Shown: positions 1-64,000 of the stretch, piece after piece | Layout of the letters: each line of letters begins with the position of its first letter | How positions within the stretch are numbered: position 1 is the stretch's first letter | Assembly (NCBI GenBank): GCA_947579605.1 | Contig: OX388322.1 | Location: 8,680,001 to 8,744,000, forward strand | Direction: 5' to 3' | From: Athripsodes cinereus | Lineage: Eukaryota; Arthropoda; Insecta; Trichoptera; Leptoceridae | Length of the DNA: 64,000 nucleotides | Notes under the pieces: generated by a model | Database searches by the model: none | Told to the model about the DNA's origin: nothing | The model's input: only the letters and a program-made list of their open reading frames with translations | Position numbers and translations under genes: made by a program

Positions 1-2081
1 ATTTTATAAAACATTGAATCCATCGTCAATTTTAAAGATTTGACTCGTCTCTTGACTGAGACCGGCACCCATCGTCTGCATAATTTTGTTGAATAATTCA
101 TTATCATTGTTGATTTTGTATCATCACACGTCGTTGGATTTATTGTTTCCTCGTTTACATTATTATGGGTTTATTTGATTTTTACTTAGTTCACAATATT
201 TACTCGGTTTTTATTTAAATAATCTTCTGTGAAGACCACCATATCGTCCGCTTGTCTGTTATTCTAATTGTATATTCTACGCTATATTATGTTATATTAC
301 TCGATTATCCTGTCAACGACCAAGATATTATTTACGTATGTTCTGCCCATTGTATTTTAATATTTTTTATCATCTTGGTTGAAGATTGTCTCGTTTTATT
401 GGGACAATAAGGATGGAGTGTTCTATGGGCAGGACTGTATTTCTACTTGTGCCCCTAAAGTGAATTAATTCCACAAAACGGCGCACTATAAACTGTCTCG
501 TTATTATATAGTATGTATATTCATATTATATGTATAGTACGTTATTATATAGTATGTATATTCTGTTACCGTACTATTATATTTCCAGTTAAATTGTGAA
601 GGAATAGTATAACTACTTCCTCAGTAACATAGTTTCTAGGTTGATTACAAAGAAAAAAAATATCACAAGTTTACGTTTTTGAGATCAGTAATGCACCCAG
701 ACCAATAAAACACATTCTCTCTAAAAAATCAAATATTTGCGCTGAAAAAGCTCAATGGTTAATTATAAACCCAAATTATTCTGTAAACTTTTTTGTGGTC
801 CATTTTATGTTACATGCGATACAGTTATTAATCAAGTTGTTAATACATTTACAAAATAACAGCATCTCGACCGGCTGATTGTTATTGGTTTTAAAAAATA
901 GCCAGCTAACACCAAGGCTATTATGTGGCTTCTAGCATATAGATAGTGCTTTAATTAATTGATGATTAATAACCGTGATATTAAAAATATTTCTGAATCG
1001 GTTTTGCTTCGGTAGATAAATTATCCGTCACACACTTTCCTTCAAATGCTTTGAGCAAATTCTATAAATAGATCGAACAACAATGGGATATCATTAAAAC
1101 TCTAGGTAGAGCCTTGAGGAATGCCAGACCGGTGTTGTAACAAATCTTCCAATTAGGCACAAGTTGATTATCAATAATATATCAAGCATTTTTCTCTCTT
1201 TGATTTCAAAAGCTTTAAATATAGGTTTATTGAAATGTTTATTCTTATTATCATCAATAAATCATCAAATTAGTCACGGACAGCTTCTCCGAGATGTCAA
1301 TTAAAGTTATTAGTGTCTAGTGTTGTTATCTTTTTGTGCCAGATGTGCCAGATGAAATTATTTTACGCTGATGTGTCTATTCTGCTCTCGTGTTCGCAAT
1401 TATCGTCGTGTTATTATCATCATCATTGAAAGCTAACAGTTAGATTAGAAAAAAATATAGATGAATTAAACCGACCATATGTTTATTTACTAATATTATT
1501 ATTATTGTTTGGTACAGTTATGTTGTCTATACCTAATTGTATCACAATTTGCTGATGTTGTATTCGGCGAAATGGTCCGTGAATCGGCTAGCATGTAATT
1601 CTTACTCAAATAATATTTGCTGTAACATTATTATAATCAGTGGCGGTCCTAGGTTTTTCCAAGGGCTCAAGTTTACGGCGCCCTTAACCGCGACAGAAAC
1701 GGACGTAATAGGGGGGAGTTCATTAGATTCTAATGCATAAAAATATGAATAAAGTGAAAGGCACATTTGATTATTTTTTTATCTCAAAGTTTGTTTCCAG
1801 TTTAAAACAAAACTTATTAATGCCATCAGGCGGGTGTCTGTTCCTCCGCCGTAATGATGCCTAGTGGATAACATTATATTTGTTGATTTGTTAAATTAAA
1901 CATTAAACTTTGTTATTTTACGCGGCGGCAGAATTGCCATCCACACTTCTCAGCATTATACAACCAGATAAGTCTCCATATGATCAGTCATGATCACACA
2001 AAAACTTAACAGTCTAATGCCGGGAAAAATTCACCTATCCAGATATACAGGATATCAAAGGATTAGGCTCAAAACGCGGGA
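1..2081. other. AT-rich non-coding sequence, probable anillin intron or intergenic
   Basis: No coding frame longer than chance and no homology that I recognise. It holds one copy of the GCGCC hairpin LINE tail (449-492) and a 23-bp direct repeat (500-522 and 541-563, period 41). A possible MITE end beginning CAGTGGCGG lies near 1640, but no partner end was found. Confidence 0.5.
449..492 (+). repeat. GCGCC hairpin LINE/SINE tail, copy 1
   Basis: Two nested complementary arms are visible: an outer GTGC-CCC paired with GGCGCAC and an inner GTGAATT paired with AATTCCAC. An AT-rich tail follows. Three more copies lie at 11296-11340, 12125-12173 and 24420-24461. The position before an A/T-rich microsatellite suggests the 3' end of a retroelement. 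Confidence 0.5.
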
Positions 2082-2525
2082 TCAAAATACCAGCATTGTG
2101 CCTGAAATATCTGTGTTCAGAAACCTTTTTACAATATTACAAGTGTTTATTATAATAGATTTTTGAATTTTAATGTACAAATTAACCGGTAAATCTAATT
2201 TTTGTGAATTATTTATTAAAGATTTCGGAGTTACCCCTGTAGCTGACATGACTAAAGGTATTATATAAACGGACCTAGAATGCCAAATATTTTTTATTTC
2301 TCCTGCTAGTTCTGTATATTTACGTATTTTTTCTGCGACGGTTGTTTGTATATTATGTGTATTTGGGACAGCGATGTCGATTAGGTACGTTATTTTATTA
2401 CGTTTATCATGTAATACTAAATCGGGTCTATTATGATATATTTGTCTATCTGTTATTATGGTTTTATCATAATAGAGCCTATAATTTTGATTTTCTAATA
2501 CCTGTTCCGGGTTGTATTTATTAGT
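2082..2525 (-). pseudogene. C-terminal remnant of a non-LTR retroelement protein
   Basis: The minus strand is open for 147 codons (TAG at 2526-2528, TGA at 2082-2084), notable at this AT content. It lacks an early methionine, so a start-codon-based scan misses it. It contains HNRPDLVL, LIDIAVP, a YTELAGEIKNIW block, and PLVMSATGVTPKSL. I recall this pattern (RPD, K, IDIA.P, W, TG..PK.L) from the C-terminus of insect retroelement polyproteins often annotated as uncharacterised proteins. The RPD...IDIAVP spacing resembles a PD-(D/E)XK-like endonuclease, which is inference. The upstream reverse transcriptase is not seen, so the copy is 5' truncated. Confidence 0.6.
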
Positions 2526-2629
2526 CTACTGTTTTGATTTGATAAGTTTATTTCTTTTGATTTATAATAATATATTACTTTACTCTACCCTCACGCCGTA
2601 TCCTTAGTGTGGTAGGCAGAGAGTATGCA

Positions 2630-2846
2630 ATTCGCTTATTTATGCAAGCGAAACATGGACGTGGTTGAAGGACTCAAGTGCAATAAATTCAGTGGAGATG
2701 CGATCGCTGAGAAGAATGGTTGGTAAAACATTGCGTGATAAAGTGAATAATGAGGATATTAGAAGAATGAGTGGATGCAAGAGGAGTGTTGTGGATTGAG
2801 TACGTGTAAACAATGAATGATGGTTTGGATATGCGCCTGTCTGCAC
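2630..2846 (+). repeat. RTE-type LINE fragment, left part (split by hAT)
   Basis: Codons from 2641 read YASETWTWLKDS, then SVEMRSLRRMVGKTLRDKV and EDIRRMSGCKRSVVD before a TGA at 2797. This is the conserved tail region downstream of the RTE-class reverse transcriptase. The copy is 5' truncated and decayed. It continues at 4528 beyond the inserted hAT element. Related minus-strand fragments lie at 21888, 24600 and 54430. Confidence 0.75.
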
Positions 2847-4519
2847 TAGGGATTGCAATCCCGCACCGTTTTCAATCCCGCGGGATTTCTGCTGGATTAT
2901 TAAAAATTGCAAAAAATAACAACATCTTACTGTACATAATTGAATATAACATAAATAACTATACTGTCATATATGAATTTGACATAACTAACTATAGGTA
3001 CTTTAATTTTTCTTACTAATTCATTATCTAATCAATCAAGTGTTATGGAACAAATTTTAAAATATCAAATGAAAAGTCACTTCTCTTTTTAGAAAAACGA
3101 TTTTTTAAAAAATAGCATTAATGGTGTTATCTTCCAAGATATTTCTTAAGGAACTACATATGTAGCCAGCGACCGAAAAGGCTCTTTCTGCCCCCACACT
3201 AATTGTTGGTTAGATACTTGTATTGATAAAGTCGTGCAACAAATTCAAATACTTTTCTTTAACTCCATCATATATAATTCTCCACCATATTTAATTCCTC
3301 AATTCATTTTTTAATTCTGAATTCTTTATTTATTTTTAATTCTTAATTCATTTTTTATTTATAATTCTTCAATTATTTTTATTATTTTACCCCATATTTG
3401 ATTCTTCGATTTTCAATTTTATCCTATTAAATGTCAACAAGTGTATAGGTATATATGTGTGTATTTATGTGTTTTTATTGTTTCTGATTCGCATTGCATT
3501 GTGTCACACAAAATTGGTTCTCTGTTTACTGTTGATCATTTGGTTTCTTAATGTTCTAGTATTTAATGATATTTGTCACTGTTTAATTTGTAGGTATTTG
3601 TATATGTGTATTTTAACATGTAATAGGCTTATGCCGTGAGTTTATGTAAAATAAAAAATAAAAATCACTTTTAAATGCTGCCATTTCTTTTTTTAATATT
3701 TTTTCGAAGCATTTCTCTTGTCCAGTTTTTGTCTGTTTAGTGTAATCTTCATTGTCTTGCTGCATTTCTTATTCCATTTGTAAAGTTAAATTGTTTTCCA
3801 CATTCAGAAACTGTTGACAATTATCTGCAATTACATCACCTACAACTACAAATTCTACATTTTGAGCGTCTTCTATAATGACTCGATGTAACATGTTTTT
3901 CATTACTTGCCGCAACTTATTCTTTTTCGGCATTAAAAATATTGAATTGCACGTTTTCAACTCTTAGTCATATTTTTTTGGATGCGGAAAATAAATCAAC
4001 ATAGCTGTAATTTCACTGCATCTTTCTTTCACTCTTGCACGTTGCACGCAGCGCCCCGGATAGTACATCGCTTAATACTGTGTCTAGCTTCTCTAAAATA
4101 AATCGAAATGTTATATCTGCTGTTATTAGTGTAGACTCTCTTCTGCATAATACTTTACGACCAATTTAAAGGGCTGCAAGCTGTCAATCACGTTTTTGAT
4201 TTTGTGCGTAAATTTTATGTCATATGCTATGTCGATGAGAGCCTTCTCAATGCAAACTTTGGGACTAAAATCTTTCTAACATATCAAGCAAGCTGTTTTA
4301 GTGAGTGCAGCAATCTAGGATTAAGCATAATTCTTTTCGTGTTTCTTCTTTAAGTATTTTTGCAAATATATATCACCTTTAGTTGGTAACTTTCGGAAAA
4401 TCTTCAGTTTGCGGATTCGCACATGCGGATCCGCAAGCATTTGCGGGATCCCGCAAACCCTAAAATTACGCGGATCCCGCTGGATTGCGGGATCCCACTT
4501 TGCTGGATTGCAATCCCTA
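2847..4519 (-). mobile_element. hAT-superfamily DNA transposon, decayed
   Basis: The element is bounded by inverted repeats beginning TAGGGATTGCAATCC, and flanked by the 8-bp duplication GTCTGCAC at 2839-2846 and 4520-4527. Eight-bp duplications and TAGGG/CAGGG-type ends are hallmarks of hAT. The right end carries a cluster of GCGGATCC-type palindromes (about 4415-4500), with two more near the left end (2867-2885). It encodes a broken minus-strand transposase. It is inserted into an RTE LINE fragment, whose sequence resumes on the other side. Confidence 0.88.
3131..3960 (-). pseudogene. hAT transposase remnant
   Basis: The minus strand at 3131-3203 reads ISVGAERAFSVAGYICSSLR, the hAT C-terminal dimerisation motif (usual form S.ERAFS.AG). 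Upstream, 3769-3960 is an open stretch containing NVENNLTLQME, which continues after a stop into EMQQDNEDYTK and similar sequence. Intact hAT transposases run about 600 residues. Here the frame is broken by several stops and the N-terminal zinc-finger part is not visible, so the gene is dead. Confidence 0.75.
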
Positions 4520-4527
4520 GTCTGCAC

Positions 4528-7390
4528 GTCATCATCGAATGATTAGTTTGGAGAATAGACGTACCTTAAGCGATATGACTTTTTTTATACAAAATACTTC
4601 ACAACGTTGTTGATAATAATTATTTACTAAGTAAAATTTTACACATTATTGCTTGTATTTTGGTCAAAAGTGCAATCTGGTTATTGTAAAATAATGTTTT
4701 TGGGCTTATCTAGGCTTTGCATGAAGCCAATCTCTCCATGTTGTATCACAATCAATGTTGTGTTGATATTGTACCTGGATCATTTGTCGCACGTTTTCAT
4801 CATTTGAATTCGTTTTTAACCATTGTTAGGTTGAACGCCAATCCCATACGATTTAATAAACTACTGTTCGTGCTTATCGATGTTATACACTGTGCTGTTC
4901 ATCCGTTCTTCTTTAATCGCATGATCGATGATTGACCATCAATAGATTCAGTTTTGATGAGATTTGTTTTATTGTCATACATACTAATAGAAACATTCTT
5001 TGTTTTTTAAGCCAGCAATATTTTTTTTCTAGCCGTATAAGAATCATACATGTTTGCAGATGCTGCCGACTAACTTTTTGTACTTTTGTAAGCAAAAAGA
5101 GTTAGTTTGTACAGTTGTTTATTTTTATTCGTAATAGTTGGGTGCATACATTTTTTAGTTTTGCCGTTGATCAATATGTAAACAATAAAAGTATGCTTCT
5201 AAACGTGGCTACTTTGTAACAATCAAACTTGTACCCAAAAATAACAAATTAGTCATGTTCACAATATATTATAAGTATGCCATTCAATTGGGTAGTTCAG
5301 TATGCTAATTACGCATACCTTGGTATTAGATTAGTTTGTATGCAAATGGTGTATGATAATATTATGATGTACTCTGTTGGTTACTTGTCACCTATTCCCT
5401 TTTGTATCATCGTGTAACATTCAAATTAATGGCTCCTTCGTTCCATTAATGGTTCTTGTGTGATTGATCGGGTCACTTTGATTGACATTTCCTTGCATAC
5501 TTTAACATGTACATTATTTGTAATCGTTCCAACAATAATAATTATCACCTCCGATATTATTTAAATACATTTTTTGCCAATGTTGCTTATCTCTGAATAT
5601 CAGTATATTTTCGATCATTTGCTATTTGATTATTATGCTATCTATACCTAACTATGTAGTTCTAAAATTACAATCGTGATTTTGCGCAGTAAGTTGGTGC
5701 AGTTCTCTGATTTCTATGTCTTTACTGCCCATTCTAGTATTTGTGTGTGTGTGTGTGTGTGTGTTTTTGTTTGTTTTGTAAATGGTATAACCGCAACCTT
5801 AAGTGCATGAGGCCGAGACTCAGTACTTTGTAAAATATCATTTTATTTTATCGTTTGTCTTCGTATTTGTATATTTCATTTCTATGTAGTTCGTGAGTTC
5901 TTCTTCTCGATTCCCGGTAGGTATGTGTTGACGATAGTTCCCACATATTATATTAGTTCACATCATACCATTATTATTGTTCTATACGACCATATAGATA
6001 TAACTAGTAATTCAAACTGAGAGTATAAACATAATAAAGTCGATATTTCATAATAATAATAATAAAATGTAGTTAATATAATTGATCGATCTCGATATTA
6101 TGTAGGTCTCACAGTGTACATAATATCTTTATACACTTTGCCAATCGCTGTTGCTACGCGTATCGAAACCGGATTTTTATAGAGGCATTTATAAAAGCTC
6201 AATATTATTAGGTATATCGACGGTTATGTGTAGTTACTCTCGTTTAGATTTGAACCCAGGTCATTACAATATATTGAGGAATATTGGTATAAGCCTGATC
6301 CTCAATATATGATATTAGTCTACAATGATTTACCTCATTTGTATAAAATATTAATTAGAATAGTATTGTCCTCGATCGGTTTTGCGTTTTTAACGAGAAA
6401 TGCGTACGTTGGTCGATCTTTGAGTTATAGTTAAATTTTATTTCCTAGAACGTAGTTTTGACAGGAAACCGCATTGGTTGTCGAAGAGTTGAGTTATTTT
6501 AGCGTGTTATCATGCGAGATAACGGTGTCTGTTATTGTTGTTAGTCACATTCTTCTGTGCAACCGGAGAATGTTTGTTTAATTTATTTCTGGAATATACT
6601 ATTACTCGTTGAATTACTTAGAATGCTATGTATTTTTTATGCTTATGCATCCTTTTATATAGTTTCTGTTTGATGCGATTTTGCCAATGTACTAACCCCA
6701 TACCTACAGTATTTCCTATTTCAGATATCATAATTCAACGTTATTGAATATTTCTGTTGTATTTTTTAGTTGTTGCATCTCAGCATTCAATGATTTATTG
6801 AATTGTCATATACATTATAAGTTTTTTTTTCAGTATCGTTATAAAAATAATATCTGTATTGGCATTATGTACCTACCTTTGCTGATCCTCTTTTGTAGTC
6901 CTTGTGTTTCTATGTACATATTTGGTAATAAATCTATAAGCAGGTTTTGCCTTTCAAAGTCGAGTTCTGCTGAACGTATTTGTACAGAGTTATTCTTTAC
7001 AAGTATTAATTAGATTGATGTTGATTATCACCAAGCGGAGAAGTATTGACTATTTATGTAACTGAACTAACTATCTGTAAATTCAAAATCTGTTCATGTT
7101 TTGTCATTTAGGTTTCGTGTCTTTCATACGATTATTGGCTCACAAAATATTTCCCTCATTGTTTAAACATAATTTTGTTCATAAACATTGTTTAACATCG
7201 GAGCTCGCATATTGTCGCGGTACCTGTTATCTGAAATCGAATCCTTCCGAGAACTTCATCAATCAAAAATCAACCATTAATAATGTTGAGGAGCAAACTG
7301 AAAACATCGTTCTTCTAATAGTTTCCTGCGCCCTTGAGGCGGATACTCCATTGAACGGTGCCGAATAAATCTCCCGTCATTCATTCAATA
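4528..7390. other. No gene seen; RTE remainder then AT-rich sequence
   Basis: The first roughly 50 bases continue the split RTE fragment. The rest is AT-rich without supported coding or RNA genes, apart from a GT microsatellite at 5742-5764. Confidence 0.5.
5742..5764. repeat. (GT)n microsatellite
   Basis: About eleven uninterrupted GT units, followed by a T-rich run. Confidence 0.9.
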
Positions 7391-7393
7391 TCC

Positions 7394-7513
7394 TCAACGG
7401 CTAATCGATGACCTTCCATTTAATCGATCGTAAGCTTTAGCGATTTTCGGGCACTTGGAACGTTCCTCGTCCAAAATTCCCATACGACCATGCTTGTACT
7501 CGGCCACCCAACA
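7394..7513 (-). pseudogene. mariner-like transposase fragment
   Basis: Minus-strand codons read CWVAEYKHGRMGILDEERSK then CPKIAKAYDRL before a TGA at 7394-7396. WVAEFKRGR...DEERSGRPK is the conserved join between the DNA-binding and catalytic parts of mariner transposases. Only about 40 codons survive. No terminal repeats were found. Confidence 0.5.
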
Positions 7514-8031
7514 TTTGATCATTATAAATGAAGAAGAAAATGTCAGCTGATAACTTTGGAATAATAAACAATAGTCAGAATGTCTTCAAATTTGTATGGT
7601 TTACATGTATCGAGGCCATCTATTAGACGGCGAGATATTTTTTCTACAGTTACCTGAAGGTAATGAGGATAGAAAGTTTTCAAATAATCCTTGTAGTATG
7701 CCATAGGTTGTAGAGCCTTTGAAACATTCAATAGTTGCAATAGGTCTTCTATGATTTATATCCAAGTTTTCCTAATGCCGTCTGGCATAAAGATATCTGT
7801 AATACTCTCTGTTAATATTGATAATCGCTGAAATATGATATTTTACATTAAAATTTAATCTAACCATTATTTCAATTAACCTCCATACAAGTGATATCAA
7901 ATTACGATTAGCAAGTGCCTTGTTCCCGTGCGAATGTTTCTATTTCCGAAGGAAGGCGATAGTCGAACTTATCGCTGTATGTTTGCGTAATATTATAACT
8001 GGCTATTAAATGTTTATATTTCCTTCATTCA

Positions 8032-8270
8032 TTCATATCGTCACGGCATTTCCCACCAGTGGAACAACTGCACGTAACAAAAATACGAGTTGTCCTCTCC
8101 GTGCCAAAGAGAAGTTAAGATATTCGTGATGAGTGTCGCACCTCATCGTTGAACTGAAAATGTTAAATGTCTCAAGCGTGATGTTTTTTGAAAACCTGCA
8201 CCGTACAATACATTCGAAAACTAACAGAAAAAAGTGGGAGACTTTTTCGTCATAGGGTAAGATGACATAA
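8032..8270 (+). repeat. Dispersed ~250-bp repeat family, copy at 8.0 kb
   Basis: Shares the order 'CGGCAT.TCCCAC..GTGG', 'ACTGCA.GTAA', 'TGTCCTCT.CGTGCCA', 'CCTCATCG.TGAA', 'AAAACTAAC/AGAAAAAAGTGGGAGAC' with copies at 33450, 44840, 46660/48102, 50085 and 51230. It has no coding capacity. It is probably a MITE or SINE. Confidence 0.6.
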
Positions 8271-8395
8271 AAAAAGATATTTTCATCATCGAGTTTCTAA
8301 AATGTTTATATTGACATTTTTGCAATTTGAACTACAAATTTTAATAGTTCCTTTTTGGATAATTTCCATTATTTGCCTCACTCATTAGTCATTAC

Positions 8396-8846
8396 TAGGG
8401 TTGCCACCCGTACTTTATTATAAAGTATTGTACGTTATTTCAGGTAATAGTACTTTATACTTTATGAGAAAAATAAAGTACGCGAAAATACTTTATTTCA
8501 CATGATTTGATTTCTTTGGGATTTTGAAAAGTTTAGTCGTACCTAAGTATTTTTTCGAAATTTATCAATTGGTGCTGAATCGACGTCGCCACTTGCCAGC
8601 ACCGAAATATGTTTATTTTTTTTTACTTATTTACTTAAATTTAAATATAGACTGTAAAGATGCTGTGCAATTGTTTAGTATAGATATTTATTTGATACAA
8701 ACTGCAAAAAGCAGTAAAAACATGTTTTTTTAAACATGAAAATAAAGAAAAATAAATTGTACTTTATTTTGATACTACGTACTTTTTTTTTCTTGCCTAT
8801 AATGACCAATGTACTTTATCTGCAGAAAAAAAAGGTGGCAACCCTA
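8396..8846. mobile_element. Non-autonomous hAT element (451 bp)
   Basis: Inverted ends TAGGGTTGCCACC, with the 8-bp duplication GTCATTAC at 8388-8395 and 8847-8854. The interior has no transposase. It is rich in the word GTACTTTAT and its complement ATAAAGTAC near both ends, likely subterminal transposase-binding repeats (inference). Confidence 0.88.
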
Positions 8847-9675
8847 GTCATTACTGCAGCCACCATTTACTGTGATACTAATTATTCAAGTTCTCGTTGT
8901 TACAATTACTTATTGTGACTTTTTTCAACCTTTCTGATCGTCTCACCTTCCAACATCTTCTCTTCAAATGCAAATTTGAGTGTTAAACTATTTGTTCTCA
9001 TTTCAAATTTTATCTCCAATCCATCTTCTTTTCGGCAAATGAATGATTCGAGGAGATTTAGATAGTAGGTAGTAGATAATGCTATTGTCACGCAGGAAGA
9101 GTGTTGACAATATACGTAAGTATAGAATATAGATGGATACTTTGTGTAAAATGATAATATTATCAAAGTGGTTAGTAAGTAGGTACCAGACACTGTCAAC
9201 AGGTTGAACCATGTGTTGCATAATTATGCGTATTATATTTAATAGAATATGTATATTGTGGAGTATTAGAGTATGACTTTATACTACTATTGTAATATGA
9301 GATTATTATTATGATATGTGTTATTATTCTTATCATCAGAATGTGACATAATAATAACGACTACGTCTGCGGTCTGCTGCGTATTATCAGTGAAAGAGTC
9401 ATTTTGCACATAATGCATCTCGCGTGTTGGCAAAAGCCATTATTCTTACAAACGCGTACTAATGGCTTTGATCTGATAACATTATCGTTCAGCCTGCCGA
9501 TTATTGTCGGCGTTTCAGATCTTGCTGATAAAATTGTGTTTATTTTTCCACGTAAATGATCCACTTTTGATGTTGGATAGCTACATCTTGATTAACACAG
9601 TTTTTTCTTTTATGTTTTACCATTTTTTATACCTTTGATCAACGAAGATATTAGGAAACTATCGGAATGCTTATT

Positions 9676-9846
9676 AACATATTTGATAATAACACAAAAC
9701 ACTGTTAACTTTTCACTATTGATTTTATTAATCTCGAGTGCTTTCGTCAGGTTAGCTTGACATTTTCTAGAGAACTAGTTCTACTCGAGGAAAATAAAAT
9801 CAATAGTGAAAAGTTAACAGCGTGTTGTGTTAATATTAAATATGTT
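9676..9846. repeat. Foldback element, ~60-bp arms, Penelope-like end
   Basis: The left arm (AACATATTT...GTTAACTTTTCACTATTG...TTTTATT) is repeated in inverse near 9790-9846. The inner edge on the minus strand reads CCTGACGAAAGCACTCGAG followed by TTAATAAAATCAATAGTG. This is similar in layout to the sequence at 54286-54375. Penelope-like elements commonly leave such inverted ends; that assignment is inference. Confidence 0.55.
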
Positions 9847-11295
9847 TTTTCACAATTTGAAAACACTCATTTAAAATGCTTATTATTTATCTAGTGTATT
9901 TATATCAATTTGAGTATGTGTTTTTGTCAAATTTGAAGTTTAACATGTTAACTATAAATCTACATCATTATTCCATTATAATAATTGTTCAGTTTTCACA
10001 TGTGCTATTCAGCAGTTGGAAACATCGCCTACAGTTAATCCGTAATTGTCTGTGCATAACATGTAAATTATTTTACAAGTGGCATAGTTTCATATAAAAG
10101 GTCACCGTTGTTCCAAACTTCGTGGGAACTACACACCGTACATATTAATAGAATAGCCGAATAGCTACTGCAACTCTTGTATATATTCCAGGCCGAAAAA
10201 TTACCTACCTAATAGGCATTTTAATCCTATTGTACCTCAACATTATGTACTGTATCGTCGCTAGCATGGATGTAAATATCTCACTACCGTGTTACTCAGA
10301 CGACCGGTTTTTGGTCTTATGAATAGTAGCGCTCCCAACCAATCGTACTACTAACACAGACGCTTTTTTACCTCCAAGAGGTTATTATTATAACACAATA
10401 TTTTTTTAATGTACATGTATGTAACTTAACGTGAATTATTAAAATAATAATTAAGGCCGTAGTAGCCTGCGCTGTGAACTACCTGTTTTAATTTAATATG
10501 GAAATCGTTTGCAAACAAATCACCTTCATATATTAAATATAACATTTTTATTACTTACATAATTGTATTTTCTTGAAATATGTTCAACTCGTGTGTTTTG
10601 AATTGTTATTGAAAATATATTTTTCCATGGATTTAAACAAAAGTATCTATTCCACAACATTATGTCTAAACTTTGACAAAACTTTAAATCACTGTTTGGA
10701 TGCCCTCGAAATAAAACACATGATAATGTCTTGTGTTGTATTTGAGTAGGTATTTACATATCGCATTTATTTATCTTTTCGTATTAGGTATATTGTATGT
10801 GTATTATTATTTCATTATAGTTTTTTTTTGTAAAACAATACGTTTTTACATCTCCTGTTCAGCGATGAGCTATGCTATCGATCCTGAATATTTTATCTGT
10901 CTTTATTAATCTCTTGGTTTACAATAGGTTTACAATGCAGTAAAAAATTAAAAACCAAATGTGTTTTCTACTAATTAGATTTTTGTTGACAGAGATGTTT
11001 TTCGTTTTTTAAGGACATTGTCAATCTTGAAAGACGGAAGACGTTTCTCAATAAAAATTAAAATAGAAAAAAACATTTGTGATTTAATTTCATTACGGAA
11101 TTCTACTACCTAAACACCGACACAGTGAATATAGTTATACAATAGTGATAGAAAAATAACAAAAATCTCATTATAAATATGAATTTTTAACTTTCAATTT
11201 GTCCGCTGGCTACCTCACTTGTGGGAAAATGTTCGTTTTTCTTGCACATAATTTATAGTGTTTTATTTAAATTTATAATAATAATAATTAGACAA

Positions 11296-11340
11296 TTTAT
11301 AGTGCGCCGTTTTGTGGAATATATTCACTTCAAGGGCGCA
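11296..11340 (-). repeat. GCGCC hairpin LINE/SINE tail, copy 2
   Basis: GTGCGCCGTTTTGTGGAAT then ATTCACTTCAAGGGCGCA on the plus strand. Outer arms TGCGCC/GGGCGCA and inner arms GTGGAAT/ATTCAC can pair. On the minus strand it is followed by an ATT-rich tail, as in the other copies. Confidence 0.5.
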
Positions 11341-12124
11341 TGGTTTGTAGCATCTTTTTAAAACTAATGAGTTCGTTCGATAAGTGTATGAGATGAAAAT
11401 TATGAACGCACTTAGAATATAAAGTAATCGAATGGAAATTATCATTCGAATCTCCGTTAGATCTGTCGATTCGATTTATTGCAATTTTTAACTTCTTTGT
11501 AATCAGAACAAAGCTTTCGTACATTCTTCCGAAGGTGTGCCACAAGGTTCACAATTGAGTCCAATATGCCACATGGCAATTTTATGTAGTCATTTCAATA
11601 ATCTGTAATGAATCATTGTAGATTGATTTTATTTATGTGTTCTGCGTAAACTGCTGAGTATTCACGTATATTTTATTCTGTATAATACTGCAATATTTTA
11701 TTAACGATTTATCCGGTAATGTAAATTCCTTATTTACTTGTGTAGGTACTACTGGATTATTGTTTTAATAAATGCATAATAGTTTCGCTCATTGTATTAA
11801 TTACGATTATTTGTTTTATGTAATTTATATGTTATTTTATTATTAATACCGATATGAATTAAATTGCATATTGATTTTACTCGGTATTGTACTAGGTCAG
11901 GGCGAATATTTTTTCAATGTAAAAGTACCTTCAAATGTGTTTAGTCGGAAGTTAGTACTGCCTGTATGCGTCGTCTTCTTCTTGTAGGTAAATAATTTTT
12001 ATTCTATGAAGGTCTGGGTCGCGCAGCAATGTCGTTGCAACGATTTTATAAAACAGTCAATATTTAATTTTATAATTTATCCTTATTTATTATTATTTAT
12101 TTATTTTTATTATTTGGATGATTT

Positions 12125-12173
12125 GTAAAGCGCCGTTTTGTGAAAAAAAAAAAAAAAATCCACCTCAAGGGCC
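12125..12173 (-). repeat. GCGCC hairpin LINE/SINE tail, copy 3
   Basis: AAAGCGCCGTTTTGTG, a 16-base A run, then TCCACCTCAAGGGCC. The loop is replaced by the A run. A TAAATAAATAATAA-type tail follows on the minus strand. Confidence 0.5.
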
Positions 12174-15100
12174 TTCTTTTATTGGAACAGATTCTTTTCT
12201 CTTCTGAAGAGAAATTTTATGAAATGTTGATTTTAAAATTAATCTGAATCTAATTATCGGCTAGTGCAAGTCTGCATTTTAATTTATATTTACAATATTC
12301 CACAACATTATCTTATTGATTATTTACTCATACGATTCTTGTCATTTGTGGATATTGTTTTATTTATTTCTATAGATGTTGCATTTTTACGAATATCCGC
12401 ATTTTTCACTATGAAGTTGTATTTTTTAGTAGTTTTTATATATTTTTTCACAATTTACTTGTTTATTTCATTTGGGCGGATTTCCTGTCAATTTAGTATA
12501 GGTACATGCAGTTTACATTTATTGTAACTGTTTGTTTTAATTTACGTACAAATTCTCACTAATTAGTAGTAACCAGAAGTGGAGTTACGACTGGTAGAAG
12601 TAATATTATTCTACAAGTAATATTATTATGTTACCTACATGATGTGGTTCGGTGGACATGGACATAAGTGTATTTTTACTTACAACTTTTTCCATTAATT
12701 GCTCCTTTTTAGACGAAACTTGGATGGTAAATATATGTATGCAAACCAATTATGAGGATGAAGAACTAGTCTTTGTGGTTTGTTCCAACAGAATAAAACA
12801 ATTGCATCTTCTCTTTTGATATTTTTATGCTTTTTTACATATTTTCGCGATTCATGTCTTTAACTCGTAAGCATTATGCCCCTATTTCAATGCTTTCTGC
12901 TGTGTTATTGGATATTAAGAGTTTCTGTATTGCCTGATCGTTTTAGAATATTAATCTTTTTCAAATGTTTATTATTAAGGAATTTCTCCATTTGCCTGTG
13001 AGAAAGATTTATTCAACTCTCTTTTTGACGCGCTGTTCCTTTTGGCACTTTTTTTTCGTTAAATTATTGAAATCCCAATAGTTTGTGTTAGTTGAGATAT
13101 TAATGTTTTATTCTTTTACGATGTCCGTAATGAGTTGGAGGTTAATAATCGTTATTCTTGGAAGACCATAATGATCTTTGCGAAATCCCATGACAAATCT
13201 CTGTAAGTATGTGAGTGTAATTCGATTTCCTATTGGTGTAGTAAAATGTTTTTATTTTATATGAACATAGTTTGTTCATAATATATTACGTTTCGTGACT
13301 TTTCGATTAAATGCTGATTCGAGCATTTTTATTTCATCATTTATCGCAGACTTAAGTTTCATTGTAGTTACATTTGTAACGTTCGTTCGCATTAATATTT
13401 CGATCACGGATTTCAGGGTGGTCTAAATGTCAGATGACTTATCTGACAAGTAATTAAATCCTAGTGACGTGTTTAATTGCAAATGCCATGAAAATGGGTC
13501 ACTTTATTTATTCCTACGTTTTTCTTAAAGTCGTGAATTTGATTTTTCAGTTTTATTCTGCAATAAATTTTTGTTTTTGCTACTACAATATGATCGATCA
13601 ATACATAATTTTAAATGCCTTGATCGTAGGTAGGTACATATTTGATTTGTTCTTTTGCTATTTTCGTGTACATTGGATGGAGCGTTGTTACATTTTCCCA
13701 CGTATTGAAAATTAGACGCAGCATTTGTGTTTTAAAAAGCATTCTTTGATTTTAGACTGTCGATTAATGTGTGCGTACGACAAAAAAAGTCGTAAAATAC
13801 ACATATTATTATGTTTGTCAGGCAGCACTTAAAAAGGTTCCTAAATTGTACGCTTTATGTCAAAATCATTTTCTATGTAAGTAGGTTGGACTTTAAAGCC
13901 CATAATACTGGATACAATAGCCTAATGCGATTTGTAATAATCGGTTTAAAAATACATCAATTTTATCGTATGTGTATAGGTACATTTATGTGTATTATTG
14001 TTATTGTAATATTATTTTTGACCCCGTTTCAAAACATTAAATACTATTGTCGTTTAAGAATATTTCCATAGTACCTACCTACCTACTATCGTATCGACGC
14101 ACAATACTTCGCCTACTTGCTTTACAAGTCTTTTGCTTGAAAACCTTTGTAGCTTTTCAGTTTTTTAGGTCGCCTTTTCTCTCTAGTTCAGTAGACTATT
14201 ATGTGTTCGATTGTTCTATTGTATTGCGAAGGTGTTAACATGTTACTTACATTATTTTCTTTACGAGAAACTAATGTAATCATTATCTTATTCACGTTGT
14301 AGATGTAAAAATGAAAATGAGACAAAATATATGTTTGTTAATGTTGTTTTGTAATGTGTGGTCTTAGCTGATTTTAATGTTTCGTCACGGTCATCTTAGT
14401 ATTTTGTGGGATTTCATAAAATAATCGTGTAACTTTTCTTACGTTTGTTGATAACTTTTCGTATACAATCTATTAAGTATTAAATATATCGAATATTTTT
14501 GTTTCAAAGGAAGGATCCGTCTTAACATTTCCTCGAACTTTTTATCGTTTTTTTTGTTGTCATTTTAGTCTATTCGCTTTTATCTTTCTCTTTCTATTTA
14601 ATTATCACCTGTTTTCGCGTGATTCTGTTTGCTGGTGATATTTATTTTCTTATAATTATTTTATGCTTCAGTTCCCTGATGTTTTCCTTTTTTGATTATT
14701 GGCATATTTTTGGGTCAAACATCTCTTTACTGATTGTATTGTCTATCATCTGGGATCTAATGGAATCGCGTATAGTTTGAATCGCGTGTCTTATAAAGTT
14801 GTCTGGAATATAAGGTATTTATATGTAGTAAATAGATATGTAAAATATAGACACAATACTGCTGCAGCATTTATAGGTAGATGTGAAAGCGACTGTAGCG
14901 CATTACCATACCAGAGTATCGCGTCGCATAATATGGGATGCGCGGTTTCTAAAAATAAACAAAGTTTATGTCTTCGTTTCACAAATTTGTTACGACCCGG
15001 AAGTTTCGAAATGCATGCATAGATCTTTCGCTGATAATACTTGCGTCTGTCTTCCAACATCACTACCTACTGACTTTATTTTTATAAGACTAATAAAAAA

Positions 15101-17333
15101 ACATCTACTTTCTTATGATATTTGATATCAAAAATGTATTTCTACAAAAATTAAATGCTGAAGAGATCCATCATTAGCATCCTTTTATTTTTCCACAGAG
15201 ACAAAGTTTCATTGCATTGTTCAAAAAAATAACGTACTTTTTCGTCGGTAAAGAATTTTTTTTATTAGTTCAAGATTATAAAAGCTGAATTTCTTTTATG
15301 TAGATGAAATTTAAGATGTTGCATAGCTTAGTACTACTGACAACACAAATGGATAATAATTGCTCTTGAAGATTGTTGGATTGTATGGTCATTTGAATAC
15401 TCAATAATCCATTTAATTCAGACAATAGTAGGTACTTAGTTTAGGGGTTTTGTGATTAAAATTATGTATGCTAATTACCATGTGAATACATACTCATAAG
15501 ATTCATAAGCATATTGGATTAATGATAAGCAAACTTGAAGATTATAATATTGCATTACACGAGTCACGGCACTTATACGAGTCACAGCTTATAAATTACA
15601 ATTATATTCTCGTTTATACATTGTTATTTTATTCATATTGATCACAGTACTATGTATTTAAACAAAACAAAACATCATTATTATTGTACAGGAACGTGAC
15701 TTTGTGTCGATTTACCTTCCTATACCTTCATGGTACTTGGTATTATTCATCTGGCTTATCTTAGGTTTGCATTAGCATATTATTATACTTAGTATCGTTA
15801 TACAGTATTTGGCATTGTATGAGATTTCACGTATCGTTTCGTATGAAATCGAAAGTGATCCTATGGTTCGTATTGCGATAGCGAGTGTAGGTAAGATTTG
15901 TCATTAGAGCTCTTCTTCGTCTCGCTGGGTGAAATATTCGTCTAGTTTCTCTTTGCATAGTTTATTATGAAATACCTATATATGATTATACCACATAGTT
16001 GCAAGCTGTTGAACGTGGTTGATATTGAATCAGGATGTGTTCCCTTTCCTTTCTCTAACATGCATGCTCCTGATATCAGGTAAGTACCCATCGGAGTAGT
16101 TTTGTCAAGATTGGAAGAATTACATTTTTGAAATTCTCAGATTGATTTGATTAAGAATCTGGGTCAATTATAAAATTGTGAATGTAGGCTCTCTCGGTGT
16201 TCATAAACAGTGTAAAATTATATATTTACCTACCTACTTCATATAGGAATACGTTAGATTACTGTAATACTACAGTTCTTCAAAATATCGCGTTGATTAA
16301 ATTTGATGGATAATGTCTTTCGGTATCTTTACGACTAACCTTATAGCAGAGATTGGCGGGTCGATCTTACCGATCTCATCTCCCAAAATTAATTAATTGA
16401 ATTACTGCCATGAGAATTCTATGTTTATCGCATCTATTTTATTTAAATCATTTTCAATTTAGTACCAACACCTAAAACATTTATAGTTGATTCGATCGTC
16501 AATTTTATTGGTTTTTGTATGGTAGTGTTTCGTTGATCCTATCACACTACCAGATCAGCCCCTATCATAATACGAATAGCACATTTTTATACAATATCTT
16601 GACATTGTCAATCAATTATGTATTGTGAAACAATATCGATTCTCCCTCATCTAGTTAAATACCTATATCCTGTACAGGAATATTATGAATTGTATCGAGC
16701 GATTGCTAGAAAATATCATTGTAATTTCGTTAGGTACGTTAAACTTCAATTTCAGCTTTTGTGTACCCTTGATAATAATTTAAAAAAAAATGAGAATAGA
16801 TACGTGATCAGACGTAGGTATAACAAAGTAAGAATTGACATACGTATAACTTGAATTTTTCGTTAATTCTAGCACCACCGAAGTTAGTAAAGAATAATGT
16901 TTGTTTATTTCTATCATGTGTTTGTAGATAGGCATCACCTAATTTAGGTGTAGTTCTAGTATGTAGTTCCACCATTGAAAGCATAAATAAATCCTGTACC
17001 TTACATTTAGTGCCTATGGTGCATGTCGTGTATATTTTTATGGTTCACAGAAACGTCGGCACGTTGTACCCAAGTTTGAGTCATTAGGTAGGTAGATATT
17101 CCGTTTCATCATCATAATATCGCAATATCCAACATCAATGTTCTCTTCGTCTCGCCGCCCGTCTGCGGCCAACAATGGACTTCTTTTTCTTTTCTTCGAG
17201 GTCTCGGGTTCACTTGCAGTATGTAATTCGAAGCGACCGGTTTTTATTTTGCACAAAAGTCACTCGACACGTTCAAGACTCCATAGTAAATAATACTGTG
17301 TATTATATTCGACATAACATTAATTTTACTTAT

Positions 17334-17364
17334 CGTCGGCTTAACATGTAAATTTGCTAACTCC
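17334..17364 (+). repeat. Left terminal inverted repeat of the Sola-like element
   Basis: 31 bases exactly complementary to 20831-20861. The inner part (TTTGCTAACTCC) recurs as diverged subterminal copies near 17487, 17521, 17733 (inverted) and 17789 (inverted). Confidence 0.92.
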
Positions 17365-17948
17365 ACTTTTTGCCGAAAATGATCTAATGATGGCGTTTAT
17401 TTCCCTTAATATCAATACGTCATTTGCGTTAGTTTGACATCTCCAGCGTATTAAAATTTTGGTAAAAATGAGTCTCAAGAAAATTTGATAACTCCACTTT
17501 GAATGAAAGCGTTAAGATAATTTTGACAACTCCGCCATTTTGTTTGTGTACGTATGAGAGTTCGGACGCATCCTTGGTGCTGCTGGTATAATTAGTTTAT
17601 AACAGTATTTTTTCAAGTTGTGTTGTAGAAGGAGTAGATTATTTAAGTTAATGTGAGTATTAACTTGACTTATTGCTTATTTTAAATGATTTATTCTACT
17701 GTAATATTGTAAAATATGTATGTATAAACATCTTATGGAGTTAGCAATTTTTCTGAATGCACATTATACTGTTGCAGGATGACATAACAGGAGTTATCAA
17801 TTATTCGTTGTTAAATAATATTACTGTTGGTTAACTTCATTTAAGCAATTTATGAAACACTGAATTTGCTGTGAATAAAATTATATTAAAAATGAATTAT
17901 TTTTAATGTACCTACTGTAATTAAAACACCTAACATTTTGTTTCATAG

Positions 17949-20184
17949 ATGAATAGTAGAGGCAAAGCAATGGCTGCATTGGCATTAGAAAAGAAGAAAA
18001 ATGTTAATATTGATCTTTCAAACAATTTACGAGAAAACCCAGAAATGATTTTGGATTTACCAATTGTATTTGTTGAAGAGGATGCCACTGAGATGGTAAA
18101 TGTACAATCGGAGAACATTCCAACGCAGGATTTACAAGATATTCAATCTGATAACGTTCTGAACAATATAGATATAAGTGATGATGATTGTGATAACAGG
18201 GTTGTCACGTCTTTAGTTCCTTATTCTGAACATTCTGATTCTGGTTCCGATGATACGTGTAATAATAATATACAGCTGAAGAAAACAAGAAGGAAGAGGT
18301 GTCACATGGATAAGTCTTTATGGCAATCTGCCAAAAATCAACGGGAAAGGGAAAAAGGAAAGCAATACCTTGGGAGGAAAAAAGACAGTAGTGATGGGTT
18401 ATGGAAATATGATTTATTGAAAAAAAGTAAAACAGTAAAGCAAAGATGTAAATGTAGTAATTCAAAAAAAAGTATTTTTAAATGTTTTTCTCTGTCAGAT
18501 GAAGATCGAGTTAATATTTTCAATAAATTTTGGAACCTGAATTGGAATGAAAAAAAAATTTATGTGGATAGCTTAATTACATTTATCCCCATAAAAAGAG
18601 CGAGGGATCGAAAAGATTCAGACAATTCAAGACGAACTAATTCGGCTCTTTATTATTTAAGAAAGAATGATGTTGATATCCGTGTATGCAAAACAATGTT
18701 TCTTCATACATTAGATATAAATAGAATGACGATATATAATTGGAAAAAGGATAGTGCTATTTCACAACCTAAAAATACAAATAAGCGTCAATGTAACAAC
18801 ATTCAGAATGAGAAAAATAAAAGTATCGTAAGTTTTGTAGAATCGCTGCCAAAACTCGAATCTCATTATTGCAGAAAATCAACCACCAAACTCTATTTAT
18901 TACCAGAATGGAGGACAAAGAAAGATTTATACGATTTTTATAAATCTGAATGTTTGGAAAAAAGCGAAAAACCTTTGTCAGTCTGCTCTTTTTATAAATT
19001 TTTAGAAAAAGAAAATATATCTTTATTCCAGCCGAAAAAAGATGCGTGCGAAAAGTGCACCGCATTCAAACAAGGAAAAATACAGAAAGAAGAATTTGAA
19101 CTGCACCAAAAGAAGAAAGAAGAAGCCAGGAATGAGAAAAACAGGGATAAAGAAGAACAGGAACATATTTTTACAATGGACCTTCAAGCTGTTCTCCTGG
19201 CTCCTAAGTCTAATGTATCAACTCTGTATTACAAAACTAAATTGTGTGTGCACAACATGTGTTTCTACAATTTAAAAACAAAGGAAGGCTATTGCTACAT
19301 CTGGAATGAAAGTGAAGGTGGCTTAAATGCCGAAGAATTTTCTTCTATTTCAAGTAATTTCTTGATCAATAAGGTAATACCTAAAATTGAACGAACGGAA
19401 GGGGCCAAAATCATCCTGTACAGCGATGGATGTACTTACCAAAATAGGAACAGTACACTATCAAACGTTCTATTAAACGTTGCTCAATTGTACAACGTTA
19501 CGATTGAGCAGAAATTTTTGGAATTGGGTCACACCCAAATGGAGGTCGATTCTATGCACGCCTGTATAGAGCGTCAGCTTAAAAATAGAACAATATTTGC
19601 TCCAGCAGAGTATTATGGGATCTGCAAAGCTGCTAGACGATCGTCTCCATATGATGTGACTTATTTGAATCATACTTATTTTAAAAATTTCCACAACATA
19701 CAATATTTCAAGACAATAAGACCAGGCAAAATAAAAGGTGATCCGAAGGTAAATGTCATACAATCCGTTTTATAATAATAATACACCTTACTATTTATTC
19801 ATCATTGTCTCAATATAAATAGGGACTAGATAATGTTTTTATAAAGTTACAGTATCTATTGTGAAATTCATTTAGTCAAGAATTTTATTATAAATAATTC
19901 TATATAATAATATAATTGTATGTTTCTTTCAGGTTACTGACATACGGGCACTTTGTTATACTCCTGATGGCTCAATTTTTTACAAACTAAGATTTTTTGA
20001 ATCCTGGACAGTTTTACCCCAAAGAAGGAATAACTCCGTGAGAGCTATACCTATTGAAAATCTCGAAAGTTTGCATACATCAAGGCTGAAGATAAAGTTG
20101 AGAAAATATAATGATTTGCAGGACCTAAAAATAATAATACCGACTGATTATCACGAATATTATGATAACCTTCCCCACGAGTAG
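17949..20184 (+). CDS. Transposase of the Sola-like element (2 exons, ~683 aa)
   Basis: Exon A is 17949-19748 and exon B 19933-20184. The donor AAG|GTAAAT and acceptor TTTCAG|GTT join in phase 0; without splicing exon A ends eight codons later. The N-terminal third is acidic then basic. Cysteine pairs CKC (residues 167-169) and CEKC (367-370) suggest zinc binding. The C-terminal core shows TMDLQAVLLAPK with D411, ILYSDGCTYQNRN with D493, and LGHTQMEVDSMHACIER with D534, fitting a DDD RNase-H-like catalytic core. An E follows at 541. I recognise the family from insect proteins labelled uncharacterised. The ATG directly follows TTTCATAG, so a non-coding first exon is likely, with a possible donor at about 17651. 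No stops or frameshifts are seen, so it may be functional. Confidence 0.85.
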
Positions 20185-20266
20185 TTTCCTCTGATTTATG
20201 TCTTTACAATGTTATTTTCAATAATATTTCTATAATTCTTATGCTTATGTGTCTTTTTCAACAAAA

Positions 20267-20530
20267 TTTTTTGTTACGTAACAAAAAGGTTCCGTATTAA
20301 AACTGAATAAATGCTTGCAAATTTATATTGATTGAAATAATATTTTACTATTTTACTATCAATAATGTTTTTATAATTCATGTAGGTACATATCTTGTAA
20401 AATAATGTTTTTTGTTACGTAACAACAAAGTTCCGTATTGAAACTGAATTATATTCTCAGATTTATATTAATTGAAATAATATTTTACTATTTTATTATC
20501 AATAATGTTTTTATAATTTATTTTCATATT
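20267..20530. repeat. 141-bp tandem duplication inside the Sola-like element
   Basis: Two units, 20267-20407 and 20408 to about 20530, each start with TTTTTTGTTACGTAAC (containing the palindrome TTGTTACGTAACAA) and proceed through GTTCCGTATT.AAACTGAA and AATAATATTTTACTATTTTA. The units lie just after the transposase stop codon and have diverged at several positions. Confidence 0.85.
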
Positions 20531-20830
20531 TTTTAAATAAAGTTTTTCTTGCATTATAACGAGGTTCTTCATTCAAACTAAATGATTTATTTATTTTACA
20601 AACTTGCTAACTCCTATAACACGACTCGTCTTGAACATCATCGATCGCCGAAAATTTGCTAACTCCAAATATCGTCAATAAAAAAAATATTGCAAGAGTT
20701 ATTTTATATATATTTAGTTTAAATATCGTTCTTTCGTTTTAATTATCATTTAAAATTAAAATAATTCAATATAAGATAAAGTTGGAAAAAATGCACAGTT
20801 TTTTTATCCTCCTGTAAAATTGATCAAAAC

Positions 20831-20861
20831 GGAGTTAGCAAATTTACATGTTAAGCCGACG
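20831..20861 (-). repeat. Right terminal inverted repeat of the Sola-like element
   Basis: Perfect complement of 17334-17364. Internal subterminal words of the same type occur at about 20605 and 20652. Confidence 0.92.
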
Positions 20862-21887
20862 TTATGTTTGTTGTTGCCAACTCTTTAAAAATTGGACGGT
20901 TTTTAAATATATTGTTTGCTGTTTCGTAAATGTCATTATTATGCAAATTATCCATTAGATACTTAGTTTATTTGTCTTAATATCTCTGTCGCGTCTAATG
21001 TTTTCTTCATAGCAACCATATATAAGAAAACCATATTATTAGGTACTTGAATGTCCTGCGGACCCACATATTATTCGAAGATCATAACAATCCAGCCGTC
21101 AATCCTTTCATGTATACAGAAATAGATAATAATTATGTAGTACTGAGAGCCTAATTTAAGTTAATTATAAGACACTGGTTTTCGTTAATGAAAACCATGT
21201 CATCTACAAAAGGTGGTATAAATAATATGTACTAGATATTCTGCATGTACGAATGCAATAGGCTAACTGTGCTTCTCGTTTTCTTCTTCATACTTACATA
21301 CCTAATTATTATTAACATTGCTCGCAACTTGTGAATTCTCTTCACATTTTTAGTTGCCTCCGTTTAGCATGGTTGGAGTATTGTCACTTTTTTGTCATCT
21401 TTAATTTTATCTGCACGACTAAAACTTTTCATTATTTTACTTCATTGGTACTTTAATATTGTAATGAATGGCCACTGTTCCAATTCGGAATTCAACTTTC
21501 AATGTACGACTTGTTTCATGGGAATATTTCAGTTAATGTTTTTATTTTTATATAATAATATTGGGATAAAAGTGTACCTACTATGCAAAATAATGTTTCT
21601 AGTTCTACATAATATATGTTGATTTTCTTATTAGCGGCATTTCAATCGTATATTGATTCTATTGATCTCTCATTTAACTTCTTAATATGCGTATATTATA
21701 TTATGTTGTTTAGTCATTAAAAATACTGCGTGTCAAAAATATTTAATGTATACAATCATAAACAATTAGGACAGTACTTGAACGACCCACATACATTCAT
21801 TGCGCAATCTTACGGTCTAGTGGTCAGACCATCTTGTCATCACAGAATTTTATGTACCCCACTACCCTTACGTAGGATAGCTTACTA

Positions 21888-22205
21888 ATATGTTTTCTAT
21901 ACTCCGAAGCCGCGTGTTTTCTATACCCTGAAGCGGGGTAGGAAGAGAGAACGGAACGCCATATTGATCTATTCTCGCACACTTTTTCCTCTTATTCCAC
22001 CTTCATTCAATTTCTCATACATACACGCCGAATCCTCTTACTCAACATGCGTCTACCCATGGGCATTTGAGCCACGTGGTCAAAACTCAATAAACACTCC
22101 TCTCGCATCTGATCATTCGCCTGGTATCCTCATTCTCACAAACACACTATCTTGCAAAGTTTTACCAACCATTTTTTTCAGCTGTTGCATCTCCACAGCT
22201 TACTA
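21888..22205 (-). repeat. RTE-type LINE 3' fragment
   Basis: Minus-strand translation contains VEMQQLKKMVGKTLQDSV and later MYEKLNEGGIRGKSVRE and AFRSLFLPRF, broken by stops. It matches the RTE tail region also seen at 2630 and 54430. Confidence 0.65.
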
Positions 22206-22210
22206 ATATC

Positions 22211-22360
22211 GCATACATACATACCATCACGCCGCTTCCCTCGCGGGGTAGGCAGAAAGGATCGAGCTCCACTTCCTTCTATCCTTGCATACATCTTTCG
22301 CTTCCGTCACTGTCATACGATTCCTCATGCATGCTCTCCTGTTCAATGTGACGCTTGTAA
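22211..22360 (-). repeat. LINE 3' end fragment, family of 51.8 kb
   Basis: The segment around CATACCATCACGCCGCTTCC and GGGTAGGCAGAAAGGATCGA, continuing through CATACATCTTTCGCTTC and GCATGCTCTCCTGTTCAATG, is nearly repeated at 51780-51915. There it follows a reverse-transcriptase tail. Confidence 0.65.
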
Positions 22361-23434
22361 AATGTCTGTAGATGTCGAATGGTCTCTTTGCTTTATTAAA
22401 TTAGTAAATCCTAGTAACAACGTCGACGATTTTTCACAGATTCTTCTTCTATTGGCACCATATCAGGTTTTCGCAACGTTGGCAATAACTCTTGCAAGGG
22501 CCTCCGTGTCATACATTGGTCAAGAGTTAATCTACACGTCTCACTCATAGCTAGATTACCTTCAAATAAGAAATTTATTCATACCCTTAGAAGTTTAGGT
22601 ACAAGATTTCACATAAGTTCCACCTTAGGTAAAGGTTGATGAATGAATATTCGTGTGCTTGGTTTATAATTCATTCGATTTCGTGTCCTCTGCCGTAAAG
22701 GTAAAAAATATACATGACTTGAAAATATGAAATAGAGACTCTAATCGTGCATTTTATATTTGACTAATTTACTTGGTACGATGTACGATATGATTATTTT
22801 GTAAGTGGGAATTTGGTTGGATATCAGATACGATAGCGGGTGGATGGATTCCTTTTATTATGTCAACACTTCTCGTATTGGTACATTATGCGGGCTCAAT
22901 ATTTTCATATACCAATCTCTAAATATTATTTATAAGTAATTAATTGTAATTGAGTGGTCGTTGTGTTGATCAATAAAAATGTATTTTTTATTTATGTTCC
23001 ATTTAAGCACTGAGACAAATATAATTATAGTATATACTTATTAACATAAGAGATATACCTACTCGTATATATAACTATTTACGCAATGATATATTCTGGT
23101 GTGCTTATTTATTTATTCTTTGCTATAGGTACATTGGTTATACAACGTCTATCACTACCAAAGATATACTAGATAGGTAATTCAAAGAAAAAATCGGTCC
23201 TACAGCCGATCAAATTTTACAGCCAGTCTTAAACCAGCGTCCGTTGAGACGGTTTGTTAGACAGCGCATAACCATTATCATCTTAATGATATAGAGTGAG
23301 ACAGCATAATATTATTATTGTTATTATTAATGCGTTAAGTTGGAACACGAATATTCCGCAATAATGTACTGAATTGCAGGTCTATTAATTATGTCTATGA
23401 TCACTACGAAGTATCGTAAAATAATGAGTTATAT

Positions 23435-23510
23435 AATTCAATGGACAGAGGGCGAATTTATCGCTAGATTGTCATATCTTCCAACTAACATGGATAGTCA
23501 AAACAACCAA
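23435..23510 (-). repeat. Jockey/CR1-like LINE 3' UTR fragment
   Basis: ACAGAGGGCGAATTTATCGC then ATCTTCCAACTAAC matches the 3' UTR of the LINE at 62598-62650 in the same orientation. Confidence 0.55.
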
Positions 23511-24184
23511 TACGTTCAGAATGAGTGGCATATCTCACCACTGCTCAAAGATATTAAAATGTTTCATTCGTGATGTCTTGGGAAACGTTAAAAAGTTATC
23601 TCAAATATATTGACAGTAAAAGCGATTCGTAGACTTTATTGAATGTACCTAACCATTTTATTATTTCTATAGATCAAACGCGTTACAAGAGATGATTACT
23701 ATAATGATTACAATAATTTCATGTATTGCCGCTCTCACTTTCAATTTCTTTATTATTTTGTCTATACCCATCTATCTTATTGCCATCATTAAAATAATAA
23801 TAATATTTTGCGTGTTATTACGTGGGTACCTACCTGCTTGAATTGTCATTACTAGGTACCTACCTACTTATATTAAGCTATTTCGTATCCGACAGTAATT
23901 CGTTCCAGAGCGTAAATATAATATAATTTACAAAAAAATATAATTATAATGATAACTTAATTTTATAGCTTGTTTCTATTCATTCTATCTTTAAAGGCCA
24001 TCCACTCTCGGAGTTCCGTAAGAGAAAGGGTTCCTTACTCTTTTCACTTGTTTTGAGTGTCCTGTAAGGGCAGGCATTTATTACACAGTGAAACATCACA
24101 TTAAGATATTTAGTAGATACTTACCTATCTTCAAATAAGTATGACACCCTTTCTATTTTTTTTTCTTTTTTTAAAAAAAAGATA

Positions 24185-24345
24185 TCTGGGTTTTTGTTAT
24201 AAACCCAAATACAACCTTATACACCTTTCACAGTAAGCTACTAAAAGCCTGTGTCGTGAAAGGGGAGTTTGCCGGCACCTGGTATCGAACCACGGACCCC
24301 TTGTTTACGAGGCCGAGACTACCTCCAGGCTACCGACGAACTCGA
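24185..24345 (-). repeat. tRNA-derived SINE
   Basis: On the minus strand the head carries GGTAGCCTGGAGG and, further on, GGTTCGATACC, which resemble the A and B boxes of RNA polymerase III promoters. The body ends with a TGGGTTTATAACAAAAACCCA-type hairpin and a T/A-rich tail. The tail half recurs at 37722-37797. Confidence 0.7.
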
Positions 24346-24419
24346 TTTTGATTATAATATATCTATACTTGTGTAAAAATAGTAAACAATGTATTATAAT
24401 GTGAAATAATAGTGTAAAT

Positions 24420-24461
24420 GCGCCCTTGAGATGATTTGAATCATGAAAACGGCGCGATATA
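24420..24461 (+). repeat. GCGCC hairpin LINE/SINE tail, copy 4
   Basis: GCGCCCTTGAGATGATTTGA then ATCATGAAAACGGCGCGATA. Outer arms GCGCC and GGCGC and inner ATGATTTGAATCAT pair. An AATAATAATACAATA tail follows. Confidence 0.5.
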
Positions 24462-24599
24462 AATGATCCAATAATAATACAATATAATAATTATTCCGTA
24501 ATGAAGTTTTTTGTTTGTTTGTATTTGCTGTTTTGGAATAAATAAAAATAAATATTTTTATGGCACGGAGAGAACGAATTGTATATTCATCTGTACTAT

Positions 24600-24840
24600 A
24601 CTATATCCTCACGCCGTGTCCCAAGTGGGGTGGACAAAGAGAACGGAACCGCATACAGATCTATCCTTACATACTTCTTTCGATTCTTCTACATTCATAT
24701 AATTTATCATACATCACGCACTTCGATTTCTTTTTCATCGATTCCTTGTTCATTCGTTCAACATTTTTATACTTCATTCATCACCCAGTTAGTTCGCTAT
24801 CTACTCTTATTTGTAGGAAATGCTGTTGTGGTACTTGTGG
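24600..24840 (-). repeat. RTE-type LINE 3' terminal fragment
   Basis: The minus strand ends CGGTTCCGTTCTCTTTGTCC then CACTTGGGACACGGCGTGAG, corresponding to the end of the RTE copy at 21888. Coding is fully decayed. Confidence 0.5.
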
Positions 24841-26832
24841 TATAGATATAATTAATATTGTATCCGCTTTTTCAATAACTTTATCTTACTTGTATGTTTA
24901 GAAAGTAATATTTTGTGTATATAATTTCGCTGTTTTATTTGCGAGCTGTCGGTCCATAACTGTGAACCTGCATACCTCATAACTGTGAACGTGGTAGAGA
25001 ATTAACGAGATTATTTCAATTTTTATGAATACGGTTAATCAGACGAGTAAATAATGATAAAAAATGGGTTCCAAGAAAATTTACTCCTCAGAACAAAAGG
25101 ATAAAGATTGGCTTATCTATCTACATAGGTAATATTTAGAATAACGGCGGTGTTGATCTCCCGTCACACCTTGCCTTTGTTTATCATGTTATTTGTGTAG
25201 AATAATAGTCGGGGTATTTTTTAAATTCCCCGAATCAGGGGTTAGACGGAGTCACTACGTAGGTACTTTCTCCCTACAGACTAAATATATTATAGTATTT
25301 GTACTACAAACATACCTACTCACACAGTATGTGTGTATCTATAGGATAGTGGTGTCTACGTGCAGGGAATCGATGAATGGAGGACATAAACATTGAATTG
25401 TATAAATAGTTATCTGGGGACGCTAAAAATAATGACTAACTTCTTTGCCTTTTATTGGTGACGGTCCTTTTTGAAACCTTTCAAATAAATTGTTTTAGAA
25501 ATCTCTGCCTTCTCTTTGCCTGTTTTGTGAAAAAAGGATTTTATTTTTTTCATTTAAAATCGATCTTATTAAAATTTCAAATTTCCTTTGTTCTCAAATA
25601 GGTAGGTACTCTGATTTACAATATTTACATAATCTTTGAGTAATAAGGTAACCAAATAAGTTATAATGTAAATAGTTATTACAGTCTACCTTGATATGGG
25701 CTCATGCCCAGTTAGGTAGATTTTTGTGACTTTTATCTTTTAAATACTGTTGTATAAATGGAAAAATAAATAAATAATGTGGTTTGGAATAATAAAAATG
25801 AAATAAATAAATAAGTAAAAAGTTCACTGGTTATTATTATTATTATGTAGGTATGTAGATTCTTTGATAATAGAGCAAGTAAGCTGACAAATACTTATAT
25901 TTACTTATACCTGCGAGTAGACAATAAAATCAATAATAAATAAGTAGGTACCTACCTGATTTATCAATATGTGAGGATTTATTTTGTAATAATTTTACTT
26001 ATGATTGCTGAGGAATGAATGTTCAACCATTATATAGTTGAAGTTGTAAGATTCCATACTACATATCTGGCAGTACTAAATTAGTATATTGATACAATTG
26101 ACGCGTGGGAGTATTCACTTATATCTTTATAGTAATGAGGGTTGTGTTGTACAGTATTATCAATTACAGTATGCACTTTTTGAAGTTATCAGCGCATTGA
26201 TTGTGCAATGGAAATACCGACTACCATCCTAATCCAACTCTACACACAGTATCACCGAGCGCCAACATCACGCGACATTCCTTCTTAACCTTACATAACG
26301 TTTTTTGCATTAATTATTATAATCATTTAGCAACATGTAGGCATTCATATAATTATTATTGTAATTAGATAAATTTCTGTAAATAGATAAATGATATTAT
26401 AATCCTGCATATACATAATAATTATGTTTGTAAAACTCGCTCCTTGCTATTACAATAACACCTCATTTTAATATAGAATAACTGTCGAATATCTTCTATA
26501 CTTATGTTGAACCCTCTTGTAATATACCTAGCCTGTTCTATTAACACTTTCCTTGATATGCCTGTTCATCTTTCTTTACTTGTTAGTTATTTTTGCATGA
26601 AACGACATTTTTACATAATATATTATTATGTAGTAGTAGGTAGTTTTTAGCTTTGTGGTACTTTGCTTTATTTATTATGCAGAACCGAGTTCTGTGTATT
26701 TTATATAATTTGTGTATGTTGCTGTTTATTTTCCGTGTTTCGTCTATACTCTATACAATAAATTTGTGTTTTAACTTTCGTGTAAATAAAGCATGCGGTT
26801 CTCACATTTCGAATATCCCCTGCAATTCGTAG

Positions 26833-29800
26833 GAATCCAAGGGCTTCAAGCGCGTATCAATCAGCCAATCGCGTCTCGTTTACGATTTTTCATCATCCAA
26901 TCATCAACAGGCCCAGGGCGATAAACCTACCCCAGTGTCCAACATGGCGGCGGTAGCTGTCACATCACCTTCGCGCTCTCCTCGAAATAATTTAACAAAA
27001 AGGCCTTCGATCAAGAAACACAAGGCACCACAGCCTCCCAAAAACGATGTTGTGAACGGTGATAATGAAAAAGAGAACAGTTCCAGTGATAATTTTGTGT
27101 CAAGCGTGGAAGACTTGGTGAACGGCAAAAGTGAAACCGATAGCGGGAACGATGCCATTTCACAGAAGGAATCTACTTGTTCGACACCCGACATTACCCG
27201 ATCGCAGCATTCGTTGAATAGTATTTCGTCGTCCAATCGCGGCTCGCCGATTACCAGACATAGAAAAATGGCGGAAAATTCAAACGGTTCCCCTGGCGGG
27301 AACGTCATGACGAAAGCGGCGATATTCGAAACTCAAAAGTTTGACAGCCCAAGAAACACGGACCCCTCCTTGATGTCGATGAGAGAAAGGAAAGCACTTT
27401 TTGAGAAAAATAAGGGCCAAGCAATCATTCCTAAAGCTGCCTTTGGGATGGCACCCCCTATAAAGGTTCTACAGGGCTCCACTAACACAGATAAAGGTAA
27501 GGATATTTTTTGTTTTGATTTTTTGTTTACATAGCAACCAAATTACAATTTTAGAAATATCATTTTGCTGGCTTCCACCAAGTATTTTTATTTTGATTTC
27601 TACTTATTTTCACAGTATAACTGTAGTTTATTTCCAATCGATTACAAGGTAGATTAGTGAACTGTTAGTAGGTATAATTTGTTTTTGTCTCAATCAAAAT
27701 CATAAAGGCTAGATTTATTTTCATAATTTGATGTGATAATTTTTTCTATTATGTTAAGACTCAATAATATATACATTCATTATAATAAATTATAATTATT
27801 TAATTGCAACATGTAGAACACGTGCAAAACTTGTATCAGTATTGTAAAAGCAAGTTGTTTGAACTGATTTCTCTATCAAATAATGAGAACGGGCACCATC
27901 TGAAGTATGTAGAAAAAACAAACTACTCATCGTAATAATATTTTTTATGTGTTTTTCTGTAAGTGTTTTGTCGTGTCATGAATCATGTTCTTATTATATT
28001 CCCATTGCAGCGGCATTACCACACCAGCTATGGTGCGAGTAATACACCGCTTGTTGAATAAAACGTTAGTTTCAATTGTGATTTCCTTGTATTGACACTT
28101 GTTTTTGCTCTTATTCATGTGTAAATTTTATGTTAATGAATTATTGGACAGTTTTTGTTTTTCTGTAATTTTGTTAGTATAATAATTCAAGTAATTTTTA
28201 GTTTGTTCTTATTTTCCAACTACAACGAGTTGAGTTTTTAATTCAAGTTTGATAATTTTTCAGTGTATACTGGTAAGCCAGTATTATATATTTTAAAAAC
28301 TTTCATTTAATACATTTTATTTCAATAATTTTTATGCACTATATTGTTTTTATTTGGTGGATTTGATGATTAAATTATTGACTATTCAGTGTTGCAAATA
28401 GGTTTATTTGGAGTTTACTCAAAAGTTAGTGAACTAAACGTTGAGAGTTTTAATTTGATATTTTTGAAAGTTATAAATTCTGATTCTACTTTTAGTTTTG
28501 GTTAACATACTTTAAAAAGTGGTTGGTAGTCTTACGCCAATGCCTTTGGCTCTCAATCAGGTGTACAGGGTTCAACTCTCGCAACTACACGACTCTGACA
28601 CTTTATAAAATAGTTCTCTGTTGAACAAGAAAAATGATTACTTAGTTATGTATTACAAATTCAGATTTCTTTTTACAAATATTGTGTTTTAGGATAGAAT
28701 ATACAATTTAAGAAAGAAAAAGTGTTTAAGAAGAGCGAGTAAATTATTATAATTTTTTTTTAAATTTAGAGAACTGAGATAAAATAGCAAATACTTTCAC
28801 CATCTAACATTGTGCCTTAAGTAGTTTTAATTTGTGTTTTTACATTGTCACCATTGATATTCTTCACTTTTAGGTAGTGCTGCGAAGAAGCCAATTCTGA
28901 GCTCGATAAATATAAAGCCTAAAATTGAACCTAAACCAGAAGTGGCTCCCATACACTCTGCCACAGCCAAGCTGGCACACATCGGCTACAAGATGGCGCA
29001 TGTCCTGCAGCCAAGCATGGGTGAGAGGGAGATATTGGACAAAGCTAGGAGGGAGAGGGAAGAAGAGATGATGATGTTGAAGAATAGATTTAACAGAACT
29101 AAGGCAAGTAACTTTATTTTTTGAGTTATGTTAGTCTATGAATACTAAAATTTAATTTGTATACAAAAGAAAACAAGAGATATGCCGGATAGATTACTTA
29201 CATTTCCACTGCTGTTGTGTGGTGAATTATTTTTTTAATTAAAAAGTTTTATTTGATAATTCTTTTTGAAGATGTAAACCTAATTGTTGGATACATTTTT
29301 CAGATGATAAATGCAGACTTGGACAGTATAGAGACTGAAATTGACCATGATGATGAACAAACGTCTGAAGATAGTCCCTTGATGGGTAGTGGAGAGTCTA
29401 GGATGGCCCAAGTTGCCTCCTCCTCCCTGTCCATTAACAAGAAGGGCTGTAGCAAGGACATTTCGGATAATGAGACATTTGAAACTGATGGAGTGGTTGG
29501 ACAACAGCCAACTAAGAGGAGAAGTATGTTCATATTATTGGTGGCATTTACTATCTATACCTTATTTAATTTAGGGCGCAGAGAGGTTGTTGTTCTTACG
29601 TATTCAGTACTTGCAGTGAGTTCTCAGAATATCTCATAGCTGTGGTAAACAATATGTGTAAATTGGTGAATCAATACTATAACTCTTAGGTTCAATTGCC
29701 AATTGTCACAACCAGCATACCTTTGGTTTTGTTGAAAAAGGTAGAATAGAACTGACTTGACAAATGTATTTATAGAAAACAATTAATTGATCTTATCTAT

Positions 29801-30037
29801 ATATACTCTAATTCACAAAGAATATTATAATAGAATTACAATTGGTTTTGTATGAAATCTGATGTACTTTAATCTATGAGTGTTTTTAGGTTCAACGGAC
29901 TCTCCACAAGTTGTATCGGCATTGGAGGATGTAAAGAGAATAAAAGTTGCTAAACCACGAGAAGGTGGTCTCTATCCTTGTCTCTCCGACATAGAGCAGC
30001 CGACCACAGAGGATGAAAAACAGTCCTGCTTGGCAAG
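26833..30037 (+). CDS. anln: Anillin N-terminal/central exons 1-4 (visible)
   Basis: Exon 1 follows an acceptor ending TTCGTAG; its frame has a stop just before (26830-26832), so 26833 is the natural start. Exon 2 encodes AAKKPIL and a charged stretch ILDKARREREEEMMMLKNRF corresponding to the insect 'NRFNKQK' region. Exon 3 is acidic (ETEIDHDDEQ). Exon 4 has GLYPCLSDIEQ, matching Drosophila LYPALSDLD. The ATG at 26944 has a good context but lies inside the exon, and the upstream residues are conserved, so it is unlikely to be the sole start. The region would contain the myosin/actin-binding part (family knowledge). Confidence 0.9.
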
Positions 30038-33000
30038 GTGCGGTGATGTGGCACTGGAAGTGTGCTTTTTCTTCTTCTGCATTTAATTACTCGCTTAACT
30101 CTCGTAATGAGATATGATCCCATCATTGGTTTTCTCTGAAAATTTACTGTTTTTATAGAAATATAACAATCAGTTAAAATTTTGGATTCTGAAGGTTTAG
30201 TTAAATTAATATTTCCGTTTAATGATGCAATGGCCATAACTCGGTTTAAAATCAAGAAGTTTAGTACTGAAAAGTTGGAAAAATTTATTATCTGTCATAG
30301 TTCCTTATCCAAATGACTTAGTGTTCCAGTACCTTTCCAAAAATTTGACAGTTTTTTTATGTTTGATGGTTTACACTTATCTGATTATAACTGTTTTAAC
30401 ATTTCATAACGTAAACCCATGTTGTATACCGGTAAACGTAATTGATGAATACATATTATAATTACTGTGAAGCAACCGGAAGACTGCTAGTTTAGTGTTT
30501 TTTTGGAAATATTTATCGGTGTTGTCGTTTGTGAATGTCGTTGAATAATAATACATATTCTTTATACCTATTTAGATTTAGACATTGTGTGTGCGTGAGT
30601 TTTTGTTAAGGTAAATTCAAATGAATAACTGATGTTTCATAAATTGATGACATACGCTAATATTGTTAATAAGGCAAAACAACAAAACAATGTGCATTTA
30701 ATCTTTTCATGAATTTAAACCATTGAGGACCAACTTTTTTCCTGCTTTCTTTAGTTTCATAGGATGGAAAATAACTAAAAAGCAATTTTTGTTCGTGGTA
30801 AAGGTTTTCCTTTTCAAAATAAAAAAAAATTATGTTATTTTATTATCAAATCCCCAAATGGGGCTTAAGATGTGTTCATACTACTAAATTCATACAATAT
30901 GACATACACTTCCACACTAAATATTCATGGCAAAATTGCACATTCTATTGATTTTATAAATTTAATGTCTTACCATTTTTAATTTATAACTTGGATTTCA
31001 AGTAGAAAAGATTAAAATTATCCATAAAAGGCTTCCAGTGTTCTAGGGGTTGATAATTCAAGATATATAATAATGAAATCCTCTCTCACATTTTCTAATG
31101 TGTCTATATTGTTTTACAAAAAATATTGTTTACATAAAGTATGAATATTACTATAATATTATACAAAAAATATATATGATTAATGATATTTGTAAACATT
31201 TTTTCTGAAATGTTCTCTTCTTTTTGTCATTATTAGTTTGCCAATAAATATGAAATATTATAATTTTTTTTTTTTTTGAAAAAACGACATAACCCCATTT
31301 AGGGATCATGGTACTCAATGGATTAAATCTTCCTGCCATGTTAAATATAACTTGTTCCGCAGTTAGTGTATGTTTATGGTTGGAATCAATAAGACTATTG
31401 AAGGCCTTATTGTTGATCTCATTGATCACACATTGACTGATGTTGTTTCAATACGTAATGATTAGGTAGTTTTCTAGATTAAGCTAATTAAGAGTTATGC
31501 CTTTATTTCAATGCATGAGAGTAAGGTTTATGTTATATTTATTATTATACCACTTATTTCATCATCAAACAAACTTATCTAATATGTATATATCATTCAG
31601 AGTAGAGTTGTACTTCATTATGATCACTTTCGCTTCTAATTTTGTACGGGGCATGTGAGTGTATAGAGTACGGTTCATAATCATCATTATTTTTTTCTCA
31701 AGATTCTTTTAGATTCAACGTTTTCTGTACATAATTTCATTCCTATTTAGCAAAATCTCCAGTATTTAATCCGTATCTTATGAATAAGACGAAAAACTTT
31801 AGTCCATTATTGATGTTAAATGCAATAAAAAAACCTCTTTGTTACATTCCAATATTCCTTTACTATTTTTGTCTTGCCAATGTGGTGCGTAGTTTACATT
31901 TAACTACAAACATATTTTTCTCGTAGTGTTGTATGCTAAGGATATTATTAGGATATAAGTGTTTAGAAATTTTCAATGTATGATCTTGATTTTATCTTTT
32001 TGAATTTTAGTTGAGTTAGTTTTGCATAATATTACTTAAAATAATGACTTTTGGTTTGAATCTCTTTTATTATTTTAGAAATTTTGAAAGAACGTGGTAT
32101 TAGTTGCGTTATATCAATAGTCAGCAGTAATTGATCGTTTTTACTATTGGTAATATACAATTGATAACTCGGATTACTGCTTTCGTCTCTCAGGATCCAA
32201 TCCCAAGATCTGAATCTTTGTTCAATCTACAAATTTGAGTTACAAAACGTTTTTTGTAATCATGAATTAATTTATTTTTTTATTATTATTTATTCTCTTC
32301 GTTTTTAATTATTTCAAAATATGCCATTTGAACAAAAAATATTTAAATCAAACCTTGGACATTAACTATGCAGGCAACAAAATAAAATAAAAAATGCATG
32401 TTAATTTTTTTTTATTTTAGTGCTGAAATTGTAAACATGATTGTTCATGATACTTATGCCTTTTTGATAGTTTTAATTTTTTTGACAGTGAATACAATAA
32501 TTGCATACAGTGAGGGTAATGGCTTCCGTTCTACTGCCGTTCTCTCTGAGGGAAATCTAATGGCAGTATAAATAGATTAATAGCTTCTATGAATGCTATT
32601 TAAAAAATACTACTTATTTTTTTTTGTTTTTAGTGCTGTGGGTTACATGAGAAATTTTTTCTTTAAAAACTGTCTCTTGCAATATGTCATTGTTTAAGGT
32701 TGGATTATTAGTGTGTCCACAATTTGCAAAACAAATGGTGTGAATGAATGGTTTATTTTTTTCCTGTTGTAAGTATAAACAAAAGAATGATAGAAATTAA
32801 ATGTATGTTTCTTCTCTTTTTTTTTCTATGTCGACGGAGAAAATAAAAGTCACACATATCATTTGCACTGTTCGTTTGCTAAGTGAGGACAAGGCTTTTG
32901 TTAAGTGGCGTATTTAATTTTTTTTTTATTGACCAATACGCAAAGTATTATAGTTATATTTGTAGTTTATTTTCCTAGGCTTAGTGTGTTCCATTGATTG

Positions 33001-36000
33001 CCATAGTTTAGTTGATTAGTAAATATAAAACTAGTAGTTTTGTACTTAAGTAATTTTATGTCTGTGATATACTTTTTAAAGATATTAATAAAATAAATTT
33101 GCATTTTTACATTATGATGGACCTTTATTTGACCTAAACTGATTTTCAGACAAAGTGCCATGAAGTATGTTATTCTGTATTCACCATGTTAATTATTATC
33201 GTTTATGGTAAGTTGTAAGATGAGAAATATTATGAACGTAAGTATTCAATTTAGAAATAATAAATAGATTTCAATTCAATGGAGCTGGATGGTTATTTAT
33301 TTAATATTTGGATGGATGATTTAGTCCAGAGCACAAATAAAAATATGAAATAGGCATTTAGGTGAAGTTGACAAAGTGAAATCATTTTTTTCCATAGTTA
33401 GGTGTAAATATGTTAATATAAATTCTAAATTAATTAATCTAAGGATTAATTCAGGAATGAGGTATGCCAGCCATACTGAATGTATTGATTTTTGTGGCAC
33501 AAAGGGGGCAATATGCAGGTTTATTTTAAACTGTTTTGTGGAGAACCTGGTAAAGAATTGGTCCCGTAGTCTTTTCTTCAAGTTTTCGAGTGGGGTATTA
33601 ATTAATCCAGTAATCACACAGTAAACTGTAGTAATAAAATATAAGATAATATAGGATTCATTCTGAGTTTGGGACTAGCACGATCTGTGTGAATTGTCTG
33701 CATGTTAAAAAAAATACTCATTAAATGAATCCATACTCAATTAACTTGAAATTCCATCTTATACAGTTAAAGTAGGTACGTAATAAATCATATTTCCAAG
33801 GATGTAGCAGATATCGTGTTAGTTGCTTTACCTATTTGATTGTAATAAAATCACATATTCCCGAATACGTCATGGGAACAGTGTATGTAACCAGAGATAG
33901 GTTATAATGTGATCAATACTGAGTAGAATGTGTACTGACAAAGTAAACTGCATCACAGCTTTGAATAAATCTCAATAGATGTCGATCATGTAGTTTATAA
34001 ATATTCTATCCAAATAACAATGGGTTAGCATAATAAAATTATCAATAATTTTGCATAAGAACATTAGCTTTCATTGTAAACAATTTAGTGTAAAGTGACC
34101 TCCTATCGAGGTTATTACTAATTTATTTATTTATTAACATAATATACGGCTGAATAGCCTTTAAAGTACAATAACTTACAAAAACACACTTGAAACAAAC
34201 ACAATCAACACATAAGTGACAATGAATACAAAAACATGACAATAGTAACTACAGGGGATTCTCAACGGAAAGCATGTACCCACGAATAAACCCGCTCACA
34301 GCACATCTCCTCACAGTGTACTCCGAATCGTTGAAAATATCAATCTCACTGTAATTATTCCCTATTAATCTGATATAGTTATCATAGATGTATCTACTGT
34401 AAAATAATGATTTTAGAGCATTGGGAACTTAGTGAGTCACATTTTAGTTTTATGGGTGAAATCATAAATATGTAACTATAGACTAGCTTAAAAGCAAAAT
34501 AAGCGAAACACTTAATCGACGGATATGTCCCCTGGGTAAAGTCGCATATTGCGAGTAGCTGACCTGATCGGTCGTAGGCGAGCATCACTTACTGAATATT
34601 CCATAGACATAGTAGAAAATACACGGCATGTGAGAAAATACTTAAAATAATGTGCTAACTTCACGTCTTTTGCTGTCTACTTGTCTATAGTTATTTATTA
34701 TGTCTATTGGTGAAATGCTCACATTATGTATAATTACAGAAAACCAGATTTTTAGAATATAATTTTAATCTTATGCAGGGTATGACGGTTAAATTATAGG
34801 GTATAAATTTGCTTGTAATCTGTAAAACACATCTTTGGTTGTATTAGTATTATTTCTAGAGACTTTAATTTATGATAGAAAATATTGAAATACCTAATTA
34901 ATCATTTTTTTTAATAGTTGTAACTAGGAACAGTATACAATAATATCAAAGATAGACTATTTTTAGGGCCTTATTCGTATTAGGGTATATCTTCCCTCTT
35001 CTATGAACATAAATAATTATTGGTGCTTCCACTAGTAAGCATAAAATTCTCAATAATTATGATATTAAGAGAAAGAAATTTAACATCATCAATTCAGTGA
35101 CGAGATATGATGCTTATCCCAAATGTCTTTTTTTATGATGCAGAGAATGCTATCTGTTAATTACTCGCTAAATGATGAGTACATTACTTACCTACACAAT
35201 ATCCCATAGTCATAGTCAACCATTTATAGATATCAGATGAATATAAAATGGGAATACAGAATAATATTTTATGGCATCTTGTTTCAAAATCATTGGTAAT
35301 AAAAGTGGTTTGTAAAAATCAATTTATTTTATGTATTTTGCAAATATCGTTGAAAATTTTAACTGTCAATTAACTTTTTTGTTTGTTTTTATTTTGTCAT
35401 GTTTTAGTAGTCCAAATAGCAGCTCAGACTCAGCTGCCAATGCAAAAGTGAAGGACGATCAAAATTGGGGCGACACATCCTTTGGTCAGGAACTGTTACA
35501 GGTAGTGGGGGTTAAAAAACCCGTCAGTAATTCTAAACCCAAGGCTAGAGATGTTATTAAGGCCACAAGGAAGACGAGAGAGAAGGCTGTAACAGAGAGC
35601 AGAGCAGACTCTGATGCTTCTAGTAATGACTCTCGTAACAGTGAGTTGGATGATCTGCTGGATGAAGTCATGGATGATGATAGTGATGGACCGACCCCAT
35701 CAAAAATTAATAAGGTACAAATAATAGTAAAAAGAGCAAAAATATTTGTGTATCAAATCATATTTACTTCTTTTGCTGTTTGACATTTCTCTTTGAAATA
35801 TAACGAGGAGTTTATTCTCATCTATTTAGACTGATCAATAACTTTTTTCCAATAAGCTTAAAATTTCCATCAATTTCTTCATGGTACAATTTTCTTCTTT
35901 TAATAATTGCGTGTGAACTTCAATTTCTCTTACAGTTAATTTGTTGGATACATGTGTATGGTTTGTATCATAGATAAAGAGGCTCTGATATTAACATAAC

Positions 36001-39000
36001 AGTACTATAATGTGAAGTACTGCCATGGTGGGCAGCCTGATGGGTATTAAAGTCCAATTGAATCTAATTTTATTCCTATACCTTACTTATAATCAGTTAT
36101 TGCCTATTTTGCACCAATACCATGAAATAAAACAAAATGCCAATATATTTTTTACAGAATGGAAACACAGCTATGCCTTCGACTAGTTTCTCATACAAGA
36201 AAGGTTCAGAGCTGGTAACAGATTCTGATGGAGAAAGATTCAGATCTCCTCTCAAGACACCTCCAAGGAGTGCATACGATGAGGCTGTAAGCAGTGGGAA
36301 ACCACTGGTGCACACTGTCAGCTTTTATAGAAAACTGCAACAGAGTCAGGTAAGCACAAAATGTTATAGTTATTCATTTATTAATATTTTACCTCATGTT
36401 TGATTAAAAACAATTGAATGCAGAACTATAATTTGAAACTCATATTAAATAACATAACATGTATAGACAATTCACACAGACTGAGCTAGTCCCAAACTAA
36501 GATGTGAATCTTGTATTATGGGTACTAACATGACGATACACATATATACAATGCACTACACACATATACATGTAACACCCAGACCCAGGACAATCTGAAA
36601 AAGGTCATTCTTTATTTTGCCCTGGCCGGGAATCGAACCTGGGACCTCGTGACTCAAAGGCAAGTGTGTTAGCCTCCACGCCACACCGGTCGTCAATAAA
36701 AATATAGAGAATGTTTTTGTAATTTTCTTTTTAAAAATTAGTGCAAAGGTGTGATTTCTATCAACTATTTATCTATTTGTTTGATTTTGTTGGCACCATG
36801 TGGTAATCACGAAACATTTTTAATTATAAGGAATTAGTTAATTATGTACTACACCACTTAAATTTTTTAAAAACACTACCGGTTTCAACGCTCAGATGCG
36901 TCATTGACGAGTGTTATACTAAAACTTTGAGTTTGAGTATAACACTCGTCAATGACGCATCTGAGCGTTGAAACTGGTAGTGTTTTTAAAAAATTTAAGT
37001 GGTGTAGTACATAATTAACTAATTCCTTATAATTAAAAACTATTTATCTATCTAAACCATCACTGCATCTGTCATCAGTGGGGCAGCCAGTGGACAAACT
37101 GCGTCTAATAAATTACATACTGAGCCAATAAAATAAAGCATTCAACATGTTAGCATAATTCATAACTGAGTTGAAGATAATAAACATCTTATATGTTATT
37201 CTTTGTAAATGCCTACATCTTACAATATACTTGAATACTTGCAGAAAAGACGCGAGACCTATTTTGTTGCCTCCATAGTTGTTAAAGAGGTTACATTTTA
37301 TATTATTAATTAACACATTGAACTGTATTGCAACTTTTGTCTTAGTGGTTAATAACTATGAGTGAAAGTAATAAGGTGGGAGATGATTAGTGCTTTCTCA
37401 TAAATCTTGATTTGTTTCGTATTCCAGGGCAGCCAGAATTCCACCCCAGTACGTGTAGTACGCAGAGATAGCAAGCCGGACAGTGTGAGGAAAGCAGAGG
37501 CTGATGAGGAGCGGGAGAGGAAGAGGGCGGAGAAGGAAGCTGCAGTGGACACCAGGGCTAAAGTCAAAGAGCTGCTCGAAGAAGTCACCAAACAAAACAC
37601 CATCATATCACAAGTACATAATTTATGTTGTCACAGAACACAATATGTAGTGTAGCTTATTTATTAAATTTTGGAGGACACAGGCACAGGTTTTATTTTA
37701 TTTCAAAGCAAGTGTTACATTTTTTTTTTAAAAAAGATATATCTGGGTTTTGTTATAAACCCAAATACAACCTCATACACCTTTCACACTAAGCTAAGTA
37801 TGAATATTACATAGTTAACTATTTAAAACAATAAATAAGTTTAAAAAATTAAAGATTTTAACAATACCTTACTGTCTTCAGTGTACAATTCAAACAAGAA
37901 GGAGTGAATGCAATAAAATTGTAATATTGAGAATCTGGCATTCACAAATGATTTTGTTCACGCCTAACTCCCTCAATAATCAGGCGTTCTTTGTTTCTAT
38001 TAATATAATTGAGTCGCTGAATTTTTCCAGGCTAGTCAAGCACTGAACCTTTGCGCTTCTACTATTGAATTCAGTGGCTCTACAGAACAGGCCGAAGGAG
38101 AAAGATTACTTCTGTTGGCAAGTGAGTAAATCAACCACATACTGTTGTTAGCATTTTTTTGCAGAGATGTAGAATAAAAATAAATAAACAAAACATTCCA
38201 GATGGGTGGTAAGTTTTCTCTATCTTTTATAAGACACTTGAAAACTTGTGTAACAATAAATGGGAATCTTTTTCTATTATGGGACTTCATGCATATAACA
38301 ATATATATCAATCAATATTATAAAAGCACATATCCTAAGTGGGATAGTCACTGGATGAATAAAATGTAATGAACATATAGGTTATCCTCTTTCTGCCATA
38401 AAAAATAAAATATTCAGAATAGGTTGTATGTCCCATTGCTGAATCGCAGATGTTTAATGTCTTTTACATGATACATAGTGTGTATCAAAATATTTAATTT
38501 AATTTATCTTTCAGCTCATCGTCGGTTAGCATGTCTTCACGAAGTTCAGAGACTCCAAGTGGAAGGACTTCCTGGTCACACATCACAGCTGATCACACTC
38601 CGAATGGAAGACTTTTCACTTCCACTGAAGAGGGAGTATGTGAGACAACTGAATGCTGGTAATATACTATTTCCTTTATTCCATAAATAATACATACAAA
38701 GATTGTACACATTGACAAAGGTAGTATTTTCTTACCAACTCTTTTAATTTGATATAACCGAATAATACAGATAATATTGCCACAGGCAGGTATCAGTCTT
38801 TTATAATGCAAAAAGTTTTATAATGCAATATTTGATTAAAACCGATCAGATATATCAATTAGAGAACCATGTTTACATAAACCCTGTGTGCAAAATCTAA
38901 TTGGAAGAAGTGAAAAAGGCATACCAATGCTGTGAATTGGCTGTAGGCTAGCTTAAGTAATTACTTTTGATGACCATGGACAATTTTCACCGATTTCGAC

Positions 39001-41390
39001 ATACACACTCACAATATAAGGTCCACCAATCGGGAAACATTTAATGCAAACCATAGAAGCAACTTTTTTGCGATCTCATATTTCAGACCTCGAATGGATC
39101 AAGATCTTTTGTTTAAATGGCGCCGGAATAATTTAGTTCAATACTTTATCAGCTGCTTGTTCGACCACTTTGCAACAAATATTTAGAAGTTTTTTTAACA
39201 ATATTTGATTATTTATTTATTTTCTTGGTATTACCTAGATATCTCCAGTACTGTGCCAATTGTGCACTAGCTGGAGAGACTTATAAATATCTCCTATTGG
39301 GCACGTATTTTGGGAAATTAAGAACGTGCTGGAGGGAGTAGATGTGATATGGATTGATCGGTGCTACAATCAATCCATATCACATCCATACATGGAATGT
39401 ATTCTGCTGGAAATCCTGTCTCAATTCTATTTCATTAACAATTTGATATAGAGTATTGATAGAGATGTTGTTCAAGTTAATTTTAGTAATTACATAGAAT
39501 TTTGTTTTTTGTAGATGGAGCTTTAGGACATTACTTGGTCTGCTTAGTTAAATGTCAAGAGCGAGTGATAGCCACCTCTCTGGTGAAGACAACCCCAGAT
39601 TCATTCTCTGTTACATTCCCTGACAAAGTGCGCTTGGAAGGATTGGATCCTAATTTCAAGGTATTTTCCCATCTTTATTTTTTTAAACCTCAGTGACTTA
39701 CTTATTCCCTATTTGACTTAAAAATGCATTGAGTAAGTTACGTCAGATTACATTTGCCTTTCATTGTTCCACTCCAGAACACAGGATAAGAATAAGCCTC
39801 CGTTCAGAATAGTTTTTACTAATTGAATTGCCTTTTCTCGTGATAACCTCTTCCCCATCACTTTACATCCATTACTACATCTCTTTGATTTTTTTGAATA
39901 AAAAAATATTGAAAGTGACATAATGTACTTAATTTTCCTTTTAAATGGAAATAAACACAAAATGTTTGAGTTTTACTGTCTATAATAATAGCTGGTTTCG
40001 ACTAACAAAGTCATTGTCAAGCTCCTTATAAGAAATAGTAAAAATGAAACAATTTGTGTTTATTTCCATAAATTAATAAGGAGTTCCACAAAATAAACAA
40101 ATCAATGTAGTTTTTATTTGTTTGCTTACTTAAATAATTGATTGTGGCAGACTTTCACTGGTTGATTTATTTATTATAATTACATTTGTATTTTTCAGAT
40201 AACTGTTGAAGTTTACGCCTTACAAGCATCCAAGGAAATCCTCCCACACGACATCAAATATCACATTGCCACCAAAAAGGTAAGAAACGGCGTAGCAATG
40301 TTATCAATAAAATTATCCATAGTCTTCTATGGACCGAGACTTCTATTTTAATCTTATTAATTTATTTTGCAGGGTGGAAAGTTGGCAACACCACGCAAAG
40401 GATGCAAGGGAGCAGATTTAAAAGCTCCCCTCCCCATCACATCTCCCGGGGGTCCTGCTGCCGTGAGAGCCCCCTCTCTACAGCCACACGGATACTGCAT
40501 ATTTGGATATTCACAGATAGCTAGGAATAGTTTCTCTCTAAATAAGGTGCAGTAATACAATTAGATACAAATTTTATGATCATACTGTTACTTTATATTT
40601 TTAGTATTGGAATATATCCTAATAATAAAGTGAATCATACATTCTGTATGTAATTTATGTCGCACAGAAAAATATTAAATGTTATTTTTTTTCAGGCGAA
40701 TGTATCTGGTCCATTAGATGGATCCTTGAAGGTAAATCTGTCAATTGAGAAGCGTGTAGTGTCTCTGCCTAGTCGCAATCCCAAAAAAGGTTTCCTGACC
40801 ATGTTTGAGGAAGCTGGAGGGTTCGGAGCCTGGCACAGGAGATGGTGTGTGCTGCATGGGCAGGATCTCAGCTATTGGAGGTATCCGGATCATGAGGGAC
40901 ATAAGGTGTGTATTTTCATCAATACGTATTGCTGTAGAAATTATTTGTTGTTTCCATAGTGCTAGATATAAAAATAAAACCTGTAAAAAAATATCAAATC
41001 ATCAAATTTTCGGAATTCCTGTCATCACATTTATAAAATATACAAAACTTGTGGATTTATGCAACACAGTACAACTCAAGTACTCACTCCCTAGTTTTTA
41101 TTCTTTTTCAGACTCCAATGGGTAGTATAGAACTATCGACGGTCATCAGTGAAAAGGTGATTCCTGCTCCCCGCGAATTGTGCGCTAGGCCTTACACCAT
41201 GTTCATGGAGACATCTACAGAAGGAGGACAAGCATCTGTGATCAGTCCAAACACCAGGAGATCTGTGCTGTGTCTTAAATCAGGAGGAAGAGGGACACAT
41301 CTGCTGGCTGCAGACACCAAGGTGGAGAGAGATGAATGGATCAAGGCTTTCAACATAGCACTATCAGATGTTAGAGTTTTGATGGAATAG
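26833..41390 (+). CDS. anln: Anillin (scraps orthologue), 14 visible exons, 5' end missing
   Basis: Anillin crosslinks actin, myosin, septins and RhoA at the cytokinetic ring. Exons: 26833-27496, 28874-29103, 29304-29523, 29890-30037, 35408-35714, 36158-36349, 37428-37613, 38031-38121, 38515-38658, 39515-39660, 40199-40279, 40373-40546, 40696-40905, 41112-41390. Phases match at every join, giving 1,023 residues. Landmarks: RERKALFEKNKG and IPKAAFGMAPP in exon 1, VHTVSFYRKLQQSQ in exon 6, SQASQALNLC and GERLLLLA (anillin homology domain), and GFLTMFEEAGGFGAWHRRWC starting the PH domain at about residue 894. The first visible exon starts with ESKGFKR...YDF, aligning to an internal part of Drosophila anillin. 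So roughly 300 N-terminal residues must be encoded upstream, unseen. Intron 2 is GC-AG. The 5.4-kb intron 4 and others carry repeats. Confidence 0.96.
33450..33605 (-). repeat. Dispersed ~250-bp repeat family, copy in anillin intron 4
   Basis: Shares GAGGTATGCCAGCCATACTG then AATGTATTGATTTT, GGTAAAGAATTGGTCCC and AAGTTTTCGAGTG with the copy at 50085-50345. Confidence 0.65.
33655..33705 (+). repeat. SINE tail fragment
   Basis: GAGTTTGGGACTAGCACGAT then CTGTGTGAATTGTCTGCATG matches, in opposite orientation, the tails at 36465-36510 and 49748-49795. Confidence 0.6.
34128..34410 (-). repeat. LINE 3' end with a short coding remnant
   Basis: The minus strand is open from about 34410 to a TAG at 34249-34251, reading SLFYSRYIYDNYIRLIG and later EYTVRRCAVSGFIRGY. 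A 3' UTR follows, ending AAAGGCTATTCAGCCGTATA and a TTAATAAATAAATAAAT tail. The same ending (GGC..CGGCCGTGAATATCTGAA, then TAAATAAAT) occurs at 43280-43345, so both are one retroelement family. The protein family itself was not recognised. Confidence 0.5.
35408..36349 (+). CDS. anln: Anillin exons 5-6, low-complexity linker
   Basis: Exon 5 (102 codons plus one base) is serine and acid rich, with NWGDTSFGQELLQVVGVKKP and a DDLLDEVMDDD run. Exon 6 (64 codons) has FRSPLKTPPRSAYDEA, a proline-directed kinase-like site cluster, then VHTVSFYRKLQQSQ, which is very similar to Drosophila anillin. Exon 5 joins exon 4 by splitting an AG|T serine codon, which fixed the choice of donor at 30038. Confidence 0.92.
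36465..36697 (-). repeat. tRNA-derived SINE, copy 1
   Basis: The minus strand begins with a tRNA-like head with A-box-like GTGTGGCGTGGAGG and a consensus B box GGTTCGATTCC. The body includes ATTGTCCTGGGTCTGGGTG, and it ends AGTTTGGGACTAGCTCAGTC then TGTGTGAATTGTC. A second long copy lies at 49748-49957. Confidence 0.85.
36817..37039. repeat. Near-perfect 104-bp palindrome (foldback / Penelope-like snapback)
   Basis: Arms 36817-36920 and 36936-37039 are complementary at 103 of 104 positions, around a 15-base loop. The inner arm on the minus-like reading shows TCAATGACGCATCTGAGCGT then TGAAACCGG, a hairpin followed by GAAAC. A 14-bp direct repeat AACTATTTATCTAT lies at 36763-36776 and 37038-37051 and may be a target duplication. 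It sits in the anillin intron between exons 6 and 7. Confidence 0.85.
37065..37160 (+). repeat. Dispersed ~250-bp family, partial
   Basis: CATCAGTGGGGCAGCCAGTG then GACAAACTGCGTCTAATAAA matches the start of the family copies at 44840 and 51230. Confidence 0.45.
37428..40546 (+). CDS. anln: Anillin homology domain exons 7-12
   Basis: Exon 7 is a charged coiled-coil lead-in (RKAEADEERERKRAEKEAA) ending IISQ. Exon 8 continues ASQALNLCASTIEFSGSTEQ and GERLLLLA; exon 9 THRRLACLHEVQRLQVEGLP; exon 10 GHYLVCLVKCQERVIATSLV; exon 11 ITVEVYALQASKEILPHDIK; exon 12 ends the domain with SPGGPAAVRAPSLQPHGYCI. This is the RhoA/septin-related C2-like anillin homology region (family knowledge), complete by comparison with fly and human. 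Confidence 0.95.
37722..37797 (-). repeat. SINE tail (family of 24.2 kb)
   Basis: TATCTGGGTTTTGTTATAAA then CCCAAATACAACCTCATACA and CCTTTCACACTAAGCTA repeat the tail half of the SINE at 24185-24345. The stem TGGGTTT/AAACCCA is conserved. Confidence 0.7.
38320..38470 (+). repeat. Dispersed ~250-bp family, diverged copy
   Basis: CATATCCTAAGTGGGATAGT, TCCTCTTTCTGCCATAAAAA, and GTCCCATTGCTGAATCGCAG follow the order of the family. It lies in the anillin intron between exons 8 and 9, ending about 45 bases before the acceptor. Confidence 0.45.
39341..39386. repeat. Perfect 18-bp-arm hairpin
   Basis: GATGTGATATGGATTGAT (39341-39358) and its exact complement (39369-39386) flank a 10-base loop. No family was recognised. 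Confidence 0.9.
39945..40069. repeat. Foldback element with hammerhead-like core
   Basis: Arms ATGGAAATAAACACAAAATG.. and ..CAATTTGTGTTTATTTCCAT are inverse copies with a few differences. The minus-strand centre reads GACAATGACTTTGTTAGTCG then AAACCAGC: a (U)GA, a short stem and GAAAC, as in Penelope-associated hammerheads (inference). Confidence 0.6.
40696..41390 (+). CDS. anln: Anillin PH domain exons 13-14 and stop
   Basis: The PH domain opens with GFLTMFEEAGGFGAWHRRWC, continues LSYWRYPDHEGHK|TPMGSIELS across the intron, and closes with LLAADTKVERDEWIKAFNIA, whose invariant tryptophan marks the PH C-terminal helix. PH binding to PI(4,5)P2 and septins targets anillin to the cleavage furrow (family knowledge). 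The stop TAG is at 41388-41390. The 3' UTR is AT-rich; an AATAAA-like word about 250 bases downstream may be the polyadenylation signal. Confidence 0.96.
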
Positions 41391-42167
41391 TTTTGTATTT
41401 GTTGTATAATCGTACACCGCTATATCTTTGGAATTTACTGTACCAATTTTATTTATTCTTTAATTGTCAGTTATGTCTTAACTTTATTCTTTAAAGTTCC
41501 TCCTAGGAGCACAGGACAGAAACCAACTTACTCCATTCATTGTGCCTTTATGGTGATTGACTTACCTCTTCCCCTTAGTTTTCCTGGCACTCTGTTATTA
41601 ACATATCTATCTTGAGTAATTTTGTGTGATCCAAGCAAATAAATTACATTTTTTGATATCGATCAAATTCAACAATACATGCATTTTGTCGAGCATTATT
41701 TTACAATATTCTTGATTTGCATAAAAAATTTCCAGCTACTGTATTGATAGTTTTTTTATTACCATTAGTGCAATGTTTTGAACTTTGACAAATCATTTAC
41801 GATATTGTGTTCAATGTCAATGAAATGGTTTGTGTGAGAATTTCAAAATCGGCTTTTGGTATTCATTTTATCATTCAAATTATATTTCAAACATAGTTAT
41901 CTACATAATATTATACTTGTGTCATCTTCAATCAACGCTCTTGATTGAACTAATTAATTTTGTCTATAGTTTTAAAAAGCGGAAATCATCCAATCAAGGG
42001 TGCATCGCCAATATTATAAAATAAATTAACCAATGCCTATATGCTCATGTCAACTTCATTTTCACTGCCTTATGTTCTGTATTAAATATCAGTTTTAATA
42101 TCCATGTTTTGTTACACAAATTGTCATTACATATTTTGTTCTGCAGTGTCTTTTTTTTTCTTTCATT

Positions 42168-42200
42168 TATGGCATAGCATCCTACAAGAATGATTTGTGC
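42168..42200 (+). repeat. Short shared repeat, copy 1
   Basis: TTATGGCATAGCATCCTACA then AGAATGATTTG, preceded by a T-rich run, recurs at 60474-60508 with few changes. Confidence 0.6.
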
Positions 42201-43198
42201 CAAAAACAGTCTCTAAATATAATTAAATCGTCAATCAATTTGAGAAGGGACAAATGGATTGATTCGGATGTCATACTCAGTAATGATTCAATATTCAGGG
42301 GGAATTCTACAGTGTCTTATAAACATGCTACTACTATGATTATTTGTACAGTTAATTCCAAAGATAAGCAATATAAAAATGAATCAGTTATCATGCTGAA
42401 TTAGTTTATTTACCTAAGAATTATTATACGTTTTACAAATCTATTTTGCTTTGTAGGTTTAATTATTTTAAATATGTATATAGTTTTATATAATACATTT
42501 TATATACTTATTATGATTTCCCCTCCCAAAACATTTACAAATAACCCTGCACTGTGCAATACAAACATGTCGAAACAGAATTTGGAAATTTCCGTAGATC
42601 AAAATTCCTCCACTATACATAATCTTATATATTTTTAATAATACATATAAATATTGTCATACCAAGTATGCATCTTGTCCTAAGTTTATTATATTTTTAT
42701 TTGCGTATTATATCCGATATACTTGGAAGATTATAAAGCTCAGATTTTCTGAATATATATTTGTGATTAAAATTGTTCCATATTCAAAATATTTTATTTG
42801 TTATTAAATTATGATAATAACCCAGACAAACTATTTTTAATGCCTCATTTTGTGAAAAATTATCAGAAAGGTGGATTTTAGAAGTTTTAATGTTTAACGA
42901 ACTTCAATGTTTTTAACCGCGTTTTAATACCTCTGTACTTCTTGGGTTTCTCAAATCACGTGGACTCTGTGCCAATTTTTCATTCTTGGGTGCCAAACAA
43001 TTTCTTTTTTTTTATAAATGTAAATCGAACAAGGCAAATGATTACTGATCAGATAAAAAAAGTGAGTTTTTTTGTTTTGATCCATGGCTGATCACTTGTT
43101 GAGTTGGATTCACATTAATAAGTAGATCAAGATCACAGACAAGAGGTAGAAGATCAATTTCGTGTTTTTTTGCAATAGTTTTAATCATAACTCTACAC

Positions 43199-43723
43199 CA
43201 AGGGTGGCCAACCCGCGGCCCGCGAAGCATATGCACACTTTTTTTAATAATAGTCGGTACAAGTACCATGAAATTTTTGAAAGGGGTATTTTATTTATTT
43301 ATTTATTCAGATATTCACGGCCGAAGCCTTTTACATGTAAAAAATTAGTAGGTATACATACAATACGTGCATACAAAAAGTATTATTTTTTTAAAAAAAG
43401 ACTCAAAACAATTAATTTAATACAAAACAAGAGTACAATTAAATAATAGAATAACGTTAACTTAAGTAAAAAAGTTTTTTTTATAAAAATTTGGTCAATA
43501 GATTTTGAGAAAATATTCTTAAAGAAAACCGAGGAGTTTTGAAACATTTCAAATCCCTATACCATTTTGAAAATTCGGCGACGGGGGGGGGGGGGAGGGG
43601 TAGAAATTTTAAGGTGAAGTAAAATTATCAAATGTTCCATATATGGAGTATATTGTTGTGCGGCCCGGCAGGAAATCTCATTCTGTAATTTGGCCCGGCT
43701 GCTGAAAAGGTTGGCCACCCATG
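43199..43723. mobile_element. Non-autonomous hAT element (525 bp)
   Basis: Ends CAAGGGTGGCCAACC (left) and CATGGGTGGCCAACC (right, reversed), flanked by the 8-bp duplication CTCTACAC at 43191-43198 and 43724-43731. The GC-rich subterminal words (GCGGCCCGC, GCGGCCCGGC) are typical of one widespread hAT group. No transposase. A LINE 3' tail (about 43280-43345) is nested inside, and a G13-A-G4 run lies at 43583-43600. Confidence 0.88.
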
Positions 43724-44839
43724 CTCTACACCTTCAAGCAAGTCTTCAATAAAAAGTTACAGTTCTGTGTGAATGTGTATAAATTAATTTGTTTATTAAA
43801 ACTTGGTGATGGTATTTTGTACTTTTGTAAGAAGTCAGATTTTTAATGTTTATTTATTGATTTAAAAACTGAAAGGTGTGGTAGAGGAGAACGATTATGT
43901 ATATAATTATGCAATAAAAAATCTTTTTTCTTGTACAAGATGATTGTAAATTCAAAAACTAATGTTTGCTGTTGTCAAAATTAATGTATTTGAACATGGT
44001 AAATCAACTCGTCAAATATAGAAAAATAATTGCTACAATTGTATTAAGTGAAGTCAGTATAAACTTTAAATAAAATTGTAAAGAATAATCTATACTGAAT
44101 TTAGTAAATTCATTGAAAACCTTTTCGCCCCATATTTTATATACGTATTTTAGATACTATTTCATTTAGAATTATGTTAAATACATACCTAGGTAATTAA
44201 CTTTAATTAATTAATTTTATATTATTATTTTAATAAATATCTATAATAAATTTAGATAATATCGAGTCCATATTTGCTTTAATAATGAGTTATACAAAAT
44301 AAAGGATTCATAGTATACTGATTTTTGAGATATATGTACTATTTTATATGGTCTTAATTTTTTGTAAATTTTGCTTCAAAAATAATCTTGTAAGTAAATA
44401 AGAATTGTATCCTATATATAGTGTGGTGTATGGTTTTGCTTTTCTTGACATAGGATATAATAGTTATAAAAATATAATATCGTGGATATTTTTACCCTGC
44501 ATTTATTTCCATATTACTTTTTTTAGAATTTGATGTGAAAGTGTATTTTTATACGAAAAGATCATTTTGTAAGTTATTAATATGATTTTTAGAAAATTAG
44601 ACTAGGTATGTATCTTCTATTACAAAATTTTTGTATAAAATAAATATTATGGATAAAATTTCAACTCTTTTATTTTCCTGTTTTTTCCAAAATTCATCCA
44701 CAAATATCTCGTGGGGCACATTTCACGAAGAGACATTTTACATAATTTCTTTACAATTCAACCACTAATATACTTAATCAAAGTGCGTTGTTGAATATTA
44801 TTACTGCTTTATGCATCGTGTTAGAAATATCTGTCTACA

Positions 44840-45090
44840 CCATCATGGCATAATCTACAATTGGGATAGCAGGCAGACTAATGGTACGTAATCATACAGG
44901 TCATCCTTTTTGTAGCATAAATAACAAGATTCAGGATGGATGGCATACCTCATTCCTGAATTGAAGACATGAAATGCCTTATGTGTGATGTTTAATAAAA
45001 AACCTGCCTTTTACAGGACACTCAACATATTGAAAGTCTGGGGCACTCCAAATGAGTATTGACATTGACCCAAGGGTATATTTGAAACAC
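44840..45090 (+). repeat. Dispersed ~250-bp repeat family, copy at 44.8 kb
   Basis: ATCATGGCATAATCTACAAT, GATTCAGGATGGATGGCATA, CCTCATTCCTGAATTGAAGA and CCTGCCTTTTACAGGACACT match the copies at 50085 (inverted) and 51230. Confidence 0.65.
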
Positions 45091-45740
45091 ATACATTCCT
45101 TAAAGCACTTTAATAACTAATGAAAATTATATAATATACATAAAATAATACCAGTTTACAGGCTATTATTTTTTAAAACTACAACAAAGATTATGCAGTG
45201 TATTCCACGTAATGCATGTAAGTATTATTTAATCAGGTAATAAATAGTATATTGTTTTGAGGTCAGGAACATCTAGCATAGTATGGAAACAATTTCAGAT
45301 CATTGAATTGAGCACAGTAATTGACTAAGATTGTTTTACACAATTTATTCATGAATTGTCATATTGATGAATATGAATTAACTTGGGCAATTAAGCAACT
45401 ATCAACCAGATCAATAACTTATACATTTGTTGATCTTATTGATAGTTCACCACTTGCCTGATTTGATTTGTTTATTAAGTTACACTCTCTGATTTTATCC
45501 AAATGCGCAATATCAATTGAGGACAAGAGTAGATGAAGGCATTCTTTGGAATATTAACTTTTTTAATAACCAAAATAACGTAACTATTTCAATACTTATT
45601 ATACATTGTAAAATATATAATAATATGAATAATATTTCGAGTTTCTGTTTTTACAATACTAACCATTGTATCAAGTTACACATGTAAATTTAACAAATGA
45701 AACAACCATATAAGGCTTAGAAAAGACAACATCACCTTAT

Positions 45741-45940
45741 TTGGTAGTGCCCTGGACGGGACTTGAACCCGCAGCCCATCCTTAACGCGAGGAGTGCTTT
45801 GTCTAATTAAGCATAGGTATGCTAGAACAATACCTTCACATGACCCTTTCATTGTGGTTTAAATGAGAGAATTTCGAAGTCTTTGGCATGTCTACTGGTA
45901 GCTCAATTGGACACCGCACTCCTCGCGTAATCAGGTGCTG
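45741..45940. repeat. Two tRNA-like SINE heads in opposite orientation
   Basis: The minus strand of 45741-45840 shows CTTAATTAGACAAAGCACTC and GGGTTCAAGTCCCGTCCAGG (B box GGTTCAAGTCC). The plus strand from 45892 shows ACTGGTAGCTCAATTGGACA (A box) then CCGCACTCCTCGCGT. The 13-base words at 45785-45797 and 45916-45928 are exact complements. Neither half forms a full canonical tRNA. Confidence 0.55.
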
Positions 45941-46721
45941 ATCTGTATAATATAGAGCATAGTACAGATCATCACCCAATGTTTTGTACAAAGCAAAACA
46001 AATTCATTTAGTGCCACATTCAAAGGTGTCACCGTTATTTGCTTTCTGCAACATCACGAAGATTTGTATTCGTAGATTGTCAGCTTTATCAAAATGACTT
46101 AATATATCACAGCAATAATTAACAATACAGTAAATGTCATTATTTAAAAAAAAGGCAAAGTAAAACATTTCCATTATATTTAATGGATCTTAGTGCAGGA
46201 AATATTACATACATATTGGAAGAAATTGAATATTTCTATAATATATAAGTGAGGATAAATAAAAAAAAGAATTATCGAGAGAATAAACTTGTTTGAATAA
46301 AGAAAGTGATGTGAATTTAGAATAGAAAGAATTATTTCAACAAATAATTACCTTAGTTTAAAGATAGATTGATTTCATGTGATTAAATTAAATTTAAATA
46401 AACATGTGTTTCTTTAAAGATGATTCAGAATAAAATACATCCCGAGGAGACCATCACAAAAAAATAATACGCATGTTTCGTGAAGGTGGAGTGGTCATAA
46501 TAATTTAGAATATGATGGTGCAAAATTTATTAAACATGAACTTATGTAACAATTCAAATATTTTTATTTGATTCATTCATTTTTGAATATATGTTATCAA
46601 ATTCATACGAGTGTAAAACACAGTATGTAAAAAAAACACCTTGAAATATGTATCTATATTAATATGTTATTTCCTCTAAGTGGGGTAGACAGTGAACTAA
46701 CCACATGTAATTAAACATATA

Positions 46722-48101
46722 CAGTAGTGTGCGAATTAATGTGAACATGACTTAATTAAAACATTTTCCGTGTTTGCAACACTACACAATCACGATATGT
46801 CGGCCATTTTGAATTTTGTGTATCTACTTCAGTCGTGTAGAGTATTAGCTGTCGTTTGGTTGTGAGTTTGGTGCAGTTAAAGCGATTTTGAAGGTTTTTG
46901 AAAGCAATTTCTACCTACGGTCTGTTTTGTCAAGATTTTATTAGTGATTTTTTGAAGTTTGTGCAATGGATATCACTCCACGAAAACGGGAAAAGATTAT
47001 CACTTTATGTGAGCATACTTCAATGAGTCAAAGGAAGATTGCCGAACAGTGTGGGGTTAGTCTGGGTGCTGTCAATAAAATTATTAAGCAGAAAAGGGAA
47101 ACTGGGTCTGTTAAGGTGAAAAGAGTTGGAAAATGTGGGAGAAAAAGAAAAACTTCAGCAAGGGATGAAGCATATTTAATCAGAAAAAGTAAACTGAACC
47201 CTAGGATGACGATTTTTGATCTGCAGCAAGATTTGGAGGCCAACGGAGTGAAAATTCATGACTCCACAGTAAGGAAACGACTCATTGAATCTGGAAGAAA
47301 GGCTATAAGACCACAAAAGAAACAGTTGTTGACAGCAGATATGATGAAAAAAAGATATATTTGGGCTAAAAAGTATGCTGATTGGACGGAAGACCAATGG
47401 AAAAATGTTTTGTTTTCTGATGAAACTCACTTTTTGGTCCAAGGAGAGCGCTCACGTTATGTAAGAAAGAGTTCAAATGAAAAAATCACTTCTGTTCACA
47501 TAGAACAAACGGTAAAACATCCACAAAAAGTTATGTTTTGGGGCTGCTTTTCTTTTTATGGTCCAGGATCGTTAGTGCCTGTTGTTGGGATGATGAACTC
47601 TGACAAATATAAAGAGTTATTGGAACAAAAATTAAATGGGGAATTGGGAAAAATTAATTCTAATGATAAATTATGGTTTCAACAAGATTCAGCACCTTGC
47701 CACAAATCCAAAAAGATGATTAAATATTTTGAAGAAAATAAAATAAATGTGTTGGATTGGCCAGGAAATTCACCTGACTTAAATCCAATCGAAAATTTAT
47801 GGGCGATTTGCAAACAACGGGTTCGAAAAATGGACTGTACAACTAAAAGGAAGATGATAGAAGCGGTAATTCAAGTGTGGTTTCGTGACGAGAAAATTAA
47901 AGAAAATTGTAAAAAATTAGTTGAATCGATGCCAAAAAGACTTCAGGACGTAATAAAAGCTAAAGGAGGACATACATCCTATTAAAATAAAAAAATAGTA
48001 ATAAGAAAAAACTGTTCTTTAAATTAAAATCTCATCTTATATAAAAAATGATTATTTTTGTGTTTTGTATACCCATGTTCACATTAATTCGCACACTACT
48101 G
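46722..48101 (+). mobile_element. Intact Tc1-like DNA transposon (1,380 bp)
   Basis: Perfect 28-bp inverted repeats at 46722-46749 and 48074-48101 (starting CAGTAGTGTGCGAATTAATG), flanked by TA at 46720-46721 and 48102-48103. It contains one full-length transposase frame. Size, ends and TA duplication fit the Tc1/mariner superfamily. Confidence 0.96.
46966..47985 (+). CDS. Tc1-like transposase, DD34E, 339 aa
   Basis: Cut-and-paste transposase for the surrounding element. The N-terminal helix-turn-helix (TPRKREKIITLCEHTSMSQR, then KIAEQCGVSLGAVNKIIK) is followed by a basic GRKRKTS motif and a second DNA-binding half with STVRKRL. The catalytic triad is D152 (FSDETHF), D241 (QQDSAPCH) and E276 (SPDLNPIENLW). 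There are exactly 34 residues between the last two, the Tc1 hallmark. The length is normal (about 340) and no stop or shift is present. The ATG at 46966 follows GTGCA and precedes the first helix directly, so it is a plausible start. The intact frame with perfect terminal repeats suggests recent, possibly continuing, mobility. Confidence 0.96.
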   Translation: MDITPRKREKIITLCEHTSMSQRKIAEQCGVSLGAVNKIIKQKRETGSVKVKRVGKCGRKRKTSARDEAYLIRKSKLNPRMTIFDLQQDLEANGVKIHDSTVRKRLIESGRKAIRPQKKQLLTADMMKKRYIWAKKYADWTEDQWKNVLFSDETHFLVQGERSRYVRKSSNEKITSVHIEQTVKHPQKVMFWGCFSFYGPGSLVPVVGMMNSDKYKELLEQKLNGELGKINSNDKLWFQQDSAPCHKSKKMIKYFEENKINVLDWPGNSPDLNPIENLWAICKQRVRKMDCTTKRKMIEAVIQVWFRDEKIKENCKKLVESMPKRLQDVIKAKGGHTSY

Positions 48102-48384
48102 TAGGTTGTTTTCTCTGCAACATAAGAAAAGACATTCCGAATGGATGGTATATTTATAATATGATGTATTGAAAGAAATGTAGTCTTAGTAGTAATAGGC
48201 TTATAAATAATCCTATGGCTAGCATATCTACATCTAACTCTGCATCTATATCAAGTATTAAGTGAATTGATTAAAACATAATGTAACTTAATCATTAATT
48301 AAATAAAATAATCAGGTAGGCTGGTTGGTTATATAACATTTCCCTTTTTCTGTTGATGTGGACTGCAGGCATTGGCTGGTGGAT

Positions 48385-48465
48385 CTAGCTCTTGCTGTCA
48401 GCTTTAGCCTTAGCCTCCTGTTTTCTGCCCAAAAGATCATACTGAGGATGCGAGTGCTCATGATC
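48385..48465 (-). CDS. Possible terminal exon of an unidentified gene
   Basis: The minus strand shows an acceptor-like AATGTTACAG at 48466 and beyond, then 26 codons beginning DHEHSHPQYDLLGRKQEAKA, rich in K/A/E, ending with TAG at 48385-48387. Composition looks protein-like and GC is higher than the surroundings. No upstream exon was recognised between here and PSME3IP1, so this may be chance, a remnant, or the last exon of a gene whose other exons lie further upstream on the minus strand. Confidence 0.35.
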   Translation of the reverse strand, partial: DHEHSHPQYDLLGRKQEAKAKADSKS

Positions 48466-49747
48466 CTGTAACATTTTAGTATAACAACCAAATCAAACAT
48501 ATATAAATTTTAAACAGCATCATCTAGCTAAAAGTACAGTATATATTACTTGAACTGAGTTAAAGCTGACACTAGCGTAGTTCTGTGGAAATAGAAACTT
48601 AAATATCTTTTAGGTTGGCTGGACAGTTATTGTGGTACAGAATTCTGCGTGATTGGTGAGTGGTAATTCTTCGAGGAGCAGAGATATTCAAGACAAGATC
48701 AAATATCTTACTGTGTATAAGAAGTTACATAAATAAATAAAAAAAACTTTATTAGCAATAAACAACAAATAAAGAATAACAAAATATAGAATCTTGAGAG
48801 CGATTTCATATAGTCAAACCATTGTGATTTTTTGATGGAAAACCCTTGCATCTTACTAAAGACCTGTTAAAATAAATTATCCATGTCAACATGTCGTATA
48901 ATAGAGTTGACTTCAATTAAAGGATTCAGTGTTAAAATTATGAAACAAATTTATTAAATAATTTATATAAAGTCAAATATAAAAATAACACTGGTTTTTA
49001 TTTCATAATTGTATTCAACGTTTACCACAAAAACGCCTATAGTAAAAAACATGTTTTATACTCGGCCTCCTTGATGATACCAATTCATTGGTAAAAGCGC
49101 TACGTGTCTTTGTAGAATACACATTTGTGAAATGAAAAACAGTGTTAATTTTAATGCATTTACTTATTATTTATTTTATATACGCACAAAGAAATAAATA
49201 AGGTTTAAAATGATATTCTACTACGCAAGCCTATCCACTTTAGAATATAATTGAATGGTTTTTTTATCATTATTAACATATTCCAGTATATTGTTTTTTT
49301 ATGTTAATTTAGTATGCTCTATTTGGAATAATAAATAAATAAAAAAAAAAAAAGAAAAGGTCTATTGTTAAAAAGGTATCTTTTGTAAAATCTATCATGT
49401 AAGGGTTTCCATGAGAAAATAATAACTAAAATAAATATAAATTAAAACATTGATATAGTTTTCTACATTTATTCATTGTGATTTCAAAACAAGATAAAAC
49501 TAAGTATTTACAAATATTTACGGAAGATTTACAGTAAAATATTTCTAAAAACTACACAATATTTTGTAACAAATTTTGTTAGTAGATATACTCAGTCTGG
49601 AAACATTTCATTATTATGCTTACTCATGTATAATACATATTCATAATATAGAACAAGCACTGCACCACAAACAAAAGGATTAATATGTAATAACATTTTC
49701 CAGGCTGTGGGCAAAAGGGTCTTCCAGAAAGGGTTTGATTTAACATG

Positions 49748-49957
49748 TTAAGACAATTCACACAGACCGAGCTAGTCCCAAACTAAGATATGAATCTTGT
49801 ATTATGGGTACTAACACGATGATACACATATATGCAATGAACTAAACACATACATGTAACACCCAGACCCAGGACAATTTCTTCATTTTGCTCTGGCCGG
49901 GAATCGAACCCGGGACCTCGTGACTCAAAGGCAAGTGCATTAGCCTCTGTGCCACTT
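49748..49957 (-). repeat. tRNA-derived SINE, copy 2
   Basis: About 85-90 percent similar by eye to 36465-36697. The B box GGTTCGATTCC and A-box-like GTGGCACAGAGG are intact, as is the tail AGTTTGGGACTAGCTCGGTC then TGTGTGAATTGTC. Confidence 0.85.
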
Positions 49958-50084
49958 TATGAACTTTATAATGGGCTGTTTTCATATTGAATTACTATAA
50001 TGGATTTCTTGAATAATTTCAGAATATTTTTGAAAATTTCTGGAATAAATTACATAATTCCAGTTTCAATAGAGTATCGTCAAA

Positions 50085-50345
50085 CAAAGATACCGGGTGC
50101 GCCGTGGAGCACCCGGTAAAGAATTGGTCTCCCACTCTTCTGCGTAAGTTTTCGAGTGTCCTGTAAAAGGCAGGTGTTCGAAAAAATAAAGACATTGTAC
50201 ATCTTAAATTCAGCGATGAGGTTTGCCACCCATCCTGAATGTCTTGATTTTATATTGGCACGAAGAGGACAGTTTGCATGTTTCTTACATGCAGCTGATC
50301 TGCTGGCTACCCCACTTGTGGGATATGCCGTGATGGTATAGTAGT
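50085..50345 (-). repeat. Dispersed ~250-bp repeat family, best copy
   Basis: The plus strand starts with the hairpin ACCGGGTGC-loop-GCACCCGGT (50092-50117), then GTAAAGAATTGGTCTCCCAC, AAGTTTTCGAGTGTCCTGTA, CACCCATCCTGAATGTCTTG, and ends CCCCACTTGTGGGATATGCC and GTGATGGTATAGTAG. It is the longest copy and useful as a reference. Confidence 0.7.
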
Positions 50346-50818
50346 AGTAATAGTATTGTCAAACAAAAAATATTTTTTTGCGTCAGCCGGGTCCCCCGCC
50401 CACTAACGTGGTAGGATCGTAGATGCCAACACTGGCATAGTTGTATTAGAATATAGAGAGTCCAAATATTAAAAAAATCTTCACCTAAACGGATAAATAG
50501 GAGTCCTTGGACTCCTGAAATATCCGAGAAATAAAGATATTTCAACTTTTAATATAATCTTTATGTCACCACCTGATAGTTAGACAGTTAACTAAGTGGC
50601 TAGGCTAACTAACCACCCAGACATTAAGTCAATTGTCTATGCAACTATCGGGCAGTGACATATACATTTCCAGACTGAGCATGTAAAAGTTCCCTTACAA
50701 CAAATAGTTAATATACCATTAAATTAGTAGATGATATATTGAAACAACTAATAATACAATACAATATAATATACAGTACAGTACGGAGATGAAAATACAA
50801 AATAAACTACCAAACATT

Positions 50819-53800
50819 TCACTTTACATTGTCGCTATCACTGGAACAGTCCGAATCACTAGAGTCTCTGTAGGGCCCAATACCTGGCAATACTCCAATG
50901 CAGCGCATGCCCCCCTTCACTAATATGGGCTGCTTGGGAGGAGATATACTCTCAACTGTTTCCTTTTTAACTGAGGATGAGGATCTGTAATACAAAAAAA
51001 ATGACACGTTAATTGAAAATCTATAATAATAGTCTTTTTCTGACAACGACAGATGATCACCTTCATTGCTCTTTGATGGAGCATCCTTCTCAAGGGTGTA
51101 AAAAGCTCCATTGGAAGAGCGATATCTTCAGGTTGTTCCTAAATTTTATAATATTTTTTCTGAGCATAAGGGCCTATTTGTATATGTTTTGAGAACACAG
51201 AGCTCAGAAAGTGATTGATGTGTCATATAATTTATACCATCGCAGCATATCTTACAAGTGGGGTAACCAGCAAATAAACTTGTAAATTACCTTGCTTGCG
51301 CTAATAAAAAAATCAAGGCATTCAGGATGGTTGGCGTACCTCATCGTTGAACTGAATGTCTTATTCATGACGTTTTATAACACCTGTCTATTACAAGACA
51401 CTCAAAAACTTAAAGAAATAGAGTGGGAAGGACATTCTTTACCAGGGTATCCATAGAACCAAATAAAACATTCTATTAAATTGTCCAAAAATCCTGAATA
51501 ATATTTGTGAAACAATGTTTATATTTTAAGACCATTTTTTATTACATCTTGATAGGAAATTTCTATATTAAGCTTCGAGTTATCGTGGTTAATCTGGAAA
51601 GTAGATTAATTTATCGATCGAGATATTAACTGCTGAGTACATTTCTCAGCTGTTTGTAGATTTTTTGAAAGAATGAATAAAAAAATGTGAAAAATATGAG
51701 CTTATAGATGTATGAATAATTCTAGAGACTCTATAGAAAAGTAAAAGAGAAAAATGACATTTTACATACATACATATAGACATACCATTACGCCGCTTCC
51801 CTTGCGGAGTAGGCAGAAAGGATCGAACGCCACTTCTTTCTATCCTTGCATACATCTTTCGCTTCAGTCACTGTCATACAATTCCTCATGCATGCTCTTC
51901 TGTTCAATGTGCTCAAAACGTGAGCGTCGTGTAGGATTTGATTTTAATGGTCTTGCCATTTGATCTTTGGACGTCCCTGTCTCCGAGCACCATTTCTCTC
52001 AGCCAAATATATCTTCTTTCAATCTCATTTCTACTGCATTTATGCCACTTTCATCCTTCTTTAACCATGTATTTTACAAATTTTGCTGGTTTATTAACTG
52101 TAATTGATTTGTCTGTGTATTGTCATTTGTGTTATAACTGTTTGTTTGTGAAATAAAATAAAATAAAATACGTCTCATTTGCATACATGAGTGTTGGCAC
52201 TAAGATAGCAGAGTGCACCAACCTTTTAGCTGTGGTAGATATGTTTCTATTTGCAATTATTGGTCGGATTGCACCATTTACCTTATTACCAGCAACTTTT
52301 CTCCTTTCAATATCGCTTTTAGACTTCCCATCTCTCGTGAACAAACTACCCAAGTACACACATTCGTCAACTTGCTCTAACACTTTGTTGTCAATCATTA
52401 CCTAGCATACTGTTCTCTCACTTCCTCTTTCAAACAGCATGAAATTTATGAACTTATGCTAAATCGAAATTAATGAATTATGATGTTAACCAAAACACAT
52501 GATATTCATAATATTCTGTTATAATTATTATAGAAGTAGACAAATTAGAGATATTTCGCATCCTTTGAAATGTAAATTAATATAATGTAATAAACAACTT
52601 ACTCTGTTCTTCCATCCTCAGGTTTGTTATGTCCATTCTCCTTGATGTCACTATCTCCATTAGAAGCATTACCTGTTCCACCATTCTTTGCAGGGGGTTC
52701 ATCATTCTTAGTGTCTGTATCGCTTGTTTTACGTTTCCTAACTATTGCCTGAAGCAGTAAAAAAGGAGCAATTAAAAATAACAATCACAAACAATTTGAG
52801 GATCACTACAAAAATACAAAATTTGGATAGTTTAATACAAAAATAACGATTCAAAGGTACATTTAAATGTAGCTGGTTTTCTTCATTTGTGAGATGTGCC
52901 GTGATGGAATATAGTATAGTAGTAAATTCATTTAAATTAGTGCACTCGATAGTGAGTTTTGAATTTATAATGTACCTAGTAGGTACACAATTAGCACAAT
53001 AGAAAAGTTAATCTATTACAATGCACCCTTTTTCACTAGTAGATCAAATATAACAAGTGTATTGTCTAACCCTGACTTTGTTCTTGTGAAATAACTGTTC
53101 TCTTACTGCAGTATTATTTTTTAGTGAAGAATACACAACTTTGTTGTAATTTGTTTTCATATTTGTTTGTTTTTTGCTGTGGATTTTTTTATTTACTTTT
53201 ATGAAATATTTTTTACATTTTGAAATGGTGCTAAAGGGACCTTTTACATCCTTTTAGTACTGAAGAAAATGAATTTATGTGTCTATATTTGTTTATTGTT
53301 GTGTCTTGACTATTCAATTTTTTTCTTGTATGTTGTGCTTTACTGCGCTCTTTCTGTTGTATTGATGTTTTTCCTTCTTTTGTACTATTGTAATGTTGAT
53401 AAACCCAAGTGTCCTGTAAAGGACCTACGGGAGATGTTAGAGAATAAAGAATAAATAAATAAAGTGGGTACTTAGTATGCAAGAACATTAATCAGAATAA
53501 GTGTTATCAATTCAGAACATTTCCTTACTATTGTCACATAATTTTTTTGAGTAGTCTCCTTTAAAGTGTGGTGACAGTGTAACTCATAAAATACACAAGA
53601 TATTTTACATTTTGAAAAATTAAACTTGCATGGTAAAAATAGAAAGACAGTAACATAAAGTAATAATTAAAGGAAATATTAAAAATAAATATTGGAATAG
53701 TTTTCTTCTTACCCCTTGTAATATGTTCCTAGTATTTGTAATAGAAGATGGTTTCTTAGGGACAGTTTGCTTCACTCCTGTGATTTGCTGAAGTCTCTCC

Positions 53801-56800
53801 CTCTCCACTGAATCTTGAACAGTGCTCACTCGTTCCCTGAAAATAATTTAACAACAAATTAATGAAAATTATTTTTTCGTGATTTTTCGATTTGTATTTG
53901 ACATTCCTATAAACTTTATTTTAATATGATTAAGTGGTACCTATTTCAAATTTTATTTTTTTGTGATTTTTTAAATTCGTACTTGAAAAAGATTGTTGTA
54001 TTGCATCAAACTGTGTTGTTGCTTTTTCATATATGTTTAATGGCCTTGTGCCGTGTATGTGATTATAAAAAAAAAGAAGTTATTAAATTGGAGGCAAAAA
54101 TATATGGTGTGCAATATTTATATAATGACTAATGACAGTAGTTATATAAAACGTAATGACATAAAACAAAGAAAGCATCGATACATTTTTATTATTTTTA
54201 TTGCAACCTTGCCAGAAAAGTTGGTATCGATCACCAATGTAATCCACATCAAATCTTTAATCAGAAAAAACTATTTTTTAATCACCTGATGATGGAGTCG
54301 AGAGCTCCGAATACTAGTAAGCGAAGTTAATAAAAGTTATTTGGAAGTTAACTACACACTGTGTTTTTTTTTCAATTTATCTTGAAATGGACTTCCAACA
54401 AGTACCTTCGGTCAATAACATTGAAATTCTACATGGTCAAGCCATGTAGTTCTCGAACGCCCACGCTTCGTCACACCCCTCCTTTCCGACAAGTATATCC
54501 TCTTTGTCATTCTTTCCTCTACCATTCGTTCCACATGACCAAACTATCTCTATTTATTTACATGCATTCGATTCACAACACTCCTCTTGCATCCACTTAT
54601 TCTTCTAATATCCTCATTCCTCACTCAACGTTTTACCAACCATTCTCCTCAGCGAACTCATCTCCACAGCATAACTGGTGGTGTGTAAAAAGAGTAAAAT
54701 ATATAAATAAGATGTAAAGATCTTCAGCAGATAAAATTACCAAAGGACATTAGGATCTCCTTAGTACCACCGCTGCCGCAGATACTGGTATATACTTTAT
54801 TAAGATTTACCTGAATTCCTGCATCTCTCTTCGCTCTTCCAAGGATATTTGTCTGGCTACTGAGGCTTTGCTTTGTTCTACCATCTCTAGGAAGCTTACT
54901 TCATCATCATCTAGCCCACGGATCATGTTCTCTGTTAACAAAACAATAATTCTGTACATGCATATTTAGAACGTATTTAGTCATAATGCTTACTTTTTTC
55001 AACCAGGAGAAGTAATCTACATGAATTCTGACTTTGCCGGATTGAGTTGTGAGAAAAAGTCTTTATAATGTAATAGTTTTTTAATGTAATGTAATAATTT
55101 TCTCCCACAAAATCGATTGGTCTGGCGTCTAGTTACATTTTTTACAGATATTTTTACCTACAGCAACGAGAAACATCACAAGGCAGCCACCTTAATCATT
55201 CCCCAATGAAATATTGACAGTTGCAGCTTTGGTTTGCTTTAGTTCGACGAGGTTATGTGTCTTCTCGTGAAACATCCCACATTGACGGCATTTTTCGTGT
55301 ATTATCGCGTCTATAGCATCTAGCAAGGCCGGTCGAATTCCAGAAACTAAATGACCTTGAAGTACTTGAGAGTACTGAGAAATACTAACAAGTCTCAGAC
55401 TCTGGGAAAGGAAACTCCTGCTCTACTCCTCCATATATTAGGAGGCGGGCAACGTCAAAAGAAACGACGTAGTAGACAGGGACCGATTGTTGGTCAGTAT
55501 AAGCTAACAACCAACCCTTCTTAGCGGAAGATGTTGGAAAGGGCACTCTCTTGCCCTAGGAGGAGCTAAAATCTTCTCAAAGGCGGAGGAACCTACGAGG
55601 TCAACGGCATGAGGATGTGGAATGCAAGGGAAGCTACCACATTAAAGGCTCTAGGAGCATCCCAAAGTACCAACGAATTATGAAAAATGATGAGATCTTT
55701 AGTAAAATCTTCCGGAGGTAAAATAGACCCCCGTTCGGCTCTCCGGGTGGGGTCTGCTCTAGATCTTGTCATTATGTCGAGTACAAACAAGAAAGAAGAG
55801 GAGGTGAGAAGAAAACAAACCAACCGAAACAGCACACAAGGAAGATACGCCACCTGGAACGTCAGAACTTTGCTGCAGAACAGTAAGCTTGACAACCTAA
55901 AAGAAGAGATGAAGAAAATGAAATTAAGCGCGCTTGGAATCTCTGAAATGAGATGGCCTAATCCTGGAGATATGTGGACGGGAGACTTTCGACTGATCCA
56001 TAGCGGTAGTATAGAGGGGAAACCGTGGCAAGGGGGGGTAGGAATCATGTTAAGTAAGGATTTGGGGAGGAGAGTAAAGGGGTATGTACAGTATGGAGGT
56101 AGAATTATTTTAGTCAAGCTAGACACCAGACCCGTAGATACAATACTCATTCAGGTTTACATGCCAACATCTAGCCATAGCGACGAAGAAATTGAAAGTA
56201 TATACGAAAATATCCAGAAATTGCTAGATGACACAAAAGCTGAGGAAAATGTGATTGTAATGGGAGACTGGAACGCAGTAGTTGGGGAAGAAAGAGAGGG
56301 ATCAGTCGTAGGAGCGTATGGGCTGGGCATTAGAAACGATAGAAGCAACCGTCTTATTGAATTTTGTGCCAAAAATAAAATGGTTATAGCAAACACGTGG
56401 TTCCAACACCACTATAGACATCGATATACGTGGAAATCTCCCGGAGACAGATTCCGGTCGCAGATTGACTACATTTTAACGCGGCAACGGTATAGAAACC
56501 AAATTAAAGATTGCAGGAGCTATGCAGGCCCGGACATTGATAGCGACCATAATATGGTTGTGGCGGAAACCATACTGAAATTCAAAAAGCTCGAGAAGAG
56601 AACCACAAAAAGATGGGACTTAAAGCTTTTAAAAACAAAAGAAGTAAAAGAGAAATACGACGAAAAAACTAAGGTTTGCGATTTTGAAAGCAATGAAAGT
56701 GTAAACAGAGTATGGGAGAAAATCAAAGAGAAAATAACCACAGCGGCAGACGAGGTAATAGAGAAAGGAAAGCCGCAAGCTAGGAAAGAATGGATTACGG

Positions 56801-59800
56801 AAGATATATTAGAAATGATTGAAGAAAGAAGGAGCTCGAACTCGAGAACAGAAGAAGGAAAAAAGGAATATAAAATCTTGAGAAACAAAATCAACAGGGA
56901 GTCCAAATTGAGAAAGGAATGCTATCTGCAAGAAAAATGCAGGAATATCAACAGAAATATAAAACAAAGGAAATTTGAAACCGCATATTCTGAAGTCAAG
57001 AATTTTTTCAATGATAAGACACAGCCACGATGTGCTATCCAAGATCAAAACGGCAAACTACTGTTTGAGGATGAATTGATCGTTAACCTGTCCGTGAGTG
57101 AATAAAGAAAAAATAAAAGTGTATGGCAGAGTGAATTAATTCAACTTTCACTTTTTGAATATTTTTTTATCGCATGTTATAGAAAATGATCCCTAGAATA
57201 AATGTTTATAAGGAACCAACTCTCAAAAATTAATAATAACGGAGTTATATAACAAAAACAATTTTGATACGTCATGTCTGCTCCGGTATTGTCAACAATG
57301 GGTTCTACATAGGAATATTTATTATTATTAAAAATATTTATTTTTATTTGTTTTTAACAAAAACTTATGTAAGTACTAAAAACTAATTAAATTGTCCAGA
57401 ATTAGCACAAAAAGTAAAAAAAAATCCATAAAACACTCTACAAAATAACACCCATAGTGCACGAACGTACGCAGCAAAATGGTTTGCAACCGCGAGTGAC
57501 GGCTAGGTATTTCAAGCGGCGGTCACGTGACATTTTGTATAGGCGATAAATAAGGTCTAAACACGCCTATTTTTGATTTTTTTCTTGTGATTGGTAAAGT
57601 ACATCCGACAGATTGGACCAATGATGAAATTGACGAATTTGGCGGGAATACCTAAATATTACTGGATCAAACGCACCGGTGCGTGCGTACTCCAGATCCC
57701 ATAATATTTCTTGCACGCACCGGTGCGTTGGTACTCCTTTACAGGTTAAAAGGTGGAAAGAATACCTAGAACAACTTTACAAAGGAAAGAACATACTTGA
57801 GGAAAGCAAAGCACTGGAAACAGAATATGACAAAGAAAATAATGGAGATGATATCTTAAGAAGTGAATTTGATAATGCCTTATCAAAATTGAAAGACGGC
57901 AAAGCACCAGGTATTGACCTAATCCCATCAGAGCTGCTTAAATGCGCAGGAAGCGGCATGCTTGACACTTTGTATAAGCTTGTCTGCAAAATATATAACA
58001 CAGGAGAGATACCTGAGGACTTCACCAAATGTCTGATACGAGCGCTACCTAAGAAAACAGGCACGACAAAGTGCGAACAACATAGAACATTAAGCATGAT
58101 ATCACACGCTTCTAAGATACTCACCAACATTATAATAAAAAGGGCGGAAAGTAAAATCAACGAAACACTTTCAGAAGATCAATTTGGATTCCGCAAAGAG
58201 ACAGGTACAAGAGATGCAATTCTGAGTCTAAGACTTGTTCTTGAAAAAAGAATAACAGTGAATAGAAACACGTATGTAGCATTCATCGACCTAGAAAAAG
58301 CATTCGATAAAGTAGAATGGGAACAACTTTTTAAGACTCTAAACCAGATAGGAATGAGCTATAAGGACAGAAGAGCAATCTGGAGCCTATACAAGAATGA
58401 AATGGCTGTAATTAAAAGCGGAGAGAGCTGCGCAGAAGCGAGGGTAGAACAAGGTGTAAGACAGGGTTGCTCAATGTCGCCGGCACTCTTTAACTGCTAT
58501 ATACAGGGAGCTATTGATGAATAAGAGAAGAAATGAAGAACTGGACAGGAGTAAAAATAAATGGGAAAAAGGTCGACATGATTAGATATGCTGACGACAT
58601 AGCACTGCTCGCAGACTCCGAGATGGAGCTGAACGAAGCCTTAGGAAAAATGGAAAGTTTACTGTTGTCAAAGTACAACATGAAAATAAATAAAGATAAA
58701 ACAAAATGTATGGTCGTTGGAAGGGAGGAAGCGACTGCGAACATTGCCATAAATGGAGTGAGCATCAAACAAGTAAGAGAATTCGTGTACTTGGGTAGCA
58801 GAATAAACCAGGACGGACGCTCCAAATCAGAATTTGTGAGCAGAATAAACCAGGCACGAATTGCCTTTAACAAAAAATCCAAAATATTAGAATCCCCTAA
58901 TATTGATCTAAGCGTGAGGAAGAATCTCACTAAAGCCTTTGTGTGGAGCATTCTGCCATATGGGTGCGAGACGTGGACCATCAGCAAGAGGGAAAGCGGA
59001 CGGTTAGCGGCATTTGAAATGTGGTGCTATAGACGCATGCTGAAGATTCATTGGTCGGAACACGTCGAAAACGAAGAAGTGTTATCCAGGGTTGGCGAAA
59101 AAAGGCAACTCCTCAAAAGGATCTGCCAACAACGAGCTAATTGGATTGGCCACAACATCAGGCACCCAGGACTGCTCATCGCAATCGCAGAGGGCAGGAC
59201 CGAAGGCACAAATGGCAGAGGTCGACCGAGAGACGCCTATATGGACCAACTGAAGAGGGACATGAGCTGTGGCTCATATATGGAGTTGAAGAGACTGGCT
59301 GAGAATAGGGAGGAGTGGAGAAATAAGTCAAAACTCGTTGCAGACCAATCCAATGGATTGTAACTCATTATATATATAATAGTTTATACAATGTTATCTG
59401 CTCCCCTCCTATACACAAGTTTACTTTTTAAGGAGGGTTAAACAGTAAAATACAAGAATACTTATTTGATATTGTAATATGAGTATGTTTAAGGTTGTTA
59501 TATTTTTATGTTCAATAAAATTGTTAAAAAAAAATTGTACTTGTACATCTAAACCACACACAAGTTCCAAAGCAAATCAAGAAATTGATCCAAAAGAGAC
59601 TCACTCAGTTTATGTGCCTCTTCATAATCTGCATCTTTCTTATTCTTCTGTTCTTCCAAGCGTTGATAGAGCGGCCTGGGATCATACACTTCTTCAGGAG
59701 CCTCTAAAATACAAACAATCAATTGAAAACAACATCCAGAAATTATTATTAGCTTTGCAAAAAACTCGAAATTTATTTACACAATGGAGGTTATTTAAAT

Positions 59801-60049
59801 AATATATTTTTGTTATTCTACATCTCTTCTTTATAAATAATTTTGATATTTTATTATCTAGAATTGTATCGATATATTTGATCAGATATTTCTATAATAG
59901 TAAATGCGGTAAACATAAGTATAAATAAAATATTGTTTTGTTGCTGACAAACCTTGAGGCTGATCTGCCGTTCGGACTTTTTCCCATTCTTCCTGCCGCC
60001 TTCTCTTAGCTTCCGCAATTTCTGTCTCAGTTATGAACCCTGAACTCAT
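50819..60049 (-). CDS. PSME3IP1: PSME3-interacting protein (FAM192A/NIP30), 6 exons, 250 aa
   Basis: Nuclear protein that binds the PA28-gamma (PSME3) proteasome activator in vertebrates. Exons, 5' to 3' on the minus strand: 60049-59953, 59703-59605, 54931-54811, 53836-53713, 52748-52603, 50984-50819. Splice phases agree at all five joins, giving 251 codons including the stop, against about 254 residues in human. Conserved blocks: EAKRRRQEEWEKVR (exon 1), APEEVYDPRPLYQRLEEQK (exon 2), KNMIRGLDDDEVSFLEMV (exon 3), KKPSSITNTRN (exon 4), and the C-terminal CIGVLPGIGPY followed by an acidic serine run DSSDSDCSSDSD (exon 6). The last part is a likely casein-kinase-2 target and PSME3-binding segment (family knowledge). 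The start is the ATG in ATGAGTTCAGGG; an in-frame upstream ATG (60085) exists but is less likely. A LINE fills most of the 4.7-kb intron 2. It is convergent with anillin. Confidence 0.96.
51230..51460 (+). repeat. Dispersed ~250-bp repeat family, copy in PSME3IP1 intron 5
   Basis: ATCTTACAAGTGGGGTAACC, AAGGCATTCAGGATGGTTGG, CGTACCTCATCGTTGAACTG, TATTACAAGACACTCAAAAA and CATTCTTTACCAGGG follow the family order. Confidence 0.7.
51765..52405 (-). repeat. RTE-type LINE 3' fragment with RT tail
   Basis: Minus-strand codons from 52398 read VLEQVDECVYLGSLFTRDGK, then SDIERRKVAGNKVNGAIRPI and LVHSAILVPTLMYANET: the region just after the RTE reverse-transcriptase catalytic motif. Downstream sequence (RSNGKTIKIKSY) is decayed, and the 3' end matches 22211-22360. 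5' truncated, in PSME3IP1 intron 5. Confidence 0.75.
52865..52925 (-). repeat. Dispersed ~250-bp family, short end fragment
   Basis: ATTTGTGAGATGTGCCGTGA then TGGAATATAGTATAGTAG matches the end of the copy at 50085-50345. Confidence 0.5.
53200..53460 (+). repeat. Probable retroelement 3' end
   Basis: Non-coding, ending AAGTGTCCTGTAAAGGACCT and a GAATAAAGAATAAATAAATA tail, a pattern shared by LINE 3' ends elsewhere here. The family is uncertain. Confidence 0.35.
54286..54375 (+). repeat. Hammerhead-like / Penelope-type terminal sequence
   Basis: CTGATGA at 54286-54292, a GGAG/CTCC stem around TCGAGAG, then GAA at 54309-54311, followed by TTAATAAAAGTTATTTGGAA, GTTAACTACACACTGTG and a T run. 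The order (CUGAUGA, stem II, GAA) is that of a hammerhead ribozyme core. The residue after GAA and the flanking helices are degenerate. Confidence 0.4.
54430..54700 (-). repeat. RTE-type LINE 3' fragment
   Basis: The minus strand has VEMSSLRRMVGKTLSEE, then (other frames) GCKRSVVN-like and FGHVERM-like words. It is the same region as 2630-2846, heavily decayed, in PSME3IP1 intron 3. Confidence 0.6.
55774..59363 (+). pseudogene. LINE endonuclease-reverse transcriptase, interrupted
   Basis: Endonuclease signatures: YATWNVRTLL, GISEMRWP, GGVGIM, VIVMGDWNAVVGEE, TWKSPGDRFRSQIDYIL and DSDHNMV. Reverse-transcriptase signatures: DGKAPGIDLIPSELLK, FIDLEKAFDKV, VRQGCSMSPALFN and IRYADDIALLAD. The tail has YLGSRINQDGRSKSEF, LPYGCETW, FEMWCYRRMLKIHW and GRGRPRD. 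Two lesions split the roughly 980-codon frame: the MITE at 57087-57745 and a one-base loss at about 58520, after the codons for YIQGAIDE. The protein is commonly mislabelled 'craniofacial development protein 2-like' in insect annotations. I place it near RTE; the exact clade is unsure. Confidence 0.9.
57087..57745. mobile_element. TTAA-flanked piggyBac-like MITE (659 bp)
   Basis: TTAA lies at 57083-57086 and 57746-57749. Ends are CCTGT... and ...ACAGG. Dropping the MITE and one TTAA leaves the host LINE in frame (DELIV then KRWKEY), which fixes both boundaries. The right part contains two copies of the palindrome CGCACCGGTGCG followed by a GTACTCC word. TTAA duplications and CCY-type ends mark the piggyBac group. 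Confidence 0.88.
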
Positions 60050-60473
60050 TTTTAAAATATTACGAATTATTTTTAAAATATTCAATTTGTAATTCTTTTA
60101 AATATTTACGTATATCCAACTAACATCGCCAGACACATTAAAATTGCAAATATTTGATTATTTGACAGGAATAAAAAATGTTGCCATATTATAAAGAAAA
60201 AATAGGTTACCAGTCGAAAAATATAAAATGTAATTTCTTGGATTCGTTCATGTTTTTATTTTCAAGATAGAAAAGCGTCTTGTATTCATTCTTGTCTCAA
60301 TAGACCATAAGGATGACGTCACAGAAAAATCATTGAGGGGCATCAGGCATCCCAACACAACAGACGATTACGTTGTAATATTAGGTGGAACGCCTAAAGA
60401 ATACCTAATAATAAAAAAAACTGTCAGTGTCGATTTTGATATTATTTTGTCGTCTGACTTTCTTTTTTTTCTC

Positions 60474-60508
60474 TTATGGCATAACATCCTACAAGGATGA
60501 TTTGCGCA
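60474..60508 (+). repeat. Short shared repeat, copy 2
   Basis: TTATGGCATAACATCCTACA then AGGATGATTTGCGC. Same family as 42168-42200. It lies about 60 bases before the piggyBac element. Confidence 0.6.
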
Positions 60509-60568
60509 ATCTGACTGTTTGCCCCCCAAGCAAAAGCAAATCCATAGACAAGACCACGTGACCTTTAA

Positions 60569-62262
60569 CCCTTAAATGCATGATTTTTTATTTTTTATTG
60601 AAAAAATCAAATTAAATTATTTTTATACTCATTTATCTAGGAAAAATATTAAAAAAAAATTTTTTTTGTTTTTTGTCTTATTTTGAAAAAAATAAGAATG
60701 TTGTCAATTGACAACACCATGCAGTAATAGCTCAAAATATGTAAGTCAGTTAATCATTATCTCCTCATAAATTTTCGAGTAAATAAAACATTTTTTTTTA
60801 TTTTTTTATTTTTTTATTTTATTTTTTTAAATTACAAACTATATTGCTGCTGGGTAGTAAATCAGGTTCCTCAGGCCTCCTCAATTCGCTGTTATTTTCT
60901 TGCCCTGAATATATCTCAAACCGATACGCAAACCCAGTTATATCACACAATACAAACAGTTTGAAGCCCCATTTGTGTGGTTTTTTTGCAAGGTACTGCT
61001 TCATATAATGTCCAATTTTTGAGGAACACATTTGTTCATCAACGCAGAGACTTTGTTCCAAAGGAATTTTAGAAAACTTTTCATTAAGCTGATCGTATAA
61101 AGGCCTGATTTTGTGTAACCTGTCATGATCTGAATGGGTCCTTGGTAACAATGTGGAATTTTTATTAAAATGAAGACATTCCCTTATTTTTTCAAAACGG
61201 TTAATGGTCATTGTATTGCATATTGGTAAAAATGGGTAATCATTTGACTAGTAAGAACGTGTGCTGGGGTAACGAAAAACTGACATAAAAATTAATATTC
61301 CGAAAAACTGCCTTATTTCTAAATCTGTCATAGCTACTTGGTTGGATCATACATCTTGGTTGGAGTTTTTTCTGCGCTGTATAAATTTGTTTCATCCATA
61401 ATATATTCATCTGAAAAGAAGTAACAGTGCAGTGGTGTATCCATATCTAATATATCTTGAGAAAGACTTGTGTTCCCCATGGACGACGATGCTGACTCAT
61501 CACATACTCTTTGGGTCTTCTTCCAAAGTAGCTTACTGAAGATATTTTTAGAAAAAGATGGTCTTACAATACTGGGATGAGTAAATGAATTGTCACTTTC
61601 ATCTTCTATGATAGGAGGGTCAACTTCAGATGCTGGTACATCTCCATTAGAAGGAATAACCTGGCACTCGTCATCAACGTAAGGTAGTTCAGGGCGGTAT
61701 TCAGCATCAGCAACACTGTCATCATCGCTGAATTCCATCTCATCTTCACTGCCATCTAACTTGGCCAGATATCTCTCCACCTCCTCTTCATTTAATTTTT
61801 TTTGGTGCTCATTTTGTTATCTAAAATACAAAATAACATATATACACAGTACATTCAATTGAATGTGACTTAATGCATGCTGTTGTCAATTGACAACATT
61901 CATAAAAATAGGTATAAAAAAATAAAATAAACATAAAATGTGTAAAAAATTATCATAATCCAACATACTAACCTGTGTTTTATTGGTAAATATTTTTTTA
62001 CGGTAAGATAATTTGAAAAATACACCAAAAACTCGTTTTCAAATTCAAGCAAAGTATTAGAAATCACAGCTAGAGAATTCAAAACTTCAACTCTCAAAAA
62101 TTTTCTTACCTTAAGTCAAATGCAAACGATTTTGCAAGTATAGTAAAGAAGAAATCTTCTAATATCGATTATAGTACAAAACATTACACAATGTCAAGTC
62201 GTTTCCCGCCAATATTATAGCTTAGATCGTGTTGTCAAATGACAACAGGATGCATTTAAGGG
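60569..62262 (-). mobile_element. piggyBac-type element, internally deleted (1,694 bp)
   Basis: Inverted ends CCCTTAAATGCAT at both sides, flanked by TTAA at 60565-60568 and 62263-62266. The palindrome TTGTCAATTGACAA occurs near the left end (60702) and again at about 61881, with a TTGTCAAATGACAAC variant at 62232. The transposase is truncated. It lies about 520 bp upstream of the PSME3IP1 start codon. Confidence 0.92.
60819..61813 (-). pseudogene. piggyBac transposase, truncated and broken
   Basis: The N-terminal part (ERYLAKLDGSEDEMEF, then acidic) ends at about 61334, followed by AMTDLEIRQFFGILIFMSVF in another frame. Then SNDYPFLPI and MTINRFEKIRECLHFN lead to the first catalytic region SLCVDEQM and KPHKWGFKLFVLCD. 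Lesions: a shift in an A run just after an upstream ATG (near 61813), a one-base shift near 61336, a TAG where YWSN would be expected (about 61250), and loss of the frame after SGQENN...PSSNIV at 60819. The second half of the catalytic domain and the cysteine-rich tail are deleted. Confidence 0.85.
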
Positions 62263-62504
62263 TTAATGGTCTATTATTATTTTCTTATATAATAAAACAG
62301 ACAGACTGAGAGTGCAAATTCCATTTGTTATAGATAATTAATAATATAATGTTTTTGTAGTAAAACTTTACAGAGCTGGAAACAAATAAAATGAAGTAAA
62401 TAAAGTGTTTATTAATATATGCAAACATCACTTGAACATAATTATTCATAATGAAATATTTATTGTTTTTGATTTGCTTTTAAGTTTGTTCACAAGATAA
62501 GTAT

Positions 62505-64000
62505 TATATTTATTTATTTATTTTATTTATTCATTCTTTACTGTACATTGATAAAAAACAATTACATAAAAGGTATACATTCAAATTAAATACAATCAAT
62601 ATACAGAGGGCGAGTTTATCGCAAAGGCGCGATCTCTTCCAACTAACCCAAAAGTATTAACTTAAAAAAATAAACAAACATATGATGAAAATAAAAAACA
62701 TACACACATATATATAAAAAGGGAGAGACTGCAAAAAAAAAAAAACAAACATACATGCATAAAGGGAAAGGAAAAGGGGGAAAAAGGGGGGGGGGGTTAG
62801 GAGTGATGGGTTTCAGGTTTCAGAGGCTGTGTTTGTGTTTGTTGAAATCATTTTGTCCTTAACGGCTCGCTTGAAAGACGTCAGACTTTGAGTCAGCCTA
62901 AATTTTGAAGGGAGATTATTCCAGCAACGAGCACCCTGAACTGCAAAAGATTTTGAGATGAAAGTTGTACCATGAGCCGGGATTGACAGGATGCGCTGGT
63001 TATTCGACCTCAGAGGTAAACCGTGACTCGCCAAGTATTCAAAAGCCTCCTTAATATAGTACGGGGTTGATCCTGCGTACAGAGCATTGTGGACAAATGT
63101 GAGTAGATGGAGCTCACGTCTTTGTCGTACAGTAAGCCATTTCAGGGTATTACGATATTCAGAAATGTGGTCAGTTTTTTTTAAATTAAAAATAAACCTT
63201 ATGCCAACATTCTGAAGTCGATCAAGTTTGTCAATTAGATCCTGATTCATGTCCACATACACGATATCAGCATAGTCGATAATGGGCAACAGCAAGGATT
63301 GGACCAATAAAATTTTTACTTTAGTGGGCAAGAATTTTTGCAGCATCTTAAGAGTGTGGAACTTGTAAAAAAACTTTTTCTTTAGAGTGTTAAATTGATG
63401 CTGCCAAGAGAGTCTCTGGTCCATGATTATGCCCAAATTCTTTACTGTCGCCGAAGAGGGTATTGCTACTGAATTCATAGTAGTGGGAGGTAAATTCAAA
63501 TTTTTCAACCTGGATATAGAGTGAAGGCTACCAATGAATATTGTCTGGGTTTTTGAGGCATTGAGGAGTAATCCATGAGCACTAGCCCAGTTTGAGATCT
63601 GTTGCAAACACACATTGGTAGAATAGATGGCAGAGGAGATATTGTGAAGTTTAGCATGTGTATAGATTTGCAAATCGTCCGCATATAGATGGTAGCGACA
63701 AGGCAACTGTTTCACAATTGGATTTATAAACAGGGAAAAGAGTAACGGAGAAAGTATTCCTCCTTGAGGAACTCCCGCCGTCAGAGTCACCCACCCCGAT
63801 TCAACACCACGACACATCCGGACACACTGCCGCCGATCCTTCAAGTACGAAGCAAACCAATCCACACAAGACTGGGAAACATTAATGTTTTTAAGAGAAG
63901 CTATTAAAAGATCCGTGTCAACCGAGTTGAAAGCACTGCTGAAATCTAGCAATGTAAGTTGTGTGACTTGTTGATCTTCCATAGCCCACCTAACATCCTC
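62505..64000 (-). mobile_element. Jockey/CR1-like LINE, 3' part, runs off the window
   Basis: The minus strand carries a reverse transcriptase with a 3' UTR that ends in a TAAATAAATA-type tail near 62505. The UTR (ACAGAGGGCGAGTTTATCGC) recurs at 23435-23510. Purine and G runs at 62761-62796 lie just after the stop codon. Confidence 0.88.
62813..64000 (-). CDS. LINE reverse transcriptase, partial (C-terminal ~395 aa)
   Basis: The frame is open from the right edge (EDVRWAMEDQQVTQL...) to a stop at 62813-62815. Motifs in order: TLLDFSSAFNSVD (RT motif A), AGVPQGGILSPLLFSLFIN (motif B), YHLYADDLQIY (catalytic YADD), NASKTQTIFIG (motif D), LGIIMDQRLSW, and the tail ARCWNNLPSKFR. No stop or shift is seen in the visible 395 residues, so the copy may be young. 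The endonuclease part lies outside the window. The clade is Jockey or CR1-like by motif style. Confidence 0.92.
   Translation of the reverse strand, partial: EDVRWAMEDQQVTQLTLLDFSSAFNSVDTDLLIASLKNINVSQSCVDWFASYLKDRRQCVRMCRGVESGWVTLTAGVPQGGILSPLLFSLFINPIVKQLPCRYHLYADDLQIYTHAKLHNISSAIYSTNVCLQQISNWASAHGLLLNASKTQTIFIGSLHSISRLKNLNLPPTTMNSVAIPSSATVKNLGIIMDQRLSWQHQFNTLKKKFFYKFHTLKMLQKFLPTKVKILLVQSLLLPIIDYADIVYVDMNQDLIDKLDRLQNVGIRFIFNLKKTDHISEYRNTLKWLTVRQRRELHLLTFVHNALYAGSTPYYIKEAFEYLASHGLPLRSNNQRILSIPAHGTTFISKSFAVQGARCWNNLPSKFRLTQSLTSFKRAVKDKMISTNTNTASET

Follow-up and report, generated by a model that had tools for sequence, protein, structure and literature searches.

The window, which is the whole stretch of 64,000 nucleotides that was analysed, holds at 17334-20861 an element delimited by 31-bp terminal inverted repeats (TIRs; CGTCGGCTTAACATGTAAATTTGCTAACTCC) at 17334-17364 (+) and 20831-20861 (-), which are identical to each other and have TTAT directly outside each of them, exactly as the earlier note had described. 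Sites matching the TIR pattern with at most three mismatches occur twice in the window and not at all in 100 dinucleotide shuffles. The element is complete: its two ends match, the target is duplicated on both sides and the enzyme gene is intact. Its features are listed below, where family A is the family of the window element, and families B and C are related families of the same genome.

17330..17333, no strand: left target-site duplication (TSD) TTAT; 4-bp duplication in 5/5 family copies
17334..17364, + strand: left 31-bp TIR, its inner end bearing the motif TTGCTAACTCC
17485..17495, + strand: subterminal TTGATAACTCC repeat at 152-162, counted from the left end; at an equal distance in families A and B and mirrored in C
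17523..17533, + strand: subterminal TTGACAACTCC repeat at 190-200, counted from the left end; present in L038 too and, mirrored, in C, but not found in L037
17737..17747, - strand: internal repeat TTGCTAACTCC, reverse orientation
17790..17800, - strand: internal repeat TTGATAACTCC, reverse orientation
17949..19748, + strand: transposase exon 1, residues 1-600, holding D411, D493 and D534
19749..19932, + strand: inferred 184-bp GT-AG intron; junction uninterrupted in the related L040
19933..20184, + strand: transposase exon 2, residues 601-683, and stop codon
20203..20521, no strand: 3' non-coding direct repeats with a spacing of about 141 bp; site of several small length differences among the copies
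20604..20614, + strand: subterminal TTGCTAACTCC repeat at 248-258, counted from the right end
20656..20666, + strand: subterminal TTGCTAACTCC repeat at 196-206, counted from the right end
20831..20861, - strand: right 31-bp TIR
20862..20865, no strand: right TSD TTAT

Other mobile-element genes are also present in the window. These are an open Tc1-type transposase gene of 339 codons at 46966-47985 (+) (HTH_Tnp_Tc3_2, DDE_3), a non-LTR retrotransposon at 55687-59363 (+), which is apparently broken, as its endonuclease and reverse transcriptase are in separate frames, a piggyBac-type transposase piece at 60819-61780 (-), with DDE_Tnp_1_7 in 60819-61211, and a second reverse transcriptase frame at 62813-63982 (-), near the end of the window. 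No Pfam family matches the frame at 61334-61780, which may be the other part of the piggyBac-type piece.

The transposase is a protein of 683 residues, encoded by 17949-19748 and 19933-20181 and followed by the stop codon at 20182-20184; the two-exon open gene proposed earlier is thereby reproduced in its exons, its intron and the length of its product. The splice at 19749-19932 is probable from sequence comparison, since in L040, which belongs to a related family of the same genome, the protein similarity runs through the exon junction without an intron, and the homologues in an alignment of 41 sequences also align across it. Residues 411, 493 and 534 are aspartates, as had been noted, and they are invariant in 41/41 aligned sequences; the cysteine pairs seen earlier are likewise real, with Cys167, Cys169, Cys179, Cys367 and Cys370 being invariant across the same 41 sequences. 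The RNase H-like fold, on which the earlier note had made its reading depend, is predicted for the transposase in the structure model. The whole-model superpositions obtained with Foldseek are poor (TM ≤0.18 for the best three), and Argonautes are included in the list of matches of this model, both of which count against the main reading. A search by sequence for solved structures of the transposase found none, and a scan of NCBIfam gave no meaningful match.

When the 683-residue protein is used as the query, 1136 relatives are matched, and the named relatives among the best 120 of these 1136 are insect proteins, mostly hypothetical, unnamed or uncharacterised, the nearest named homologue being from Scirpophaga, from which a moth host may be presumed. 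The name Sola is absent from the best 120 of 1136, of 229 and of 297 matches in three protein searches. No relatives were confirmed when viral contigs were scanned with two peptide patterns, nor when bacterial and archaeal genomes were scanned in the same way, and these two results also count against the main reading.

In the 716-Mb genome, the whole-element search finds four full-length copies including the window copy and, besides these, one copy with a 1483-bp insert, together with short pieces and with relatives that are more distant. The search of the genome with the TIR, allowing at most three mismatches, finds 10 sites, which are exactly both ends of five copies, and the control search with the reversed TIR finds none; copies whose ends are missing or more decayed would escape this threshold. 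All five copies with both ends have identical 4-bp duplications (TTAT, ATAT, ATAT, ATAA and ACAT), so that the search proposed in the earlier note, for other copies with the same ends and 4-bp duplications, gave a family in which 5/5 members are duplicated at the target. That only five copies carry these ends counts against the main reading, as does the result that no short non-autonomous derivatives with the same ends were found in the genome at this threshold of three mismatches. The C22 copy (L033 flanks) is located inside a long open frame, the two pieces of which have no Pfam match over a curated cut-off.

One position in 3512 bases separates the C6 copy from the C9 copy, and the right TIR of the latter has one mismatch; the flanks of these two copies do not match each other. 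The search for empty sites covered the C9 copy and the window copy, and those of the C9 copy were found. Once joined, the flanks of the C9 copy (300 bases) match at 97-99% in 40 places, 40 of 243 candidates having been scored. The matches extend from about base 78-87 to base 300, across the junction at base 150, in a high-copy repeat, and the outer left part of this flank does not match at those 40 places. The host repeat (L047-L056, L032), with at least 40 near-identical places, is itself apparently young. In 10/10 empty sites read for the C9 copy, the target is present once, and the insertion therefore added the element and 4 bp. It had been suggested that the element may still move, and recent movement is well supported by the near-identical copies and these empty sites, as judged from the genome sequence. 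Movement probably occurs by cut-and-paste rather than copying. It could also be asked if the frame is a domesticated host gene, the flanking repeats being there by chance, as its spliced and conserved open frame would allow; this is already refuted by the 31-bp TIRs, the 5/5 TSDs and the empty sites at one insertion, and it has virtually no probability.

Three copies, those of the window, C6 and C9, have an open transposase frame, and in the C22 and C8 copies it is broken. The C6 and C9 copies are the nearest to the window copy, at a distance of 0.83-0.85%, and a comparison of the window copy with C6 gives seven non-synonymous and eight synonymous changes. Given the counted sites, seven or fewer non-synonymous changes of 15 have P 0.003 under neutrality, and it is shown by this comparison, as far as substitution counts can tell, that selection kept the transposase frame between lineages. 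These data bear on the possibility that the element is complete but immobile now, the frame being open merely because it is young and the host silencing the element. The low number of copies and the distance of the window copy from its nearest copies are in agreement with such a state, whereas the single base separating the C6 and C9 copies and the selection on the frame are not, and we regard immobility as possible but distinctly the weaker view. Present-day activity of the element seems probable.

Related families are present in the same genome. Family B has the TIR CGATGGCTTAAAGTGTAAATTTGCTAACTCC and a matching TSD in two of its four copies with both ends (AAAT and ATAT); that the other two have no matching TSD counts against the main reading. 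The TSD of family C is ATAT, and family D, the frame of which holds a stop codon, has the TIR CGTTGGTTAAACATGCTAAACTGCTAACTCC and the TSD AATG. Taking families A-D together with the high-copy family F described below, matching 4-bp TSDs are found in 11 of the 13 examined copies with both ends, a count that excludes L039 and L041, in which one end is missing or displaced. All three catalytic aspartates are present in 7/9 tblastn alignments from eight related loci; the decayed L035 has kept only the first one, and in L039 the third stretch is absent. A 2524-bp family-C element (L036:2399-4922), in which tblastn found no transposase similarity, is nested in a family-B copy at a B subterminal repeat. 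ATAT flanks this insert on both sides, and the target is present once in three uninterrupted B copies (L035, L037 and L038).

Motifs resembling TTGCTAACTCC are common to families A, B and C, at similar distances from the ends, and are not seen in D. At one end, in families A-C, they lie about 21, 152 and 190 away and share one direction, L037 lacking the one at 190; at the other end the first lies at 21, inside the TIR, and the next two, at 196 and at 248 (238 in B), run in the opposite direction. The sharing of these motifs is partly due to common descent, since the ends of families A and B are about 68% alike. The pattern TTTGCTAACTCC, with at most two mismatches, occurs 11 times in the window, eight of these inside the element, and as 5/100 shuffles reach 11 sites over the whole window, it is the clustering that matters and not the total. 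The 11-base form of the motif occurs nine times inside the element and seven times outside it in the window. It is possible that these repeats are binding sites of the transposase, and where it binds can be predicted in testable form from the shared ends and the recurring subterminal repeats.

The sole Pfam match of the window protein is DUF7869 (PF25273), which covers residues 475-560, including Asp493 and Asp534, with Asp411 preceding the matched stretch. The scores of the window protein (21.7 bits) and of family B (17.3 bits) are under the curated cut-off of 26 bits, which counts against the main reading. This cut-off is passed by the distant paralogue L043 (34.5 bits) and by the high-copy family F (51.7 bits), and DUF7869 matches all 41 aligned members at E ≤1, the best being 5.2e-8. 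The profile of the window family aligns with that of the paralogue family A2 (23 sequences) with a probability of 99.9 and E 1.6e-34, and with the family F protein with E 5.6e-46, the three aspartates being in register. As these profiles align with the aspartates in register, the best reading of DUF7869 is that it forms part of the catalytic domain in a DDD transposase. Matches to DUF7869 are found at no fewer than 150 places in the genome (150 scored of 404 candidates), these 150 also passing the 26-bit cut-off, and at none in 14 control genomes. Two copies of family F, on different contigs, are base-for-base identical over 3587 bp and have different 4-bp TSDs:

C15:19598350-19601936: family F copy L057, TSD ATTT or ATAT
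C24:6126377-6129963: family F copy L058, with the other of these two TSDs

At least seven further places have the same or nearly the same score and an equal frame length. At least family F thus moved very recently in this genome. DUF7869 is entered in Pfam without a function, and a literature search found no paper mentioning it; the function suggested here is that of a transposase, and the listed relatives of this type are best read as transposases, to be masked and not annotated as host genes.

The Sola superfamily, with its Sola2 group, is said to have been described by Bao et al. in 2009. The Sola transposase is not known to be similar to other transposases, and we know of no Sola transposase that has been biochemically studied so far. 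According to PMC10741241, Sola elements have a DDD transposase, a 4-bp TSD and TIRs of 11-1124 bp, and are reported also from bacteria; the targets of dictyostelid Sola2 are given as AWWT, ATAT, AAAT and ATTT in PMC3627910. The window element has a perfect TIR of 31 bp, the 4-bp duplication in 5/5 family-A copies together with the empty sites of the C9 copy, and Asp411, Asp493 and Asp534 in 41/41 sequences with a predicted RNase H-like model. AWWT accounts for 7/11 matching TSDs of families A-D and F (ATAT five times, AAAT and ATTT), and the other four are TTAT, ATAA, ACAT and AATG. The element is thus very probably an autonomous, recently mobile transposon with a spliced 683-residue RNase H-fold DDD transposase, related to DUF7869 and most likely belonging to Sola (Sola2-like). 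The Sola-like assignment of the earlier note stands as regards TSD length, target composition, DDD triad and TIRs; membership is likely rather than proven, since it rests on published descriptions of these four properties. The element is a good new example of a large insect transposon group and not a new kind.

It is conceivable, if rather improbable, that the element is of the same kind but that the DUF7869 group forms a separate superfamily outside Sola1/2/3, its TSD and DDD triad being convergent or anciently shared. Such a view would suit the comparison with Sola by description only, the missing function and literature of DUF7869, and the two-pattern scan without bacterial relatives; against it, the 4-bp TSD, the DDD triad, the TIRs and the largely AWWT target match what is said of Sola and Sola2 in PMC3627910 and PMC10741241, and moth Sola elements are reported to be mobile in PMC4735498 and PMC6983493, as the DUF7869 group appears to be here. 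Equally improbable is the wider proposal, in which the DUF7869 proteins would form one very large, currently amplifying superfamily of insect DDD transposons, apart from the published Sola1/2/3 and marked by 5'-CG ends and AT-rich 4-bp targets, together with a conserved asymmetric subterminal array in A-C, the window element being a well-documented low-copy autonomous member.

Sola (Sola2-like) remains the preferred assignment also when other groups with a 4-bp TSD are considered, namely piggyBac or Kolobok (TTAA), Chapaev-type CMC and Ginger. TSD length alone does not separate these groups, yet the family-A targets are never TTAA, no piggyBac, Tc1 or integrase Pfam match is found with the library that detected the piggyBac and Tc1 genes of the window, and the third acid is Asp in 41/41 sequences, so that such an origin is very unlikely. 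Nor is any other transposase superfamily matched in Pfam, a match which the earlier note had named as speaking against its reading. TTAA is the target of Kolobok, and the CMC (Chapaev) triad is DDE. TTAA is also given as the piggyBac target in PMC4735498, and piggyBac and Kolobok are rejected with TTAA in 0/11 matching TSDs. The integrase core of Ginger resembles Gypsy integrase by sequence, as stated in PMC10741241, and Ginger is rejected, no integrase core being among the 21 Pfam families matched by any of the 41 members at E ≤1.

For the mechanism, it is possible that the N-terminal part of the transposase, which is cysteine-rich and helix-turn-helix-like, recognises two kinds of site, the inner half of the TIR and the TTGCTAACTCC repeats of the subterminal regions, presumably through zinc and helix-turn-helix contacts. 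The 5'-CG ends would then be cut by the transposase, with Asp411, Asp493 and Asp534 holding two metal ions in a probable two-metal excision chemistry, and the element would be inserted with a 4-bp stagger into AT-rich 4-bp targets (TTAT, ATAT, ATAA, ACAT), the stagger being filled in afterwards by host repair. Being complete and recently moving, with its ends, targets, empty sites and open gene in hand, the element is ready for an excision/integration test.

When compared with Tc1/mariner, the transposase has 10-11% identity with the transposase domain of Mos1 and SETMAR and a different N-terminal region, and its 4-bp AT-rich TSD differs from the TA given for Tc1/mariner in PMC10741241; with this TSD and no Tc1 or mariner Pfam match, Tc1/mariner is rejected. 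Insertions of Sola elements from moths (Trichoplusia ni, Spodoptera exigua) into baculovirus genomes are described in PMC4735498, PMC6983493, PMC8634313 and PMC5704228, the last of which gives their target as AT. As moth-to-baculovirus insertions are reported (PMC4735498, PMC6983493), mobile Sola in moths is not new, and the T. ni and S. exigua elements are, by description, insect DNA transposons mobile in moths and in this respect like the window element. The TIR of 31 bp is longer than those of 12-13 and 21 bp given for dictyostelid Sola2 in PMC3627910, whereas the DDD transposase, the presence of TIRs and the 4-bp AT-rich TSD are common to Sola/Sola2 and the window element.
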